Shown: piece after piece, positions 1 through 64,000 of the stretch
How the letters are laid out: every line of letters begins with the position of its first letter
How positions within the stretch are numbered: the first letter of the stretch is position 1
From: Paenibacillaceae bacterium
GTDB taxonomy: Bacteria > Bacillota > Bacilli > Paenibacillales > Paenibacillaceae
Assembly (NCBI GenBank): GCA_004134985.1
Contig: REGQ01000064.1
Span: 1-64,000 of the forward strand
Direction: 5' to 3'
Length of the DNA: 64,000 nucleotides
Made by a program: the position numbers and the translations under genes
The notes under the pieces: generated by a model
Seen by the model: only the letters and a program-made list of their open reading frames with translations
Told to the model about the DNA's origin: nothing
The model's database searches: none

Positions 1-828
1 TTGCTGGACGCCGGTATAGGCCTCAAGCAGCCGCATCAGCTCGCGACGGGCCTCACCAGCGACGGGGCACCTTCCGACGCTTCGAGCCGCTGTGCGAAGA
101 AGCGCTGCCGCCTTGGCCCGACCACTCCTCCCACTGGCGCGCTTCATCCCCTGCGCGATCCATCCCTCGATGACTTCCTCAACCTGCAGCTGCTTTAGGT
201 CCATGGGGAGCGGAAATGCCCGCAGGGTCGCCAGCGCTCTCACCCCGTCCCATTCCTTGAAAACTTTCGTGAACTCGGGGAAGTAGATGTCGATCCATCG
301 CACGATTCGGTTGCGCAACGCCGAATGGTCGTTCGCCCAGAATTCGCGCTCGCTTATGATGCTCTTGATTTGCTCAAACCCGGGCTGATGCGGAGCGTAG
401 TCCGTGTAATACCCCCGTGTCACGACATCGGCGATGACCAAGGCATCTTTAGGGTCGTTTTTGGACGGGCTATTGTCTCGATTTTCCTTGTTGCGATGCG
501 TCGTGACCGGATTCACCAACACCACCTCGATGTCCATGTCGAGCAGCCAGTTAGCCAGGTTGTGCCAGTAGTGCCCCGTGGGCTCCAGGCCAACAAGCAC
601 CTGATCCTTATTTTGCTTGGCCAGCACCTCTTGGATCCAGTGCCGGAGGATTTCATAGCCTTCCACGGTGTTTGAAAAAGACAAGGCGCGTTTGGTCAGC
701 ACACGCCCGCGATAGTCTGTGACCTGTGCCGCATGCTTCTCCTTGGCGATGTCGATCCCAACCACCACATGCTCCGTCGTTATTCGTTCAATCCGTTGAT
801 TTTCAATCTCGTTTCGCGTACAATTCAT
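1..828 (-). mobile_element. IS110-family transposase, 3' part cut by the window edge
   Basis: Reading down from an ATG at 828, the frame stays open for 276 codons to the window edge, so only the N-terminal part is seen. An AAGGAGG ribosome site lies just upstream. Visible motifs fit the DEDD recombinase domain of IS110 transposases: VVVGIDIAKEKHAAQV near residues 21-36, VLVGLEPTGHYWHNLANW near 77-94, VVLVNPVTTHRNKE near 101-115, and SPSKNDPKDALVIADVV near 120-136. The C-terminal Tnp_20 part with the catalytic serine lies outside the window, so it is not possible to say whether the gene is intact. IS110 enzymes act with a noncoding RNA made from one end of the element. Confidence 0.93.
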
Positions 829-935
829 CTTAAGCGCCTCCTTGATGGATGATTAGGGCATTGACCCGTTGACACCTCCATCATACGAGGCGTTCCTTTT
901 TTTGTCCAACGCCATTTCTTAGCGTCTACAGGAAT
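829..935 (-). other. IS110 5' noncoding end (possible bridge-RNA region)
   Basis: This stretch lies between the transposase start and a repeat that also occurs elsewhere in the window, so the outer end of the insertion element probably falls within or just beyond it. It holds the ribosome site of the transposase and partly self-complementary segments. IS110-group elements are known to encode a structured guide (bridge) RNA in the noncoding end upstream of the recombinase gene. That assignment here is inference, because no structure was computed and the exact end is not visible. Confidence 0.4.
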
Positions 936-1075
936 GTTTAGATTTGAAAATCGGCCATTTATGGCCATTTAAGAGCTGTGGCAAGCGTTAGCGCAAAATC
1001 CCCACGAACAACCACGCATAGACAGCAACTTAACAAAAAGGCCGGCGGTTTGTCAGCCACCACCAGTAATCTCCC
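936..1075 (+). repeat. Dispersed repeat, copy A (inverted relative to 59199-59374)
   Basis: About 140 bp match the reverse complement of 59199-59374 over most of their length. Shared blocks in order include TAGATTTGAAAA, GGCCATTT, GCTGTGGCAAGCGTTAGCGC, TTAACAAA, GGCGGTTT and CAGCCACCACCAGTAAT. No convincing protein is encoded. Copy A is flanked on the left by the IS110 end and runs on the right straight into a tandem array that multiplies its last motif. Confidence 0.85.
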
Positions 1076-1330
1076 ATATGGGACTCGCCGGATCTCCACC
1101 ACCGGTAATGCCCCCATTTGGGACTCGCCGGATCTCCACCACCGGTAATGCCCCCATATGGGACTCGATGGATCTCCACCACCAGTAATGCCCCATATGA
1201 GACTCGCTGGATCTCCACCACCAGTAATGCCCCCATATGAAACTCGCTGGATCTCCACCACCAGTAATGCCCCCCATATGAGACTCGCTGGATCTCCACC
1301 ACCAGTAATGTCCTCCAGATGGGACTTGCT
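1057..1330. repeat. Tandem array of about 40-bp units, 6-7 copies
   Basis: The block GGATCTCCACCACC starts at 1090, 1130, 1170, 1209, 1249 and 1290, giving periods of 40, 40, 39, 40 and 41 bp. The shorter motif CCACCACC(A/G)GTAAT also occurs once before the first block, at 1057, making seven copies. A CCCATATGGG-like palindrome lies between copies. Because the period is not a multiple of three and varies, the long frames on both strands through the array are by-products of repetition and not genes. The units are near-identical with no unique spacers, so this is not a CRISPR array. Confidence 0.9.
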
Positions 1331-1548
1331 GAATACTCCAAAAGCGGGGAATCGGCACAAATAGCGGAACGTGTATTCTCCTAATTGCGAGAGTGCCAAA
1401 AATGCACAAAAAAAAGCCACCTAATAAGGTGGCCGCACATAAGTGCCAATGAATTTGGATAGGAGTGGAGAGAAACCATACTGTACTTTTATTATATGTA
1501 TCCGTTTTCATTTTGTCAACATGGTTTCGAATTTTATTTACATTTTTT

Positions 1549-2640
1549 TTAAAAATGAACGGCATACCCCAACTTTTCAAGCAATTGCACCGCTTCATCC
1601 AGAACCGCTTGCTCCCTGAAGGACAGACGAAGCACGCCAGGAACATCTTCCCTGCTCTCAATAATTTGCAAATTGCTCAAGTTGACCCGGTGATTGCCAA
1701 ACTCAGTGGCAATTTTGCCGATAATCCCCGGATGGTCTGGCACGTCCACATAACAATCATAAACCGAAGGAAGCATCCCTTTGCGCCGTTCAGGGAGTTG
1801 ACCGCGGAATTCGCCAGCCAAGCGGAACGCTTCTTCGACCGCCTCCGCATTATCCTGCTCCAGCATGTTTACGAAATCCACAATCTCCTGCTGCCAATCT
1901 TTCAGCAGATCAAGCAGCACGACCTTGTTATTTAGCAGAATATCACGCCAAATAACCGGATCTCCAGAAGCGATGCGGGTAATATCGCGGAAGCCTCCTG
2001 CCGCCAGCGAGCCATATAGTCCGTTGCCCTCATGGTAACGTCTAACCTGGTTCACCAGCGCAGCAGCAATAATATGCGGCAGATGGCTGATCGCTCCGAC
2101 AATTTCATCGTGCTCCTGGGAATCCACCGAAACAATCAGCGCTTTCGTATGCTTCAGCAGTGCTGTCAGCCGCTCAAGCGCCTCCGGCGGCGTTGATTCG
2201 GTCGGGGTCAGCACATAATAGGCATTTTCAAACAAATGCGAAGTAGCAGCCTCAACACCCGACTGCTCCTTGCCTGCCATTGGATGACCACCGATAAAAG
2301 TGGCGCCGCGCAAGTCGATCGTTTCCGCACAAGCTGTCAACGATGCTTTGGTGCTGCCTGCATCAGTAATAATACAACCCGGCTTCAGATCAAAACCGCT
2401 AAGTTCCTGCAAGTAAGGCTCCAAATTGCCTACTGGCACGCATAGAAAAATAAAGTCAGCCGACTCAGCGGCCTCTCTCATCGAAGTCGTCGCCTCATCG
2501 ACGACGCCGCGCTGTTTATACTTGACAACCGAGGATTCCCGAACCGAGTGTCCGACTACATGCAGTCCGGGCTTTCCTTTGAAGCACAAAGCCAAGGAGC
2601 CGCCAATAAGGCCGACTCCAAAAATTGCAATGGTTGTCAT
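1549..2640 (-). CDS. tyrA: Prephenate dehydrogenase with C-terminal ACT domain
   Basis: The 363-residue protein catalyses NAD-dependent oxidative decarboxylation of prephenate to 4-hydroxyphenylpyruvate in tyrosine synthesis, in the cytoplasm. The N-terminus has the Rossmann motif GVGLIGGSLAL (residues 8-18), and GGHPMAGKEQSG (near 137-148) carries the conserved His of this family. The last 70 residues form an ACT domain (DVPDHPGIIGKIATEFG), expected to bind an amino acid effector, as in B. subtilis TyrA. It is the last gene of the trp-hisC-tyrA run, only 3 bp after hisC, so it is probably co-transcribed. The ATG start gives full family length. Confidence 0.96.
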   Translation of the reverse strand: MTTIAIFGVGLIGGSLALCFKGKPGLHVVGHSVRESSVVKYKQRGVVDEATTSMREAAESADFIFLCVPVGNLEPYLQELSGFDLKPGCIITDAGSTKASLTACAETIDLRGATFIGGHPMAGKEQSGVEAATSHLFENAYYVLTPTESTPPEALERLTALLKHTKALIVSVDSQEHDEIVGAISHLPHIIAAALVNQVRRYHEGNGLYGSLAAGGFRDITRIASGDPVIWRDILLNNKVVLLDLLKDWQQEIVDFVNMLEQDNAEAVEEAFRLAGEFRGQLPERRKGMLPSVYDCYVDVPDHPGIIGKIATEFGNHRVNLSNLQIIESREDVPGVLRLSFREQAVLDEAVQLLEKLGYAVHF

Positions 2641-2643
2641 TCG

Positions 2644-3741
2644 TTAAACCTGTACTTTCAGTTCCTGGAGCACTTCCTCAAGCGCTCTAATAAATTGCTC
2701 GTTCTGCTTCTCGCTGCCTACCGTAATACGGATATGGGTCGGATAATAGCTCCAGCGAGCGCGGGAAATAATGCCTTTGCGCAGCAGTCCATCAAACACC
2801 TGGCCGGACGGGTGCTTTGCATCGAACATAATAAAGTTGCCATAGGCAGGGAAATACGGCAAGCCGAGTCTGTCAAACTGTGCAGTCAAATAGGCGATTC
2901 CTTCATTGTTATGCTTTTTGCAAAATGAAATAAACGCTTGATCCGCAACAGCCGCTTTCGCAGCAGCTTGAGCAAACCGGGTCGTATTGAATGGTTCCCG
3001 CACTTGATTAATCGAACGGATGACATCGGGATGGCCAACGCCATAGCCAATACGCAAAGACGCCAAGCCGTAAATTTTGGAAAACGTGCGGAGCAAGATC
3101 AAGTTTTTGTAATTCTTCAGCATCGACAATCCATCCGGAAATGATTCGTCTTCGATATACTCACAGTAGGCTTCGTCGAGCACGACCAGCACGCTGGCCG
3201 GTACGTGCTCCATAAATGTATTCAGCTCATCCTGTGTCACGATTGTGCCTGTCGGATTGTTCGGATTGCATATCCAGACGATCTTCGTCTTCACTGTCAC
3301 CGCCTCAAGCATTGCCGACAGATCATGCTTGCCGTCACGAAGCGGAACTTCAATGACATGGGCATTTTCAATTTCAGCGTTATGCTTGTACTGCGGGAAA
3401 GTCTCGTCCGCCATAATCGTCTCGTCTCCGGACACCAGAAAGGCGCGCGCGAGCATCAAAATGACTTCATCTGAACCTGCGCCGAAAATAAGCTGATCCT
3501 TCTCAACACCGAGATGGGCAGCGAGTGCTTCCGTCAATTCGACGCTGCCGCCGTCAGGGTAAATGCTTGTATTGGACAATTCATTAACAATTGCTGCTTT
3601 CGCCTCTTCAGAACATCCGAACGGATTTTCATTCGAAGCAAGCTTGACCACTTCTTCCAGGCCGAGCTCTTTCTTGACTGCATCCAAAGATTTTCCTGGC
3701 TGATAGACAGGCAGATGCATAATATTTTGTTTGGGTTGCAA
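2644..3741 (-). CDS. hisC: Histidinol-phosphate aminotransferase
   Basis: This is a fold-type I PLP aminotransferase of 365 residues. It transfers the amino group in histidine synthesis and, from its place between trpA and tyrA as in B. subtilis, probably also acts on aromatic 2-oxo acids. Visible motifs are KLASNENPFG near 33-42, WICNPNNPTGT near 155-165, VLDEAYCEY, and the PLP-lysine region RTFSKIYGLASLRIGYG near 218-234. The start is a TTG preceded by GAGGTGA at good spacing; an ATG seven codons in is the alternative. It is followed at 3 bp by tyrA. Specificity for histidinol phosphate is from family and context. Confidence 0.95.
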   Translation of the reverse strand: MQPKQNIMHLPVYQPGKSLDAVKKELGLEEVVKLASNENPFGCSEEAKAAIVNELSNTSIYPDGGSVELTEALAAHLGVEKDQLIFGAGSDEVILMLARAFLVSGDETIMADETFPQYKHNAEIENAHVIEVPLRDGKHDLSAMLEAVTVKTKIVWICNPNNPTGTIVTQDELNTFMEHVPASVLVVLDEAYCEYIEDESFPDGLSMLKNYKNLILLRTFSKIYGLASLRIGYGVGHPDVIRSINQVREPFNTTRFAQAAAKAAVADQAFISFCKKHNNEGIAYLTAQFDRLGLPYFPAYGNFIMFDAKHPSGQVFDGLLRKGIISRARWSYYPTHIRITVGSEKQNEQFIRALEEVLQELKVQV

Positions 3742-3789
3742 ATTTATTCACCTCTTCTATTCGTCTATAGCAATTGTACACGGCAACGT

Positions 3790-4596
3790 TCAAACCTTCA
3801 ACTGTTTCACAAAGGAATAGATTTGCTCCAGTCCCTGCGCTCGCGTGTTCTCCTGCTGCAGAAGCGGCAAATTATTCTCAATCTCGCGGACAATTGCGCT
3901 CCCGACGATAACCCCATCGCACTGTCCCGCAAACCGCTCTACTTGCTCGCGTGACGAGATGCCAAACCCAATGGCCATCGGTACAGGCGACAACTGCCGC
4001 ACCGTTTTCAGAAATTCCTCAATCCCGCTATGAAAATCAGACCGGACACCTGTGACGCCAAGCGATGATACGCAGTACACAAATCCTCTCGCACTGCTCA
4101 CAATGCGGGCAATTCGCTCGTTCGAGGTCGGCGCCACAAGCGGGATTAAATGAATGTCTGCTTCCTCGGCCATCCTCCGCACTTCCGCATCCTCTTCAAT
4201 TGGGAGGTCCGGAATGAGCAGACCGCTGATGCCCTTGCTTTTCACCGTTTCAAAAAACTTCTCCAGACCAAACTGAAATACCGGATTATAGTAAGTAAAT
4301 AGAATAAAAGGCAGCTCAATCCCTGAATTTCTCGCATCTTCCGCAAGCTGAATACAATTCATCAATGTCACCTTGTTTTCCAATGCACGTCCTGAAGCCC
4401 GCTGTATAACCGGCCCGTCAGCCAATGGATCGGAATACGGGACACCAAGCTCGATAATGTCTGCGCCCGCTTCCTCCATCTTGCGGATAATCTCAATCGT
4501 TGTATTCAAATCGGGATCGCCTACCGTCAGAAACGGAATAAGCGCTGTTCGCCCTTCTGCGCGAAGCCGCTCAAAGGCTGCATCAATGCGATTCAT
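3790..4596 (-). CDS. trpA: Tryptophan synthase alpha chain
   Basis: The 268-residue TIM-barrel protein cleaves indole-3-glycerol phosphate to indole and glyceraldehyde 3-phosphate in the alpha2beta2 synthase. [22 protein letters not shown] near residues 46-67 carries the catalytic Glu and Asp, [11 protein letters not shown] marks the mid-barrel, and [10 protein letters not shown] with GVIVGSAIV forms the phosphate-binding end. The first codons overlap trpB by 14 bp, the classic arrangement for coupled translation of the two subunits. About 50 bp separate it from hisC. Length is normal and all key residues are present. Confidence 0.97.
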
Positions 4597-5788
4597 CCGC
4601 TTCCCCTCCCAAATAACTCATAATGGATTCTACATCCTTGTCGCCACGTCCGGACAAGTTGATGATGATAATCTGGTCTTTATCGAGCGTAGGCGCCAGT
4701 TTCACCGTGTGGGCAATAGCGTGTGCCGATTCAAGCGCCGGAATAATCCCTTCCTGACGAGACAACAGTCCAACCGCATCCAATGCTTCCTGATCAGTAA
4801 TCGGAACATATTGGGCTCTGCCCGCATCCTTCAAATAGGAATGTTCCGGACCGATTCCCGGGTAATCCAGACCGGCGGAGATGGAGTGCGCAGGCTGCAC
4901 CTGGCCATATTCATCCTGCAGCACATAGCTCATCGATCCCTGAAACACCCCATGTCTGCCAAGCGACATCGTTGCTGCATGCTCCTCAGTATCAAGTCCT
5001 CTGCCGGCAGCTTCCACACCGATCAAGCGCACCGGTTCATCATTAATAAAGGGATAGAATATCCCGATTGCGTTGCTGCCGCCTCCTACTGCCGCCACGA
5101 CATAATCCGGCAAGCGCCCTTCCGCCTCCATAATTTGTCTGCGTGACTCATCGCCGATAATACGCTGGAAATTGCGCACCATCATCGGATAAGGATGCGG
5201 ACCGGTTACCGAGCCCAAAATATAATACGTATCATCCACATTGCTGACCCAGTAGCGCAGCGTTTCGTTACAGGCATCCTTCAACGTTTTCGTACCTGAG
5301 GTAACAGGAATGACCTCCGCTCCAAGCAGCTTCATGCGAAATACATTTAATTGCTGGCGCTTTGTGTCCTCTTCACCCATAAAAACCTTGCATTCGAGTC
5401 CAAGCAGCGCCGCCACGGTAGCGGAAGCAACGCCGTGTTGTCCCGCCCCGGTCTCGGCGATAATTTTCGTCTTGCCCATCCGCTTGGCAAGCACGCCCTG
5501 CGCGATCGTATTGTTGATCTTATGGGCGCCCGTATGGTTCAAGTCCTCGCGTTTGAGATAGATTTTGGCTCCGCCAAGATGCTGCGAAAGCCGCTCGGCA
5601 TAATATAACGGCGTTTCGCGGCCAACATATTGCTTCAATAAATATTGAACCTCTTCATTAAAAGAAGGATCATTCGTGTAATGCTCGTACGCCTGCTCCA
5701 ACTCCAGCAGAGCGTTCATTAATGTTTCCGGCACGTATCTGCCGCCAAACTGGCCGAAACGTCCATTGCTATCCGGTACCTGATTCAT
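4583..5788 (-). CDS. trpB: Tryptophan synthase beta chain
   Basis: The 401-residue PLP enzyme condenses indole with serine to give tryptophan. [13 protein letters not shown] is at the N-terminus, the PLP lysine lies in [12 protein letters not shown] (near residue 89), the substrate loop is [10 protein letters not shown], and the phosphate-binding loop is [17 protein letters not shown] near the C-terminus is also typical. This is the TrpB1 form that pairs with TrpA. It overlaps trpF upstream by 4 bp and trpA downstream by 14 bp, so the four-gene distal trp block looks translationally coupled. Confidence 0.98.
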
Positions 5789-6462
5789 GCGCCTGTCACC
5801 CTTTCAACAAATAAACGTATTTTATCCACATCTTTGCGACCTTCCGTTTCTACACCGCTGGATACATCCACGCCATCGGGATTCGTCGCGTCAAGCAGCC
5901 GGACTACATTATCCGGGCTAAGTCCCCCGGCAACATAGAGAGGAACACCGAGCTTGCGGGCCTCCGCCAAATAACCGTCCACCAGATTCCAGTCAAACGT
6001 CTGGCCTGTTCCCCCGCCTGCCGTATCGATCAGCACTGCATCGATAGCGCCAGCGTAGGATGCGAGCTCTGCGTAGGCTCCATCCGTCTGCTGATCACCA
6101 GCAGCAACTGAGAATACCTTCCACACACCAACCTGCAATTCGTCCTTGATTTGGCGGCAAAATTGCGGCGTTTCCGCACCATGAAGCTGCACAATATCGA
6201 GCGGCACTTCGCGAAGCAGCGTCTGCAGCTGTACAAATTCAGGCTGAACGAACACTCCGACCGTCTGGGGCGCCCGCCCCGCTGCGCATTGCAATCGCTG
6301 CACTGCGGCCACGAGCGGGACAGCCTGTTCTGCGGTAACTTGTCTGCGGCTTGGCGCGAATACGAAGCCGATTTGGTCAATGGCCATTCCGTCCAGCTTC
6401 CCGATTGTCGCCTCATCCATCAGACCGCACACTTTTATTTTTGTCTGAGATGTTATCGTCAT
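5785..6462 (-). CDS. trpF: Phosphoribosylanthranilate isomerase
   Basis: The 225-residue TIM-barrel enzyme carries out the Amadori rearrangement of phosphoribosylanthranilate. KVCGL near residues 10-14 holds the catalytic Cys, [17 protein letters not shown] near 138-154 holds the catalytic Asp and phosphate contacts, and [10 protein letters not shown] and GVDVSSGVE are the C-terminal phosphate-binding loops. It is a stand-alone gene, not fused to trpC. It overlaps trpC by 4 bp and trpB by 4 bp, inside the trpEDCFBA order shared with Bacillus. Confidence 0.96.
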
Positions 6463-7253
6463 TTGCCAATCGGCCCCAACAGATCAATAACTGCTGCGCC
6501 CACATCAGCCTGACGCATGAAATGCTCCCCGATCAGCACGCCTCTGGCTCCAACAGATTCGAGATAGGCAATTTCTTGCGGTGCCGAGATCCCGCTTTCG
6601 CTAATGACAGTTGTCCCTTCAGGGATGAATGCCATCAACTGTTCTGTCGTACGAATATCGGTCACAAAGCTGCGCAAATCCCGATTGTTAATGCCGATGA
6701 GCGTCGCCTTGTCAAGCGACAGCACCGTATCCAGCTCTTCACGGTCATGCACTTCAACGAGCACATCCATGCCCAACGATTTGGCCAGATCGTAATATTC
6801 ATTCAACTGGGCTGGTGTCAAAATGGCGGCAATAAGCAGCACCGCATCCGCCCCAATTACCCGTGCCTCATAAACCTGGCGATAATCGATAATAAAGTCT
6901 TTGCGAAGCAGTGGTACATCGACCTGCTGGCGAATTTGCGTTAAGTAAGCATTGGAACCTTGGAAAAAATCCACATCCGTCAGCACGGAAATACAATCGG
7001 CACCCGCGCTTTCATACGTCTTGGCGAGCTGAACAGGATCAAAATCATCACGGATCAATCCCTTGGAGGGCGATGCTTTCTTCACTTCTGCGATCAAGCC
7101 GAGCTTGCGCTTGCTCCCGGACACCAGTCTCTTCTCAAATCCCAGGCAGGCCGGCATGTTCGCAATTTTCCGTTCATAGTCGGCAAGTTCGAAATTCGCT
7201 GCCAATTGCTCAACTTCCTTGTGCTTCACATCAACGATTTTATCTAGAAACAT
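6459..7253 (-). CDS. trpC: Indole-3-glycerol phosphate synthase
   Basis: This enzyme closes the indole ring, converting carboxyphenylamino-deoxyribulose phosphate to indole-3-glycerol phosphate. Key segments are IAEVKKASPSKG (catalytic Glu and Lys), CISVLTDVDFFQGS, LLRKDFIIDYRQVYEARVIGADAVLL (catalytic Lys) split across the barrel, IGINNRDLRSF, and ISESGISAPQEI. The ATG at 7253 is preferred because GGAG lies nine bases before it; a TTG two codons earlier would sit on the ribosome site. The predicted protein has 264 residues. The gene overlaps the end of trpD by 14 bp. Confidence 0.96.
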   Translation of the reverse strand: MFLDKIVDVKHKEVEQLAANFELADYERKIANMPACLGFEKRLVSGSKRKLGLIAEVKKASPSKGLIRDDFDPVQLAKTYESAGADCISVLTDVDFFQGSNAYLTQIRQQVDVPLLRKDFIIDYRQVYEARVIGADAVLLIAAILTPAQLNEYYDLAKSLGMDVLVEVHDREELDTVLSLDKATLIGINNRDLRSFVTDIRTTEQLMAFIPEGTTVISESGISAPQEIAYLESVGARGVLIGEHFMRQADVGAAVIDLLGPIGK

Positions 7254-8289
7254 GTGCAATCTCTCCTGTCGTGCGAATCAACTGATGCAGCTTCTCCTCA
7301 GCCAATCCGTTGTCGATAACTTGCAAAGCTTTCTGAACGCCTGCAGCGATGGTCTCCGCTCCGCCCCCCGCATAAATGCAGGCTCCTGCATTGGCAGCGA
7401 CAATTGCGCGATAGGCATCGACCGCTTCACCGCGAAATACACGGCGGATAATATCCGCATTGACCTCTGCATCCCCGCCCATCACTTCACCGAGGGTATA
7501 ACGAGGCAGGCCAAGATCTTCCGGCGTCAGATCAAACGTGTGAATATCGCCGTTCTTCAATTCAGACACCTGTGTAGGAGCCGAAATGCTTATCTCATCG
7601 AGCCCGTCATGACTGCTGACGACAAGCGCCCGTTTCAATCCCAGATTGCGCAGTACGCCAGCCACTGTTTCCGTACGGGCGCGGTCATAGATACCAAGCA
7701 TCTGACGGTCAGCCCCCGCCGGATTTGTCAGCGGTCCAAGCATATTGAAGATCGTTCGTACACCAAGCTCACGACGGGGACCGGCTGCATGCCGCAGTGA
7801 AGGATGGTACAGCTGTGCAAACATGAAGCAAATGCCGATCTGGTCCAGACAGGTTCCCGCCTCTTCTGCAGTAAGTTCGATCGATACGCCTAGCGCCTCC
7901 AGAACATCGGCGCTGCCAGCCTTGCCGGACATCGCCCGGTTGCCATGTTTGGCAACTTTGATGCCGGAGGCGGCTGCGATAATTGCCGAGGCGGTAGAAA
8001 TATTGAATTTATGGACGCCTGAGCCTCCCGTTCCACACGTATCAAGCAGCCCCTCACGCCCGTGAGCGACCCGGTTTGATTTGGCCCGCATCACTTCTGC
8101 AAACCCGGTGATCTCGTCGATCGTCTCGCCTTTCATGCGCAGCGCAATTACGATGCCGGCAATTTGCGAGGAGGTTGCTTCCCCGCTCATAATAATATCC
8201 ATCATGTCGGCCGCTTCCTCGCGGGACAAGTCCTCCTGCCGAATCACTTTTTCAAGCGCTGCTTTTATCGTTAAGGCTGTTGCTGTCAT
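7240..8289 (-). CDS. trpD: Anthranilate phosphoribosyltransferase
   Basis: The 349-residue enzyme joins anthranilate to phosphoribosyl pyrophosphate, the second step of tryptophan synthesis. DTCGTGGSG near residues 82-90 binds the pyrophosphate, and KHGNRAMSGKAGSADVLEAL near 110-129 includes the conserved anthranilate and Mg-binding residues. No glutaminase domain is fused to it, and no trpG lies in this operon, as in Bacillus, where the amidotransferase (pabA/trpG) is encoded elsewhere. The ATG directly follows the trpE stop with no gap. Confidence 0.97.
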   Translation of the reverse strand: MTATALTIKAALEKVIRQEDLSREEAADMMDIIMSGEATSSQIAGIVIALRMKGETIDEITGFAEVMRAKSNRVAHGREGLLDTCGTGGSGVHKFNISTASAIIAAASGIKVAKHGNRAMSGKAGSADVLEALGVSIELTAEEAGTCLDQIGICFMFAQLYHPSLRHAAGPRRELGVRTIFNMLGPLTNPAGADRQMLGIYDRARTETVAGVLRNLGLKRALVVSSHDGLDEISISAPTQVSELKNGDIHTFDLTPEDLGLPRYTLGEVMGGDAEVNADIIRRVFRGEAVDAYRAIVAANAGACIYAGGGAETIAAGVQKALQVIDNGLAEEKLHQLIRTTGEIAHVSR

Positions 8290-9846
8290 TTACCTCTCCC
8301 CCTGAGCACTTGTATAGTAATCCATATTGACAACATTCGAACTATGATTGTCCTGCTCCGGGAACATCGCCTCTGCGACCCGAATCGACTTCAGCATCGC
8401 CTTCGCTTTATTCACGGTTTCCGTATATTCATTCTCCGGCACAGAATCCCAGACAATTCCGGCTCCCGCTTGCACATACGCCTTGCCTTCCTTGAAAATA
8501 ATCGTCCTTATTGTAATGCACGTATCCATGCTTCCCCCGAAGCCAAGGTAGCCAATCGCACCTGCGTACGCGCCACGCGCCTCATTTTCCAGTTCCGCAA
8601 TAATTTCCATAGCCCGCAGCTTGGGCGCGCCTGATACGGTACCTGCAGGAAGGCAGGAGATGAAGGCATCGAAAAAGTCTTTATCTTCTCGGAGTTTGCC
8701 AGATACATTGGAAACGATGTGCATAACATGCGAGTAGCGTTCCACTTCCATATAAGTGTCGCAATGCACCGAACCGAAGGTCGATACACGGCCAATATCA
8801 TTGCGTCCCAAATCGACAAGCATCAAATGCTCCGCACGCTCTTTCTCATCGGCCAGCAGCTCTCTTTCGAGCTCTGCATCGGCTTCCGGCGTCGCTCCTC
8901 TGGGACGGGTACCCGCAATCGGCCTTGTTTCCACACGATCGCCGTTTACTTTCACCAGTGCTTCCGGGGAAGTGCCTACGATCACCTCATCCCCCATCTT
9001 GAGAAAATACATATAGGGCGATGGGTTCATCGTGCGCAGCACCCGATACACATCAAGCGGATCTACAACGGTTTCAATGCTGAATCGCTGAGACAGCACG
9101 ACCTGAAAAATATCTCCGGCGCGAATGTATTCTTTCGCTTTATCGACATTCGCAAGAAACTGCGGCTTGGTTACATTCGACATGATCTCGCCCAGTTCCA
9201 AATCCCCTGGCACGATTCCGCCGGCCAGTGCCGGTGCAATAGGCTGTTCTAGCTTCCGTAGCGTCGCTGTTATTTTGGCAACCGCCTTATCGTAGGCTTC
9301 CTTAATATCCTGATCTGTCGCCTGCTCTGGGATGTGTACATTGCCGATTACCTGAATCTGCTGTTTGAAATGATCGAATACAATCACTTGATCGCAGAAC
9401 ATAAATTTCAAATCACTCATATTTAAATCGTCGACACGATGCGACGGCAAATTCTCATAATACTGCAGCAAATCATAACCAAAAAATCCGATTGCTCCGC
9501 CAGTAAACGGAGGCAAGCCTGGCAAGGACGGGCTCCGATAAGAACGTAGCTGCGACTTTAGCAATTCAATCGGCTTATCGTTTAATTCCCGGATTTCACC
9601 TTGCTGTTCAATGGTAATCTTGCCGTGTTTGCCAGAAACCATCATGAAGGGATCTGCCCCTATAAATGAATAGCGCGCCCAGTTGACGCCACCCTCCACA
9701 CTTTCAAGCAAAAATGCATTCGCTTCCCGGTAAAAATGCCGGAACAACCGAATCGGTGTCTCTGTATCTGCAAGGCAAGTGCGCACCACCGGAATCAAAT
9801 TATACTGTCCGGCCAATCGAATGACCTGATGCAATTCATCTGACAT
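8290..9846 (-). CDS. trpE: Anthranilate synthase component I
   Basis: This subunit converts chorismate and ammonia to anthranilate, the committed step. The predicted protein has 518 residues. FLLESVEGG (near residues 40-48) matches the LLES element that forms the tryptophan feedback site. PIAGTRPRG, LMLVDLGRNDIGRV and LPAGTVSGAPKLRAMEII are the chorismate-binding core. Two ATGs lie close together (9852 and 9846). 9846 is chosen because AAGGG is nine bases away, while for 9852 it is only three. A TTG at 9906 is unlikely because it abuts the attenuator. Expression is probably controlled by the TRAP-type leader upstream. Confidence 0.96.
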   Translation of the reverse strand: MSDELHQVIRLAGQYNLIPVVRTCLADTETPIRLFRHFYREANAFLLESVEGGVNWARYSFIGADPFMMVSGKHGKITIEQQGEIRELNDKPIELLKSQLRSYRSPSLPGLPPFTGGAIGFFGYDLLQYYENLPSHRVDDLNMSDLKFMFCDQVIVFDHFKQQIQVIGNVHIPEQATDQDIKEAYDKAVAKITATLRKLEQPIAPALAGGIVPGDLELGEIMSNVTKPQFLANVDKAKEYIRAGDIFQVVLSQRFSIETVVDPLDVYRVLRTMNPSPYMYFLKMGDEVIVGTSPEALVKVNGDRVETRPIAGTRPRGATPEADAELERELLADEKERAEHLMLVDLGRNDIGRVSTFGSVHCDTYMEVERYSHVMHIVSNVSGKLREDKDFFDAFISCLPAGTVSGAPKLRAMEIIAELENEARGAYAGAIGYLGFGGSMDTCITIRTIIFKEGKAYVQAGAGIVWDSVPENEYTETVNKAKAMLKSIRVAEAMFPEQDNHSSNVVNMDYYTSAQGER

Positions 9847-9907
9847 AAGCATAATCCCTTCTTTCCTGTTAAATTGCTGCCGCAGCAGACTGACGGTTTC
9901 TTTCAAA

Positions 9908-9937
9908 ATAAAAAAAGCTCCTGCTTAGCAGGAGCCT
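9908..9937 (-). terminator. trp leader terminator (attenuator)
   Basis: On the minus strand GCTCCTGC-TAA-GCAGGAGC is followed by a run of T, a strong intrinsic terminator about 60 bases before the trpE start and after the TRAP triplets. Its 5' arm contains CCTGCT, complementary to the AGCAG units repeated in the triplet region, which would allow an alternative antiterminator pairing. That pairing is inference. Confidence 0.9.
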
Positions 9938-10062
9938 TGTAGATTAGAGCATTATCGAAATGAAAATGGCAAAATGAAACACACACCAATCTGCAGTCAA
10001 CCGAAGTATGTCCGTTTAAAGACATCTCAATAAGGTTAATGCAAATTCGGAATGCGCTGACA

Positions 10063-10114
10063 CTTGCTCACACTCTGCTCATCTCTTCTCGACTCTGCTC
10101 ACTCTGCTCTGCTA
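10063..10114 (-). promoter_or_regulatory. TRAP-binding site, eleven NAG triplets
   Basis: On the transcript strand one UAG, nine GAG and one AAG triplet lie in a row at 10114-10112, 10109-107, 104-102, 100-98, 95-93, 90-88, 85-83, 80-78, 75-73, 69-67 and 65-63. Most spacers are 2 nt; one is 3 and two are 1. Eleven (G/U)AG triplets are what an 11-subunit TRAP ring binds in B. subtilis trp leaders. The final AAG and the 1-nt spacers depart from the ideal. mtrB, encoding TRAP, is at 20417-20638. Confidence 0.92.
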
Positions 10115-10115
10115 T

Positions 10116-10137
10116 GATCAGCCGCTAACCGGCGATC
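10116..10137 (-). promoter_or_regulatory. 5' stem-loop of the trp leader
   Basis: GATCGCCGGTTAGCGGCTGATC at this place can fold with outer GATC/GATC and inner GCCG/CGGC pairs. It lies between the predicted transcript start and the first triplet. B. subtilis trp leaders have a 5' stem-loop in this position that helps TRAP binding. The equivalence is inferred from position and shape. Confidence 0.75.
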
Positions 10138-10147
10138 TTCTCTTCCA

Positions 10148-10177
10148 AATATACACCAGCTGCCAACGATTCGTCAA
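10148..10177 (-). promoter_or_regulatory. Predicted sigma-A promoter of the trp operon
   Basis: On the minus strand TTGACG (10177-10172) and TATATT (10153-10148) are 18 bp apart. Transcription would start near 10141, just before the 5' stem-loop. The promoter lies in the aroH-trpE gap, so trp genes can be read from here as well as from upstream aro transcription. Confidence 0.75.
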
Positions 10178-10240
10178 CCGTTGGCTTGCATGGTGCAAAA
10201 TGCAACCGCAATCGTTTAACCCGCAAGCCGCAGCCGCCTG

Positions 10241-10612
10241 CTAGGATTTAGCGCTTAAATCCGGACGCAATGTCTGGGCGCCCCCCAAGTAAACATGCTT
10301 TATCTCATCTTGCCGCTTATCGGTATTAACAAGCACCATCAACCGGATACACTTCTCCAAACTTCCCTTGATTGGCACCTCGAGCGCGCACATAAGCGGC
10401 ACAAGCTCCCAACCGGGCAATTGGCGAATGGCTACCGCAGGAAAAACATCGTCAAGATCCCCGGTTACCGTAACAAACACACTGGCAATATCCTCCGGCT
10501 TAATTTCGTTGTCTTGAACGATATTTTGCAAAAGCTGGACAGTTGCCTTCAAAATCGCTTCTTTCTCGTTGACATCGACCGTAATCGCTCCCCGAACTCC
10601 GCGGACACTCAT
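10241..10612 (-). CDS. aroH: Chorismate mutase, AroH type
   Basis: The 123-residue protein is a monofunctional trimeric chorismate mutase that turns chorismate into prephenate. RGVRGAITVDVNE has the N-terminal active-site Arg (residue 7 in the B. subtilis enzyme), and CALEVPIKGSLEKCIRLMVLVNT near 77-99 carries the conserved Glu and Arg. It lies 2 bp after aroB and before the trp promoter, as in B. subtilis, placing the prephenate branch beside the anthranilate branch. Confidence 0.96.
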   Translation of the reverse strand: MSVRGVRGAITVDVNEKEAILKATVQLLQNIVQDNEIKPEDIASVFVTVTGDLDDVFPAVAIRQLPGWELVPLMCALEVPIKGSLEKCIRLMVLVNTDKRQDEIKHVYLGGAQTLRPDLSAKS

Positions 10613-10614
10613 CG

Positions 10615-11712
10615 TTACTCGGCCTCCTCTTTCAGTTGTTCCACGATCTCCCGCACATCTGCCGCCAAAATCTGCTTGTTGATCTCCACCTTGCCAACTT
10701 CCGTTGGGACGATGAAAACCATGCGGCCCTCTTTAAATTTCTTGTCATGCATCATTGCCGCCATAATAGCGTCGGTATCCAATTGAGCGGCAAGTCTGAC
10801 TGGCAATTCAAACCGCTCCAGAATATGTTTGGTCACCGTATAGACCTGCTCTGGGGCACCAAGCTTCACTGCCAGCCGGGCAGCGCCAACCATGCCGATC
10901 GAAATCGCTTCTCCATGCAAATATTCGTTGTAATTGGCGACAGCCTCAATCGCATGGCCGATCGTATGGCCCAGATTAAGAATGGCGCGCAGCCCATTCT
11001 CGCGCTCGTCCTCTGACACGACTGCGGTTTTGACACTGCAGCCTTTATACAATGCATAGCCAATCGCCTCTGCATCGAGCTTGAGCAGCTTGTCAGCATT
11101 GTCATCCAGCCACTGCACAAATTCGCTGTCCCAGATCAGGCCGTGCTTGACCACTTCAGCCATTCCGTTACGCACTTGCCGGGGAGGAAGAGACTGCAAT
11201 GTATTCAAGTCGTACAAAACCAATTCCGGTTGATGGAATGCACCGACAATGTTTTTGGCCTGCGGCAGATTAACGCCAACTTTCCCGCCAACACTGCTGT
11301 CATGGGCCAGAATCGACGTCGGAATTTGGACAAACTTAATGCCGCGCATATAAGCGGCCGCCACATAACCGGCCAGATCTCCGACAACACCGCCGCCCAG
11401 TGCCACGACAGTCGATTGACGATCCAACCCGCCCTCCAACGCTTTGGTCAGCAGCGACTCGAACATCGCCATCGATTTGGAACCTTCTCCAAACGGGATA
11501 ACGGCACTTACCGTCTTATAGCCCGCCTGAAGCAACTGTGCCTCCACAACCGATAAATAATGACCGGCGACATGCTCATCCGAGATCAGCATCACTGGCG
11601 AGCCTTTCGTAATTCCGTGCTTCTCAAACAATGCTGCCGCTTGCGCAAGCAAACCTTCACCGATATAAATTGGATAAGAGCGCTCTCCCAAATCTACAGA
11701 TAATGTACGCAT
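10615..11712 (-). CDS. aroB: 3-Dehydroquinate synthase
   Basis: This NAD- and metal-dependent shikimate pathway enzyme cyclises DAHP to 3-dehydroquinate. Motifs include ALGGGVVGDLAGYVAAAYMRG (split around the NAD site), PTSILAHDSSVGGKVGVN, and the metal ligands in EVVKHGLIWD, LGHTIGHAIE and HGEAISIGM. ATG at 11712 is chosen, giving 365 residues; a TTG eight codons upstream would overlap aroC. The ATG starts one base after the aroC stop, and aroH follows closely, so aroC-aroB-aroH forms one unit. Confidence 0.97.
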   Translation of the reverse strand: MRTLSVDLGERSYPIYIGEGLLAQAAALFEKHGITKGSPVMLISDEHVAGHYLSVVEAQLLQAGYKTVSAVIPFGEGSKSMAMFESLLTKALEGGLDRQSTVVALGGGVVGDLAGYVAAAYMRGIKFVQIPTSILAHDSSVGGKVGVNLPQAKNIVGAFHQPELVLYDLNTLQSLPPRQVRNGMAEVVKHGLIWDSEFVQWLDDNADKLLKLDAEAIGYALYKGCSVKTAVVSEDERENGLRAILNLGHTIGHAIEAVANYNEYLHGEAISIGMVGAARLAVKLGAPEQVYTVTKHILERFELPVRLAAQLDTDAIMAAMMHDKKFKEGRMVFIVPTEVGKVEINKQILAADVREIVEQLKEEAE

Positions 11713-11713
11713 A

Positions 11714-12883
11714 TTAATATTGCCCCACTTGTTCAAGATAGGCGTTCAGGTTCGCTCTGATTTCATCGATCGAATCGCCTCCGAACTTCTCCAGAAAAGC
11801 TCGTGCAACCTCCCATGTAACAACATGTTCCATCACAACGCTTGCAGCAGGCACGGCACAGCTGTCCGAACGCTCAACCTGCGCAGTAAACGCTTCTTTC
11901 GTGTCGATATCGACACTTTGCAGCGGTTTGTACAGGGTAGGAATGGGCTTCATCACGCCGCGAACAACGATCTGTTCCCCATTGGTCATGCCGCCTTCAA
12001 AACCGCCTGCGCGGTTACTCGCACGGTGGTAGCCCTTTTCTTCGGTATAAATGATTTCATCGTGAACTTTCGATCCGCGCATTCCTGCCGCTTCAAATCC
12101 GATGCCGATTTCACAACCTTTAAAAGCATTGATCGAGACGACAGCTTGCGCGATGCGCGCATCCAGTTTGCGGTCCCACTGTACGTGGCTGCCAAGGCCT
12201 ACAGGAACCCCTTCAATGATACATTCGACGATTCCGCCGATGGAGTCGCCTTCCGCTTTGACAGCATCGATATGCGCAATCATTTGTTGCTCGGTTTCCT
12301 TATCTACAACACGAACTGGCGACTCTTCTGTCACACGAACCAGTTCATCGACAGGCAATTGGTTGGCAGGCGCTTCAATTTCGCCAATGCGAATAACTTG
12401 ACCAGCCACTTTAATGCCGAACTCTGCAAGCAATTGTCTGGCAACCGCACCGATTGCTACCCGCACAGCCGTTTCACGCGCGCTGGAACGCTCCAGCACA
12501 TTGCGCAGATCTTTCAAATTATATTTAAGTCCGCCGTTCAAATCCGCATGGCCTGGACGAGGGCGGTGTACGCGTCGCTTCTCTTCATCTCCGCCTTCAA
12601 TCGGCTCGATATTCATTACGGACGTCCAGTGCTTCCAGTCATTATTGGCAACAACGAGTGCTACCGGAGCGCCTGTCGTACGACCGTGACGCACACCGCC
12701 GACGATTTGAGCGGTATCTTTCTCGATTTGCATGCGGCGTCCGCGCCCATGCCCCTTCTGGCGTCTATGCAGCTGAAAATTCAATTCCTCAAAATCAAGC
12801 GTCAAATTGCTTGGCAGTCCTTCAATAATTGCGGTCAACTGTGGGCCGTGTGTTTCGCCGGCTGTTAAAAAACGTAAGCTCAA
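11714..12883 (-). CDS. aroC: Chorismate synthase
   Basis: The 389-residue FMN-dependent lyase makes chorismate from EPSP, the branch point for Trp, Tyr, Phe, folate and, here, menaquinone. Typical segments are [13 protein letters not shown] at the N-terminus, [42 protein letters not shown] and [14 protein letters not shown]. The start is a TTG at 12883 because AGGAGGGG sits five bases before it and the protein then begins in register with the family. The longer upstream reading has no ribosome site. It heads the aroC-aroB-aroH-trp supraoperon. Confidence 0.96.
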
Positions 12884-12960
12884 GCTTGCCCCTCCTAAAA
12901 GTTTTTTTAGCGTACTCAGCGTTATCACAGACACAGCGGACGTCTGCAACGCTCTGCAAG

Positions 12961-13082
12961 CGGACAGACATTCCGTTATTTGTCCGAACATAAAATGAAG
13001 CTATCGCGGACCACGTTCCACTATTGGCTCGAAAACCAGCAAATTAAAGTGTTTTTTACCAAATAACGAATCCGCTGTCCGC
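12961..13082. repeat. About 120-bp element with imperfect 22-bp terminal inverted repeats
   Basis: The first 22 bases (12961-12982) begin CGGACAG and end GTTATTTG. The reverse complement of the last 23 bases has the same two ends with roughly 17 of 22 positions alike. Only one copy is seen in the window, so its spread in the genome is unknown. Confidence 0.5.
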
Positions 13083-13282
13083 CAAAGCGGCCTTTCCCTC
13101 AATTTGCACTACATAGCAGATGTGTGTCCTCTAACCTCAATGCTCAAGTAGTTCATACTCAAAGTAGTCAATTCTACTCGGCTATCAAAATGAACAACAC
13201 AAAACCAGCATTACAAGCAATGCTCGCTTTTTCGCCTGAATATCTTTGCTCATTATAGTACAGCACCGGCAGTTTGTACAGA

Positions 13283-13332
13283 AAAAGGCTGTTTCCATAA
13301 GCGATCTTTGCCGCTCACGCAAACAGCCTTTT
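13283..13332 (-). terminator. Terminator after the 53-residue gene
   Basis: AAAAGGCTGTTT at 13283-13294 pairs perfectly with AAACAGCCTTTT at 13321-13332, with a smaller hairpin in the loop. Both strands give a T-run after the stem, so it may act both ways. On the minus strand it ends the unit above aroC. Confidence 0.8.
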
Positions 13333-13480
13333 CGTAAATAGAACAACGGATCCGACTAAGCGCGATTGCCTTCCCGGGGGTGCCGGGCAACGAACCGGCG
13401 AGCCATTCACGGGTGACCAGGCAGGCGGTTAAAAAGTGGTCGGTGTTCCACTGCCTGCAGCGCTCTCCCCTGCCAAACTA

Positions 13481-13642
13481 CTAGCGGCTTGTCTTGGCCA
13501 GCCAAATCTGCGGTTTCGGCCTGAAATAAGGATCATCCATCATTCCCGTAATCTGCCCGCTCTCCATCCCTAAAATTTGAGCACATTCCTGAATTGTGAT
13601 CATTCCAAGATGGTATGCGGCGATTACTTTACGTTTGTCCAT
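13481..13642 (-). CDS. Small protein of unknown function (53 residues)
   Basis: A short frame starts at an ATG with GGAGG upstream and ends with TAG, giving 53 residues: MDKRKVIAAYHLGMITIQEC at the start and KPQIWLAKTSR at the end. The first part reads like a small helix-turn-helix or sigma-factor-like segment (ITIQECAQILGMESGQITGM), which suggests nucleic-acid or partner binding. That is only a resemblance. It lies on the same strand between cheR and aroC and is followed by a good terminator. The good ribosome site and regular composition support it as real. Confidence 0.7.
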   Translation of the reverse strand: MDKRKVIAAYHLGMITIQECAQILGMESGQITGMMDDPYFRPKPQIWLAKTSR

Positions 13643-13706
13643 TTCGTTTCTTCCTCCATTCTCACAGCTCCACGCTAGTATTGGGAAAAACGTGGATCAC
13701 TATGCA

Positions 13707-14489
13707 TTAATGGGAAATTCGACGATAGAAAAACGTTTCAGCGGTTTCCAATTCATATTGCCCCGGCGAGAAAATCTGCTCCGTACTCCCGACAAACAAC
13801 AGCCCTCCGGGACGCAGCGCTTTTGAAAATCCACGGTACAGCTGCTGCTTTGCTTCATCGGTAAAGTAGATCATCACATTGCGGCATACTATAATGTCGA
13901 ACGGCCCGCCAAAACGATCCAGCAGCAAGTTTTGCTGTTGAAAGTTAACGGCACGCATCAACTTGTCGCTCACTCTGAACTGATCGTCCTGACGGGTGAA
14001 GTAGCTTTTCAAGTAAGATTGCGGCACATCTCGAACAGAACGCTCAGGATAAAGGCCGGTCTTTGCTCTCTCAAGAACTTTACTGTCCAGATCAGTGGCA
14101 GTAATTGAGGCACGGTCTAGCGCTCCCAATTGATCAAGAATCATCGCCATCGTGTAAGGTTCCTCGCCTGTCGAGCATGCCGCGCTCCAGACGCGCAGCC
14201 GAGGCGACTCTTTCAGCAGCTCAGGGATAAAACGCTCTTCCAGCGACTTCCAACGAACTGGATTTCGCCAAAATTCCGAGACATTAATGGTCATCCGATC
14301 AAGAAACTCATTCATCAGCTTCTGGTCGGTTTGCAAGGCATCCATATAGGCATGAAAAGTAGAATAACCATGTTTCAACCGCAATGTGGTTAGCCGCCTC
14401 TTCATTTGCGCTTCCTTATATTGATTTAAATCAATTCCCGTTTTTTCCTTGATTTTTTGTACAAACCACGCGAAATCCTGATCCTCCAC
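13707..14489 (-). CDS. cheR: Chemotaxis protein-glutamate methyltransferase
   Basis: The 260-residue SAM-dependent enzyme methylates glutamates on chemoreceptors during adaptation. The N-terminal helical domain (residues 1-75) contains KRRLTTLRLKHGYSTFHAYM, and the methyltransferase domain has FWRNP, the SAM motif VWSAACSTGEEPYTMAM (near 105-121), and IIVCRNVMIYF near 195-205. The start is GTG with GGAGG seven bases away. It lies between aroC and the hep/menaquinone operon as in B. subtilis, although the ndk gene usually found there is missing. Confidence 0.96.
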   Translation of the reverse strand: MEDQDFAWFVQKIKEKTGIDLNQYKEAQMKRRLTTLRLKHGYSTFHAYMDALQTDQKLMNEFLDRMTINVSEFWRNPVRWKSLEERFIPELLKESPRLRVWSAACSTGEEPYTMAMILDQLGALDRASITATDLDSKVLERAKTGLYPERSVRDVPQSYLKSYFTRQDDQFRVSDKLMRAVNFQQQNLLLDRFGGPFDIIVCRNVMIYFTDEAKQQLYRGFSKALRPGGLLFVGSTEQIFSPGQYELETAETFFYRRISH

Positions 14490-14523
14490 ACCGGCGCCTC
14501 CTCTTGACGCATAGTTACTTGCT

Positions 14524-15498
14524 TCAATAATTGCGTTTCGCTACAAAATAAGCAAGGTCAGACAAGCTTTTTTTCGCAGGAATGTCCGGCAACCCTGCTA
14601 ATGCATGGATCGCCTTTTCCATATAGCGGGTTGCCATATGATCCGCCTGCTCGATGCCTTTGCTGCTGCGAATTAGCTTTAAGATCTGGGATGTATCGCC
14701 CTGGCCTTCCGCTTCGTGCAGCATCCGTATCTCATGCAGCAACGGTTCACGGACGGACGTATCGCGCAGAGCGAGCAGCACCGGCAGCGTCATGTTGCCC
14801 TGTCTGATATCCGAACCGGGCGGTTTGCCGATTTGCTTTTCTGTTCCGCAAATATCCAGCAGATCATCGCGAATTTGGAATACCATCCCGATGTTGTAGC
14901 CGAATCGGTACAACCTGGCAGCACTCGCATGGCCGCTCTCTGCCCCCAGCGCTCCAAGCTGGCAGCTGATCGCAATAAGCAGCGCTGTTTTGCGGCGAAT
15001 GCGCAGCAAGTAGTTGCGCACGCTCTGCGATGTATTGAAGAAATCCCGGATTTGCTCCATCTCGCCGATGCACATCTCGACCATCGCCTTCGAGAGAATC
15101 CGGTGAATTGCCGGATCTTCCAGATCAGTCGCCACCGTCAGCGCTTTGCCGTGAATATAATCGCCCGTATACATCGCAATCCTGTTATCCCACTTGGCCT
15201 TGACCGTCAGCTGCCCGCGGCGGGTCTCCGCATCGTCAATGACATCATCATGAACGAGCGAAGCCATATGAATCAGTTCGAGCGTCACCGCAATTTTCTC
15301 CAGCACTTCGATTTGTCCATTCCCAAACTTGCCGGAAAGCAGCACAAAAACAGGGCGGATTCGCTTTCCTCCTGCCTTCAACAAATGCAGCGCCGTTTCA
15401 TTCAGCAGTGCGTGGTCTGAAGTGATGGTCTTTTCCAGCCTGCGCTCTATTCTATTTAAATCACTTTTCATTTTCGCGTATAAATCCAGTAGTTTCAT
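14524..15498 (-). CDS. hepT: Heptaprenyl diphosphate synthase, catalytic component II
   Basis: The 324-residue trans-prenyltransferase builds the C35 side chain of menaquinone with component I (hepS at 18586). LKAGGKRIRPVF, the first aspartate-rich motif HDDVIDDAETRRG and the second motif RDDLLDICGTEKQIGKPPGSD are intact. Start is the ATG at 15498, which overlaps the mqnA stop as ATGA; a TTG farther upstream has no good ribosome site. It is the last gene of the hepS-menG-ubiA-ubiX-mqnA-hepT run. Confidence 0.95.
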   Translation of the reverse strand: MKLLDLYAKMKSDLNRIERRLEKTITSDHALLNETALHLLKAGGKRIRPVFVLLSGKFGNGQIEVLEKIAVTLELIHMASLVHDDVIDDAETRRGQLTVKAKWDNRIAMYTGDYIHGKALTVATDLEDPAIHRILSKAMVEMCIGEMEQIRDFFNTSQSVRNYLLRIRRKTALLIAISCQLGALGAESGHASAARLYRFGYNIGMVFQIRDDLLDICGTEKQIGKPPGSDIRQGNMTLPVLLALRDTSVREPLLHEIRMLHEAEGQGDTSQILKLIRSSKGIEQADHMATRYMEKAIHALAGLPDIPAKKSLSDLAYFVAKRNY

Positions 15499-16361
15499 TC
15501 GTTCACCCGTGTCAAGGATTGATCTACCCAAAATTGCATTTCTACCTCATGGTCCAGCAAACCCATCTGTTTGGCATATTGAAAATACAAAGCCAGTCCA
15601 GCCTGCTCCTGCTCGCCAAACGCATAATGCAGTTCCGTGAAATAATTTTGCCAGTAAGCGGGCTCGCCGCCAATTTCAGCACATGCCTTTTCAATGAGCG
15701 GCTGAAGATTGTTCAGACTCTGCTCTTTGCTTGCCAGGAGTAAACGATGCAGCTTGGCAATTTGTCCACTATAAGCAGCTGCCAACTCCCGACGCACAGC
15801 AAATACGGCAAATGTCATGCCATAGCCTGTCCATTCGCGCCATAACTGTCCCAAATCAATCATTTCATAACCTGACTTTTCCCAGGAAGCTTTAATGGCA
15901 GGATCGCCGATCAACAACGCAGCGTCAGCCTTTTCCAGCATCGTATCAAGCGATGGTTCCATCGTAATATAATGCGGATTAGCCCCGTAGTAGCCTTGCA
16001 TAATAATTTTGAGCAAATTAATGGAAGTAGCGGAGGTATCGGTCAAAGCGATCGTACCCTCCAATACTTCCTTAAGCGGCCGCTTCATGAACAACATAAT
16101 GGAATTTACTCTTCCCTTCGCGCTGACCGACAGATCAGGCAGAAGAAAATAATCTTGACTGTTCTGAGCATAAGCAAACGAAGAAATTCCTGCCGCATCT
16201 ATTTGCCCGCTTCGCAAAGCATGATTCAACACACTCGGTACACCGGATACTATCCGAATTTCTTCCGCAGGCAATCCTTGATCAGGCAATTGAAAGAAGA
16301 TCGGCCATACGTTTGCGTAGTCAATCCGGCCTACTGTCAGCAGACGGCTATTGACCATCAT
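15495..16361 (-). CDS. mqnA: Chorismate dehydratase, futalosine menaquinone pathway
   Basis: The 288-residue periplasmic-binding-protein-like enzyme of the MqnA/MqnD family fits chorismate dehydratase, which makes 3-enolpyruvoylbenzoate for menaquinone via futalosine. It begins VGRIDYANVWPIF, then SGVPSVLNHALRSGQIDAAGISSF, which is typical of MqnA. No signal peptide is seen, so it acts in the cytoplasm. Start is one of two adjacent ATGs (16361 or 16358) after GGGGGG. It overlaps the ubiX stop upstream and hepT downstream. The related MqnD family is the main alternative; chorismate supply and context favour MqnA. Confidence 0.88.
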   Translation of the reverse strand: MMVNSRLLTVGRIDYANVWPIFFQLPDQGLPAEEIRIVSGVPSVLNHALRSGQIDAAGISSFAYAQNSQDYFLLPDLSVSAKGRVNSIMLFMKRPLKEVLEGTIALTDTSATSINLLKIIMQGYYGANPHYITMEPSLDTMLEKADAALLIGDPAIKASWEKSGYEMIDLGQLWREWTGYGMTFAVFAVRRELAAAYSGQIAKLHRLLLASKEQSLNNLQPLIEKACAEIGGEPAYWQNYFTELHYAFGEQEQAGLALYFQYAKQMGLLDHEVEMQFWVDQSLTRVNE

Positions 16362-16989
16362 GATGCGCCCCCCATCTTCTGTACAGGTTATGATTAACTG
16401 ACATGCTGTCCAACACTTTTCCGACGAGGAAATCAACCATTTCATCCAATGATTGCGGATGGTAATAAAAGGCCGGCATCGCCGGGATGATACCCACCCC
16501 AAGCTGAGCCAGCTTAAGCATATTTTCCAAATGAATTGCATGGAGAGGCGTCTCTCTCGGCACCAGCAGCAAGTTTCTTCGTTCCTTGAGCATCACATCC
16601 GCAGCTCGCGTGAGCAGGTTGTTCGACGCTCCGTGGGCAATGGAAGACAATGTACCCATGGAGCAGGGAATGACCACCATGCCTTCTGTAATAAACGATC
16701 CGCTCGCAATTGAGGCTCCGATGTCAGCATTGGGATGGTAGGTGAGTGCTCCCGATGTCAGCGCGTCGCCGAACTTCAGTTCCAGCGTTTGCTGCCGTTT
16801 CGCCGTTTCCCACCCCATCTCTTCTTTCAACACACGCCAGCCAGCTTCCGTAATGACCAGATGAATACAGATGTCGGCCGCAAGCAGCGCTTCACAGAGC
16901 CGGATACCGTAGACGGAGCCGCTTGCCCCCGTAATGCCTACCACAAAGCGGCGACGTGGTTCAGTGCTGCCGTCTTTGGTTGCTACCAT
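16348..16989 (-). CDS. ubiX: UbiX-type flavin prenyltransferase
   Basis: The 213-residue flavoprotein is expected to make prenylated FMN, the cofactor of UbiD-type decarboxylases. VGITGASGSVYGIRLCEALL binds FMN phosphate, GSFITEGMVVIPCSMGTLSS and GASNNLLTRAADV follow, and LLVPRETPLHAIHLENMLKL is characteristic. In this operon the likely partner is an MqnL-type carboxylyase of the futalosine route, not seen in the window. It overlaps ubiA by 7 bp and mqnA by 14 bp. Confidence 0.93.
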   Translation of the reverse strand: MVATKDGSTEPRRRFVVGITGASGSVYGIRLCEALLAADICIHLVITEAGWRVLKEEMGWETAKRQQTLELKFGDALTSGALTYHPNADIGASIASGSFITEGMVVIPCSMGTLSSIAHGASNNLLTRAADVMLKERRNLLLVPRETPLHAIHLENMLKLAQLGVGIIPAMPAFYYHPQSLDEMVDFLVGKVLDSMSVNHNLYRRWGAHHDGQ

Positions 16990-17858
16990 TGTCTCAACAC
17001 CACCAGATCAATCAATGTAAAGGCAAATACAGCTACACTAAGCGTGCCATTCATCGTGAAAAAAGCTGTATTAATCCGGGATAAGTCATGGGGTTTCACA
17101 AGCGCATGCTGATAAAACAGAATGAATACCGCAATCAGCGTGCCCAGCAAATAACTGTAACTTAATCCTGTGCTCACAAAAAGCGCTATGAAGCCAACTG
17201 CCGTAATAGCATGCAAAACCCGGGCAATCCATAACGAACGGGCAACGCCAAACCGGGATGGAATGGAGTAAAGCCCTTCTTTAACATCAAACTCATAATC
17301 CTGACAGGCATACATAATGTCAAATCCAGCGGTCCACAGGGATACCGTTGCATACAACAGCAGCGCTGTCGCGTCAATTGATCCCGTTATTGCCACCCAG
17401 CCGCCCAGCGGGGCAAGACCGATCGTCAGACCCAAGACGATGTGGCACAACCACGTAAATCGCTTCGTATACGAATAGAAGACGAGCATAAACACGGCAA
17501 CCGGCAGCAGCTTGACTGCTAATGGATTCAAGTTGGATGCCGCATAGAACAAAATAACAAATGAAACAACTATAAAGAGAATGACTTCCCCTGACCGCAG
17601 CAACCCTGCTGGCAGTGCGCGCATCGCTGTCCGGGGGTTTCGCAGATCGATCGCTTTGTCGATCAGCCGGTTTAGTCCCATTGCCGCGCTTCTCGCTCCA
17701 ATCAGGGCGAGAATGATCCAGCCGATTTCCGACCAGGCAGGCAAGCGGTGATCGACAGCTACAGCGCCCAGCATCGCCCCGACAAATGCAAAGGGCAGGG
17801 CAAACAGCGTATGCTCAAACTTGATCATCTCAAGAAAAATTTTAATTTTGCGAATCAT
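16983..17858 (-). CDS. UbiA-family prenyltransferase, probable menaquinone branch (MqnP-like)
   Basis: This 291-residue membrane protein has about eight hydrophobic segments. The two aspartate-rich motifs of UbiA enzymes are NRLIDKAIDLRNPRT near 63-77 and DIMYACQDYEFDVKEG near 180-195. It attaches a polyprenyl chain to an aromatic ring in the membrane. Because the operon also holds mqnA, ubiX and both heptaprenyl synthase subunits, the likely substrate is a naphthoate of the futalosine pathway, not 4-hydroxybenzoate. Family membership is clear; substrate is inferred. It overlaps menG by 4 bp and ubiX by 7 bp. Confidence 0.88.
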   Translation of the reverse strand: MIRKIKIFLEMIKFEHTLFALPFAFVGAMLGAVAVDHRLPAWSEIGWIILALIGARSAAMGLNRLIDKAIDLRNPRTAMRALPAGLLRSGEVILFIVVSFVILFYAASNLNPLAVKLLPVAVFMLVFYSYTKRFTWLCHIVLGLTIGLAPLGGWVAITGSIDATALLLYATVSLWTAGFDIMYACQDYEFDVKEGLYSIPSRFGVARSLWIARVLHAITAVGFIALFVSTGLSYSYLLGTLIAVFILFYQHALVKPHDLSRINTAFFTMNGTLSVAVFAFTLIDLVVLRQW

Positions 17859-18574
17859 GCGCCTTCTGTCCCTTTCTGGCCGATGTGCAGCGCAGCGATG
17901 CCGCCGGATAAAGGATAGGCTTTGACTTGCTCAAGTCCGATTTCCTTATAAATTTCAGCCAAAGCATTCCGGTCAGGAAAAGCGACCAGCGATTCAGACA
18001 GCCATTTGTACTGTTTGTAGCTTTTGGCCACCATTTTCCCCAGATACGGCAGCAGCCGCTCAAAATAAAAATAGTAAATAGCCTTGAACGGCTGCCAGGT
18101 CGGTTTGGAAAGTTCCAAACACACCACAAGCCCTCCCGGCTTCACCACCCGCTTCATTTCTTTAAGCACCTGCACCAAATCCGGCACATTGCGCAGCCCG
18201 AAGCCGATGGTCGCATAATCGAAACGGTTGTCCTCATAAGGCAGCTGCATCGCATTGCCCCACTGCAGATCTATCTGCTTGTCCAGTCCCAGCCTGCTGA
18301 CCTTCTCTTGTCCAACATCAAGCATACTCTGACTGAAATCAAGGCCGATCACTTCCCCGGTGCCGCTCGCCTTGGCGATGGCAATCGTCCAGTCGCCTGT
18401 ACCGCAGCACAAGTCAATTGCCGTGGCCCCAGGCTGCACATTCATCTTGCGCATTGTGAACTTGCGCCAGATTTTGTGAATGCGAAAGCTTTGCAGATCA
18501 TTCATCAGATCGTATTTAGAGGCGATTCGTTCAAATACCGAATGTACATACTTTTCTTTCTCTTTAGCTTCCAT
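17855..18574 (-). CDS. menG: Demethylmenaquinone methyltransferase
   Basis: The 239-residue SAM-dependent methyltransferase of the UbiE/MenG family carries out the last step of menaquinone synthesis. The N-terminus VHSVFERIASKYDLMNDLQS, the SAM motif AIDLCCGTGDWTIAIA, and GFGLRNVPDLVQVLKEM are hallmark segments. It lies 11 bp after hepS and overlaps the prenyltransferase gene, so it belongs to one operon. The equivalent B. subtilis gene sits between hepS and hepT. Confidence 0.95.
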   Translation of the reverse strand: MEAKEKEKYVHSVFERIASKYDLMNDLQSFRIHKIWRKFTMRKMNVQPGATAIDLCCGTGDWTIAIAKASGTGEVIGLDFSQSMLDVGQEKVSRLGLDKQIDLQWGNAMQLPYEDNRFDYATIGFGLRNVPDLVQVLKEMKRVVKPGGLVVCLELSKPTWQPFKAIYYFYFERLLPYLGKMVAKSYKQYKWLSESLVAFPDRNALAEIYKEIGLEQVKAYPLSGGIAALHIGQKGTEGA

Positions 18575-18585
18575 CTGCGCTTACC

Positions 18586-19458
18586 TCATCTCATCTCGTT
18601 AAATGCAGGAGCAGCAGAGGCAAGCGGATGCAAAAACGATTGCGCTATTGCACGCACCTCTACTGCCAGCTTGTCCGAGTCCAGTCTGCCGGCAGTCAAT
18701 TCCAAATGCGCCAGCGCTCCTTGCAGCTTCTCGACCAAACGTTCGCGAATTTGATATTTATCCACCAACCCGGACAGCCACAGATCATCGAGCTGATCAT
18801 TGTTCTGCAGTCGACGTCTTTCTTCTTCTGTCCCTTCTGGCCAAACAAGCCAAAACCCAAAACTCTGCTGAAAACGGCTAATTGTCATTGTCCGGGAAAG
18901 CTCGTCATTTATCGTTTCACAGCGGCTAAAACATTGCAGCAGTTCAAGCCATTGTCCGGAAAGGCTGCCTTCGAAAAGTTGAGAGAACCCTTCATACAGC
19001 TGTGTTCTCAGTTGAACATGATACTCCAGATATTTATCGGCTGCCAACGGCGGGCGCTGCATCTCGGTATACAAATTCATTTTCAGACGATTCGTTTCGC
19101 ATACAGCCGCGCTTAATTGACCAATCATTTCAATCTGTCCCGCTTGCGCGAGCAAGTGATAAAAACGGCTGCTGAAATAGTCGCCGGCAAGCACTTTCAG
19201 CTGCCTTGAACGCATCCTCGCCGTTTCCTTATCGTTGGTGTCCGTATCAATCAAATCATGCGTGTCCATCGCCATCTGGACGAGCGCTACCACAAGTGCA
19301 TACAACTCGCTCTGATCGGTCGCTTTTCGCTCGTGCAACAGAAAGGCATACAGCAAACGGGTCCGGAAATGCGGAAAATCCGGCAGCTCCGTATAATGGC
19401 GTATCAAGTCATAATCAAAATATTTGCTGGCAATTTCCGGTATCCGGTATTGTGTCAT
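18586..19458 (-). CDS. hepS: Heptaprenyl diphosphate synthase, component I
   Basis: The 290-residue helical protein lacks aspartate-rich catalytic motifs and matches the noncatalytic subunit that sets chain length with HepT. Recognisable parts are DYDLIRHYTELPDFPHFRTRLLYAFL (in two halves near 17-42), LVQMAMDTHDLIDT and VLAGDYFSSRFYHLLA near 90-105, which resembles a prenyl synthase helix without the aspartates. It is the first gene of the menaquinone operon. Sequence in this family is poorly conserved, so the call leans on both motif and position. Confidence 0.88.
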   Translation of the reverse strand: MTQYRIPEIASKYFDYDLIRHYTELPDFPHFRTRLLYAFLLHERKATDQSELYALVVALVQMAMDTHDLIDTDTNDKETARMRSRQLKVLAGDYFSSRFYHLLAQAGQIEMIGQLSAAVCETNRLKMNLYTEMQRPPLAADKYLEYHVQLRTQLYEGFSQLFEGSLSGQWLELLQCFSRCETINDELSRTMTISRFQQSFGFWLVWPEGTEEERRRLQNNDQLDDLWLSGLVDKYQIRERLVEKLQGALAHLELTAGRLDSDKLAVEVRAIAQSFLHPLASAAPAFNEMR

Positions 19459-19483
19459 GGGTCAAGCCTCCGAACAGCGCAGT

Positions 19484-19545
19484 CAAGCGTAAACGGCTTC
19501 GCCGCCCTTGGACGGTGAACAGAACGTTTCGCGGAGAAATATAAG
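19484..19545 (+). repeat. Short dispersed repeat, copy 1
   Basis: Starts with CAAGCGTAAACGGCTTCGCC and ends with AACGTTTCGC, then GAAATATAAG. The same 20-base start and a near-identical end occur at 39970-40030, also just upstream of a minus-strand gene. A diverged start (18 of 20 bases) lies near 20819. GGCTTCGCC can itself form a small hairpin. Confidence 0.8.
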
Positions 19546-19698
19546 CAGTATACCGTTATTAGCATATACATTCCTATATTTCAAGTTTACTGAGCCCTAA
19601 TATCTAAATGATTATATCACAAATATGTAGATGAAGCATACGATCTGCTGCGGGAAATCATCATTTCGCTTCAAAAAATGGCAAGAACGTTACAGGTT

Positions 19699-20247
19699 TC
19701 ACAATCTGAAACGCGTTGTCCAGCGCTTGGAAAAGCTGATGCCGCCGTCTTCCAGCTGACGCTTTTCGATCGTCCCCCCGGTTTGCACAGCTGCCATCAA
19801 TCGCTGCAGCCCTTCATCTGTTCTGTGCAAATCAGCGATGACCAGATGCTGCTCCCGGCTACTTTCGCTGGCCGTGCCCAGGCTGGCCCCCTCCAGAAAA
19901 CGCACTGTAAGCTGATCCACGTTGCTCACGCGCACAAAAGCCAACTCCAGGAGTTGGAGAATGTCTGAGATTATCGCATCAGCGTTCGCGTCTTCGCGGA
20001 CCATGAAATCCAGTTTCAACAGCCCCTGATCCCAGCCCGCTCTTCTTAGCTGCTGCTGAAACGGGGACTGAACAAGCAGATCGACCAGATTATCATTGGA
20101 TACTTTGGCGATTTTTTGCGGTGTAATTACAGCCGTTGTGCTATCCGGCTCTTGCAGAGCCGGCGTGTCCCGCAGCAGCAGTGTCAAACACAACATAATT
20201 GCCAGCGTCACCCCGAACGCACCCGCGATCGCCCTCCATTGCCGCAT
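19699..20247 (-). CDS. Membrane-anchored protein of unknown function (182 residues)
   Basis: One N-terminal hydrophobic segment (IAGAFGVTLAIMLCLTLLL, residues 6-24) is followed by an outward-facing domain of about 150 residues without a motif I recognise. The ATG at 20247 is chosen because GGAGGG lies just before it; an ATG seven codons upstream overlaps that site. It stands between hepS and mtrB, apart from both, and is followed by a repeat-bearing gap. A role at the cell surface or in sporulation is possible but not shown. Confidence 0.75.
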   Translation of the reverse strand: MRQWRAIAGAFGVTLAIMLCLTLLLRDTPALQEPDSTTAVITPQKIAKVSNDNLVDLLVQSPFQQQLRRAGWDQGLLKLDFMVREDANADAIISDILQLLELAFVRVSNVDQLTVRFLEGASLGTASESSREQHLVIADLHRTDEGLQRLMAAVQTGGTIEKRQLEDGGISFSKRWTTRFRL

Positions 20248-20352
20248 AAAAACCGCCCTCCGTCCCATTAACTACGGGCCGCCTTACCTATCATTCAACC
20301 CATATTCAAGTATATGAGGCAACCTGCGGACAAAGTACTGCTGGTGACGGCA

Positions 20353-20380
20353 ACAAAAAAAGCAGGCTATGCCTGCTTGC
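20353..20380 (-). terminator. Terminator after mtrB
   Basis: AAGCAGGC/GCCTGCTT stem with a 3-base loop followed by seven T on the minus strand, about 40 bases after the mtrB stop. Confidence 0.88.
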
Positions 20381-20416
20381 CTGTTTTGTGGAGGAGAACC
20401 GTGACAGAAGCTGTCA

Positions 20417-20638
20417 TTAATTCTCTGTCTCCACTGTGCCATATTTCGTTAGAACAGTCGCTCTTCCACGTATTTTAATAGCGGAAGTATGGTCCGTAAA
20501 CTGAGCAATCAGAACTTCTCCACGATCTAGCTTCTCCATATGGTGAAACTTGGTGTCTTGGCCACGAGTCAGGCCGATCACCTGGACGCCCTGTTCTTTA
20601 GCCTTTACTACGATATAATCGCTGTTTCCGGGTTCCAT
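20417..20638 (-). CDS. mtrB: trp RNA-binding attenuation protein (TRAP)
   Basis: The 73-residue protein closely matches B. subtilis TRAP along its length. [19 protein letters not shown] contains the tryptophan pocket residues, and [15 protein letters not shown] carries the Lys and Arg that contact GAG triplets. TRAP forms an 11-subunit ring that binds trp leader RNA when loaded with tryptophan. Its likely target, with eleven triplets, is in this window at 10063-10114. In B. subtilis it follows folE (mtrA); here no folE is present and a tRNA gene lies upstream. No anti-TRAP gene is visible. Confidence 0.97.
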
Positions 20639-20671
20639 ATGTTGTACCTCCAGCTCGGTATGTAGCTATCA

Positions 20672-20748
20672 TGGTCGGAGTAACAGGATTTGAACCTGCG
20701 ACCTCACCCACCCCAAGGGTGCGCGCTACCAGGCTGCGCCATACCCCG
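20672..20748 (-). tRNA. tRNA-Pro (anticodon GGG)
   Basis: A full cloverleaf can be drawn: acceptor CGGGGTA with TACTCCG, D-arm GCGC/GCGC, anticodon stem CACCC/GGGTG with loop TTGGGGT, and T-arm GCAGG-TTCAAAT-CCTGT. CCA is encoded. The loop reads GGG at positions 34-36 with G37, as expected for proline tRNA. Total length is 77 bases. Confidence 0.95.
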
Positions 20749-20818
20749 ACATACGGCTAATTGCATAGCCGATCTTCATTATAATAGCACGCTAACTAAA
20801 TGTAAAGATGTCCCTTTC

Positions 20819-20838
20819 AAGCTTAAACGGCTTCACCT
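20819..20838 (+). repeat. Diverged start of the short dispersed repeat
   Basis: CAAGCTTAAACGGCTTCACC differs at 2 of 20 bases from the shared start of the repeats at 19484 and 39970. The downstream half is not clearly kept. Confidence 0.45.
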
Positions 20839-20933
20839 GCCTAAAGAAAGTGAAGCACTCATTCAACACAGAATTACAGGACAAATTATTGCTCGCCAAA
20901 CTGATAAAATCGGGATCATCACTTGTTTCTCAA

Positions 20934-20965
20934 TAAAAACGCCCGAATGCATGACGCATTCGGGT
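20934..20965 (-). terminator. Terminator after hup
   Basis: CCCGAATGC/GCATTCGGG stem around ATGAC, followed on the minus strand by GTTTTT, just after the HU gene. Confidence 0.9.
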
Positions 20966-20982
20966 GTCTACGCCAGGTCGGC

Positions 20983-21258
20983 TTAGTTGGATACGAGATC
21001 CTTCAAAGATTTGCCTGGTTTAAAAGCCGGCATTTTGCTGGCTGCGATTTCAATTTCTTCACCAGTTTGCGGGTTGCGTCCTTTACGGGCGGAGCGCTCA
21101 CGAACCTCAAAGTTACCGAAACCAACCAATTGAACTTTCTCTCCGCCTTGCAGAGCGTCCGAGATCGCTTCGAATACAGCATCTACCGCTTTCGTTGCAT
21201 CTTTCTTGGACAGTTCAGTCGACTCAGCTACTTTGGCAATCAAATCCGTTTTATTCAT
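20983..21258 (-). CDS. hup: DNA-binding protein HU
   Basis: The 91-residue nucleoid protein bends and compacts DNA as a dimer. [20 protein letters not shown] starts the helical half, and the signature [20 protein letters not shown] with the proline-tipped arm follows. It lies between spoIVA and mtrB as hbs does in B. subtilis and has its own terminator. The good AGGGGAGG ribosome site fits strong expression. Confidence 0.98.
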
Positions 21259-21432
21259 TCATTTCACCTCCCCTAACAGAACCTGTGTCGCATCAATATC
21301 ATTCTTTTTAACCGAATATTAAAGAAATATACCTTGAAGCCGAACAAACTTATAGTAATACAGTCTTTTCGTAATTTCAAGTAGATTAAGAAGTTTTCAC
21401 CTTTAGGTGTGACAACACATCGAATAAACAGC

Positions 21433-21465
21433 AAAAAGCAGCCTTTCCTGGAAGAAAGACTGCCT
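21433..21465 (-). terminator. Terminator after spoIVA
   Basis: On the minus strand GCAGTCTTTC and GAAAGGCTGC pair with one mismatch, followed by TTTTT. Confidence 0.82.
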
Positions 21466-21503
21466 CGTTTGCCAACCGCATTTTTTTGCCCGCCGGACTT
21501 GCC

Positions 21504-22982
21504 CTACAGAATAATCGCAATCAGTCCGCCCGAGCCCTCATTGATGATTCTGCCCAATGTTTCCTGCAATTTATAGCGGGCATTATCAGGCATCATCGCA
21601 ATTTTTCCTTGAATGCCTTCACGTACGATGGAGTGAAGCGAGCGACCAAAAATATCAGATTCCCAGATTTTGATCGGATCATTCTCAAAATCCTGCATCA
21701 GATAGCGCACAAGCTCCTCGCTTTGTTTCTCTGTTCCGATAATCGGCGCAAATTCGGATTCTACATCAACGCGGATCATATGAATGGAAGGTGCCGTCGC
21801 CTTCAGGCGAACACCGAACCGCGAGCCCTGACGGATCAATTCCGGCTCATCAAGCGCCATTTCCGCGAGCGACGGGGCCGCAATCCCGTAACCGGTCGTC
21901 TTGACCATTTCCAACGCTTCGGCAAACCGATCATATTCTCGTTTGGCATGTGAGAATTCCTGCATTAATTGCAACAGATGATCTTTGCCGCGAATTTCGA
22001 CGCCCACAACTTCCATCAAGATTTGATCATATAGTTCATCAGGCGCATACAGATCAATTTCCGCTACACCCTGCCCCATATTCATGCCGCTGAGCCCTGC
22101 CCGGTCAATGAAATCATATTCCATAAACTGGGCAACCACCCGGTCAACATCACGCAGACGACGAATATCTTTGACGGTATCCCGCACCGAGTTTTCGTAA
22201 TTGCTGCGTACCCAGTGGTTCTCTTGCAGAACCATAACCCAGCTTGGCAGATTTACGTTAACCTCATGTACAGGAAATTCGTAGAGAACTTCACGCAATA
22301 CTGACATAACTTCTTCTTCGCCCATTGTAGCGACACTCATCGTCATAACCGGAATATCGTATTTTTCATGTAATTCATTCCTTAGCTGAAGCGCTTCATC
22401 GCTTTTGGGACGAGTGGAGTTGACAATTAAGACGAAAGGCTTGCCAACCTCCTTCAATTCGCTAATCACTCTTTCTTCCGCTTCCACATAAGAGCTGCGT
22501 GCGATTTCAGCAATCGATCCATCGGTCGTGACGACAACTCCCAGCGTGGAATGTTCCTGAATGACCTTGCGCGTTCCGATTTCTGCCGCTTCCTGGAATG
22601 GAATCGGATCTTCAAACCACGGCGTAGAGATCATCCGCGGGCCATTCTCATCCTCATATCCTTTGGCGCCCTCCACTGCATAGCCTACACAATCAACGAG
22701 CCTGACATTCACTTCCAACCCTTCAGCTACCTTAATTTGCACGGCTTGATTCGGCACAAATTTGGGTTCAGTCGTCATGATCGTCTTACCTGCCGCACTT
22801 TGCGGCAGTTCATCAATCGCTCTGACCCGGTCAGCATCATTGGTAATGTTAGGAAGGACAATCGTCTCCACAAAACGCTTAATAAAGGTTGATTTCCCCG
22901 TCCGGACCGCACCGACGACGCCGAGGTAAATATCCCCGCCTGTTCGCTCGGCAATATCCTTGAAAATGTCCACTTTCTCCAC
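21504..22982 (-). CDS. spoIVA: Stage IV sporulation protein A (coat morphogenetic ATPase)
   Basis: The start is GTG at 22982, preceded by GGGAGGGG, which gives 492 residues, the same as the B. subtilis protein. The N-terminus EKVDIFKDIAERTGGDIYLG leads into a Walker A loop GAVRTGKST, followed by a GTPase-like fold with VRLVDCVGY. SpoIVA hydrolyses ATP and polymerises on the forespore to build the coat basement layer. It is made in the mother cell. Position between the yphF-like gene and hup is as in Bacillus. Confidence 0.98.
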   Translation of the reverse strand: MEKVDIFKDIAERTGGDIYLGVVGAVRTGKSTFIKRFVETIVLPNITNDADRVRAIDELPQSAAGKTIMTTEPKFVPNQAVQIKVAEGLEVNVRLVDCVGYAVEGAKGYEDENGPRMISTPWFEDPIPFQEAAEIGTRKVIQEHSTLGVVVTTDGSIAEIARSSYVEAEERVISELKEVGKPFVLIVNSTRPKSDEALQLRNELHEKYDIPVMTMSVATMGEEEVMSVLREVLYEFPVHEVNVNLPSWVMVLQENHWVRSNYENSVRDTVKDIRRLRDVDRVVAQFMEYDFIDRAGLSGMNMGQGVAEIDLYAPDELYDQILMEVVGVEIRGKDHLLQLMQEFSHAKREYDRFAEALEMVKTTGYGIAAPSLAEMALDEPELIRQGSRFGVRLKATAPSIHMIRVDVESEFAPIIGTEKQSEELVRYLMQDFENDPIKIWESDIFGRSLHSIVREGIQGKIAMMPDNARYKLQETLGRIINEGSGGLIAIIL

Positions 22983-23295
22983 TGAATATCCCCTCCCAAT
23001 CAAATTTCCGAGTACAAGGTGGTACATCTCCTGCCGGAACGCTGGCTTTAGGATGAATGCCAGAATTCACCGCCATGCAAACCTGTGTCTGAAGCGGGCA
23101 AGCGACGTAACTCGTACAACCATTTGGACTAGTAACATCATATGTTTCTGTCCGCTTTTTATGACGATTCCTTTTAAAAATATAAGAAAAGTATCCGCTT
23201 CACCCTTCCATGAATTGATATATGACACAATTGTCCTGCCTATGCCAAAAATAAAAAAGAACGCCCCACGATACAGGCGTTCTTGTCAAGTTGTA
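22983..23295. other. Intergenic gap upstream of spoIVA
   Basis: It holds the spoIVA ribosome site and, at the far end, the terminator of the neighbouring lipoprotein gene. A promoter for spoIVA is expected here, but no box could be assigned with confidence. Confidence 0.6.
23251..23285 (-). terminator. Terminator after the YphF-like lipoprotein gene
   Basis: AAGAACGCC/GGCGTTCTT stem with a T-run on the minus strand, about ten bases past the stop codon. Confidence 0.9.
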
Positions 23296-24021
23296 TTAAT
23301 GTACTGCGCGCGGTTCCCCGTCAACCCAATGATAGACTGGCGACTTCACCGGAACATAGTCGGAAAACTCCACAAGCAGCTCCCGCAAATCCTGATCAGA
23401 CGATGGCTGCTTATCGCCGAGCTTCTCAACAGCTTTCATTACGTCAATGCCGTAATCGATGTAAACGATGCCCGTATCATCGATCAGCGTTGCCAATGTA
23501 AGACCTGAAAACGGGCTCCGCAGCGTCGGTTCCTTCTGACCGAGTTTATTATAGTCCAGATGATAGAAACCCGGATAAGCCTGTTCTCCGGCCAGCAGAT
23601 CCCCATCCTTGTTCATACGCCGGTATTCATCCACCCAATTTTGCACTTGGATGATGGCCTGGGAAAGAACAACGTCCTGAACTTTTACTATAGGGGCCGT
23701 CTCTTCATTAAGAATCAGAAAGAAATATCGGCCGCCCTGTTCAAAAGCCGCCGAGGGAAGCACGCTTATATAGTTCATCCGCTGAAGCTTGGCCAAATCA
23801 ACGATATACTTCTCATAGCGCGACGTTTCGGGCGAACTGTTCTTAATCGGCAGCAATCCCGCTTCCTTCTGAAAGCGCTCAATCACGGTCTGAACAGTAG
23901 TAACATCCTCCCGCACCGAAACCTTGCTCTGCGCCAGGTTTTCTTTCGGATATAGACATCCGGACAGCAACAGCGAAATGATTCCAATCGTTACGATGGT
24001 TCCAATCTGTTTTTTAATCAT
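23296..24021 (-). CDS. Lipoprotein, YphF-like
   Basis: The 241-residue protein begins with a lipoprotein signal (IVTIGIISLLLSGC, cleavage before Cys22), so it should be lipid-anchored outside the membrane. The mature part has no catalytic motif I recognise. In B. subtilis yphF, encoding a lipoprotein of unknown function, occupies the same place next to spoIVA and near a small membrane-protein gene (yphE). The match here rests on position, lipobox and size, so homology is likely but not proven. Confidence 0.8.
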   Translation of the reverse strand: MIKKQIGTIVTIGIISLLLSGCLYPKENLAQSKVSVREDVTTVQTVIERFQKEAGLLPIKNSSPETSRYEKYIVDLAKLQRMNYISVLPSAAFEQGGRYFFLILNEETAPIVKVQDVVLSQAIIQVQNWVDEYRRMNKDGDLLAGEQAYPGFYHLDYNKLGQKEPTLRSPFSGLTLATLIDDTGIVYIDYGIDVMKAVEKLGDKQPSSDQDLRELLVEFSDYVPVKSPVYHWVDGEPRAVH

Positions 24022-24042
24022 TACAGTTCCCCCTTGCTTGTA

Positions 24043-24396
24043 TTACCAAAGCTTGCCGTCATCCTCCTGCTGCTCGGCAAGTTTGCGACGCACTGCCGCC
24101 TGCAGCGGAGTTTCGGGCACTTCAACGACCACCTCGCCGATCACTCTGGCCTGACAGGACAGTCTGATGCCTGTTTGCTCCAAGCCGCCGAGCTTTAGAA
24201 TTTCTGGCCCAGTAGGCTCAGACAGACCGCTATCGGCACGATGAACGACTTTGCACATCATACAGGCGGCTTTGCCCTGGCAGCGCGTAGCGATGACAAC
24301 GCCCGCCCTTCGAGAAGCATCCAATACAGAAATGCCAGCACGCACGACAACAGACTTACCTGATGGCAGGAAGGTAATTTTGATACCGTTCATCAC
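24043..24396 (-). CDS. 2Fe-2S ferredoxin
   Basis: The 117-residue protein is a plant/adrenodoxin-type ferredoxin. Cluster ligands are visible in RCQGKAACMMCKV (C-x5-C-x2-C) and LSCQARV farther on. It is expected to carry single electrons to an unknown partner in the cytoplasm. Start is at either of two adjacent ATGs. It overlaps the nucleotidyltransferase-like gene by 4 bp, and a second ferredoxin lies just beyond that gene. The C-terminal ending is rich in charged residues. Confidence 0.88.
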   Translation of the reverse strand: MMNGIKITFLPSGKSVVVRAGISVLDASRRAGVVIATRCQGKAACMMCKVVHRADSGLSEPTGPEILKLGGLEQTGIRLSCQARVIGEVVVEVPETPLQAAVRRKLAEQQEDDGKLW

Positions 24397-24986
24397 GACT
24401 CCCCATCCTTGCAGGACAGCACAGACTGCAGACGGCTGACGAAAGAGGCGGAGAAGCGGTTGCGGGCAATCAGCATTTCAAAAGCCGGCAAAGCTGCTTT
24501 GGGCTCAGCGGCAATTGCCGCTGCGATCAGCTTCAGGCGATCCTCGCGTTCGCGCAGCATGTTGAATACCAGCTCATGAGCGAGCGGCACGACACGGTAA
24601 TCTCCAACGCCTGGTGCAGGCTTCAAACCAAGCGGCCACAGCACATCCCGCACTTCCGTCCGGTAAAGCTCTTCTCCGGCGCTCACTTCGAACCCGCTTA
24701 CCAATTCAACATCCATATTTTCGATACGGTAATGGCTGAGCAGCGAGCGGTACATTCCAGTCGAACTGTACGCGGGCTCATCTACTGCATAGGCGGCTAA
24801 TGCCCGGTGCACAATGGCAGCCTCCTGTTCATCTACATACAGGTCTAGATCGCGCGGCGGCGCCGGCAATTGAATTCCCTGCAGCAGCAGGCCGCCGCTG
24901 CCGCCTACAACCCAGGGAACTGACGGATTGCCAATCGCATGCGAGATGCGGGACAGCACCTCAATTAATCGTTCCACGCTATTCAT
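24393..24986 (-). CDS. Nucleotidyltransferase-like protein of unknown role
   Basis: The 197-residue protein has VVGGSGGLLLQG followed by PPRDLDLYVDE, which fits the G-[GS] and D-x-D start of a polymerase-beta-like nucleotidyltransferase fold. A third acidic strand may be MDVELVSGFE. Substrate is unknown. The ATG at 24986 is chosen because AAGG is nine bases away; an earlier ATG abuts it. It is sandwiched between two 2Fe-2S ferredoxin genes with a 4-bp overlap on one side and 3-bp gap on the other, so all three are probably expressed together. Confidence 0.72.
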   Translation of the reverse strand: MNSVERLIEVLSRISHAIGNPSVPWVVGGSGGLLLQGIQLPAPPRDLDLYVDEQEAAIVHRALAAYAVDEPAYSSTGMYRSLLSHYRIENMDVELVSGFEVSAGEELYRTEVRDVLWPLGLKPAPGVGDYRVVPLAHELVFNMLREREDRLKLIAAAIAAEPKAALPAFEMLIARNRFSASFVSRLQSVLSCKDGES

Positions 24987-24997
24987 CTGACACATCC

Positions 24998-25294
24998 TTA
25001 AAAATAGGGTTTATTAAAGGCAACAATTGTAGCGTCCTTGTCCTTCACGACCGCCTGGCAGCCGAGCCTGAAACCTTCATCCAGCTCTTCCTCATCAAGA
25101 CGGTCCCACTCTTCATCCGTCACTTCCTCCAAGCTATCCATCCCCGCAGCAATATGGCAGCGGCAGCGCGCGCAAGTGCCTCGCGAACAGGAAAAAGCCC
25201 AGTCAACATCATGCTTTAACGCATGATCAAGAATTGTTAACCCGGGTTCTGGCGTGACAATCGCCTGTTTGGTTCTGCCTGTTAGTTCCAACAT
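24998..25294 (-). CDS. 2Fe-2S ferredoxin
   Basis: The 98-residue protein carries SCSRGTCARCRCHI (C-x4-C-x2-C) near residue 35 and LGCQAVV near 80, giving the four ligands of a plant-type 2Fe-2S cluster. The acidic stretch EEVTDEEWDRLDEEELDEGF is typical of this family in Paenibacillus-like bacteria. ATG at 25294 follows GAGAGGATG; longer readings lack a ribosome site. It differs in ligand spacing from the ferredoxin at 24043, so the two are not recent duplicates. Confidence 0.88.
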   Translation of the reverse strand: MLELTGRTKQAIVTPEPGLTILDHALKHDVDWAFSCSRGTCARCRCHIAAGMDSLEEVTDEEWDRLDEEELDEGFRLGCQAVVKDKDATIVAFNKPYF

Positions 25295-25319
25295 TAAATG
25301 GACATCCTCTCTTAAGTAA

Positions 25320-25499
25320 CTATGTAATCGAAATAAAACCATAGATAAAGCCCAGTACCAGCAGTACAAAGGCAACCAGCGACAAAATTAACCGAATAAT
25401 TCCTTTGGTCTTCGTGCGAGCGACAGTAATAATCAGTGCCGCCAGCGCCATCAAGCCAATCCCGATAAAAGAAACCCACATTTTAGTCATTGAGTCCAT
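25320..25499 (-). CDS. Small membrane protein, DUF2768-like
   Basis: A 59-residue frame starts at an ATG with GGGAGAAG upstream. It has two hydrophobic helices: MWVSFIGIGLMALAALIITV and, after a basic loop (ARTKTKG), IIRLILSLVAFVLLVLGFIY. The size, two-helix shape and place between gpsA and the spoIVA region fit the B. subtilis YphE family (DUF2768). Function is unknown. A second in-frame ATG three codons in is the alternative start. Confidence 0.72.
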   Translation of the reverse strand: MDSMTKMWVSFIGIGLMALAALIITVARTKTKGIIRLILSLVAFVLLVLGFIYGFISIT

Positions 25500-25550
25500 T
25501 GTTCGAATCTTCTCCCGCTCTATAAACTTTTAACCCCTCTATTATACAGA

Positions 25551-25574
25551 AAAAAGCCTTGCCCGCCAAGGACA
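25551..25574 (-). terminator. Terminator after spoVIF-like gene
   Basis: CCTTG/CAAGG stem with a GC-rich loop followed by TTTTTT on the minus strand. Confidence 0.8.
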
Positions 25575-25595
25575 AGACCTCTACCAGTGATACCG

Positions 25596-25871
25596 TTACT
25601 TCTTAAGCATCAATTTCATGAGCGATTCCAAGCTATTCATGTTCATGCCGCTTTTTTTGACAGCACCGATGATCTCCTTGACCGTATCCTCCGATACCGG
25701 CACTTTGGCCATTGAGGATACTTGCTTGATCAGCCGCCGCAGTTCCGCCTCGCTTTGCATCGTTTGCGAGTTAACGCCGCTCGCGATTTTTTTAACTGCA
25801 CTTTCGCTAATCGGCTTGCCAGTTTTTTTGCTGACGGCCTGGAGGACATCTTTCGGCAGGTTTTTGCGCAT
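25596..25871 (-). CDS. spoVIF: Stage VI sporulation protein F family
   Basis: This 91-residue, basic, soluble protein matches the SpoVIF shape: a KKTGKPISESAVKKIASGVN segment, then LRRLIKQVSSMAKVPVSEDTV, and an Asn/Met-rich end NMNSLESLMKLM. In B. subtilis SpoVIF is needed for proper spore coat assembly. The ATG at 25871 follows GAGGAGGGG at ideal spacing; a GTG five codons earlier is inside that site. It sits between gpsA and the DUF2768-like gene. Confidence 0.82.
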   Translation of the reverse strand: MRKNLPKDVLQAVSKKTGKPISESAVKKIASGVNSQTMQSEAELRRLIKQVSSMAKVPVSEDTVKEIIGAVKKSGMNMNSLESLMKLMLKK

Positions 25872-25912
25872 GGTTCCCCTCCTCACTGCTTAGCCATATG
25901 ACCTTGCTAGTA

Positions 25913-26968
25913 TCATATGACTGGAGGACGGGATTGGTGCAGGCCCCAGGCTTTTGCAGTATTCTCAATTTCATGGGTGCGCCCGCGGCCCATAAGAGCT
26001 TCAACCGCTTCACGAGGCTGTTTGTCCTGAAAAAGCACTTTGTTGAGCTGCTGGGTAATCGGCATATCCACCTCGAAGCGCTGCGCCAATTCGTGAGCTG
26101 CGCGCGTAGTCCGCACCCCTTCCACAACCATGCCCATTCGTTCGAGCACTTCGGCAAGGGGCAGTCCCTGCGCAAGCAGCGAGCCGGCGCGCCAGTTTCT
26201 GCTATGCTGGCTCGTACAGGTGACGATCAGATCGCCAACACCAGCCAATCCGGCAAAGGTCAAGGCGTTGGCTCCCATCGCCGCACCCAGGCGGCCTATT
26301 TCGGCAAGCCCTCTCGTGATGAGCGCCGCCTTGGCATTATCACCAAACCCAAGCCCGTCAGATAAGCCTGCGCCAAGCGCAATAATGTTTTTAATGGCTC
26401 CGGCAACTTCGACACCAATGACGTCCGGGTTGGTGTAGACGCGGAAATACGGGTTAATAAACAAATCCTGTACCCGTTCAGCCAGTTGTTGCACAGATGA
26501 AGCGACAGCAACGGTGGTAGGCAGTTTGCGCATGACTTCTTCGGCATGGCTCGGACCGGATAGAACAGCCACCTGTTCCTCCGGCCGTCCCAACTCCTCT
26601 GCAATGATCGTGCTCATCCGTTTCAACGTTTCGGATTCAAACCCCTTTGTCGCATGAACACACAATGTCTGCTCATCGATGTAAGGCGCCGCTGCACGGG
26701 CAACCTCCCGCATCGCAGCGGAAGGAGCAACGAACACGATCATCTCCGCATCTGCAAGCGCATCCGCAAGCGATGTTGTCGCCTCGATCCGATCGGAAAT
26801 GACCGCATCGCCCAGAAACCTGGAATTGGTATGACGCGTATTGATTTCTTCCGCCTGGGAGGCACTGCGCGTCCAAAGCGCCACCTGATGATCATTATCC
26901 GCCAACACCGCCGCCAAAGCGGTCCCCCAGCTTCCAGCTACTAAAACCGCAACCTTACTTCTCTTCAT
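25913..26968 (-). CDS. gpsA: Glycerol-3-phosphate dehydrogenase [NAD(P)+]
   Basis: The 351-residue enzyme reduces dihydroxyacetone phosphate to sn-glycerol 3-phosphate for phospholipids. VLSGPSHAEEV, VEVAGAIKNIIALGAGLSDGL (catalytic Lys) and TFAGLAGVGDLIVTCTS are intact. The N-terminal nucleotide motif reads VLVAGSWGTAL; the first glycine of the usual GAGSWGTA is Val. It overlaps plsY by 14 bp, linking production of glycerol phosphate to its acylation. Confidence 0.96.
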   Translation of the reverse strand: MKRSKVAVLVAGSWGTALAAVLADNDHQVALWTRSASQAEEINTRHTNSRFLGDAVISDRIEATTSLADALADAEMIVFVAPSAAMREVARAAAPYIDEQTLCVHATKGFESETLKRMSTIIAEELGRPEEQVAVLSGPSHAEEVMRKLPTTVAVASSVQQLAERVQDLFINPYFRVYTNPDVIGVEVAGAIKNIIALGAGLSDGLGFGDNAKAALITRGLAEIGRLGAAMGANALTFAGLAGVGDLIVTCTSQHSRNWRAGSLLAQGLPLAEVLERMGMVVEGVRTTRAAHELAQRFEVDMPITQQLNKVLFQDKQPREAVEALMGRGRTHEIENTAKAWGLHQSRPPVI

Positions 26969-27572
26969 GCGGGACTCCTTTCCGGGCCCCCAATTTGTTC
27001 TCTTTGCCCTGCAGCAGTTTCACAATGTTCGAACGGTGTCTGACAAAGGCAAAAACACAAATGAGGACACTGGCCCATATAATTGGAGCAGGCTTGTTCA
27101 TTATGATGGCAAATATCGGTGTCAACAAGGTCAATAAAAGCGATCCAAGCGAGACATACCGCGTAATAGCAATGACTGCAATTGTAATAAGGCCTGCAAT
27201 AAGAGCCGGAACAAAGGCCAGCGTTGCAATCACGCCAACCGTCGTTGCAATACCTTTACCGCCTTTAAAACGAAACCATACCGGCCAGTTGTGGCCGACA
27301 ATCGCCGCCAAGCCGCACAGCGCCATCACCCACAGATCTTGTCCGCTCGTCCAACTGCCAATAAAGACAGCGGCGACGCCTTTAGCTACATCCAACAGAA
27401 AAACAGCCGCCGCCGGCCCCTTACCCAAGATGCGCAAAGTGTTCGTTGCGCCCGCATTGCCGCTGCCATGGTCACGGATATCGATGCCGCGAACCCATTT
27501 TGCGATCAAAATACTGAATGCGATGGAGCCCAGCATATAACTGACTGCTATCGCTGCAATTGCATAAACCAA
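26955..27572 (-). CDS. plsY: Acyl-phosphate:glycerol-3-phosphate acyltransferase
   Basis: The 205-residue membrane enzyme moves an acyl group from acyl-phosphate to glycerol 3-phosphate, the first step of phosphatidic acid synthesis. Motifs are GSGNAGATNTLRILG near 39-53, KGGKGIATTVG near 104-114, and RHRSNI near the end. About five membrane segments are visible. The start is TTG after GGGGAG. It is coupled to gpsA by overlap and lies 12 bp from der. Confidence 0.96.
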   Translation of the reverse strand: MVYAIAAIAVSYMLGSIAFSILIAKWVRGIDIRDHGSGNAGATNTLRILGKGPAAAVFLLDVAKGVAAVFIGSWTSGQDLWVMALCGLAAIVGHNWPVWFRFKGGKGIATTVGVIATLAFVPALIAGLITIAVIAITRYVSLGSLLLTLLTPIFAIIMNKPAPIIWASVLICVFAFVRHRSNIVKLLQGKENKLGARKGVPHEEK

Positions 27573-27584
27573 TATTCTTCTCCC

Positions 27585-28907
27585 CTAATCTTGATCGGAC
27601 TTCCGCCGGGTAAAGATCCGGACCGGTGTCCCTTCGAATTGAAAAGCGCCCCGGATTTTGTTCTCCAAATAACGCTGGTAGGAGAAGTGCATCATTTCGG
27701 GATCATTTGCAAAAACGACGATGGTCGGAGGTTTCACCGCAACCTGCGTCACATAGTTGATGCGCAGACGCTTCCCTTTATCTGTCGGCGGCGGATTAAT
27801 AGCCACAGCATCCGCAACCACATCATTAAGAATATGGGTTTGAATGCGAAGCGCATGCTGCTCCGACACATGATTAACGACGGGAAGGAGCTTATGTAAC
27901 CGTTGCTTCGTTTTGGCAGACAGAAACACCACCGGCGCATACGACATAAACAGAAAGTGGTCCCGAATATTTTGGGTGAAATGCTGCATCGTCTTGTCGC
28001 CCTTCTCGACAACATCCCATTTGTTCACGACAAAAATCGACGCCTTGCCCGCTTCATGGGCAAATCCGGCAATATGCTTGTCCTGCTCAATGATGCCTTC
28101 CTCGCCATTGATTAGCACAAGCGCAACATCTGCCCGTTCAATTGCCTTGAGCGCACGCATGACACTGTATTTCTCTGTTGCTTCATAAACCTTGCCGCGC
28201 TTGCGCATACCCGCTGTATCAATCAGAACGTACCGCTGACCATCGCGTTCAAACGGCGTATCAATTGCATCGCGCGTCGTTCCGGCTACATCCGAGACAA
28301 TCACGCGGTCTTCACCGAGCAATGCGTTGACAAGAGATGACTTGCCTACGTTGGGCCGGCCAATCAATGCCACCCGTATGACGTCTTCGTCGTACGAGAC
28401 ATCATCCAGTTCAGGAAGCTTTTCTACCGCTGCATCAAGCATATCGCCGATTCCGATGCCATGCGATCCGGAAATGGCGATCGGCTCACCGAAGCCCAGA
28501 CTGTAGAACTCGTAGATTTCATCCATTCTATTGAAGTTGTCCACTTTATTGACTGCCAGCACGACAGGTTTTCCCGAACGAAACAGCATCTGTGCCACTT
28601 CATCGTCAGCAAGCGTCAACCCAGCCTTGACATCCACCATGAAAATAATGACATCCGCTTCCTCAATCGCAAGCTCTGCCTGCATGCGGACCGATTTCAT
28701 AATTTCGTCCGAGCCGTCAATTTCAATCCCTCCGGTATCAACAATACTGAAGGCCTTGCCATTCCATTCGCCAGGTGCATAGATACGGTCTCTAGTTACA
28801 CCAGGCTTGTCTTCTACGATAGCGAGTCGATCTCCTATAACGCGATTGAAAATTGTTGATTTTCCCACGTTTGGCCGCCCGACAATCGCAATAACGGGTC
28901 TTGCCAT
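27585..28907 (-). CDS. der: Ribosome-associated GTPase Der (EngA)
   Basis: The 440-residue protein has two tandem G domains and a C-terminal KH-like domain. The first P-loop is [16 protein letters not shown] near residue 8 with DTGG and NKVD; the second is [16 protein letters not shown] near 183 with DTAG and NKWD. Der helps 50S ribosome assembly and is generally essential. The order der-plsY/gpsA and upstream YIEGIA genes match the Bacillus yph region. Confidence 0.98.
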
Positions 28908-29079
28908 TCATTTCCACTCCTCGAGCGACCAGCAGGATGCACGCCTGTGCATACCAATGCTCTCGCCATATATTTATAAAGCTTGAACTTGTGATTAATT
29001 TTCGCAAGTAATTCACATTAAAATGATCACGAATAACATCATAGCAAAAAAGGACTGTCTTGGCTAACATTTCATGCGA

Positions 29080-29259
29080 TTATCTTTGGACAAGAATAAA
29101 TGTGCCGTTCTTCAGATCATGAACGGATACATCTAATATTTTCTCCAGCAGAAATGCGGTTTCCTCCATCTGATTGGCATTGTCAGCAAAAAAAATTGGA
29201 GCGCTGCCGCCAACTCCCTCTCTATTCACTGTTACAATCGCTGCGATCTTGCCCACCAA
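29080..29259 (-). CDS. Capping-complex subunit for YIEGIA (small protein)
   Basis: A 59-residue frame lies directly upstream of der and downstream of the YIEGIA gene. Its start is TTG at 29259 (GTG at 29256 is equally possible) after GGAGG. KIAAIVTVNREGVGGSAPIF and a C-terminal VHDLKNGTFILVQR suggest a small all-beta or alpha/beta protein. In related genomes such a small gene is paired with the YIEGIA membrane protein and named its capping subunit. The pairing here supports that; the biochemical role is not known to me. Confidence 0.72.
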   Translation of the reverse strand: MVGKIAAIVTVNREGVGGSAPIFFADNANQMEETAFLLEKILDVSVHDLKNGTFILVQR

Positions 29260-29277
29260 GGAACGCCTCCATTTCTG

Positions 29278-30174
29278 TTACTGATTAATTTTCGCTTCTG
29301 TCGGCATGCGAACAGCCGCTTCGAGAATCGGCACATTGCGTACAATCTGCTCTGCCTTGGCCTGGTCTTTGTCATGCGGCAGCACGAATACAGCCAGTCT
29401 CCCGTCCCGCATATCAAGTTTGGCCAGTGGTACAAGCGCTGGCTCGCCGTCATCGCGGAACACCCCGAGCAGTGCGGCCAAATCGTACAATATCGCCTGA
29501 CGCTGCCCCAGGTTGCTAAGCGTTGATTTGCCGTTAGCGTTATAGGGAGTAAGAATCAGTCCAAGCCCCTTCTCCGCAATTATCGACTGATTGCTCTGCA
29601 ATCCGACATTCATTATATAAATATCGCCTACATATAGATCGGGTCCCTCCTGCCGCACCTCAGCGCTGGCTACGCTGGCAATATGCGAGATCGCCTTACC
29701 TGACCGCAATAGTCTGACGACAATCATCGATAAGAGACCTGCAGCAATACCGTAATACCATTCGAATACAATGGCAAACAAACTTGTCAGAAAGGCCGTC
29801 ATAATGACGAGGTAGTTTCTGCCCTCGAATACCATTGCAATTCCCTCAATGTATGTTGCGCCCCGAGGCACAAGCTCCATATCATCAATCTTTGTTAACG
29901 TATCGCGCTCCATCTTCCGTACATCGCGAAATTGCTGAGCAGCCAGCGTTAGAAAGGTTATTGCGGTGTAGTCTTTATTGTAGAGCGAAGGGACCGCGAC
30001 AGCGCCCAGAGCCGCGGCAATGATACCCAAAGAAATATGGATAATCCGTCCATGCGGGTAGGTCGGGTATTGGCGATAATCGGTACGAAGTAGCACAAGC
30101 CTTGAAGCAAGGCCAAAGAAAACACCCAGCATGATGCCGATTGACAATTTGTTATTTAAAATAAACGTACTCAT
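29278..30174 (-). CDS. YIEGIA-domain membrane protein
   Basis: The 298-residue protein has several hydrophobic segments in the first 165 residues and a soluble C-terminal part. The signature YIEGIA lies in PRGATYIEGIAMVFEGRNYL near residues 105-123. It overlaps the yphA-like gene as ATGA and is followed 18 bp later by the small capping-subunit gene, so all three look co-translated. The family is widespread in spore-formers; a sporulation role is plausible but not established from sequence. Confidence 0.85.
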   Translation of the reverse strand: MSTFILNNKLSIGIMLGVFFGLASRLVLLRTDYRQYPTYPHGRIIHISLGIIAAALGAVAVPSLYNKDYTAITFLTLAAQQFRDVRKMERDTLTKIDDMELVPRGATYIEGIAMVFEGRNYLVIMTAFLTSLFAIVFEWYYGIAAGLLSMIVVRLLRSGKAISHIASVASAEVRQEGPDLYVGDIYIMNVGLQSNQSIIAEKGLGLILTPYNANGKSTLSNLGQRQAILYDLAALLGVFRDDGEPALVPLAKLDMRDGRLAVFVLPHDKDQAKAEQIVRNVPILEAAVRMPTEAKINQ

Positions 30175-30815
30175 GACAAATGACCTTCCCGTTCGGACAA
30201 TTGTACCGATTTCAACCGCTTCAGTTCATTTCGTCGCAACAGGATGCGATCAGCCGCTTGAACGGCTCCACCGGACAGTTTGGCGCATAGTAAGGCAAAC
30301 AGCAAATTATCCCACCATGCCGCACCTCCAATCTGCACTTGCCCCGTCGTTCCATGCAGCAATTGAAGGAAAGCCTCTGCACCGGCAAACGCAAGCACGA
30401 GCAGAATAAACTGCTCTTTGATACGCAGCGCCATCAGACCCGTGCATAATCCTGCAGCAAGCGCGGCGTCAAATTGCGGATGCACAATAATGAATACCGG
30501 ATCAAGCAGATACATTTGCCGGATCCAGAATAGGACAACAGCGAGCAGTATTGAACCGGTGAATAAGTTGACCGCTTTGTAACCGTTTTGCGATTGAATG
30601 AGCAGTGTCACCGCCCACAATACGGCCCATAACGCTGAGAGCCCGATTGCCAGAGACCCTATAGGAATTGGAATGCCATACAGGGCAAGTGCACCTGTGC
30701 CAAACACCATCAGTTCGCGCAAGGACAGATTGCCAGTCACCATCGTCCTCCAGCCCGTAGCCATTAATACGGAAGCAACAACAATAATCCAGATCGCAAT
30801 ATAACCCTCATTCAT
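30171..30815 (-). CDS. YphA-like membrane protein
   Basis: The 214-residue protein is almost wholly hydrophobic, with about seven membrane segments and a short basic tail (LKRLKSVQLSEREGHLS). The ATG at 30815 follows GGGAGGG. In B. subtilis yphA, an unknown membrane-protein gene, occupies the same area next to der. No catalytic motif is visible. The last bases overlap the YIEGIA start as ATGA. Confidence 0.75.
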   Translation of the reverse strand: MNEGYIAIWIIVVASVLMATGWRTMVTGNLSLRELMVFGTGALALYGIPIPIGSLAIGLSALWAVLWAVTLLIQSQNGYKAVNLFTGSILLAVVLFWIRQMYLLDPVFIIVHPQFDAALAAGLCTGLMALRIKEQFILLVLAFAGAEAFLQLLHGTTGQVQIGGAAWWDNLLFALLCAKLSGGAVQAADRILLRRNELKRLKSVQLSEREGHLS

Positions 30816-30856
30816 ACAAATCCCTCCCAACGCTTCTATTATGCGCTGTCGGGACC

Positions 30857-30890
30857 AAAAAAAAACGGCAGCCCGTTGTCGGACTGCCGA
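30857..30890 (-). terminator. Terminator after the S1 protein gene
   Basis: CGGCAG/CTGCCG stem with T-run on the minus strand ten bases after the stop. Confidence 0.9.
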
Positions 30891-30898
30891 ATTCCAAT

Positions 30899-32179
30899 TT
30901 ATTTCAACTTGCTTAATTTATCGCCAAACCGTTCAGCAAGCGAATAGCTCATGCTTTGGTTGCTAAGGCTGACATTCGGGTTATTCAATTCTTCTCTTGG
31001 TGCACGTGATCTTTCAGTGCGCTCAGGTCTTGGTGCTTGCTCAGGCGCCTCTTCTGTTTCTTTAATGCTCAGGCTGACACGCTTTTCATCCGGGTTGAAA
31101 TCAAGCACTTTGGCTTGAACTTCTTGCCCTTCCTGAAGCACTTCATGAGGTGTCGCAATGTGACGATGAGCGATTTGTGAAATATGCACAAGTCCTTCTA
31201 CGCCAGGAGCAATTTCAACGAATGCGCCGAAGTTAACAAGACGTCTTACCGTACCTGTAACGACATCGCCTGTTTTGAATGAGCTTCCAGCTGTTTCCCA
31301 AGGACCTGGTTGAGCAGCTTTAATACTCAGGCTGATTTTGCCAATGGATGGGTCAAGTTTAAGAACTTTAACATGAACGCTGTCTCCCTCGGAAACAACA
31401 TCTTTAGGATGCGCAACATGCTGCCATGAAAGCTCGGATACGTGAACAAGACCATCAACGCCGCCGATATCAACAAATGCGCCGAATGGCGTCAAGCGTT
31501 GGACCGTACCGTCAAGTTCTTGACCTGGCTCAAGGGAAGCGATAATGCGTTGTTTGTTTTCTTCAAACTCAGCATCCAGCACTTCTTTGGCAGACAGGAT
31601 AACTTTGTTGTTCTCACGATCGATTTCTTTCACTTTTACGCGGATTGCACGGCCTTTGTAATCGCTGAAATCTTCAACAAAGTGACGCTCAACCATCGAT
31701 GCCGGAATAAAACCGCGAACACCAACATCAACAACCAGACCGCCTTTAACAACGTCAGCCACCGTTACATCAAGAATCTCGCCATTGTCAAAGCTGTTTT
31801 GCAGCTGTTCCCAGGCATTCTCTCCGTCGATCAGACGTTTGGAAAGAACAAGACGCTCTTTGTCATCGTCAATGCTAACTACTTTAAGTTCAACTTCCTG
31901 ACCAACTTGAACTGCGTCCGCAGCATTGTCAAGCTGTACAGCGGACAGCTCGCGAAGCGGAATGACACCGTCATATTTATATCCAATGCTAACTGTCGCT
32001 TGGTTATCTTCAATTTTGACGATCGTGCCTCTGACCGTATCGCCTTTCTTCAGCGATATAAGATTATCGAGCGCCTCTTGGCTGATTGCTTCACCGCTTG
32101 TTTCCTCGCTAACCGCTTCTGCAGCCGTTTGGCTTACGGTTTCTTCTACTTCAGTTTGCGCTTTTGTTTCTTCTGACAT
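30899..32179 (-). CDS. rpsA: 30S ribosomal protein S1 homolog, four S1 domains
   Basis: The 426-residue protein has an acidic N-terminus, then four S1 RNA-binding repeats: about 40-110 (KKGDTVRGTIVKIEDNQATV), 125-195 (GEILDVTVADVVKGGLVVDV), 210-285 (DGTVQRLTPFGAFVDIGGVD) and 295-370 (VTGTVRRLVNFGAFVEIAPG). The tail is basic and Arg/Pro-rich. It corresponds to B. subtilis YpfD, a shorter S1 than the six-domain E. coli form. ATG at 32179 follows GAGGAGG. plsC and cmk lie upstream as in many Bacillota. Confidence 0.95.
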   Translation of the reverse strand: MSEETKAQTEVEETVSQTAAEAVSEETSGEAISQEALDNLISLKKGDTVRGTIVKIEDNQATVSIGYKYDGVIPLRELSAVQLDNAADAVQVGQEVELKVVSIDDDKERLVLSKRLIDGENAWEQLQNSFDNGEILDVTVADVVKGGLVVDVGVRGFIPASMVERHFVEDFSDYKGRAIRVKVKEIDRENNKVILSAKEVLDAEFEENKQRIIASLEPGQELDGTVQRLTPFGAFVDIGGVDGLVHVSELSWQHVAHPKDVVSEGDSVHVKVLKLDPSIGKISLSIKAAQPGPWETAGSSFKTGDVVTGTVRRLVNFGAFVEIAPGVEGLVHISQIAHRHIATPHEVLQEGQEVQAKVLDFNPDEKRVSLSIKETEEAPEQAPRPERTERSRAPREELNNPNVSLSNQSMSYSLAERFGDKLSKLK

Positions 32180-32283
32180 TTGAAATAACCTCCTCAGTTC
32201 ATACCCCAACTTTATTTAAACCTGTGAGCGGCCTCGAAACGGGCCTATACAGGATTTAAAACGTCTTGTTCATTGCTCATGAG

Positions 32284-32859
32284 CTAGCCCGCCGCAGTTA
32301 GCGAGCGGATTTCAGCCATAATCTTGGCTGTGGCCGCATCCAGCACATCGGATGGTCCTTCTGTCTGCAAAGCTTTCAAATCGATCGGTGCGCCGTAAAC
32401 AATACGGATGGAACGAAACAAACGGTACTTGCCAATAATTGCGACTGGAATCACCGTTGCATTGCCGCGAAGCGCCAACATTGCTGCACCCTTCTTGCCT
32501 GCGGTGTCACCTTGGCTGCGACTGCCTTCAGGGAATATTCCAAGCACTTCCCCTTCTTTAAGCAACCCGATTGCCGATTTTATCGCTTCTTTGCTTACGC
32601 CGCCCCGCTTCACCGGAAAAGCTCCCAAGGCGCGGAGAAATGCGGCCATTGGCGGAAACGAAAACAGTTCAGACTTTGCCATGTAATTCACTTTGCGTTT
32701 GACCCTGACCCCTACCGTAGTAGGATCAATATTACTGATATGATTAGAGCAAAGCAGTACAGGGCCGGTCGCAGGAATATGATGCAGCCCCGATGCCTTC
32801 AACGGAAAAATAACCGCGAAGATGAAACGGAGCAGCGACTGGCATAAACGGTATAGCAT
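32284..32859 (-). CDS. plsC: 1-Acyl-sn-glycerol-3-phosphate acyltransferase
   Basis: The 191-residue enzyme acylates lysophosphatidic acid to phosphatidic acid at the membrane. The catalytic H-x4-D box is CSNHISNIDPTTVG near residues 36-49, and IFPEGSRSQGDT near 109-120 is the glycerol-phosphate site. One N-terminal hydrophobic segment anchors it. It begins 3 bp after cmk, so the two are co-transcribed, and lies 100 bp before the S1 gene. Confidence 0.93.
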   Translation of the reverse strand: MLYRLCQSLLRFIFAVIFPLKASGLHHIPATGPVLLCSNHISNIDPTTVGVRVKRKVNYMAKSELFSFPPMAAFLRALGAFPVKRGGVSKEAIKSAIGLLKEGEVLGIFPEGSRSQGDTAGKKGAAMLALRGNATVIPVAIIGKYRLFRSIRIVYGAPIDLKALQTEGPSDVLDAATAKIMAEIRSLTAAG

Positions 32860-32862
32860 AGT

Positions 32863-33558
32863 TTACTTCGCCTCCGCCAATTTGGTTCGACTCAAGTCAG
32901 CGATTTGTTCAACAACCTGCTCAATGGTCAGGTATGAACTGTCGACCGTAATCGCATCAGCAGCCCGCACAAGCGGAGAGATTTCGCGTTCCTGATCTTT
33001 GCGATCACGTTCCGCAATTTCAGCTGCCAACTGCTCAAGGTCAATTCGTTCTGCTTGATCGATTTCCTGCAATCGCCGAGCTGCGCGCACACGGATATCC
33101 GCTGTCAGAAAAATCTTCAATTCTGCATCAGGCAGCACATGCGAACCAATATCGCGTCCATCCATTACGACCCCTTTGAGGCTTGCGAGTCGCCGCTGCA
33201 TGTCAACAAGATGTTCACGCACCGCTTCTACCGCAGCAACTGCGGAGACGCCCAGCGTAACATCACGGGACCGTATAGCCTCAGTAACATCCTCTCCGTT
33301 AACGGACACAAGCTGTGACTTCTCTCCGGGCTTAAGCTCAATGTTCAGTGTCGCCGCCAATTCACCTAGGCGGGCCACATCCGAAAAATCAATACCTGCG
33401 CGAATTGCGCTAAGTGTAACTGCCCGGTACATAGCTCCCGTATCAATGTATACATAGTGAAGCCGCTTGGCGACTTTCCTGGCGACTGTACTCTTCCCGG
33501 CCCCGGCGGGCCCGTCAATAGCAATGTTGATGCGAAGCAAGTCCTGTTGCGATGACAA
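32863..33558 (-). CDS. cmk: Cytidylate kinase
   Basis: The 231-residue enzyme phosphorylates CMP and dCMP. The P-loop is IAIDGPAGAGKSTVARKVA near residues 12-30; YIDTGAMYRAVTL, VMDGRDIGSHVLPDA and the lid region RAARRLQEID with RDRKDQEREISPL are typical. The start is TTG with GAGGGGG nine bases away. It is the head of the cmk-plsC-rpsA set and is separated from the upstream small gene by a terminator. Confidence 0.97.
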   Translation of the reverse strand: MSSQQDLLRINIAIDGPAGAGKSTVARKVAKRLHYVYIDTGAMYRAVTLSAIRAGIDFSDVARLGELAATLNIELKPGEKSQLVSVNGEDVTEAIRSRDVTLGVSAVAAVEAVREHLVDMQRRLASLKGVVMDGRDIGSHVLPDAELKIFLTADIRVRAARRLQEIDQAERIDLEQLAAEIAERDRKDQEREISPLVRAADAITVDSSYLTIEQVVEQIADLSRTKLAEAK

Positions 33559-33624
33559 CGATTAATTCCCCCTCTGACATCAAGGAGCGGTGCGATAGCG
33601 CCAGCCGTGCGGCAGTACCCCTCA

Positions 33625-33649
33625 ATAAAAAAGCAGGCTCTGCCTGCAA
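33625..33649 (-). terminator. Terminator between the small DUF5359-like gene and cmk
   Basis: GCAGGC/GCCTGC stem with TTTTTT on the minus strand. Confidence 0.85.
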
Positions 33650-33667
33650 CGTGAAAATTATACCACA

Positions 33668-33868
33668 CTACGGAAAGAGATGCAAAAAAACAGGAACAAA
33701 GGATACCGATATCCCTTCCAATCGATCGACTCCGGTCACCCATTCCCTAATAACGGGAAAGTGGAGCGCCACTTGCGAGAGCAGCAGCATGATGAACAGA
33801 ACATACAATGCACGTTTCAAGAAACCGGTAATCAAATCAGCGTACCTGTCCAACTCACGGCTATCCAA
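33668..33868 (-). CDS. Small membrane protein, DUF5359-like
   Basis: The 66-residue protein has a charged N-terminus (DSRELDRYADLITGFLKR) and one membrane helix (ALYVLFIMLLLSQVAL). Its position between cmk and the PilZ gene is the same as that of B. subtilis ypfB (DUF5359), and size and shape agree. The start is TTG with a run of G upstream. Function is unknown. Confidence 0.72.
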   Translation of the reverse strand: MDSRELDRYADLITGFLKRALYVLFIMLLLSQVALHFPVIREWVTGVDRLEGISVSFVPVFLHLFP

Positions 33869-33888
33869 TCTCCGCGCCCCCCCTTGTG

Positions 33889-34542
33889 CTAACGGTTTCT
33901 AAACTCCAATTGGCGTTCAAAGCAATAGCGAATAATCTTCTGCCGCTCGCCATCGCTGATTGCGACGAATTTGCTCATCACCTGCGTGCGTCCTGTTTGG
34001 AGCGGATTCACCCGCACGACTTCTGATTCGAATTGGGCATGATCAAGCGTGCCGTTCTTGTATGGGACGAGCAGCCAGCAAGCCAGTTTATCACCCACTT
34101 TAACATTCCAGCGTCCTTCCGCAATGTAGGACACGCCGCCGCCCCCGATATCATCCGTATGGGCAATAAATTGCATGCGGTTCGAAGCTTTCACCGCAAG
34201 TTCCAGCTCCGCGGACACCCGCAGAAAGTTTCTGCGCTGGATTTTAGTAATCTGCTCCGGATCAGGTCTTTGAATTGACACCAGCCGGATAACATCTTCC
34301 TGAAAACCAAGGACATGGGAATAAAAATAATTTTTCACGCCGCCATCTGTAATAAAATAAATCGACAATTCATCGCCCAAATACAGTTTTTTCAACTTCC
34401 CTGTCGACTCATTCATTGGAATTTCGATAAGAATATGCTGTTCCTTCACTTCAGAAATACGCGATCTATATTCCACAGCAGCCTCTTCTTCAAAAGACGA
34501 AGCCACTTGCATGTATACATATTGATTTACTTTGGGCAACAA
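33889..34542 (-). CDS. Flagellar brake / PilZ-domain protein, YpfA-like
   Basis: The 217-residue protein has an N-terminal YcgR-like domain and a C-terminal PilZ domain. The c-di-GMP site fits QRRNFLRVSAELELAV (R-x3-R) and DIGGGGVSYI near residues 130-139 (D-x-S/G-x2-G type). B. subtilis YpfA is a c-di-GMP receptor that slows flagellar motion, and it sits beside ypfB and cmk as here. The start is TTG at 34542 with GGGAGGGGG upstream. A motility brake role is inferred from family. Confidence 0.87.
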   Translation of the reverse strand: MLPKVNQYVYMQVASSFEEEAAVEYRSRISEVKEQHILIEIPMNESTGKLKKLYLGDELSIYFITDGGVKNYFYSHVLGFQEDVIRLVSIQRPDPEQITKIQRRNFLRVSAELELAVKASNRMQFIAHTDDIGGGGVSYIAEGRWNVKVGDKLACWLLVPYKNGTLDHAQFESEVVRVNPLQTGRTQVMSKFVAISDGERQKIIRYCFERQLEFRNR

Positions 34543-34718
34543 ATAAACTCCCCCTCCCGAATAGGACAATTATACCATGCCGCTAGTAAGAGCCGCCAGC
34601 TTAAATTGCCGCTATTGAAAGAGGTATAATGACTTATATCATCCGCTACTTCCGCCCTGCATCTGTTGCATCTCTGGGAATTTCAACTTTCCCTGCCTTC
34701 TGTACGGGTTCGACTTTG

Positions 34719-34758
34719 AAAAAAGGAAGCCCATCGTCTCAATTGACGTGAGCTTCCT
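34719..34758 (-). terminator. Terminator after ypeB
   Basis: GGAAGCTCACGTC/GACGATGGGCTTCC-type stem with an internal mismatch, followed by TTTTTT on the minus strand. Confidence 0.83.
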
Positions 34759-34808
34759 GATCGACGCAAGCCTGGTGATGCGCACTCTGTGGAGCGATGA
34801 CCGCCGCT

Positions 34809-36140
34809 TCAGGGCAGTTTTTCAATCATTTCTTCCAGCCCGTTATCAGCGTTAACATATACGCGAAACACCGCGCCGTTTATTTTTCCCGTGTATTCAT
34901 AGCAAAGGACCTCATCACCCAAATCATTATCGATTAAAGCTTTCTGGGTTTTGCTCACTTTCATCGCCGGGTTCAGCAGCTTGCGTGCTTCGGCTTCCGA
35001 CATTTGCGGTTTCGGCAAGTTGCGCTTTTTATGCTCAAAGACATAATCAGCAGCTTCCAGCCCAATCGTCTCTCCGTTGTCAAGCGCCACTTTCACCGTC
35101 AGCTTCTCCGGGTAGATGAGCACATCGCCCTGTTTCTCAACAAATGTAAGGGACCCCGTGTTCCCGAACTCATCATAGCTTACCGCAGTCATATTAGGGT
35201 AATCATGCTCTTCCAGAAACTTAACTGCGTCGGCTCTTGCATCGTGTACAGAAACTTTCTTCTCGCCTATTTCCCGCGATTTGTTGAACCAGACCAATTG
35301 GCCGCCTCGTTTTGTATAGTTCATCGTCAATGTTGCCTTGGCCCCATTTGGCTGAACTTTTGCAGTATAAGACGCGTAATCTGTTCCCTCGCCGTTTTCC
35401 TGCACTTCTACGGAAGCGATATCTTTGATCCCTGCAAATTCAGCCGCTTTTTGCTGAACATCTTGCGCGGTTACCATCTCTCCGCCAAGCATTTGGATCG
35501 TGCGCTTTTCATACATCGCGCTTACTGAAGGTCCCCAATTAATTTCCGGGTATTCACTTACTTTTTTGTTTACCGACTTAAACCCGTCAATAATGACATT
35601 ATCCTGAGTGGCCTGTTCAGTCGCCAAGGCAATTTCAACATCCATCCACCGCAAGCTGTTCTGCAGCACTTTATCCTGCATCGCCTGCAAATCCTGTGTC
35701 AGTTCTTCTGATTTTTCATAAAGGGTTTTGAGCGTACCGTATTCCTTGTCTGATAGCGGCTCTTTCGTCAAATCGCGCACCGCCGTCCGGTAGGAGAAGT
35801 TGGCTACCCGTGACAGAAAATCATCCGTTTCGTTAAAAGGCAGCAAATTCAACGGCAGCTGATTGATTTCATTTTGCGCCTCGCTCGTAAGTCTCCATAC
35901 ATTGACCAGCCCTTTGCGATGATAGGCTTGCGACGCTGAATTGACAGCAAGCGTATTGCCAAGCTGATTATTAAGCTGCTTCATATGGTAGCTCAAATCA
36001 TGAAAAGCGCGCTGATACTGGTTTTCTGCCTTTATTAAAATCGAATTTTTCTCTTGGTGCTCCTGATAACCCCAGAAGACCGTGCCAATCAACAAAAGTG
36101 TCATAACCGGAAACAACACGGCGCTTAGTCTTTGGTACAT
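34809..36140 (-). CDS. ypeB: Germination protein YpeB
   Basis: The 443-residue protein starts with a signal anchor (LSAVLFPVMTLLLIGTVFWG), followed by a helical region and, from about residue 200, repeats of the PepSY type (ASYTAKVQPNGAKATLTMNY region, then DARADAVKFLEEHDYPNM, and EAEARKLLNPAMKVSKT). YpeB stabilises and localises the cortex-lytic enzyme SleB in spores. The usual upstream partner sleB is missing here; a 50-residue gene and prsW lie there instead. ATG at 36140 follows AAGGAG. Confidence 0.94.
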   Translation of the reverse strand: MYQRLSAVLFPVMTLLLIGTVFWGYQEHQEKNSILIKAENQYQRAFHDLSYHMKQLNNQLGNTLAVNSASQAYHRKGLVNVWRLTSEAQNEINQLPLNLLPFNETDDFLSRVANFSYRTAVRDLTKEPLSDKEYGTLKTLYEKSEELTQDLQAMQDKVLQNSLRWMDVEIALATEQATQDNVIIDGFKSVNKKVSEYPEINWGPSVSAMYEKRTIQMLGGEMVTAQDVQQKAAEFAGIKDIASVEVQENGEGTDYASYTAKVQPNGAKATLTMNYTKRGGQLVWFNKSREIGEKKVSVHDARADAVKFLEEHDYPNMTAVSYDEFGNTGSLTFVEKQGDVLIYPEKLTVKVALDNGETIGLEAADYVFEHKKRNLPKPQMSEAEARKLLNPAMKVSKTQKALIDNDLGDEVLCYEYTGKINGAVFRVYVNADNGLEEMIEKLP

Positions 36141-36210
36141 AACACAAAAACTCCTTTCTTGTGCCAAACTTGGGGTTAGTTTGGTTCATAGAAGGGAGCT
36201 TTATACATGT

Positions 36211-36363
36211 CTATCCATGCTGTTCTTCAATTTCAAAATCATCGGTATTGCTGCACAGGCATTGCTTGAAGCCCGTCTCGATTCGATCCTGTTCCCGTTT
36301 GCCGCGCAGCACAAACTTTTCTCCGCACAGATTGCAGCGAATTTTTATTTTTACTCTGTCCAT
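36211..36363 (-). CDS. Small zinc-ribbon-like protein (50 residues)
   Basis: A 50-residue frame begins at an ATG with GCAGGAGG upstream. It holds four cysteines in IRCNLCGEKF and KQCLCSN, a C-x2-C and C-x-C layout that could bind one zinc ion. The rest is basic, then acidic (DDFEIEEQHG). It occupies the prsW-ypeB gap where sleB lies in Bacillus. I do not recognise the family. The ribosome site and cysteine pattern favour a real gene. Confidence 0.68.
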   Translation of the reverse strand: MDRVKIKIRCNLCGEKFVLRGKREQDRIETGFKQCLCSNTDDFEIEEQHG

Positions 36364-36419
36364 AACGCCTGAACCTCCTGCATCGCAGCTTCATATAGCA
36401 ATCATTATGGACAGATCTA

Positions 36420-37118
36420 TTATAGTTTAACCTCATCCTCCTGATGAAGCAGCCGAAATGGCGATCTGGCATTTGCACGCTGCATTTTGCGAAGCCCTCT
36501 GATCCATAAAAAAACCATGAGCGGCACAATGAGCAACAGCCAGTTGGTCGTAATTGTTACCATGATATAGTCATATAGTCCATGCCAAAACAATGGCAGC
36601 AGCAGCGACAACACAATCATCCGCCGGGTATGCACATTTTGCGAAAACTTGGCCTTGCCAAGATAATAGCCCATCATTACGCCAAACAGCGCATGTGCAG
36701 ACACTGGCAGCAGCGCGCGCATGAGCAAGGATACAAACGATACTGGCTGCAGCAGCGCATACATCACATTTTCAAATGTCGCAAAACCAAGAGAGATAGC
36801 TGTCGCATACAATATACCGTCATAAGGTTCGTCGAACTCGGTGTGGTTATAAATAATGTGATACAGCACAAACCATTTCAGACTTTCCTCAACACCTGAC
36901 GAAATGATGAAAGAGAATACGAATGGCGATTCCCCCAACCACAACATCAGACCACGCTGGATAATCAAGATCGGAAAAGAAACGAGCATCCCGAAAATAA
37001 ACATGCGCATGACCATATGAATCGGTTCTGAGTTGTAGCGATCTTTCAAATAAAAGTAGGTTAGAAGCAATATTCCAGGGGCCACCGCTGCGGTCAATAT
37101 GGACAATAAAACCACCAT
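36420..37118 (-). CDS. prsW: Intramembrane protease PrsW
   Basis: The 232-residue membrane protein has about seven hydrophobic segments. SGVEESLKWFVLYHIIYNHTEFD near 75-97 carries the EE motif, and LPVSAHALFGVMMGYYLGKA and LPLFWHGLYDYIMV provide the conserved His motifs of the PrsW glutamic-type protease family. In B. subtilis PrsW makes the first cut in anti-sigma factor RsiW. No sigW-rsiW pair is in the window. ATG at 37118 follows AAGGAGG. Confidence 0.93.
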   Translation of the reverse strand: MVVLLSILTAAVAPGILLLTYFYLKDRYNSEPIHMVMRMFIFGMLVSFPILIIQRGLMLWLGESPFVFSFIISSGVEESLKWFVLYHIIYNHTEFDEPYDGILYATAISLGFATFENVMYALLQPVSFVSLLMRALLPVSAHALFGVMMGYYLGKAKFSQNVHTRRMIVLSLLLPLFWHGLYDYIMVTITTNWLLLIVPLMVFLWIRGLRKMQRANARSPFRLLHQEDEVKL

Positions 37119-37145
37119 TCGTATCACCTCCTTCGAATTGAAACA

Positions 37146-37190
37146 CCAAAAAGCATCGAACAGTCGTTAGTCGCTGTCCGATGCTTTCTA
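37146..37190 (-). terminator. Terminator after the MecA-type gene
   Basis: AAAGCATCG and CGATGCTTT form a stem extended by a CAG/CTG pair, followed by TTTTT on the minus strand; it separates mecA from prsW. Confidence 0.85.
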
Positions 37191-37197
37191 TCGGATA

Positions 37198-37821
37198 TCA
37201 GGGATTAAAATGAGTGCATATCTCACTAACAGCGTCTGCTGCGATAATCGTTTTCCCGTATTCCTCCAGCACGGCAGTCGTTACCGACGTCGCATCCCCA
37301 TATTCTGCGAGCAATGCGATCGTAGCCAGCGTTTTGCTCGGCCCCGCTTCAGCAGGATCAAGCGGTTCAAACTCCAAAATCCAGTTTCCTTTGTAGGAGT
37401 ACAATCGTCCGCCTTCAGACAAGCCGGCATTGCGCAATTGATGACATACTGAGATCACATTTTCGAAATCCCGGAATGCGTACATCATGACGTCGCTTTG
37501 TTCAAGCGTCACTTCCATCTCGTATACATCATCTTCGCCATCTTCGTCAGCATCCGTGCCTTCGCTATGCTGTCCGTTTGACTTGCCGCGAGTAACGATA
37601 ACAACCATGCCTTGCGCGGGAAGGCCAAATATTTCAACAGCAAGTGGGCCGCTAGCATCAAATCCGAGTTCTGTATGAGCCTGCTCCATCATCTCGCTGA
37701 ACAGTTCATGCACTTTCGGTATTTCACGCCACATGTCATCCTTCTGGATCCCACGTTCCAGCAGGTCGTCGAAAGTCAGAAAAATCCGAATCTTGTCCTG
37801 ACTTAGTCGCTCGATCTTCAT
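37198..37821 (-). CDS. mecA: Adaptor protein of the MecA/YpbH family
   Basis: The 207-residue protein starts MKIERLSQDKIRIFLTFDDL as in MecA, with an acidic linker (NGQHSEGTDADEDGEDDVYE, about residues 83-102) and a C-terminal domain that in this family binds the ClpC ATPase. MecA proteins deliver ComK and other targets to ClpCP. The neighbouring phosphoesterase gene suggests synteny with B. subtilis ypbH (mecB), so this may be the paralogue, not mecA proper. Terminator follows. Confidence 0.9.
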   Translation of the reverse strand: MKIERLSQDKIRIFLTFDDLLERGIQKDDMWREIPKVHELFSEMMEQAHTELGFDASGPLAVEIFGLPAQGMVVIVTRGKSNGQHSEGTDADEDGEDDVYEMEVTLEQSDVMMYAFRDFENVISVCHQLRNAGLSEGGRLYSYKGNWILEFEPLDPAEAGPSKTLATIALLAEYGDATSVTTAVLEEYGKTIIAADAVSEICTHFNP

Positions 37822-37951
37822 GATAGGATCCCCCCTTCTGCAGCTTCGGTTATAACAGCGTATGAAGCGACAAGTATTATGTGATCAAAATCATCATATG
37901 CAACTATGTTATCATTTTTAAGTTCGGATTGCACTACTCCATTCAAAAAAA

Positions 37952-38003
37952 AGAACCGCCGCCCCGGCACTTTATATGCGAAGTGCCGGGGCGGCGGTTT
38001 CAA
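37952..38003 (-). terminator. Very strong terminator after the 108-residue gene
   Basis: A perfect 19-bp stem (37954-37972 with 37981-37999), made mostly of G and C, closes an 8-base loop and is followed by a T-run on the minus strand. Confidence 0.92.
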
Positions 38004-38006
38004 TGG

Positions 38007-38333
38007 TTAATGCGCTCGCGTTTCTTTTTGGGAAGACATAATATTTTCGATCTCCCGCTTGGCAGCCGGATCATTTTCTGCCAGCCACTCAATTTGTTCC
38101 CAGTCTTTTTTGGACTGTTCTGCAGAAACGCCTTCTTGCTTTGGGGACTTCATTTCTTTCACCCCGGCCATGGACCCGCTCAACATCTTGCCAAGCAGAT
38201 TATTCTTGACGCCTGAACACATTTGCTGCACCGCCTGCGTCGCCGTGGCGAACATTTCCGGCTTCTTCTTGGCAAGTACCGATGCCGCTGTCGCTCCAAT
38301 GATGCTACCCGCTAAAAAAGTGCTCCACTTCAT
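38007..38333 (-). CDS. YtxH-like small protein
   Basis: The 108-residue protein has a short hydrophobic, Gly/Ala-rich N-terminus (FLAGSIIGATAASVLA) followed by a charged, helical region with EMKSPKQEGVSAEQ and DPAAKREIENIM. It resembles YtxH-type proteins, which carry an N-terminal glycine-rich anchor. No function is visible. It is flanked by mecA and a phosphoesterase and ends at an unusually strong hairpin terminator. Confidence 0.72.
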   Translation of the reverse strand: MKWSTFLAGSIIGATAASVLAKKKPEMFATATQAVQQMCSGVKNNLLGKMLSGSMAGVKEMKSPKQEGVSAEQSKKDWEQIEWLAENDPAAKREIENIMSSQKETRAH

Positions 38334-38476
38334 TCAGCATGCCTCCTTGATTAAGTTGACGAAGCCGAAGTTAGTTTCCCCGCGGTCCAGACTCTTCATA
38401 CCCTCTCCCCGCTTCGCGTAAGCCAGCCAGGTTATGCTATTCATACGCTTCGGCAGGCAATTTTTCCTGAAATCGG

Positions 38477-39301
38477 TTATGGTTTATCCCCTTTACGAAG
38501 GATGAATAAATGCGTCTGCGCAGGCGCCATCAGCCGCAGCGGCAGCTTTGACGTGCCAAAGCCGTTGCTGACAAACAGGCGGATAGGCGGCATGCCGGCC
38601 GACTTCCGATCAGGCATTTTAAACCACCCTTTGCAATATTTAAGAATAGTCGGCGAGCGAAGCACAGGGCCCAGAAACGGAAGCGCAATTTGACCGCCAT
38701 GCGTATGGCCTGACAACACGAGATCGATATCTGCGTTTCCAAGTCGCGAGGCGAGCACAGGATCATGGGCAAGCAGAATAGTGCAGCCTGCCTCCTGGTT
38801 GTCCTGCAACGCTTCCCTTACACGAGCGCGCTCGGTAATCGGATCATCGACCCCCGCAAGCCTCAGCGAACTGCCGTCACTTTGTTCCAGCATCACGGAT
38901 TCATTGACAAGCACTCTGATCCCTTCCTCGCCCAGCAGCACGTCCAGTTGTCGATGATCATCATCATAATCATGATTGCCATAAACAGCATAGACCGGAG
39001 CTATCTCCACAAGCTTGCGCATATTGGCTCTCGTCCTGGACAACGGTACTTTCTTTTCTGTCAAATCGCCGCCAATCAGCACCAAATCCGCGCCGCCTTC
39101 GTCCTGGGACAATTGAATCAACGAATCGGGAATAGTGCGGCGATGAATATCCGTTATAAAAAACAGTCTCGTACCATCGAAGCTTTCGGGCAAACGAGCA
39201 AGCCAAAGCTCCTCTACATTAATCTTGACTTTGCCAGCTTCCATTGCCATCCAGTAGATGAGCAAGCCGGCCAGCCCCAGCATGATCCAAAGCCATAGCA
39301 T
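38477..39301 (-). CDS. Metallophosphoesterase, YpbG-like
   Basis: The 274-residue protein has an N-terminal membrane anchor (LWIMLGLAGLLIYWMAM) and a calcineurin-like domain outside. Metal-site motifs are FITDIHRR, LIGGDLTE, VYGNHDYDDD, LAHDP and LSGHTHGGQ. This is the full ligand set of the family, so it should be active; substrate is unknown. B. subtilis ypbG lies in the same neighbourhood as ypbH. Confidence 0.9.
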   Translation of the reverse strand: MLWLWIMLGLAGLLIYWMAMEAGKVKINVEELWLARLPESFDGTRLFFITDIHRRTIPDSLIQLSQDEGGADLVLIGGDLTEKKVPLSRTRANMRKLVEIAPVYAVYGNHDYDDDHRQLDVLLGEEGIRVLVNESVMLEQSDGSSLRLAGVDDPITERARVREALQDNQEAGCTILLAHDPVLASRLGNADIDLVLSGHTHGGQIALPFLGPVLRSPTILKYCKGWFKMPDRKSAGMPPIRLFVSNGFGTSKLPLRLMAPAQTHLFILRKGDKP

Positions 39302-39342
39302 GAATGTTTGTCACCTGCGTTCTCATAGGTTATCTAAACGGC

Positions 39343-39936
39343 CTAATCTTCCCGGCGATAGCGAATAATTAACCCCATAATCAAATCGATGGCAAAATGG
39401 GCTATAATCGGTGCCCAAAGTGTGCCTGTCTCCATATAAATCCAGCCAAGGGCATAGCTGATCGAGAAAACCAACCCGGTAGGAATCCAGTGCTTTAGAT
39501 AGCGGACATGAATGGCCGCAAAAATTATACTGGTCCAGTAAGGGCCAAAAGCGAATTGCAGTGCGCCCCGAAACAACATTTCTTCGCACACCGAAACGAT
39601 AAAGGAAATGACAATAATATGCCAGATTGGCCTGTTTTTGAACAGCCGTTCATTTACTCCCCCATCATCGCTCGCTTCCTCAGGAATCCACCTGGAAATC
39701 AGCAAGTCGACAATGACGACCGCAGCAGCCAATCCGACACCCCAATAGAGATAAGTGTAGCCCTCGGGAAATTTTAATAGCTTTAGTGGGTTGCGATGCT
39801 GTAATAAAATCCAGATCAAACCGATAATAAGAGTAAGCGCTTGTGTCACATACAAATTTATTAACAGCATGCGGTCGTCAATTTGATCTACCGTTACTTT
39901 TCGGAATCTGATTTTACGAATGTCGAATTTTTTCAT
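39343..39936 (-). CDS. CPBP-family intramembrane metalloprotease
   Basis: The 197-residue membrane protein shows the CPBP motifs: VCEEMLFRGALQFAF (EE-x3-R) near 125-139, IFAAIHVRYLKHW with conserved His, and IIAHFAIDLIMGL at the C-terminus. ATG at 39936 follows GGCGGGAAG. A longer reading would start inside a dispersed repeat and is unlikely. B. subtilis YpbD is a comparable protein near ypbG. Substrate is unknown. Confidence 0.88.
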   Translation of the reverse strand: MKKFDIRKIRFRKVTVDQIDDRMLLINLYVTQALTLIIGLIWILLQHRNPLKLLKFPEGYTYLYWGVGLAAAVVIVDLLISRWIPEEASDDGGVNERLFKNRPIWHIIVISFIVSVCEEMLFRGALQFAFGPYWTSIIFAAIHVRYLKHWIPTGLVFSISYALGWIYMETGTLWAPIIAHFAIDLIMGLIIRYRRED

Positions 39937-39969
39937 AGCTTCCCGCCTGTTAGTTAAAGTATACTGGTA

Positions 39970-40030
39970 CAAGCGTAAACGGCTTCGCCAGCCATATTGG
40001 CATAGCAAACGTTTCGCCATGAATGATAAG
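39970..40030 (+). repeat. Short dispersed repeat, copy 2
   Basis: Begins with the same 20 bases as 19484 and ends AAACGTTTCGCC then GAATGATAAG, where copy 1 has GAACGTTTCGC and GAAATATAAG. The middle 17-18 bases differ. It sits between two divergent genes. Confidence 0.8.
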
Positions 40031-40108
40031 CCAGTTTATGTGGCCAAACTTATAAATTCTTATCAGAGCAAAATAAGACCCGACACTTGACAAACGAAGG
40101 AGCGTATT

Positions 40109-41032
40109 ATGGAAAAAAGATTGACACGTTCGGAATTGGTATTCAGTATGGGCTTTTTGTTCATGCTTGTCGTTGCCGTTGCCACTTTTTTTTACGGTGT
40201 GAAAATCGGCGCTGCCAGAACAGAAGCCAAATATGAACCTATGAAGCTATTGCAATCCGACGTAGCCGGCAATGCGGTTGCTTATCAGCAGCAGGATCTT
40301 GTCTCATTTTATCATACGGTATACTTGCCTAATCGTGAATTTCAGTTGCAATGGTTCAACGTCATGGACAAGCTGCGCAGCGGTCAAGCAACAGATCCCG
40401 TCTCTTCATTTAAAGAGCTCGCCAAACTGGCCAAAAAGCAGTACTCGGCAGCCTCATCTTCATCAGTGCCGACATCATCGCCGCTGCTGAACCAATCGCA
40501 GCTTAATGTTTTGAAAAGTCTGAAGCTGTTTGAGCAGGCCGCTTCACGATTTGCATCCACAGCTGACAACAAGCCATCCAAAGAGCTGGTTGTGGAGATC
40601 GGGTTGGAGGCTTATTACCGGAAAGCCGTTCAACATAACTTGCTCGCCCAGCAGCAATACTATGCTTCAATGCTTAAATGGGGAGCGACCGTTGAAGCCG
40701 CTATACCAAGTGAATTTAACACTCCGGCATCGGAGTCCATTAAAGATTGGAATTCACAGCCGCTGCTTGTCAAAAACAAAATTATTGCGGATCAGCTTGT
40801 TGAGCTGCAGCAATTGGTTAACTTTTATCCGCATGATCTGAGCACTCGCGTCGATGAATTAATTGCATCCGGGGAAGCGAGCAGACTCAAGATCAAATCA
40901 GTTCCGGCGCTTATTGAGCTGCTGCTCGGTACAAAAGCGGTTCGTGCCGGAGACTTCGCCAGCGGCAAGACGATGCTGTATGATCAGGAACTGCTGCCGC
41001 AGCTTCCGTTCTTCTTCCCTGAGAATCAGTAA
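40109..41032 (+). CDS. Single-pass anchored protein of unknown function (307 residues)
   Basis: One of two plus-strand genes. It has a single N-terminal membrane helix (LVFSMGFLFMLVVAVATFFYG, residues 10-30) and a helical domain facing outside, with a Ser-rich stretch (SAASSSSVPTSS) near 112-123. No family I recognise. ATG follows GAAGGAG. A terminator lies 20 bp after the stop, so it is a single-gene unit. It is divergent from the CPBP protease and convergent with the rhodanese gene. Confidence 0.82.
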   Translation: MEKRLTRSELVFSMGFLFMLVVAVATFFYGVKIGAARTEAKYEPMKLLQSDVAGNAVAYQQQDLVSFYHTVYLPNREFQLQWFNVMDKLRSGQATDPVSSFKELAKLAKKQYSAASSSSVPTSSPLLNQSQLNVLKSLKLFEQAASRFASTADNKPSKELVVEIGLEAYYRKAVQHNLLAQQQYYASMLKWGATVEAAIPSEFNTPASESIKDWNSQPLLVKNKIIADQLVELQQLVNFYPHDLSTRVDELIASGEASRLKIKSVPALIELLLGTKAVRAGDFASGKTMLYDQELLPQLPFFFPENQ

Positions 41033-41049
41033 GGCAACAAAATTCCAAG

Positions 41050-41087
41050 ACGATCTGCAGGCAGCGCCTGCAGGTCTTTTTTTTTTG
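41050..41087 (+). terminator. Terminator after the plus-strand unknown gene
   Basis: CTGCAGGC/GCCTGCAG stem with a ten-base T-run on the plus strand. Confidence 0.92.
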
Positions 41088-41107
41088 AGCTTCCTTGTCC
41101 CTATTAA

Positions 41108-41434
41108 TCAATCGTATTGAAATCCTCTGATCGAAGCCAGTGCAGCCATTCCGCCACTGACATTGCTGAGATTGCTCCACCCCTGCCCGCTCAAATACTG
41201 GCAGACACGCTCGCTCCTTACTCCATGCGCGCAAACAATAAAAAGCGACTCGTCCTCAGACAGCTGCTCCAAATGAGCAGGAATAGACTGCATAGGGATA
41301 TGCCTTGTATTCTCCAAATGATAGAAATCCCATTCGCCTTGTTCCCTTACATCAATGATTTGACTTTCCGCAATTTCGCCGTTTTCAAGACCGGACAACA
41401 GCGACTGGGCATCAATTTCGCGCCATGCCTCCAC
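41108..41434 (-). CDS. Rhodanese-like domain protein
   Basis: The 108-residue protein is a single rhodanese domain: IIDVREQGEWDFYHLENTRH near residues 26-45 and the active-site loop FIVCAHGVRSERV near 63-75, with catalytic Cys. It may transfer sulfur in the cytoplasm; no partner lies nearby. It has its own start on the minus strand and is convergent with the upstream plus-strand gene. Confidence 0.9.
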   Translation of the reverse strand: MEAWREIDAQSLLSGLENGEIAESQIIDVREQGEWDFYHLENTRHIPMQSIPAHLEQLSEDESLFIVCAHGVRSERVCQYLSGQGWSNLSNVSGGMAALASIRGFQYD

Positions 41435-41540
41435 ATTAATCTCTCCCTTTAAAGGTTGCTTAAATTCATGAAAAAAAACTTAAAAATCGCATGTATGTTT
41501 GAATCATAACGAAATTTTTATATTTGGGCAAGTTTAAGCA

Positions 41541-41568
41541 TTGCTTTTCCATGTCCTATTGCTATAAA
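41541..41568 (+). promoter_or_regulatory. Predicted sigma-A promoter of serA
   Basis: TTGCTT (41541-41546) and TATAAA (41563-41568) with a 16-bp spacer, giving a transcript start near 41575 and a leader of about 185 bases before serA. Confidence 0.65.
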
Positions 41569-41574
41569 ATAGAA

Positions 41575-41759
41575 AAGGTTAAGAATGTTCGAAATAACTC
41601 TATGTAAACCATAACGGTTAGTAGGGAACTCCCATCCTGCTGTGAATACAGCGGCGAACGGGGAGTTTTTATAAATATAAGCCTGTATAAGCGAGTGTAT
41701 CGCCTATGCCGGCTTATATTTCAAATTATTCACAATTATGATTGGGAGGCCTGCCTCAG
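41575..41759 (+). promoter_or_regulatory. Structured leader upstream of serA
   Basis: The leader holds a terminator-like hairpin at 41627-41670 (AACTCCC and GGGGAGTT arms with inner CTGCTGT/ACAGCGG pairs, then TTTTT) and a second hairpin at 41673-41721 whose ends AAATATAAGCC and GGCTTATATTT are perfect complements. No plus-strand gene precedes it that the terminator could serve. It lacks the T-box consensus. A tiny frame at 41585 (MFEITLCKP) might be a leader peptide, but has a weak ribosome site. Attenuation of serA is the likely role; the signal is unknown. Confidence 0.6.
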
Positions 41760-43349
41760 ATGTTCAAGGTGTTAGTTTCAGACCCGATTAGTGATTTGGG
41801 TATTCAGAAGTTATTCGATGCGGAAGATGTAATGGTAGACAAAAAACCAGGATTAAGCGAAGACGAGCTTGTGGCAATCATCGGTGAGTATGATGCCCTG
41901 CTTGTTCGCAGTCAAACGACTGTAACTGCCAAAGTGATGGCAGCAGGCAAACAACTAAAAGTCATTGGACGCGCAGGAGTCGGCGTAGACAACATCGATC
42001 TTAAAGCTGCGACAGAACGCGGAATTATCGTAATCAATGCCCCTGACGGCAATACAATTACGACTTGCGAGCACACCTTCGCGATGATGATGGCAGTAGC
42101 TCGCCATATTCCGCAAGCTTACCTGAAGACGGTCAGCGGCGTATGGGATCGCAAGTCGTTTCTGGGTGTAGAACTCCGGGGCAAAGTGCTGGGCGTGCTC
42201 GGCATGGGTCGGATCGGCGGCGAAGTCGCCAAGCGGGCTAAAGCTTTCGGAATGAAAATTATGGCTTACGACCCGTTCCTTACGGAAGATCGCGCTGAAA
42301 AACTTGGTGTTACGCTGTCTTCAGTTGACGAAATTGTCCGCCAAGCGGATTTTATGACCGTTCATACCCCGCTTACCCCAGAAACACGCCATATGATTGG
42401 CAAGGCGCAATTCGAAGTGATGAAACCAGGCATGCGCATCGTTAACTGTGCCCGCGGCGGCATTATTGACGAAGGAGCACTTCTGGAAGCGATCAATGAG
42501 GGAATTGTGGCAGGCGCTGCTTTCGACGTATTCGAAGTTGAGCCTCCGGCTAAAGATCACCCGTTCCTCAGCCATCCTAAAATTATTGTTACGCCGCATC
42601 TGGGCGCATCGACGGTTGAAGCACAGGAAAATGTTGCGATCGATGTCTCGGAGCAAGTGCTGCACATTTTGCGTAATGAGCCATTCAGCAATGCTGTAAA
42701 CATGCCGCCTATCCCTGCTGATGTCCTCAACAAACTGCAGCCTTACTTTGCACTTGGCGAGCAACTCGGCAGCTTTGCGGCCCAATTGACTGAAGGAGCA
42801 GTGACGGAAATTACAGTCAACTACTCCGGCGACCTTGCTGAAGTGGATACACAGCCTTTGACCCGCCATATTATTAAAGGCATGCTGTCCCACCATCTTG
42901 GTTCGGAGCAGGTTAATCTGGTTAACTCCATGCATCTGTCCAAACTGCGCGGCATCAATATTGTCGTACAAAAATCGCACACAGCCAAAGGATTTACAAA
43001 TCTGCTGTCCGTTTCCCTTCGTTCCAAAAACGAAGAGCGCCGGGTTGCTGGAACATTATTGAACGGTTATGGCGCGCGCATCGTGCAGATTGATAAGTTT
43101 CCGGTTGATGTCGCACCGGCAGGCAATCTGATTCTGGTCTCCCATAATGACCAGCCGGGCATTATCGGAAGAGTCGGCACGCTGCTTGGCTCCAATGATG
43201 TTAACATCGCCACCATGCAAGTTGGACGCCAACTTGTCGGCGGGTCCGCCGTCATGGTGCTTAATGTCGATAAAGCTGTACCGAAGGAAGTGCTTGCTGA
43301 GCTTTCGCGTATGGACGGACTGAATAACGCCAAAGAAATTATTTTGTAA
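41760..43349 (+). CDS. serA: D-3-phosphoglycerate dehydrogenase
   Basis: The 529-residue enzyme oxidises 3-phosphoglycerate, the first step of serine synthesis. [12 protein letters not shown], the NAD motif [20 protein letters not shown] and the catalytic trio in [10 protein letters not shown] (Arg), FDVFEVEPP (Glu) and VTPHLGAS (His) are intact. An intervening domain follows, then a C-terminal ACT domain ([20 protein letters not shown]), expected to bind serine for feedback. ATG at 41760 gives the family start; a TTG six codons up does not fit. Serine also feeds tryptophan synthase. Confidence 0.97.
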
Positions 43350-43378
43350 TCGAAGTACTGCTTGTTACACAAGCAAAA

Positions 43379-43414
43379 AGGCTCCTTCGTCTTTTGACGG
43401 AGGAGCCTTTTTTT
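43379..43414 (+). terminator. Terminator after serA
   Basis: AAGGCTCC/GGAGCCTT stem with an eight-base T-run; also T-rich on the other strand, so it may serve both converging units. Confidence 0.92.
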
Positions 43415-43480
43415 TCATGCATGAATTAATTCACGGTATGAATTGTCGGAACAATTATAATTGTTTCACGACAAACAAGA

Positions 43481-44926
43481 TTAATCTCCATTGTTGGACA
43501 GTGTCCAGTTTGCTTCGACAGGAAGCAGCAGCGTAAAAGTCGTGCCTGTGCCGAATTGGCTTTCTACCTCAATGGTGCCATGATGGGCTTCGACAATGTT
43601 TCGTACAATTGCCAGACCAAGCCCAGTCCCGCCTGAGGAAGCTCTTGTTCTTGCCTTATCCGCTTTATAAAAGCGTTCAAATATATAAGGGAGATCTTCC
43701 CGAGGGATGCCATGGCCTTCATCCTTCACTTGCAATTCAATGAATTCCCCGTCTTCTTTGGAGCGGCGGTCAGCGATCAGCCAGATCGAACCTGCAGGCG
43801 TATGCCGAAAAGCGTTATCAAGCAAATTCGTCAGCACCTGCTCCAACCTGTCTTCATCCCCAGCTGTCAGCACCAGCGGTTCGTCAGGCAATACATATTG
43901 AAATTGAATGTCCCTCTCTTTGGCATACACCTGAAACTTGCGGTGCACTCTGCGCAGCAGTCCATTAAGCTCAACTTCGGACATATTCATATCGAGATGG
44001 CCGGCTTCCATCCGTGCCAAATCAAGCAGATCTTTGACTAGTCTGCTCATACGCAGCGATTCATCATAAATAACTTGCACAAGCTCTTTGCGCTCTTCAG
44101 GCGAACCCGCGATATCATCGAGCAGCGCTTCGCTGTATCCCTGCAGCATCGACAACGGCGTGCGGATCTCATGCGAAACATTGGCTACAAAGTCGCTCCG
44201 CAGTTTCTCCAGCTTGGATTCCTCCGTAACATCCCGCATAACTGCAACTGCGCCGCGCACTGTATCATTGGATTTAAGCGGCGCCATCACGAGTGACCAT
44301 ACGCCGTCATGAACATGCACCATGCCGCTTAAATCCCGCCCTTCACGAACTACCGTACGATAAAATTCGTAAAGCGGTTCCGGTACTTCCCCGAACGCTT
44401 TGTATCCTGCTGACCTGCCTGCCCAGTCAAGACGGCTCCATTGGGTCATAAGACGCTGTCCCTGCGGATTGGTAAGAATGACGCTGCCGCTTGCATCGAA
44501 AGTAATGACCGCATCTGCCATGCTTCGCAAAATGCTGGACAAATGATCTTTCTCATGGTTAAGGTCGCGAATCAGTGTTTCAACTTCAGCCGCCATATGA
44601 TTGAACGTATTCGCCAAATCACCTATCTCATCCGAGGAGCGAATTGGAACTCTTGTCTTATATTCCCCTTGCGCAATCTGGTCAGCTGCTTTTTTGAGCT
44701 GCAGGAGCGGCTGCGTAATCTTCGTAATGAGGAAGAAGGCGAAAAACGTCGTCAGCAAAAAGCCGATGACGCCAACGAGCACAAACAGCACTTTTATATC
44801 ATGTGAATTTTCAAAATCATTAATATCCACATACTGAAGCAGAAACATGCCCAGGATAATCAAGACAACGGCCACGAGCAAAATGATCGTGAGCCACAAT
44901 TTGCCGACTACGCTTCGCCAGATCAT
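43481..44926 (-). CDS. resE: Sensor histidine kinase ResE
   Basis: The 481-residue membrane kinase has a first membrane helix near 11-30, a second near 45-65, a HAMP linker, a PAS-like domain, then the phospho-accepting motif FVANVSHEIRTPLSMLQGYS near 250-269 and an ATPase domain (EQVLTNLLDNAFRHT; ASSGGTGLGLAIVRNIV). It should respond to oxygen or nitric oxide status and phosphorylate ResD. The extracellular loop is very short, unlike ResE of B. subtilis; length and placement after resD support the call. The start is the first ATG after the resD stop. Confidence 0.92.
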   Translation of the reverse strand: MIWRSVVGKLWLTIILLVAVVLIILGMFLLQYVDINDFENSHDIKVLFVLVGVIGFLLTTFFAFFLITKITQPLLQLKKAADQIAQGEYKTRVPIRSSDEIGDLANTFNHMAAEVETLIRDLNHEKDHLSSILRSMADAVITFDASGSVILTNPQGQRLMTQWSRLDWAGRSAGYKAFGEVPEPLYEFYRTVVREGRDLSGMVHVHDGVWSLVMAPLKSNDTVRGAVAVMRDVTEESKLEKLRSDFVANVSHEIRTPLSMLQGYSEALLDDIAGSPEERKELVQVIYDESLRMSRLVKDLLDLARMEAGHLDMNMSEVELNGLLRRVHRKFQVYAKERDIQFQYVLPDEPLVLTAGDEDRLEQVLTNLLDNAFRHTPAGSIWLIADRRSKEDGEFIELQVKDEGHGIPREDLPYIFERFYKADKARTRASSGGTGLGLAIVRNIVEAHHGTIEVESQFGTGTTFTLLLPVEANWTLSNNGD

Positions 44927-44927
44927 T

Positions 44928-45647
44928 TTACTTGGGTACCTCAAGCTTGTATCCCACACCCCAAACTGTTGTAATCATCGCCGCCGCGTCAGGCGACACT
45001 TTATTAAGCTTTTCCCGCAGCCGTTTCACATGCGTATCTACCGTTCGCAAATCGCCGAAAAACTCATAATTCCATACATCCTTCAATAATTCTTCACGTG
45101 AAAAAACTTTGTCAGGCGATACAGCCAAATAATGGAGCAGCTCATATTCTTTTGGTGTCAGGCTGACTTCCTGGCCGCCTGCGGTCACCCGGTGCGCATC
45201 ATGCTCAATAATTAAATGCGGAAACACAATATTGTTGCTTGTGCTAGCTTCTTTCATTAAATAAGCTGTGGCGGATGATCGTCTCAAAATTGCTTTGACA
45301 CGATAAATGACTTCGCGAGGACTGAAAGGCTTGACAACATAATCGTCCGCCCCTACTTCAAACCCCTGAACACGGTTCGCTTCCTCGCCTTTTGCTGTCA
45401 GCATAATAACGGGCGTCGCCTTCACCTGACGCAGACGGGAACAAACTTCGATCCCGTCCATACCAGGGAGCATCACATCGAGCAAGATCAGATCGAAATC
45501 GTCTGCAGTAGCAATCCGCAGCGCATTTTCGCCATCCTCCGCCTCTTCGATTTCGTACCCTTCCTTCTCCAAATACATCTTTAACAATCTGCGAATGCGC
45601 TCTTCGTCATCCACAACAAGAATACGTTGTGCAACGGTCTCTGACAT
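44928..45647 (-). CDS. resD: Response regulator ResD
   Basis: The 239-residue OmpR-type regulator has a receiver domain with VVDDEERIRRLLKMYLEKEG, the phosphorylated Asp in ILLDVMLPGMDGIEV, and VKPFSPREVIYRVKAI, then a winged-helix domain (LTPKEYELLHYLAVSPDKVFSR, about 150-172). ResD activates respiration and cytochrome genes. ATG at 45647 follows GGAGTC; earlier readings overlap resC. It is in the operon resA-B-C-D-E. Confidence 0.95.
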   Translation of the reverse strand: MSETVAQRILVVDDEERIRRLLKMYLEKEGYEIEEAEDGENALRIATADDFDLILLDVMLPGMDGIEVCSRLRQVKATPVIMLTAKGEEANRVQGFEVGADDYVVKPFSPREVIYRVKAILRRSSATAYLMKEASTSNNIVFPHLIIEHDAHRVTAGGQEVSLTPKEYELLHYLAVSPDKVFSREELLKDVWNYEFFGDLRTVDTHVKRLREKLNKVSPDAAAMITTVWGVGYKLEVPK

Positions 45648-45678
45648 GGGTACCTGACTCCTCTCGGGTGGGTCCGGA

Positions 45679-46941
45679 CTACACTCCGGAATAGGAGTGC
45701 AACCCGGCAATAACAAGATTGACGCCAATTAATGTAAACATCACGACAACAAAACCAATTACAGCAAGCCAAGCCGAACGTTTTCCGAGCCAGCCTCGCG
45801 ACAGTCGCAGATGCAGATAGGCACTATAAAATAACCAAGTAATTAAAGCCCATACTTCCTTAGGGTCCCAGCCCCAGAATCTGGACCAGGCAATGTTCGC
45901 CCAGATCATCGCAAAGATCAAACCTCCCAAGGTGAAGACCGGGAATCCGATCGCAATCGAACGGTAACTGATTTCATCAAGATCATCAGGATCAATGCCA
46001 TCCAGCAACGGGCTGATCACCGCTCCAAGCGGACGGCGCGCGATAAGGCGCAGCAGCCCATAGAGCAATGAACCGGCCAGAACAGACCAAACGACCGTAT
46101 TCCATTTGCGGCCTGCGTTGACACCGTTCATCCATGATGGTGTTTCAAGCAACGGCTTGTTGATGCCAAGGAAGCTGTCCATCTCAACAACCTCACTATT
46201 GAACGGTTTGAAGATCGGCGGCATCGTGTAATCAACTTCCTCTTTGAAGGTTGATTCCTGTCCTCTGGCATCAATCTGAACCATTTCGCGATGGAATGAT
46301 GCTTGATAATCCATGCCGCGGAATGTAAATACCGTTATAATGAAAGCAACTATAATCACAATAACATAGAGTACGAACTCAATCCAGCGCTGGGAACGAA
46401 TCGCTGCTTGGGTCTTGTCCTTGTAATCGGCCACGCGCAGCAAATACATTAACCCTGCGGCAAAACCGACCGCAAAAAACGCATCCCCGAGACCAGCCGT
46501 CGTCACATGAATTTTGAGCCAGATGGAGTTGAGTGCCGGAATAAGCGGCTGCACTTCCTGCGGGAACACTGAAGCGTAAGCAACAATTAATATTGTCAGC
46601 GGCAGTGCGAACATCCCGAGCAATACTGAACGGTAAATGGCAAAAATAATAGTGAAAGCCACCATAATTGCCATCCCCAGAAAACTCATAAACTCATACA
46701 TATTGCTTGTCGGAATATGGCCCGAACCTGCCCAGCGGGTAAAGAAGAATACAAGATGGGCTGCCAACCCTAGAGACGATGTAATAAAGGCGACGCGGCC
46801 CCATCTTTTAATATGCTGCTTTGGATCACGGTTACTCCAATTTTTGCCGCCAACGGCAATCATATAGAACAGAAAACCGAAACAGTAAAGAAAGAAAGCA
46901 GCCATAAAAGCATTACTGCTGAATGCCAACCAATCACTCAC
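45679..46941 (-). CDS. resC: Cytochrome c biogenesis protein ResC (CcsA-like)
   Basis: The 420-residue membrane protein has about ten helices. WANIAWSRFWGWDPKEVWAL contains the tryptophan-rich heme-handling motif, and two or more His sites flank it. With ResB it exports and attaches heme to apocytochrome c. It overlaps resB by 4 bp. Confidence 0.95.
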   Translation of the reverse strand: MSDWLAFSSNAFMAAFFLYCFGFLFYMIAVGGKNWSNRDPKQHIKRWGRVAFITSSLGLAAHLVFFFTRWAGSGHIPTSNMYEFMSFLGMAIMVAFTIIFAIYRSVLLGMFALPLTILIVAYASVFPQEVQPLIPALNSIWLKIHVTTAGLGDAFFAVGFAAGLMYLLRVADYKDKTQAAIRSQRWIEFVLYVIVIIVAFIITVFTFRGMDYQASFHREMVQIDARGQESTFKEEVDYTMPPIFKPFNSEVVEMDSFLGINKPLLETPSWMNGVNAGRKWNTVVWSVLAGSLLYGLLRLIARRPLGAVISPLLDGIDPDDLDEISYRSIAIGFPVFTLGGLIFAMIWANIAWSRFWGWDPKEVWALITWLFYSAYLHLRLSRGWLGKRSAWLAVIGFVVVMFTLIGVNLVIAGLHSYSGV

Positions 46942-48593
46942 TTTTTATCTCCTCCGTTTTCTAACGACTTTGGCTCGATCTTAATATCAAGCTTGCTGAG
47001 AACTGACGCAACTTCCGCACGCATGCCGTACCAGTTTTTATTGGTGTGCGCCCCAAGCGACAGCTTGCCCCCATCAATACGAAGCCAAATTCTGCGATGA
47101 TGCCAATAAAACCCCATTACCAAGCCAATCATCGAAATGGTAGCACCCACCCAAACGAACGGGAGCGCCGTATCGATCCGAATATTAAGCGATGTACTCG
47201 GACCAGCGAACGTGACATTTTCCATCGATTGTACACGGATATCAAATCGCTCGGCAATTTTGCGGTTAATTAAATCCTGACTGTAGCGCTGCTTGTCCAA
47301 TTGAATTGGAAAGTAGAGAAAAGGCTCGCCTTTGTCATCAATGTCCGGGCCTTTCAATAAAAAGAGATATGCCGGCGCATTCGGCTGACTGGACAGCGTA
47401 ATAGGCTCCCCGTTCTCATCCAGTGAAAACTCCATATACTGCTCTCTAAGCTCAAGATTGTATGGGCCAAGCTCATACACCAGTTCCGGGTTTTTGATCG
47501 ACAGCTCGAATGGACCATACTCTTCTCCGGTTTGCTTGTTAATCAATACCGGGTGGATCGTTTCCAGCTTTGGCGTCGTATCAAAATCAAATTGATAGGC
47601 GCTCAGCCCTTTATACGACAGCGGCTCATTCACCTTAATGGCATGACGTTCGACTTCCTTCAGTTCCGGTCCTTGCACCAGATCTCCGCAACGATCCACG
47701 CATTCATACAAAACCGCCCGCGTCTCATAAAGCTTGGCGCGCAGCGTGCCCTGCATGCGTGGAGGAAGCTCGTCATCCGCGTAATATTCCACTGTAAATT
47801 TTTCGTTTTTAATGTAATAATTCGTATTTTTAATTTCCACTGCTTCCCCTTCAGGGATGGTTACATATTGATCCATGTAGTATCCTGGGATACTTCTGGC
47901 CAGCACCGCCAGCAAAAATATAATGAGTCCGATGTGGTTTATGTACGGCCCCCACCGGCTAAAACGGTTTTTCTCCGCCAGCAGCGCTTCCCCGTCCTTA
48001 TGCACACGGTAGTTCTTTTTCTTCAACTGTTTGGCCATCTTGTCCACAAACGCGACAGGATCGCCTTCAATCTGCTGGGAATAGACAACTTTTTGTCTAG
48101 TAATAAACTGCAAATGCTTGCGGATCTGCTGCTTGCTAAGCGCCCTGTATAGCGGAAGGACACGATCCAGGCTGCAGATAACGAGGGAAGCCCCGATCAT
48201 GACTAGCAACCCGATAAACCACCAAGATTCGTAGGTCCGGGAGAAGCCAAGCCGGTAATACCATTTCCCAATGTTGCCGTAGGTCATTTCATAATAGAGG
48301 GAAGGATCGCCGCTAATAAACGACGATTCTTGCGGATAAATCGTACCGAATATTGAAGTGATCAGTGTGAAAATAATTAAATACACAGCAATTTTTACTG
48401 ACGAAAAAAAGTTCCATATTTTATCGATCCAGTTGGGATTTGATTTCTGTGAACGTCTTGCTACCCCGTCATAGCGCATTTCCAGCACTTCTTCAGAAGA
48501 AGTATCCTTCATCAGCGGTTTGCCGCAGGATTCGCAAAGAACAGTTCCTACATTGTTTTGATGGCCGCATTCGCATTTGGTGTTTTGAATCAT
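46938..48593 (-). CDS. resB: Cytochrome c biogenesis protein ResB (Ccs1-like)
   Basis: The 551-residue protein begins with a zinc-ribbon-like segment (KCECGHQNNVGTVLCESCGKP, shown here by its cysteines at residues 7, 9, 20 and 23) followed by four membrane helices and a large outward domain. WNFFSSVKIAVYLIIFTLI marks the first helix. It forms the heme export and ligation unit with ResC. The cysteines and overall layout match B. subtilis ResB. Confidence 0.94.
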   Translation of the reverse strand: MIQNTKCECGHQNNVGTVLCESCGKPLMKDTSSEEVLEMRYDGVARRSQKSNPNWIDKIWNFFSSVKIAVYLIIFTLITSIFGTIYPQESSFISGDPSLYYEMTYGNIGKWYYRLGFSRTYESWWFIGLLVMIGASLVICSLDRVLPLYRALSKQQIRKHLQFITRQKVVYSQQIEGDPVAFVDKMAKQLKKKNYRVHKDGEALLAEKNRFSRWGPYINHIGLIIFLLAVLARSIPGYYMDQYVTIPEGEAVEIKNTNYYIKNEKFTVEYYADDELPPRMQGTLRAKLYETRAVLYECVDRCGDLVQGPELKEVERHAIKVNEPLSYKGLSAYQFDFDTTPKLETIHPVLINKQTGEEYGPFELSIKNPELVYELGPYNLELREQYMEFSLDENGEPITLSSQPNAPAYLFLLKGPDIDDKGEPFLYFPIQLDKQRYSQDLINRKIAERFDIRVQSMENVTFAGPSTSLNIRIDTALPFVWVGATISMIGLVMGFYWHHRRIWLRIDGGKLSLGAHTNKNWYGMRAEVASVLSKLDIKIEPKSLENGGDKK

Positions 48594-48617
48594 GCAGGTC
48601 CCTCCTTCTTCGCTCGT

Positions 48618-49151
48618 TTAAGCCTGCAGCAATTGCTCGACTCGCTGTTCAATTTGTTCTTCTGACATCGGCCCAATAAATATTTCCATAATTTTTCCGT
48701 CCGGTTTCACAAAAATCGTCGTTGGATAGGAACGAATGCCGAATGCGCGCTCGGTCTTCCGTCCCACGTCCCGTACTATCGGATAAGTCAGTTCCAGCTT
48801 GCGCACAAAATTTACGATCGGCAAAGTCGGTTCGCTCAAATTAATTGCGAGCAATTCAATGTCGAGCCCTTTTTCTTTCCAACTATCATACTGCTTTTGG
48901 AAGGTAGGCATTTCAGTCACGCAAGGCTTGCAAAATGTCCCCCAGAAATTAATAACCAGGGGCCTTCCTACATAATCTTCAAGTTTGTGCGTATTGCCGT
49001 TTAGATCACCCAGTGTAAACGCTGGCGGCTGTTCGCCAGGCTTGGGCACACTGCTGTCATTTGCAAACAGCGTCTTGCCAATCGCGTAGCCACCGATTAG
49101 CAAGACGCCTAATAAAATTGCAATTTGAATCGTTTTTCTTCTTGCACCCAT
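48618..49151 (-). CDS. resA: Thiol-disulfide oxidoreductase ResA
   Basis: The 177-residue protein has a membrane anchor (TIQIAILLGVLLIGGYAIG) and an extracytoplasmic thioredoxin domain. The active site is FWGTFCKPCVTEMPTF near residues 69-84, with CKPC instead of the more usual CEPC. ResA keeps apocytochrome c cysteines reduced for heme attachment. It is the first gene of the res operon, and rluB lies next upstream. Confidence 0.95.
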   Translation of the reverse strand: MGARRKTIQIAILLGVLLIGGYAIGKTLFANDSSVPKPGEQPPAFTLGDLNGNTHKLEDYVGRPLVINFWGTFCKPCVTEMPTFQKQYDSWKEKGLDIELLAINLSEPTLPIVNFVRKLELTYPIVRDVGRKTERAFGIRSYPTTIFVKPDGKIMEIFIGPMSEEQIEQRVEQLLQA

Positions 49152-49230
49152 CAGTCAGTCACCACCCATTTTTATCACAATCATTATTCTATTATAACGA
49201 TAAAGACCTGGGCAATGCTTTTAGAACCGT

Positions 49231-49974
49231 TCACTTTTTATGAACATTGTGTGTCCTGTTTGCCAGTGCAAGCAGTCCATCCACTTCCTTGGGCGTCAAG
49301 TGACGAGATTTTCCCCGCTGCAAATTAAATAGGCTCAGCTCGCCGAAACGGACGCGTTTCAGACGGGTGACAGGATGTGAAATTGCCTCAAACATCCGCC
49401 GTACCTGACGATTGCGGCCCTCATGAATGGTAATCGAAATGGTCGCTTGTTTTTTATCTGTATCCACATCAAAATATTCAACTTGGGCTGGCGCTGTCAT
49501 GCCATCCTCCAGTTGAATTCCTTTGGCCAGCTTGTCCAGCAATGAGCCATGAGGAACGCCTTTGACCGTAGCCAGATAGGTTTTGGGGACGTGATGCTTC
49601 GGATGGGTCAGCAAATTGGCAAACTCGCCGTCATTGGTAAGCAGCAGAAGTCCTTCCGTATCGTAGTCCAATCTTCCAACAGGGTACACTCGCTCTTTAA
49701 TTTCCGGCAAAAAATCAGCCACCACTTTACGCCCCTGCGGATCATGTGCGCTTGTGATGACTCCTTTCGGCTTATTCATCATAATATACAATTTCTTCTC
49801 ACTGCGTATGCGCTTGCCATTTACCGCAATGATGTCTTGCTCAGGGTCTGCCTTGACGCCAAGCGTTGTAACAGGCTCGTCGTTTACGGTCACCTGCCCT
49901 GAAAGAATCAGTTCCTCGCATTTGCGGCGTGATGCTACACCGGCCTGCGCTAATATTTTTTGTAATCGTTCCAC
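49231..49974 (-). CDS. rluB: 23S rRNA pseudouridine synthase RluB
   Basis: The 247-residue enzyme has an N-terminal S4 domain (LQKILAQAGVASRRKCEELI) and a catalytic domain with YPVGRLDYDTEGLLLLTNDG, which contains the catalytic Asp. RNRQVRRMFEAISHPVTRLKR is the RluB/RsuA group motif. It modifies large-subunit rRNA. Start is GTG. It lies between spmB and resA, as in B. subtilis. Confidence 0.94.
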   Translation of the reverse strand: MERLQKILAQAGVASRRKCEELILSGQVTVNDEPVTTLGVKADPEQDIIAVNGKRIRSEKKLYIMMNKPKGVITSAHDPQGRKVVADFLPEIKERVYPVGRLDYDTEGLLLLTNDGEFANLLTHPKHHVPKTYLATVKGVPHGSLLDKLAKGIQLEDGMTAPAQVEYFDVDTDKKQATISITIHEGRNRQVRRMFEAISHPVTRLKRVRFGELSLFNLQRGKSRHLTPKEVDGLLALANRTHNVHKK

Positions 49975-50050
49975 GCTTTCTTCACCTCACCTCCATCATA
50001 ACCATTCATTGAGGAAAGTACAAGCTTCGCCCAGCTTGTTTTGCATATCA

Positions 50051-50584
50051 TTAACTGAATACATACAAACAAATGATTATTGCAGCAATGAATCCGACCG
50101 CATCCGAAAACAGGCCAACTTTGAGCGCATATCTTGAACGCCGTATGCCAATCGCGCCGAAATAAACTGTCAGCACATACAGTGTCGTATCCGTGCTTCC
50201 TTGAATCGTCGAAGCGATTCTTCCGATCATGGAGTCCGGTCCGTACGTTTTGATCAGTTCTGTCGTGTAGGCAAGCGATCCCGCGCCAGTAAGAGGGCGC
50301 AATATGCCCAGCGGGAACACCTCCTCCGGCATTCCGAGCCAGTCGAACAACGGCCGAATGCCTTGCATCATAATATCCATCGCTCCCGATGCCCGAAACA
50401 TGCTGATTGCTACCATCATCCCTACCAGATGGGGGATAATTTGCACCGCCGTATCAAATCCCCCTTTTGCTCCGTCAATAAAAGACTCATAAACAGGGAT
50501 TTTGCGAAATGCAGCATACAACGGCACAAAGACAATAATCGCCGGAATTGCCCAAATGGAAAGGAGATTTATTATTTCAAACAT
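50051..50584 (-). CDS. spmB: Spore maturation protein SpmB
   Basis: The 177-residue membrane protein has about five hydrophobic segments. IPVYESFIDGAKGGFDTAV near 25-43 and LRPLTGAGSLAYTTELIKTYGPDS mark the nucleoside-transporter-like family. With SpmA it is needed for spore core dehydration. ATG at 50584 follows a long G-rich ribosome site. It follows spmA by 43 bp. Confidence 0.95.
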   Translation of the reverse strand: MFEIINLLSIWAIPAIIVFVPLYAAFRKIPVYESFIDGAKGGFDTAVQIIPHLVGMMVAISMFRASGAMDIMMQGIRPLFDWLGMPEEVFPLGILRPLTGAGSLAYTTELIKTYGPDSMIGRIASTIQGSTDTTLYVLTVYFGAIGIRRSRYALKVGLFSDAVGFIAAIIICLYVFS

Positions 50585-50627
50585 ATTCCCACCCCCCACA
50601 AAACGATGCTTGACCGTTTTATGTCCT

Positions 50628-51224
50628 TCATTGTTTGATTGCTGCTCTTAGCGCTCTTCCCCGATACCATCGATCCGCCAAAATGGCGGCGAGCGTAGCA
50701 ATTGCTGTCGCTACAAGCGTTGTTCCCACAATCTCGGCTGGATGCGCAGAATCAAAATTCATGCGAATCGCAATTAATGTCGTAGGAACCAGCGTTATGC
50801 TTGATGTATTAAGCGCGAGCAGCGTGCACATTGCAGGCGTCGCAGTCTCTTTGTCCGGATTCAGCTTCTGCAGCTCCTGCATCGCTTTAATGCCCATCGG
50901 CGTGGCTGCATTGCCAAGTCCCAGTATGTTCGCGCTCATATTCGTCATAATGTAACCTAAGGCAGGATGATTGCGGGGCACGTCCGGGAACAGAAAACGG
51001 ACAAGCGGGCTGAGCAGCACAGCCAGCTTGCGCATCAGGCCGGCATCTTCCCCGATACGCATCAGCCCCATCCAGAAAACGAGAATGCTGATCAGGCCAA
51101 AGCTGACCGTCACACCGGTTTTAGCCCCTTCAAACGCCGACTCAGTCAACATTTCCATTCTGCCGGTAACCATTGCGGAAACTACGCTCACAACAATCAG
51201 AAACAACCAGATCCAGTTGACCAC
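50628..51224 (-). CDS. spmA: Spore maturation protein SpmA
   Basis: The 198-residue membrane protein has about five helices, with MTNMSANILGLGNAATPMGIKAMQEL near the middle (shown in part) typical of SpmA, whose fold is related to SpmB. It acts with SpmB in spore core dehydration and heat resistance. Start is GTG after AGGTGG. It is directly downstream of dacB in the order dacB-spmA-spmB, as in B. subtilis. Confidence 0.95.
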   Translation of the reverse strand: MVNWIWLFLIVVSVVSAMVTGRMEMLTESAFEGAKTGVTVSFGLISILVFWMGLMRIGEDAGLMRKLAVLLSPLVRFLFPDVPRNHPALGYIMTNMSANILGLGNAATPMGIKAMQELQKLNPDKETATPAMCTLLALNTSSITLVPTTLIAIRMNFDSAHPAEIVGTTLVATAIATLAAILADRWYRGRALRAAIKQ

Positions 51225-51243
51225 ATCAGTCCACCTGCCTTTC

Positions 51244-52404
51244 TCAGCGGTTCAGGAAAAATAGATTCGTAAACACAATCTTCAGACTGGCAATAAATGA
51301 ACCCCGCGTCGCGTTTGGCATATAAGAAGCTTGGGACGCTTGATCCAATGATGGATTATGCTGTGCCATTGCCTGGGCTTGTTCAGGATCTTCCCTCACC
51401 GCTACCGCTCCTATTTTGCTCTGCCCCACATACAACTCCAGCCTGCCTCTTTCACCAAGCAAAAAATTAGCACTATCTTCTTTGGTAAGTACCAGTTTGG
51501 TAGTTAACTGGCTGCCTTCCCCGTCTGCGAACGGATAGCGAAACGTACGTTCAACCATAAATGGGTAACCATTTATTTGCTGACCTTGCTGCACAACATC
51601 CTGCAGCGGGAAATGCTCAAAGCCAAAGTCCAATAAATTGCGGTGATCAAGCCAGTCATCGCCATCATTCAAAGTAACCGCCACCAGTTGCTGGCCATCA
51701 CGTGTTGCAGAACTGACCAGACAGCGAAATGCCTGTTTCGTATAACCCGTTTTGACACCATCAGCACCCTCGTACATCGTGAGCATCTTGTTTTTATTGG
51801 TCCAGCGATAATCCCATTCATCATTAGGGTTAGGGACATTCTTCACCCGTGTTTTGACAATTTCACGAAAGCTTTCGTTACGCATCGCATACGCTGTCAA
51901 TTGAGCCATGTCATTAGCGGAAGAATAGTGGTCCTCATGATCGAGCCCGTGCGGGTTCATAAAATGCGTATTTTGCAAGCCAAGCCACTCCGCCTTCTCA
52001 TTCATCATATGAACAAATCCCTCTTCCGAGCCTCCGACATGCTCTGCGATTGCCGTCGCAGCATCGTTGCCAGAGCGCAGCATGAGCCCGTAAAGCATAT
52101 GGCCCAAACTCATTTCCTCGCCAACCTTCAGATAGATTGACGAACCTTCCTTACCTGCCGCCCGCTTGCCTACTTTTACAACATCAGCCAAATCACCATG
52201 CTCGATGGCCACAATCGCTGTCATAATTTTGGTCAGGCTCGCAATTTTATTGCGTTCATCACCGTTTTCCTCATGCAGCAAACGGCCAGACTCCACATCT
52301 ATTAGCGCTGACGCATGGGCATTCGTCGATATTTTCGGCGCCGCTGCGCTAATGCTCGTATAACTGGCGGGCAGCATTAGAAACACAGCCAGCAGCACCA
52401 GCAT
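51244..52404 (-). CDS. dacB: D-alanyl-D-alanine carboxypeptidase DacB
   Basis: The predicted 386-residue protein starts with a signal peptide (LVLLAVFLMLPASYTSISAA) and the penicillin-binding domain with SLTKIM (S-x2-K) near 60, SGN (S-x-N) near 110, and KTGYT near 212, then the C-terminal extension of PBP5-type enzymes. DacB trims cortex peptidoglycan in spores. ATG at 52404 follows AGAGGA at eight bases; a much longer upstream reading has no signal at its own start. Confidence 0.93.
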   Translation of the reverse strand: MLVLLAVFLMLPASYTSISAAAPKISTNAHASALIDVESGRLLHEENGDERNKIASLTKIMTAIVAIEHGDLADVVKVGKRAAGKEGSSIYLKVGEEMSLGHMLYGLMLRSGNDAATAIAEHVGGSEEGFVHMMNEKAEWLGLQNTHFMNPHGLDHEDHYSSANDMAQLTAYAMRNESFREIVKTRVKNVPNPNDEWDYRWTNKNKMLTMYEGADGVKTGYTKQAFRCLVSSATRDGQQLVAVTLNDGDDWLDHRNLLDFGFEHFPLQDVVQQGQQINGYPFMVERTFRYPFADGEGSQLTTKLVLTKEDSANFLLGERGRLELYVGQSKIGAVAVREDPEQAQAMAQHNPSLDQASQASYMPNATRGSFIASLKIVFTNLFFLNR

Positions 52405-53031
52405 AATTCTAGTCCTCTTCCTCCACTTGCTCCCCGAGCCCCCGGGGCTTTTCCTCTTTGCCGAGCTGAATCCGCTTAACGGAAAGTTCCCGCTTCCCGA
52501 GCTTATTTCCCTTGTTGTCGCTCTGTGATTTGCTTTCATATTGCAAAAATTCGTCATACCCTTCTTTTCTCCCCTTCCATACGGCGCACGAGAGGCCGGG
52601 GTCTTGTACAACCTTCTGTACAGTATATGAGGGACCAGCTTGGATATGTCTGTTCTTGCACAATGGATGACTTGGCAAGCGCGGTCTTGCTCATGGTTGA
52701 CTTCTAACCACGTACTCACCCACCAAGCGGCCTTAGCCAGGCCATCCCGCCTCGCCGTCCTTGACGGCAGTCAGTGTAGCTTGGAGACCTTGCGTCAGCG
52801 TGCGCGGCATTTGGGGTGAACGAGGGGGACGACCATGGCAGTGGATGTTGCAGCAGCGACAGGGAGCCGGCGGCAAGCGGTGGGTATGGCCTGTTCACTT
52901 CTGTCATTGATGCTAATGTGCGTACGTCATTCGTACGAATTTGTTTTTCAAACCAGGCATAAAAAAAAAGCCTTTAACTTTCGCTGCAAACAAGCAGCAT
53001 AAGTTAAAGGCTTCGATATGCGATTTGAAAA
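52405..53031. other. 627-bp gap between dacB and RNase J gene
   Basis: No gene can be supported. It contains an open frame of charged residues on the minus strand (52409-52678) with no clear start, a short plus-strand frame with a good ribosome site (52835-53002), a palindrome TTCGTACGAA at about 52930-52939, and the RNase J terminator. The dacB promoter should also lie here. Confidence 0.55.
52960..53013 (-). terminator. Terminator after the RNase J gene
   Basis: AAGCCTTTAACTT with AAGTTAAAGGCTT as arms, an inner GCTGC/GCAGC stem, and a long T-run on the minus strand. Confidence 0.92.
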
Positions 53032-54711
53032 TTAAACTTCCATAATGATCGGAAGGATCATCGGTCTGCGACGCGTTTGCTCATACAGAAAACGGCCAAG
53101 CGCATCCTTGACATTTGTCTTAAGGGATGCCCATTCGTTCACCTTGTCGTTCATCAATTTGTTCAAAGTCGAGCTTACAATCCGATTGGCTTCATCAAGC
53201 AATCCTTCGGATTCCCTGACGTATACAAAACCGCGAGAGATAATATCCGGTCCGGATAGAATAGTTCCATCTTGCTTGCTCAATGTGACCACAACGACCA
53301 AAATTCCATCTTGGGACAGTAATTTACGATCACGAAGGACAATATTACCTACGTCTCCGACACCAAGTCCGTCAATCAGAACATTGCCAGCAGGCACTTT
53401 ATTTGCTTTGCGAGCGTTGCCGCCCTGAATTTCTACCGTTTCACCATTGTCTAGCAGGAAAATATTTTCCCGTTCAATACCAATTGCTTCACCCAGCAAT
53501 GCGTGCTGACGCAGCATCCGGTATTCGCCATGTATTGGAATGAAAAATTTCGGTTTCATCAGGTTAAGCATCAATTTCAATTCCTCTTGGCTTCCGTGAC
53601 CAGAAACGTGAACACCGGATACAGAACCCGGACCATAGATCACGTTGGCGCCTAGACGGAACAATTCGTCGACGGTACGTCCGACATATTTCTCATTTCC
53701 CGGAATCGGTGTCGCGGCAATGATCACCGTATCGCCAGGAAGGATATCAATTTTGCGATGCGTCGAGCGGGCCATGCGTGTCAGTGCGGACATCGGCTCG
53801 CCCTGGCTTCCTGTGGACAATACGACCACACGATCAGCAGCAATTTTGTTAACTTCATCCGGCTCAATTAGCATTCCTTCCGGAATATGCAAGTAACCCA
53901 GATCGGATGCAATGTTTACAACGTTAACCATACTCCGTCCAATAACGGCGATTTTACGCCGGGTAGTCATCGCGGCATTGATGACCTGCTGAATCCGGTG
54001 CACGTTGGAAGCAAAGGTAGCAACGACAACACGCTGTGTTGCCTTGCGAAAAATATCTTCGAACGCTTTACCAATGTTGCTCTCGGAAGGTGTATAGCCG
54101 GGGCGTTCGGCATTTGTGCTGTCGGAAAGCAACGCAAGCACACCTTTGCTGCCAATTTGAGCCATGCGCTGCAAATCAGCATATTGGCTGTTTACAGGCG
54201 TATGATCAAACTTGAAGTCACCTGTATGAACAACAGTACCTTCAGGCGTGTCCAAACTTACGCCTACGGAATCAGGGATACTATGGTTCGTCTTAAAGAA
54301 AGACGCTTTAATGCAGCCAAGCTGAATTTCCGAATTCGCATCGATCAAAATGCGTTTCGTCTCTCCAAGCAAACCGGCTTCCTTCAGCTTTCCTTCGATC
54401 AGGCCTAGCGTCAATTTTGTTCCGTACACCGGTACATTCAAGTGTCTCAGCACATAAGGCAAACCGCCAATATGGTCCTCATGTCCGTGTGTAATGAGAA
54501 TCGCTCTTACTTTATCACGATTTTCAGTCAGATACGTAATATCCGGAATGACGATATCAATTCCGAGCATGTCCTCTTCCGGAAATTTCAATCCTGCATC
54601 CACTACAACAATGTCGCCTCCGTATTGGACGACATACATATTCTTACCGATCTCACCGACGCCGCCCAGCGCGAAGATCAGTAATTTATCTTGATTATTC
54701 TTCTTCGACAA
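53032..54711 (-). CDS. rnj: Ribonuclease J
   Basis: The 559-residue metallo-beta-lactamase/beta-CASP nuclease processes and degrades RNA, both as endonuclease and 5'-exonuclease. Catalytic motifs are intact: THGHEDHIGG near 73-82, VVHTGDFKFDHTP, and VSGHGSQEELKLM. The ending MILPIIMEV is typical. Gene order (beside dapA) matches B. subtilis rnjB, and several segments (NAERPGYTPSE; GDTVIIAATPIPG) look J2-like, but the metal motif is J1-like. Either paralogue name is possible. Confidence 0.94.
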   Translation of the reverse strand: MSKKNNQDKLLIFALGGVGEIGKNMYVVQYGGDIVVVDAGLKFPEEDMLGIDIVIPDITYLTENRDKVRAILITHGHEDHIGGLPYVLRHLNVPVYGTKLTLGLIEGKLKEAGLLGETKRILIDANSEIQLGCIKASFFKTNHSIPDSVGVSLDTPEGTVVHTGDFKFDHTPVNSQYADLQRMAQIGSKGVLALLSDSTNAERPGYTPSESNIGKAFEDIFRKATQRVVVATFASNVHRIQQVINAAMTTRRKIAVIGRSMVNVVNIASDLGYLHIPEGMLIEPDEVNKIAADRVVVLSTGSQGEPMSALTRMARSTHRKIDILPGDTVIIAATPIPGNEKYVGRTVDELFRLGANVIYGPGSVSGVHVSGHGSQEELKLMLNLMKPKFFIPIHGEYRMLRQHALLGEAIGIERENIFLLDNGETVEIQGGNARKANKVPAGNVLIDGLGVGDVGNIVLRDRKLLSQDGILVVVVTLSKQDGTILSGPDIISRGFVYVRESEGLLDEANRIVSSTLNKLMNDKVNEWASLKTNVKDALGRFLYEQTRRRPMILPIIMEV

Positions 54712-54854
54712 GTGTATCTAAACCTCCTATGTTTGTTCAACGTCGTTCTAACGTTATCAAATTTCAAATATTTGCCGCACCCAGTCACTTAAAATCATTA
54801 TACATGATTGATTTAACAAAACACAAGTCAGTAAGCTGCAACGTTTTCAGAAAC

Positions 54855-54884
54855 GTAAAAAACCGATGCTGGACGCACCGGTTT
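54855..54884 (-). terminator. Terminator after dapA
   Basis: AACCGATGC/GCACCGGTT arms (one mismatch) around GGAC-rich loop, then TTTTTT on the minus strand. Confidence 0.87.
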
Positions 54885-54909
54885 TCACGCTGTCTTCATT
54901 CCCCGGGAA

Positions 54910-55782
54910 TCAAACAAGTTTTCTTAAAAATTCCTCTTCCGCCTCCGTTGGGGCAACCAACGGCAATCGTACGCCCCCAACGGGAAGTCCTTTTAGCCCT
55001 AAAGCATATTTAACCGCAACCGGATTGGGCACCGGATGAGGACATTCGAACAAGCCTTTAAATACAGGGAAGCACAATGCATGCAGCCTTGCCGCTTCCT
55101 GATGGTTCCCGTCCAGAAACGCCTGAATCAGCTGCTTCATCTGGGAGCCAATAATATGGCTAGCCACACTGACGATACCATGGCCGCCGATGGACAATAC
55201 CGGCAGAGCTGCACTGTCTTCACCGCTGTAAACGCGGAATCCTTCAGGCGCTTTGCTAATAATTTGCGTAATTTGATCCAGCGAGGCGCACTCTTTGGTC
55301 GATGTGATGTTTTCAATTTCAGCAAGCCGCAGCGTCGTCTCAGCGCTAAGATTAGCACTCGTACGTCCCGGCACATTATATAGCATCACATCAAGGGAAG
55401 TTGCCGTTGCAATGGCACGGAAATGCTGATACAGCCCTTCTTGGCTTGGACGGTTGTAATAAGGAACCACAAGCAATATGCCGTCCACGCCTGCCTGTTC
55501 CGCAGCACGGGTCAAATGGATGGAATGGGCGGTATTATTGCTGCCCGTCCCCGCAATGATCTTGGCTCTTCCCCCCGCATGCTTGACGGCAAAACGAAAA
55601 AGTTCCAGCTTTTCTTCATCGGTCAGCGTTGGCGATTCACCGGTTGTACCCGATATAACCAAGCTGTCGGATTGCTGCTCATTAATCAAATAATCGATCA
55701 ATCGACCGGTCGTCTCCCAGTCAATTTGACCTTCCGCATCAAACGGGGTTACCATTGCGGTTATCAATCTTCCAAAATCCAT
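54910..55782 (-). CDS. dapA: 4-Hydroxy-tetrahydrodipicolinate synthase
   Basis: The 290-residue TIM-barrel enzyme condenses pyruvate with aspartate semialdehyde. GTTGESPTLTDEEK near 43-56, MLYNVPGRTSANLSAET (Tyr) near 131-147, and ENITSTKECASL with the Schiff-base Lys near 160 are intact. Its product feeds lysine, peptidoglycan and, through SpoVFAB, spore dipicolinate. It follows dapG closely and precedes rnj. Confidence 0.97.
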   Translation of the reverse strand: MDFGRLITAMVTPFDAEGQIDWETTGRLIDYLINEQQSDSLVISGTTGESPTLTDEEKLELFRFAVKHAGGRAKIIAGTGSNNTAHSIHLTRAAEQAGVDGILLVVPYYNRPSQEGLYQHFRAIATATSLDVMLYNVPGRTSANLSAETTLRLAEIENITSTKECASLDQITQIISKAPEGFRVYSGEDSAALPVLSIGGHGIVSVASHIIGSQMKQLIQAFLDGNHQEAARLHALCFPVFKGLFECPHPVPNPVAVKYALGLKGLPVGGVRLPLVAPTEAEEEFLRKLV

Positions 55783-55816
55783 GTTGACATCCTCCTATAA
55801 TAGCTGCTAGCTGCGA

Positions 55817-57031
55817 TTAAAGATGCAATTCAAATTTTTCATGAAGCGCGCGCAGCGCCTCGGCCATATCTTGCTCACGAACCAATACCCATATTGTGCT
55901 GTTGGAATCTGCAGACTGCATTATCAAAATGCCGCGCTCAGTCAGCGCTTCGACAATTCGAGCCATAATGCCAGGCACCCCGTTCATGCCTCCGCCTATA
56001 ACCGATACTTTGGCACATCCCGTTGTTGCCTTCGGCAAATATCCTATTGCCTCCAACACCGCTACCGCTTGTGGAGCATCCTGATCAAATACAGTATACA
56101 CTGCTCCGCTGGGAGTTACATTAATAAAATCTACGCTGATATGATGATGCGCCATCGCCTGAAATACGTGAAGCTGAACTTCCCGCTGATCTTCACGGGC
56201 CTGTACCGCGATCTGCGTAATTCCAGAAGCGTGGGCAATGCCTGTCACCGGACGATCCTGCACACCTCGTTCAGGGCGCCCTATTTTGTTGGTCACAAGC
56301 GTGCCTTCGCCATCGGAAAATGTCGAGCGAACGCGAACTGGAATATTCGCTTGCTGCGCAAGCTCTACAGACCTCGGGTGAATGACCTTGGCACCCTGTC
56401 TGGCCATATTGCATATTTCCCCATAACCGACGACGGCAAGCGGCCTCGCATTCTCCACATAACGCGGATCAGCGGTAAGAATCCCGCTTACATCGGTATA
56501 AATATCAACATATTCCGCTTGCAGGGCAGCGCCAAGCGCGGTTGCCGTTGTATCACTGCCCCCGCGCCCCAAGGTCGTCAAATCTCCTGAAGCTGTCTTT
56601 CCTTGAAACCCGGTTACGATGACAACTCGCTGCGCTGCGAGATGATCAATAATTACATCCGTCTGTACATCCATAATGCTTGCATTGCCAAACTGCTCAT
56701 TCGTCACAATTCCAGCCTGGCCGCCAGTCAAAACAACCGTTGGGAGGCCTCTGCTCCATAAAATATCGCAAAGTTTGACAGCTGAGATAATTTCACCGCA
56801 TCCAAGCAGCAGATCGCGCTCTCGTGCAGGCAATTTACTGCCGGCTTGCCCACCCAGAAGTGAAAGCAGTGTATCTGTAGCGTAAGGATCGTTCCTGCGA
56901 CCCATTGCCGAGACGACAACGACCAACTGGAAGCCCTGGTCTCGCTCTCGCATGATATGGCGCAATACATGCTCTCTTGCGTCATCGGTAGAAAGGGAGG
57001 TCCCTCCGAATTTCTGCACCAAAATCCGCAT
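55817..57031 (-). CDS. dapG: Aspartate kinase (DapG type)
   Basis: The 404-residue enzyme phosphorylates aspartate. The start VQKFGGTSLSTDDAREHVLR and LGRGGSDTTATALGAAL are kinase motifs; two C-terminal ACT domains follow (REDQREVQLHVFQAMA and VSVIGGGMNGVPGIMA regions). By synteny it corresponds to the diaminopimelate-sensitive aspartokinase I. It is next to dapA and the spoVF genes, but the asd gene normally between spoVFB and dapG is not here. Confidence 0.95.
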   Translation of the reverse strand: MRILVQKFGGTSLSTDDAREHVLRHIMRERDQGFQLVVVVSAMGRRNDPYATDTLLSLLGGQAGSKLPARERDLLLGCGEIISAVKLCDILWSRGLPTVVLTGGQAGIVTNEQFGNASIMDVQTDVIIDHLAAQRVVIVTGFQGKTASGDLTTLGRGGSDTTATALGAALQAEYVDIYTDVSGILTADPRYVENARPLAVVGYGEICNMARQGAKVIHPRSVELAQQANIPVRVRSTFSDGEGTLVTNKIGRPERGVQDRPVTGIAHASGITQIAVQAREDQREVQLHVFQAMAHHHISVDFINVTPSGAVYTVFDQDAPQAVAVLEAIGYLPKATTGCAKVSVIGGGMNGVPGIMARIVEALTERGILIMQSADSNSTIWVLVREQDMAEALRALHEKFELHL

Positions 57032-57483
57032 AATGCCGTTCCTTTCGCAGTCGATCCTATGGATGTCTCACCGCGCTTTGAAACAAGCTTTGTTAGATGA
57101 AGTTTTTACATGCCGATTATGAAATTTGCGATAATCGTATTGCACGCAAGGGATACAAACCATAAATAGCCTGAAACAATCCACAGACATAAATATCGGT
57201 GGATTGTCCAGAACCTGCCGTATCCGGCCTGCATTGATGCTCGAATGATCCGCACTGTCCACTCTTGCACAGATAAACATGTGCGATTCGAGACTTTGTA
57301 TATTAATAAGTAAGTCAGCAATTGTGAACAGCAGCAAACGCTTAATCAGCAAGCTCATTACTCTTTCTGAACTTGCGAATGTTAACGGAATGATGCAGGC
57401 CGAATACAGACGCAAGTTGCCGCGAGGAACATGGACCGCCTGAAGTTATTTGTTAACTTACAATACTGCTGTAGAATAGAGCA
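57032..57483. other. 452-bp gap between dapG and spoVFB
   Basis: B. subtilis has asd here. No convincing gene is present. A plus-strand frame near 57325 (MNSSKRLISKLITLSELANV...) and a minus-strand frame of 115 codons exist but lack ribosome sites or known motifs. The segment may hold the dapG-dapA promoter. Confidence 0.55.
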
Positions 57484-58077
57484 CTAATAATTAAAACGTT
57501 CAATAATCATAGGCTGCAACTGCCTGCTCTCAAGCGCAGCTTCACACGCTTCGAGCGCCAAATCCATTCTTGCAACGAGTGAATTTGGTTTCTGCTGCGG
57601 ATTATCTTGTCCGAAAGGAACAAAATAAATATATTTGGCATTCAACAGCTTTGCAATGTTAGCAGCATTCAAACCAAGCCCGTCGTTGGTAGAAACCGCA
57701 AGCACTACCGGCCGCTGATTTCGCATCTGGGCTTTCGCTGCCATCAGCACTGCACTGTCGGTCATCGCGTTGGCCAGCTTGCTGGTCGTATTGCCCGTAC
57801 ATGGCGCAATAATAAGCACATCGAGCAGCTTCGAAGGACCAAGCGGTTCCGCCTGTACAATGGTAGATATGATTTCATTTCCTGTAATACTCTTTAATTG
57901 CTCCTGCCACTGCGCTGAAGTTCCGAATCTTGTATCGGTCATCATAATGGTCTGCGAAACAATTGGAATCACGTTGGCACCTGCGTCGACAAAACGCTTA
58001 ATTTGCGGCATGACTTCCGCAAACGTGCAATGCGACCCGGACAATGCATAACCGACGGTTTTGCCCTGCCAGCTCAT
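57484..58077 (-). CDS. spoVFB: Dipicolinate synthase subunit B
   Basis: The 197-residue flavoprotein-like subunit has GYALSGSHCTFAEVMPQIKRF at the N-terminus and APCTGNTTSKLANAMTDSAVLMAAKA near 110-135 (given in part). With SpoVFA it oxidises dihydrodipicolinate to dipicolinic acid in the mother cell for storage in the spore core. ATG at 58077 overlaps the spoVFA stop as ATGA, so the two are coupled. Confidence 0.96.
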   Translation of the reverse strand: MSWQGKTVGYALSGSHCTFAEVMPQIKRFVDAGANVIPIVSQTIMMTDTRFGTSAQWQEQLKSITGNEIISTIVQAEPLGPSKLLDVLIIAPCTGNTTSKLANAMTDSAVLMAAKAQMRNQRPVVLAVSTNDGLGLNAANIAKLLNAKYIYFVPFGQDNPQQKPNSLVARMDLALEACEAALESRQLQPMIIERFNY

Positions 58078-58973
58078 AGAATCTCCCCCCGCTCTTGTAC
58101 ATCTTCCAAAATCAACCGACCTAAACAATCCGCTATAATGCGTCCAGCCGTTTTGGGAGCGACAATTCCGGGGAGTCCGGGTGCGAGCAATGCTTTTATG
58201 CCCCGCTTTTCCGCAAATCGGAAATCAGTACCGCCAGGCTTGGAAGCCAAATCGATAATGACTGTGCGAGAAGGCATTTTCGCTATAATTTGCGCTGTGA
58301 CTATCATAGTCGGAATTGTATTAAAAAGCAAGTCAATATTGCCTACTTCATGCAATAGATCCTTTACATAGAAAGGGTTTAGCCTCATTTCTACCGCACG
58401 TGCGTAATGCTCCTCCCGTCGGACTCCTGCCCTGACTGTCGCACCCAAACCTTGTAATGTCCGTGCCAATGTCAATCCTGTTCTACCCAGGCCAAGCACG
58501 AGACAATTTGAACCATGAATGGTGATATCCGTGTTCTGGATTGCCATCATTAACGCGCCTTCGGCGGTCGGAATTGAATTATAAATGGCAACATCGTCCC
58601 GCTCCAGCAATTCGACAAGTGCAATACCATGATTGTCGCATAAATTGCGCAAATAGGGTTTGGCCATGCCGGTATAAATTTTGCAGTGCTTAGGCAGCCA
58701 GGACACATGCTCATCCAACAGCCTCAACTGCTTATCGCTGAAAACTGCCGTTATAAGCCCGTTATCATCCGTTCCAACGACCGGTAATATTAGCACATCC
58801 GCCCGCTCGAAAACTTCCTCCCGCAAATCCGCATGGATCGCTCCATCCAATGGACTATGCAAGCCTTCGAAACCTGCCAATGTCACACTCGCATCCAGCT
58901 CATTCAATTTGTGTACAACCTCAAGCTGGCGCGCATCTCCTCCAAGCAAAACGACCTGTGTTCCTGTCAGCAT
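58074..58973 (-). CDS. spoVFA: Dipicolinate synthase subunit A
   Basis: The 299-residue protein starts MLTGTQVVLLGGDARQLEVV, with an N-terminal domain, then a Rossmann domain CLVLGLGRTGLTLARTLQGL near 152-171 that binds the nicotinamide cofactor, and DLASKPGGTDF. It forms the oxidoreductase with SpoVFB. ATG at 58973 follows AAGGAG. The long non-coding stretch upstream holds dispersed repeats and would carry a mother-cell promoter. Confidence 0.96.
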   Translation of the reverse strand: MLTGTQVVLLGGDARQLEVVHKLNELDASVTLAGFEGLHSPLDGAIHADLREEVFERADVLILPVVGTDDNGLITAVFSDKQLRLLDEHVSWLPKHCKIYTGMAKPYLRNLCDNHGIALVELLERDDVAIYNSIPTAEGALMMAIQNTDITIHGSNCLVLGLGRTGLTLARTLQGLGATVRAGVRREEHYARAVEMRLNPFYVKDLLHEVGNIDLLFNTIPTMIVTAQIIAKMPSRTVIIDLASKPGGTDFRFAEKRGIKALLAPGLPGIVAPKTAGRIIADCLGRLILEDVQERGEIL

Positions 58974-59198
58974 CAGGCCACTCCTTTCTGCGCATTGCGT
59001 ATAAATCATCTTATGCTTGCGCCTAAAATGCGTGAAAACAAAATAACCTCCCAAGAAGGGAGGTTGAGCGGAAATGACGGCCCCGTCTCAGCTGCATAAT
59101 ATCCTGGCAATAGCGATCCGGCAAGTTTCACCGCGCGCAGCTCCCAGCGCGCGGTGGGGCGATACGTGTTGGCAGTTAACCACACACCGGTTCCATCA

Positions 59199-59374
59199 GG
59201 GGCATTACTGGTGGTGGCTGATAAACCGCCATGTCCCCTTTGTTAAGGGGCTTTCTATTTCGTGGGTTTCCCTTTGTTAAGGCCTTGTCTATTTCGCGGG
59301 TGTTCATGGCGATCTTGCGCTAACGCTTGCCACAGCGCTTAAATGGCACCAAATGGCCCTTTTTCAAATCTAAC
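59199..59374 (-). repeat. Dispersed repeat, copy B (inverted relative to 936-1075)
   Basis: Read on the minus strand it matches copy A in order, ending in CAGCCACCACCAGTAATGCC. Unlike A it contains an internal duplication of about 33 bp (GAAATAGA...TTAACAAAGGG twice, around 59229-59297) and has only one copy of the CCACCACC motif, not an array. A second TAACGCTTG(T/C)CACAGCGCTT block lies at 59371-59390, next to the one at 59321-59340. Confidence 0.85.
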
Positions 59375-59770
59375 GCTTGTCACAGCGCTTATTACCCCCA
59401 TGGACAGCTAAAATCATGCGATTTTCTATAAATAAGGTGGCTCAGTTTCCTTACAATATTTATGGGGGCGGATTTCCCTAAATAGCACCTCTCATAAGCG
59501 TTAGAATTCCAAATGGCCCGAATTCCACATGGCCCCCCTTTGCTTTGATCGAGGATCATGGCAATGGCAACCACTGATGTTTAGACGGAGTCATGTTATC
59601 TATCTGTTTTTTTGTTAGCTTTGATGCAACGCTAGTGATCTGGTGTCCGGCCAAACGTGTTTAGACCCTGTTTGGAGTAAAATAACGGCTGGTGTGTCCA
59701 CCAAGGGCTTTGCGCTCAACCTATCGCCATTGGAATGGACAAAACAATAATTCAGAGCTGCTCTTATTAT

Positions 59771-59798
59771 AAAAAAACCGCTGCACGAGCGCAGCGGA
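59771..59798 (-). terminator. Terminator after dut
   Basis: CCGCTGC/GCAGCGG stem followed by TTTTTTT on the minus strand, about 165 bases after the dut stop. Confidence 0.85.
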
Positions 59799-59961
59799 TA
59801 AAGAATCAAAACTAGTTGTAATATGTTCGATTACCAGTGTTGGTTAACTATGTACGGCTGTACGGCTACCAGTACTGTTACCTGTTTATTACCTCTGCTC
59901 TGTGTGTCCTATATCTACTTATTCACCTGTTCTTTACCTATGTTCCATGCCTCCGTATAGG

Positions 59962-60405
59962 CTACGTGCCTGTATGCCCAAACCCTCCGGCGCCTCTGAC
60001 GGTATCAGGAAGCTCGTCGCAAGGCTCAAGGCTGACTAGTGGAACAACTTGAAATACCATCTGTGCAATCCGCTCACCGCGCTCGATGGTGAAGGGCTCG
60101 CTGCCCAAATTAACCAGGAGCACCTTAACTTCTCCGCGGTAATCCGCATCGATCGTACCTGGCGAATTCAGGCAGGTGATGCCATGCTTGTATGCAAGCC
60201 CGCTGCGCGGGCGAATTTGCGCTTCCAGTTGTTCCGGCATCGCAATAGCAAAGCCGGTCGGTATGAGCCTGCGCTCGCCCGGAAGCAGCGTAACGGATTC
60301 TGATACAGCTGCCTGCAGATCATAGCCGCTTGCCCCTGTGGACATTTGGCGCGGCAGTGCCATATCCTCATTGCCCGGCAGCTGTTTAATTTTTACTGGA
60401 TACAA
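59962..60405 (-). CDS. dut: dUTP pyrophosphatase
   Basis: The 147-residue trimeric enzyme hydrolyses dUTP to dUMP. All five motifs are visible: GASGYDLQA, IRPRSGLA, GTIDADYRGEV, GERIAQMVF and the C-terminal GAGGFGHTG. The start is TTG at 60405 with TGGGAGGG upstream. It overlaps the end of the M16 peptidase gene by 20 bp. It probably shares that gene's transcript. Confidence 0.96.
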   Translation of the reverse strand: MYPVKIKQLPGNEDMALPRQMSTGASGYDLQAAVSESVTLLPGERRLIPTGFAIAMPEQLEAQIRPRSGLAYKHGITCLNSPGTIDADYRGEVKVLLVNLGSEPFTIERGERIAQMVFQVVPLVSLEPCDELPDTVRGAGGFGHTGT

Positions 60406-61651
60406 GACAATCCCTCCCAAGACCTGCTGCAGCTTTATCACTGGATCCTACCATCGCAACGGCAAACGGCACGGACAGCAGCTGATCGACTGCCTGCTTG
60501 ATTTGCTGCATAGACACGTCTTCAATACGCTGCAGCATCTCATCCAAAGTATAATGCCGTCCAAGCATCAGCTCATTTTTCCCATTCCGGTTCATCCTGC
60601 TGCTGGTGCTTTCCAGACCAAGGATAAGGCTTCCCTTCAACTGCTCTTTGCCACGGTGCAACTCATCATCACCGAGCCCTTTTACGGCCAGCTCTCCCAT
60701 CATTTCAACCGTCAAATCCAGCACATCTTTTGTTTGCTTCGGCGCCGTACCCGCATAAATCGTGAACAATCCAGCGTCTGCATACGAAGTATGATAAGAA
60801 TAAACGGAATAGGCGAGTCCGCGTTTCTCCCTGATTTCCTGGAACAAACGGGAGCTCATCCCGCCACCAATAGCATTGTTAAGCAGGATCATCGCATACA
60901 AATTCGAATCAGTCAGCGAATAGCCGGGAAAAGAGAGGCAAATGTGATTCTGCTCTGTCTTCTTCTTATGGAAATGATATTGACCGTCAAACACAGGCGG
61001 CACATATACGGCGCTTTGTCCTTTATTATCGAATTTCCCAAAATATTGCTCCAGCAGCGCCAGCGCATCCTGATCATTAATATTGCCCGCAAGGCTGACC
61101 ACTGTGTTATCAATGCGATAATGCTCTTGCATAAACTGTTTGAGCGCGGCCGAATCCATTGCCAGCAGTCGTTCTTTCTCACCCAGAATCGAATAGGCGA
61201 GCGGATGATTGCCGTAAGATGCCACAGAAGCATCATCATGGACTTTGTCATCCGGTGTATCTTCATACATCGCAATTTCTTCCAAAATGACATTCTTTTC
61301 TTTGGCCAGTTCACCTGGATCAAATTGCGATTCAAAAAACATATCGGAGAGCGCCTCAACCGCAATTGGCAGATGCTCATCCAACACCTTGGCAAAATAA
61401 CACGTATACTCTTTCGAAGTAAAGGCGTTGACATTGCCGCCAATGCCATCGAACACATCAGCGATATCTTTGGCGCTGCGCTCTGCGGTCCCTTTAAACA
61501 ACATATGCTCAATAAAATGAGAAACCCCATTGTTTTCTGGCGTTTCCGAACGTGATCCTGTCTTCACCCAAATCCCGAAGGAAACCGACCTGCAAGTCGG
61601 AATGTTTTCCACTACAACACGCAGTCCGTTCTTTAATATATACTTATTCAC
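60386..61651 (-). CDS. mlpA: M16-family zinc peptidase, MlpA/YmxG-like
   Basis: The 421-residue protein has the inverted zinc motif HFIEHMLFKGT (H-x2-E-H) near residues 45-55 and a distal Glu in the following helix. It resembles B. subtilis MlpA, in the same place between spoVF and ylxY. It is a cytoplasmic processing peptidase by family. Two M16 halves (residues 1-200 and 220-421) are seen. Confidence 0.93.
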   Translation of the reverse strand: MNKYILKNGLRVVVENIPTCRSVSFGIWVKTGSRSETPENNGVSHFIEHMLFKGTAERSAKDIADVFDGIGGNVNAFTSKEYTCYFAKVLDEHLPIAVEALSDMFFESQFDPGELAKEKNVILEEIAMYEDTPDDKVHDDASVASYGNHPLAYSILGEKERLLAMDSAALKQFMQEHYRIDNTVVSLAGNINDQDALALLEQYFGKFDNKGQSAVYVPPVFDGQYHFHKKKTEQNHICLSFPGYSLTDSNLYAMILLNNAIGGGMSSRLFQEIREKRGLAYSVYSYHTSYADAGLFTIYAGTAPKQTKDVLDLTVEMMGELAVKGLGDDELHRGKEQLKGSLILGLESTSSRMNRNGKNELMLGRHYTLDEMLQRIEDVSMQQIKQAVDQLLSVPFAVAMVGSSDKAAAGLGRDCLVSSKN

Positions 61652-61692
61652 TGGGTGTCCTCCTAAAAATCAATGATTACACTATATCAAAA

Positions 61693-62679
61693 TTACGGTG
61701 CTGTCTCAACTGCGGCCGCGCGTTTGGGTGAAAGTGTGGAGCTGACTGTATCAGGCTGCAGACCTTTTCTTCTGATCTCCCTAATTATCCCGGATAGAGC
61801 TTGGCTGGAAGATGAGGTTGGATGCATCAGAATAAGCGTTCCCGGCTCTACGCGCGCAGCGATTTTCCGAACGATCGACTCGGGCGACGGTTTTTTCCAG
61901 TCCAATGTATCGAGCGTCCACAGCACCGTTTTCAATCCCTGATCTGCCGCCACCTCAACCGTTGTCTGATTGTAATCGCCGGATGGAGGTGCGAACCATA
62001 TATTGTCAACCTTCAATTCCTGCTTGAGCAATTGTTCTGTTCTGGCAATCTGTTGATAGGCTTCCGTACGGCCAAGCGTGCTCATGTCCGGATGCGAATA
62101 AGCGTGGTTGGACATCTCATGCCCTTCCGCCTGAATTTGTCTGGCCAAATCGGCATTTTTCTTCAGCCAGGAGCCATCCAGAAAAAAAGTTGCCTTCACT
62201 TGCTCATCTTTCAGCACTTTTAACATCGGTTCCAAAAATTCATTGCCCCAGGCAACATTAATCATTAGCGCAACCATCGGTTTGTTCGGATTTCCTTTAT
62301 AGATCGGATACCTGCCCAGATCGTCCAGGTGAACCCGCGGCTCAACTTCCCGGTAAACAAGCTGGATGTTTCCATCGGGTAACTTGTTGCTCGCTGCAAT
62401 GCTCTGCTCGATATCAACTTCCAACCCATTATAGCCAGGGATCGCTTTCCATACCCGGTCTACCCGTGCGTCTACCGGTGCAATACTGCGATTGGCAGCT
62501 TCTGCTTCAATCCGCTCCCGCAGCGTCTGGTCATTACTAATAAAGACCTCCTTGACCGCTGTCAGGCCACTCCCTTGCTTAACCGCATCGACATAACCTG
62601 TAATACTGCTGTCCAAAGTGAAAATTGCTGCCATTACAATCAGTGTGACCGTAATGACCCCCCATTGTTTTCGTCGCAT
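61693..62679 (-). CDS. Polysaccharide deacetylase-like protein, YlxY type
   Basis: The 328-residue protein has an N-terminal anchor and a C-terminal NodB fold. HEMSNHAYSHPDMSTL carries the metal His pair, and WFAPPSGDYN and TLDTLDWKKPSPESIV match later motifs. The first NodB motif, usually TFDDG with the catalytic Asp, here reads MINVAWGNEF, so the Asp pair is absent. YlxY proteins between pnp and the peptidase gene are typical of Bacillus. Deacetylase activity is uncertain. Confidence 0.86.
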   Translation of the reverse strand: MRRKQWGVITVTLIVMAAIFTLDSSITGYVDAVKQGSGLTAVKEVFISNDQTLRERIEAEAANRSIAPVDARVDRVWKAIPGYNGLEVDIEQSIAASNKLPDGNIQLVYREVEPRVHLDDLGRYPIYKGNPNKPMVALMINVAWGNEFLEPMLKVLKDEQVKATFFLDGSWLKKNADLARQIQAEGHEMSNHAYSHPDMSTLGRTEAYQQIARTEQLLKQELKVDNIWFAPPSGDYNQTTVEVAADQGLKTVLWTLDTLDWKKPSPESIVRKIAARVEPGTLILMHPTSSSSQALSGIIREIRRKGLQPDTVSSTLSPKRAAAVETAP

Positions 62680-62754
62680 GGCAATTCCCGCCCCTTCCAT
62701 TCCTTGCATTCTATGAATGGTGGGACGAGATTATGTTTTAAAAAACAAACAAAA

Positions 62755-62777
62755 AGAGACAGAAATGTTCTGGCTCT
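62755..62777 (-). terminator. Possible terminator after pnp
   Basis: AGAG(C)CAGA/TCTG(T)CTCT stem followed by TTTTTG on the minus strand, about 30 bases after the pnp stop. Confidence 0.6.
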
Positions 62778-62806
62778 TTATCGTAAAAATATCGAATTCG
62801 TTCAGT

Positions 62807-64000
62807 TTAGTTTGCAGAAGCCTGTGCAGCAAGTACCGCTTTACGGGACAGATTGACGCGCCCCTGCTGATCGATTTCCGTTACTTTCACTGTAATTTGA
62901 TCTCCAATTTTAACTACGTCTTCGGTCTTCGCCACACGTTCAGCAGCAAGCTGTGAAATGTGAACCAACCCTTCTTTGCCTGGCAAAATTTCAACGAAGG
63001 CGCCAAATTTCTCTACCCGTTTCACTGTTCCCAGGTAAACCTCACCCACGACAACCTCTTTGACAATGCCTTCAATGATTTGTCTGGCTTTCTGGTTCAT
63101 CTCTTCATTGGAAGAAGCGATGAAAACCGTTCCATCTTGCTCGATGTCGATTTTAACACCAGTTTCCTCGATGATTTTGTTAATGATTTTACCGCCTGCA
63201 CCAATGACGTCGCGGATTTTGTCCGGATTGATATTCAGGATCAAAATTTTCGGCGCGTATTGTGACAAGCTTTGGCGCGGCTGGCTCATAATCGCCATCA
63301 TTTGTTCCAAAATAAACAAACGTCCTTCACGAGCCTGTTCAAGCGATTGTTCCAAAATGGCACGGTCGATACCGGCAATTTTGATGTCCATCTGGATAGC
63401 TGTCACACCTTCAGCTGTTCCGGCTACTTTAAAGTCCATATCCCCGAGGTGATCTTCCATCCCTTGAATATCAGTCAAAATAGAGAAATGGTCGCCTTCC
63501 TTGATCAAGCCCATGGCTACACCTGCAACCGGTGCTTTAATCGGTACGCCGGCATCCATCATCGCCAATGTGCTGGCACAAATACTCGCTTGTGAAGAAG
63601 ATCCATTGGACTCAAGCACTTCTGATACAAGACGAATAGTATACGGGAAGTCCTTCTCAGCAGGAATCACTTTCGCCAAAGCTCGTTCTCCCAAAGCACC
63701 GTGACCGATTTCGCGGCGACCAGGCGCACGCAGCGGTCTGGCTTCCCCGACACTGAACGGTGGGAAGTTATAGTGATGCATAAAGCGCTTTGAATCTTCC
63801 GGGCTGATTCCGTCAAGAATTTGAACGTCTCCGAGTGCTCCCAGTGTACAGATGCTGAGTGCCTGCGTTTGCCCACGCGTAAACAAACCAGAACCGTGTG
63901 TACGTGGCAGCAGGGCAACATCACACTCGATCGGCCTGATTTCGCTCAATGCTCGTCCATCTGGACGAATTTTGTCATGCGTGATCAAACGGCGCACTTC
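62807..64000 (-). CDS. pnp: Polyribonucleotide nucleotidyltransferase, C-terminal part
   Basis: The gene runs in from the right edge; about 397 codons to the stop are seen. The second RNase PH domain has [18 protein letters not shown] and [20 protein letters not shown], then the KH domain [20 protein letters not shown] and an S1 domain [20 protein letters not shown]. PNPase degrades RNA from the 3' end with phosphate. The protein ends soon after the S1 domain. The N-terminal part and any rpsO neighbour lie outside the window. Confidence 0.97.

Follow-up and report, generated by a model that had tools for sequence, protein, structure and literature searches.

Elements of the trp leader

The window analysed here, 64,000 nt spanning positions 1–64,000 of contig REGQ01000064.1 (assembly GCA_004134985.1, Paenibacillaceae bacterium), contains the genes aroB–aroH–trpEDCFBA in that order, with mtrB, the gene for TRAP, upstream. 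As here, mtrB and trp share one supraoperon in B. subtilis, where the aromatic genes have the same order, aroB–aroH–trpEDCFBA with mtrB upstream. The aroH gene ends at 10241, upstream of the trp leader, and the promoter, triplet array and terminator are all oriented towards trpE:

10148..10177, minus strand: sigma-A type promoter of the trp operon, TTGACG-18-TATATT (promoter scan and position)
10116..10137, minus strand: 5′ stem-loop of the leader (MFE and centroid structures)
10063..10114, minus strand: TRAP-type triplet array, TAG, nine GAG and AAG (sequence and chain scoring)
10057..10059, minus strand: possible twelfth triplet, CAG, 3 nt past the AAG (best chain of 12)
9979..10057, minus strand: stable central hairpin separating the array from its downstream complement (folds with and without array masking)
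9926..9976, minus strand: downstream strand of the predicted antiterminator, made up of the array complement (9976–9941) and the terminator 5′ arm, paired with the first triplets (folding)
9905..9938, minus strand: intrinsic terminator, 11-pair stem 9938–9914, 3-nt loop and T-rich tail (terminator scan and folding)
8290..9846 (ORF 8290–9906), minus strand: trpE, first gene of the operon that we read as attenuated (TIGR00564, 589 bits, above cut-off)
20417..20638, minus strand: mtrB (TRAP) (NF009724, 137.4 bits against a cut-off of 117; PF02081, 136.3 bits; PDB matches)

An earlier note on this DNA had described a promoter, a 5′ stem-loop, NAG triplets and an intrinsic terminator in the B. subtilis order, and all of these are present on the minus strand. 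Its eleven triplets at mostly 2-nt spacing are likewise there: TAG starts at 10114, GAG at 10109, 10104, 10100, 10095, 10090, 10085, 10080, 10075 and 10069, and AAG at 10065, with spacers of 2, 2, 1, 2, 2, 2, 2, 2, 3 and 1 nt that keep a near-5-nt register. The final AAG and the two 1-nt spacers, found as claimed, are expected to make poor TRAP contacts. The note had also singled out mtrB, 10 kb from trp; the gene is confirmed above the family cut-off, and the distance is nothing special, being the ordinary layout of the aromatic supraoperon.

Promoter calling found two promoter-like sites in the leader against 0.9 expected from shuffles, so that the call leans more on position than on the scan; a comparable promoter-then-array order is visible by eye in many of 22 relatives' leaders. 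One terminator-like site was found against 0.4 expected from shuffles, and its tail has seven T ahead of the first A. The trpE start most likely lies at 9846, behind AAGGG at 9860–9856, judging from the sequence. Among named species, Paenibacillus abyssi has the nearest TrpE (81%, L178), in a comparison from which records of the window's own genome were possibly excluded.

Taking a TRAP-type array to consist of about 9–12 NAG triplets, mainly GAG or UAG, at 2–3-nt spacing in a trp leader, we find ten strong triplets together with AAG and CAG, with two 1-nt spacers. The chain score is 9.4. Shuffling the bases of these 100 nt 20,000 times gave at most 7.4, and the maxima were 4.7 in 18,086 other 150-nt windows of the 64 kb stretch and 4.8 in 50,000 windows drawn at random from relatives.

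Predicted folds and the attenuation model

When the transcript is ended ahead of the terminator 3′ arm, 8 of the 10 nt of the 5′ arm are predicted to pair with the array (MFE −81.6, 37 °C) and 41 of the 52 array nucleotides pair downstream, a pairing that is identical for three 5′ ends and two temperatures. When the 3′ arm is included, the 5′ arm switches into the terminator in the fold of the full transcript. The earlier note's proposal hinged on a competing antiterminator; such a fold is predicted, and it disappears once the triplets are masked (−48.8), with the terminator staying in place. By prediction, then, an antiterminator that overlaps the array and the terminator are mutually exclusive. 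The leader is also more stable than its dinucleotide shuffles (z = −5.33), none of 200 being as good.

We conclude that TRAP very probably controls the trpEDCFBA operon through this leader by transcription attenuation. Computed for this reading were the sequence elements, the two exclusive predicted folds, the conservation of the array and the TRAP gene, from which we infer TRAP binding, tryptophan dependence and termination at the trp leader. At low tryptophan, TRAP would be inactive, and the triplet array would pair with the pre-terminator stretch and the terminator 5′ arm, so that polymerase would read into trpE. At high tryptophan, the TRAP ring would wrap the array and free the 5′ arm, whereupon the strong terminator would form and transcription would halt.

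The elements resemble those of the trpEDCFBA leader of B. subtilis, regulated by an 11-subunit TRAP, as presented in the available excerpts of its description (PMC3913778): a promoter, a 5′ stem-loop, a (G/U)AG array mostly at 2-nt spacing, and an exclusive antiterminator and terminator. Unlike in the B. subtilis leader of those excerpts, the terminator here lies about 125 nt past the array with a stable hairpin between, the antiterminator is predicted to take up most of the array, the terminator 5′ arm pairing with the first triplets, and we find an uninterrupted T run, no predicted refolding at the Shine–Dalgarno (SD) sequence and no match to anti-TRAP.

The SD difference bears on whether TRAP, besides attenuating transcription, masks the trpE ribosome-binding site by refolding, as is established for B. 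subtilis according to the part of the account available (PMC11255114). The predicted trpE SD is unpaired at 0.53 with the array free and at 0.51 with it masked; because masking leaves the predicted accessibility unchanged, B. subtilis-type SD hiding is unsupported here and we consider it distinctly unlikely.

A different reading dispenses with the protein, so that the terminator answers to a leader peptide, to a T-box or to some other riboswitch, and the GAG repeats are a coincidence. A 40-codon open frame does start with an ATG at 10025 and run through the terminator, as a leader peptide might; it contains zero tryptophan codons. No T-box or other Rfam leader family gave a covariance-model match in the leader at its gathering score, and the array, beyond every control window, recurs in 121 of 125 relatives. 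We regard protein-independent attenuation as highly improbable.

Conservation of the array in Paenibacillales

To the leader of the window we compared trpE upstream regions from 125 Paenibacillales genomes, comprising 106 of 108 family genomes in which TrpE was matched (the partial matches in G061 and G085 were left out) and 19 others of the order. Thirteen named-species loci were also read, some from the same species as among the 125. Relative to the maximum of 4.8 in a null of 5,000 equal-length windows from other loci, an array stands above the null before trpE in 121 of the 125 genomes and in 13 of 13 named loci; the regions not above it are those of G008 (4.5), G111 (4.1), G034 (4.0) and G047 (4.8). 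All six members of the genus (G001–G006) score above it, at 7.1–12.0. A terminator was called in 134 of 138 rows (failing in G027, G073, G121 and G140), the low-scoring calls in G036, G047 and G055 being doubtful.

The make-up of the arrays is far from uniform. Across the 121 terminator-bearing genome rows the best chain holds 4–17 strong triplets, with at least nine in 76 and at least eleven in 51. Within the genus, the array of G004 consists of eleven clean triplets, and the P. abyssi leader (G003, L032/L178) has its triplets in two groups about 45 nt apart, the insert being one that could form a hairpin. The array is thus conserved and the number and spacing of its triplets are not. The earlier note's expectation that eleven triplets would be conserved in relatives held for the array, kept in the 121 genomes, and failed for count and spacing, which vary even within the genus. 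Split or irregular arrays in several close relatives count against the attenuator reading. Together, the comparisons point to TRAP attenuation as the rule in Paenibacillales, with putative arrays looser than that of B. subtilis; such loose arrays offer a natural series for asking how many contacts a TRAP ring needs.

The trp arrays of other relatives are also gapped. Leaders L111, L113, L123 and L089, from genera g12 and g10, have only about six clean triplets, and ahead of these they share a similar stretch around CCGGAGGG...CTTACGC, which may be a larger structured 5′ element.

The terminator arms carry a further signal. CTC, CCC or TTC occurs in the 5′ arm of 118 of 121 leaders and in the 3′ arm of two, against 33 5′ arms and 29 3′ arms among 109 comparison terminators called by the same routine (score ≥15), and the duplex with the array is stronger for the 5′ arm than for the 3′ arm in 107 of 121 leaders; these arm counts are not independent, because the genomes are related. 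Downstream pairing of the array has z < −2 in 65 of 134 leaders, among which the leader of this window stands out at z = −5.5. Two stronger proposals were rejected: covariation of arm and array by lineage, since the arms of other lineages pair about as well with a given array, and a family-wide zipper of the full array as an established feature, since array pairing is barely higher (0.55) than in shuffled-middle controls (0.51).

These arms also help to weigh the view that TRAP promotes termination directly at the polymerase and that the antiterminator fold is secondary, as McAdams and Gollnick argue for B. subtilis in the excerpted text (PMC3913778), where TRAP still terminates with the attenuator deleted. 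Much of the family-wide array pairing could indeed come from composition. Direct termination would, however, not need the anti-triplet bias of the 5′ arm present in 118 of 121 leaders, and the terminator here looks strong, with an 11-pair stem and seven T before the first A; the B. subtilis terminator, by contrast, has an interrupted U-stretch in the same excerpts. We judge direct termination unlikely as the main mechanism at this leader and retain attenuation by exclusive folds.

TRAP was found in 57 of 58 genomes. The exception, G044, has an aroB–aroH–trpD–trpC–trpF stretch without an array (best chain 2.0); this single TRAP-less trp operon is a weak control, because trpE is absent and aroH and trpD are separated by only about 96 nt. 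Conversely, G046 and G029 (loci L385 and L386) have TRAP, lack trpE between aroH and trpD, and keep an array before trpD (10.2 and 12.1). The idea that genomes lacking a trp operon keep TRAP, raised by G046 and G054, which have no TrpE match, was rejected, as trpB is present in both; the only gene missing between aroH and trpD in G046 is trpE.

TRAP, ring size and anti-TRAP

All 15 PDB sequences matched by the MtrB of this window are TRAP. A residue check in B. subtilis numbering, with an assumed offset, finds K37, K56, R58, T25 and T30 retained, so the gene encodes a TRAP with intact RNA- and tryptophan-binding residues; T25 and T30 are those we take to be tryptophan-binding. K37, K56 and R58 are among the RNA-binding residues given in the available part of a study of B. 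halodurans TRAP (PMC3184956). A 189-aa ORF directly downstream of mtrB (19699–20268, minus strand) has no NCBIfam or Pfam match.

This TRAP has Lys15, Glu71 and Thr72. In the excerpts of the same study, the 12-subunit ring of B. halodurans TRAP is tied to its C-terminus with Lys15 and Thr72, a Paenibacillus sp. TRAP is reported to have both residues, and the B. halodurans trp leader has 19 NAG triplets (PMC3184956). The present system shares with that one redundant NAG triplets and Lys15 and Thr72 in TRAP; unlike the 19 triplets and 12-subunit ring described there, it has 12 NAG in its best chain and a ring size predicted from residues alone. Eleven is not necessarily the functional triplet number, given Lys15 and Thr72, and because these residues occur together with a best leader chain of twelve NAG, including the CAG at 10059, a 12-mer would be a better guess for this TRAP than an 11-mer. 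Among 14 recovered TRAPs (the window and 13 of 30 loci, a false row, L001, having been dropped), Lys15 is present in nine and Thr72 in eight, so ring size may vary in Paenibacillales.

The earlier note saw no anti-TRAP gene in the window, and this absence extends to the whole assembly, which has no match to PF15777 at E 0.001; one of 58 genomes was matched.

A second candidate TRAP target

As a probable TRAP attenuator, the trp leader is itself ordinary. Scanning this genome for five KAG in 5-nt register, with one mismatch allowed, returned, apart from the trp leader, a pair of methyltransferase genes, one low-complexity repeat and three sites with weak scores; the repeat (G000:C4:35611) and the weak sites (C26, C46 and C54, scores 3.3–4.0) were rejected as TRAP targets. 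The gene beside pabB (L259:2999, G000:C32, about 64498, outside the window), which we take to be pabA-like, shows no NAG array by eye, unlike trpG of B. subtilis. Across 58 genomes, exact six-triplet matches fall in trp leaders, in simple repeats and over the start of the gene for a conserved protein, roughly 235 aa long, represented in this genome by one of the two methyltransferase genes:

G000:C2:102687–103434 (L261:1688–2435), outside the window: methyltransferase-like gene, eleven NAG (eight of them GAG) over AAGGAG and the start codon

The name is given for a Pfam match to Methyltransf_11 in one of two members scanned (25.2 bits against a cut-off of 21.2; none in the other). All NCBIfam matches fall well short of cut-off, YcgJ (E 0.0028) is the one solved protein matched in the PDB, and the neighbours of the gene give no functional clue.

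The gene was matched in 39 of the 58 genomes. A NAG array over the ribosome-binding site or start scores above all random windows in 33 of these 39 Paenibacillales matches, this genome's included, so that an array overlapping the SD is conserved with the gene; the nulls reach 4.8 in 50,000 random windows and 4.7 at 601 ORF starts (window and named loci). The six homologues without an array above the null are those of G001 (3.8) and of G004, G030, G028, G002 and G053 (1.0–2.3), G028 and G053 being partial matches. The arrays have persisted through considerable protein divergence, 25 aligned homologues being only 32–60% identical to the copy in this genome.

Class-wide, the gene occurs in 49 of 348 genomes and TRAP in 240 of 348. 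Of the 49 gene-bearing genomes, 48 were examined (all but G398, a partial match), with windows of 150 or 201 nt, and many of them are Paenibacillaceae also in the 39-genome count. The array score exceeds 4.8 in 35 of 44 TRAP-bearing genomes against one of four TRAP-less genomes (Fisher p = 0.043, uncorrected for kinship and with only four TRAP-less genomes). The array among the TRAP-less genomes belongs to G298, whose assembly (91% complete, 400 contigs) may have failed to capture TRAP; the three without are G148, G349 (broken gene) and G393. Nine TRAP-bearing genomes have no array: G098 (4.3) and G288, G173, G030, G307, G249, G269, G239 and G176 (1.0–2.2). The apparent link between array and TRAP is strong in Paenibacillales and looser elsewhere.

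In the available part of its description, the B. subtilis TRAP regulon is small, consisting of trp, trpG, trpP and ycbK, and the sites at the last three lie in the translation initiation region, as does the array at the methyltransferase-like gene (PMC11255114). Translational repression is the natural inference, because the overlap of array and SD matches these sites, and TRAP probably represses translation of the methyltransferase-like gene. That the gene is a new, conserved TRAP target is a well-supported computational prediction. Among the matches listed in the open-licence PMC literature (subscription papers lying outside its scope), nothing concerned TRAP control of a methyltransferase or a Paenibacillus trp leader.

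Combining both sites, we somewhat favour a two-tier arrangement in Paenibacillales and some other Bacilli, in which TRAP attenuates trp and, when tryptophan is plentiful, would also repress translation of a conserved SAM-methyltransferase-like protein that would then be made in tryptophan shortage, with a ring of 12 subunits at least in the organism studied here. If this is true, the methyltransferase arrays would add to the small TRAP regulon a gene without a known tie to tryptophan synthesis or transport, and TRAP control would be the first functional clue for the methyltransferase-like family.

The other methyltransferase gene is a different one (L239, G000:C52, about 190275–190340, minus strand, outside the window), with a chain of 13 NAG triplets over its start that scores 10.3. 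It was matched in none of 57 other genomes at E 1e-40, and its chain represents a further TRAP site or, alternatively, a degenerate NAGTT repeat.

Other features of the window

Two further features were recorded in the window. A 200-aa protein (24393–24995, minus strand) has a match to Pfam Aminoglyc_resit, a nucleotidyltransferase family, slightly under its cut-off. Downstream of a tyrA-like gene, positions 1057–1340 hold a tandem array of a 40-nt unit in 7.1 copies with 91% matches.
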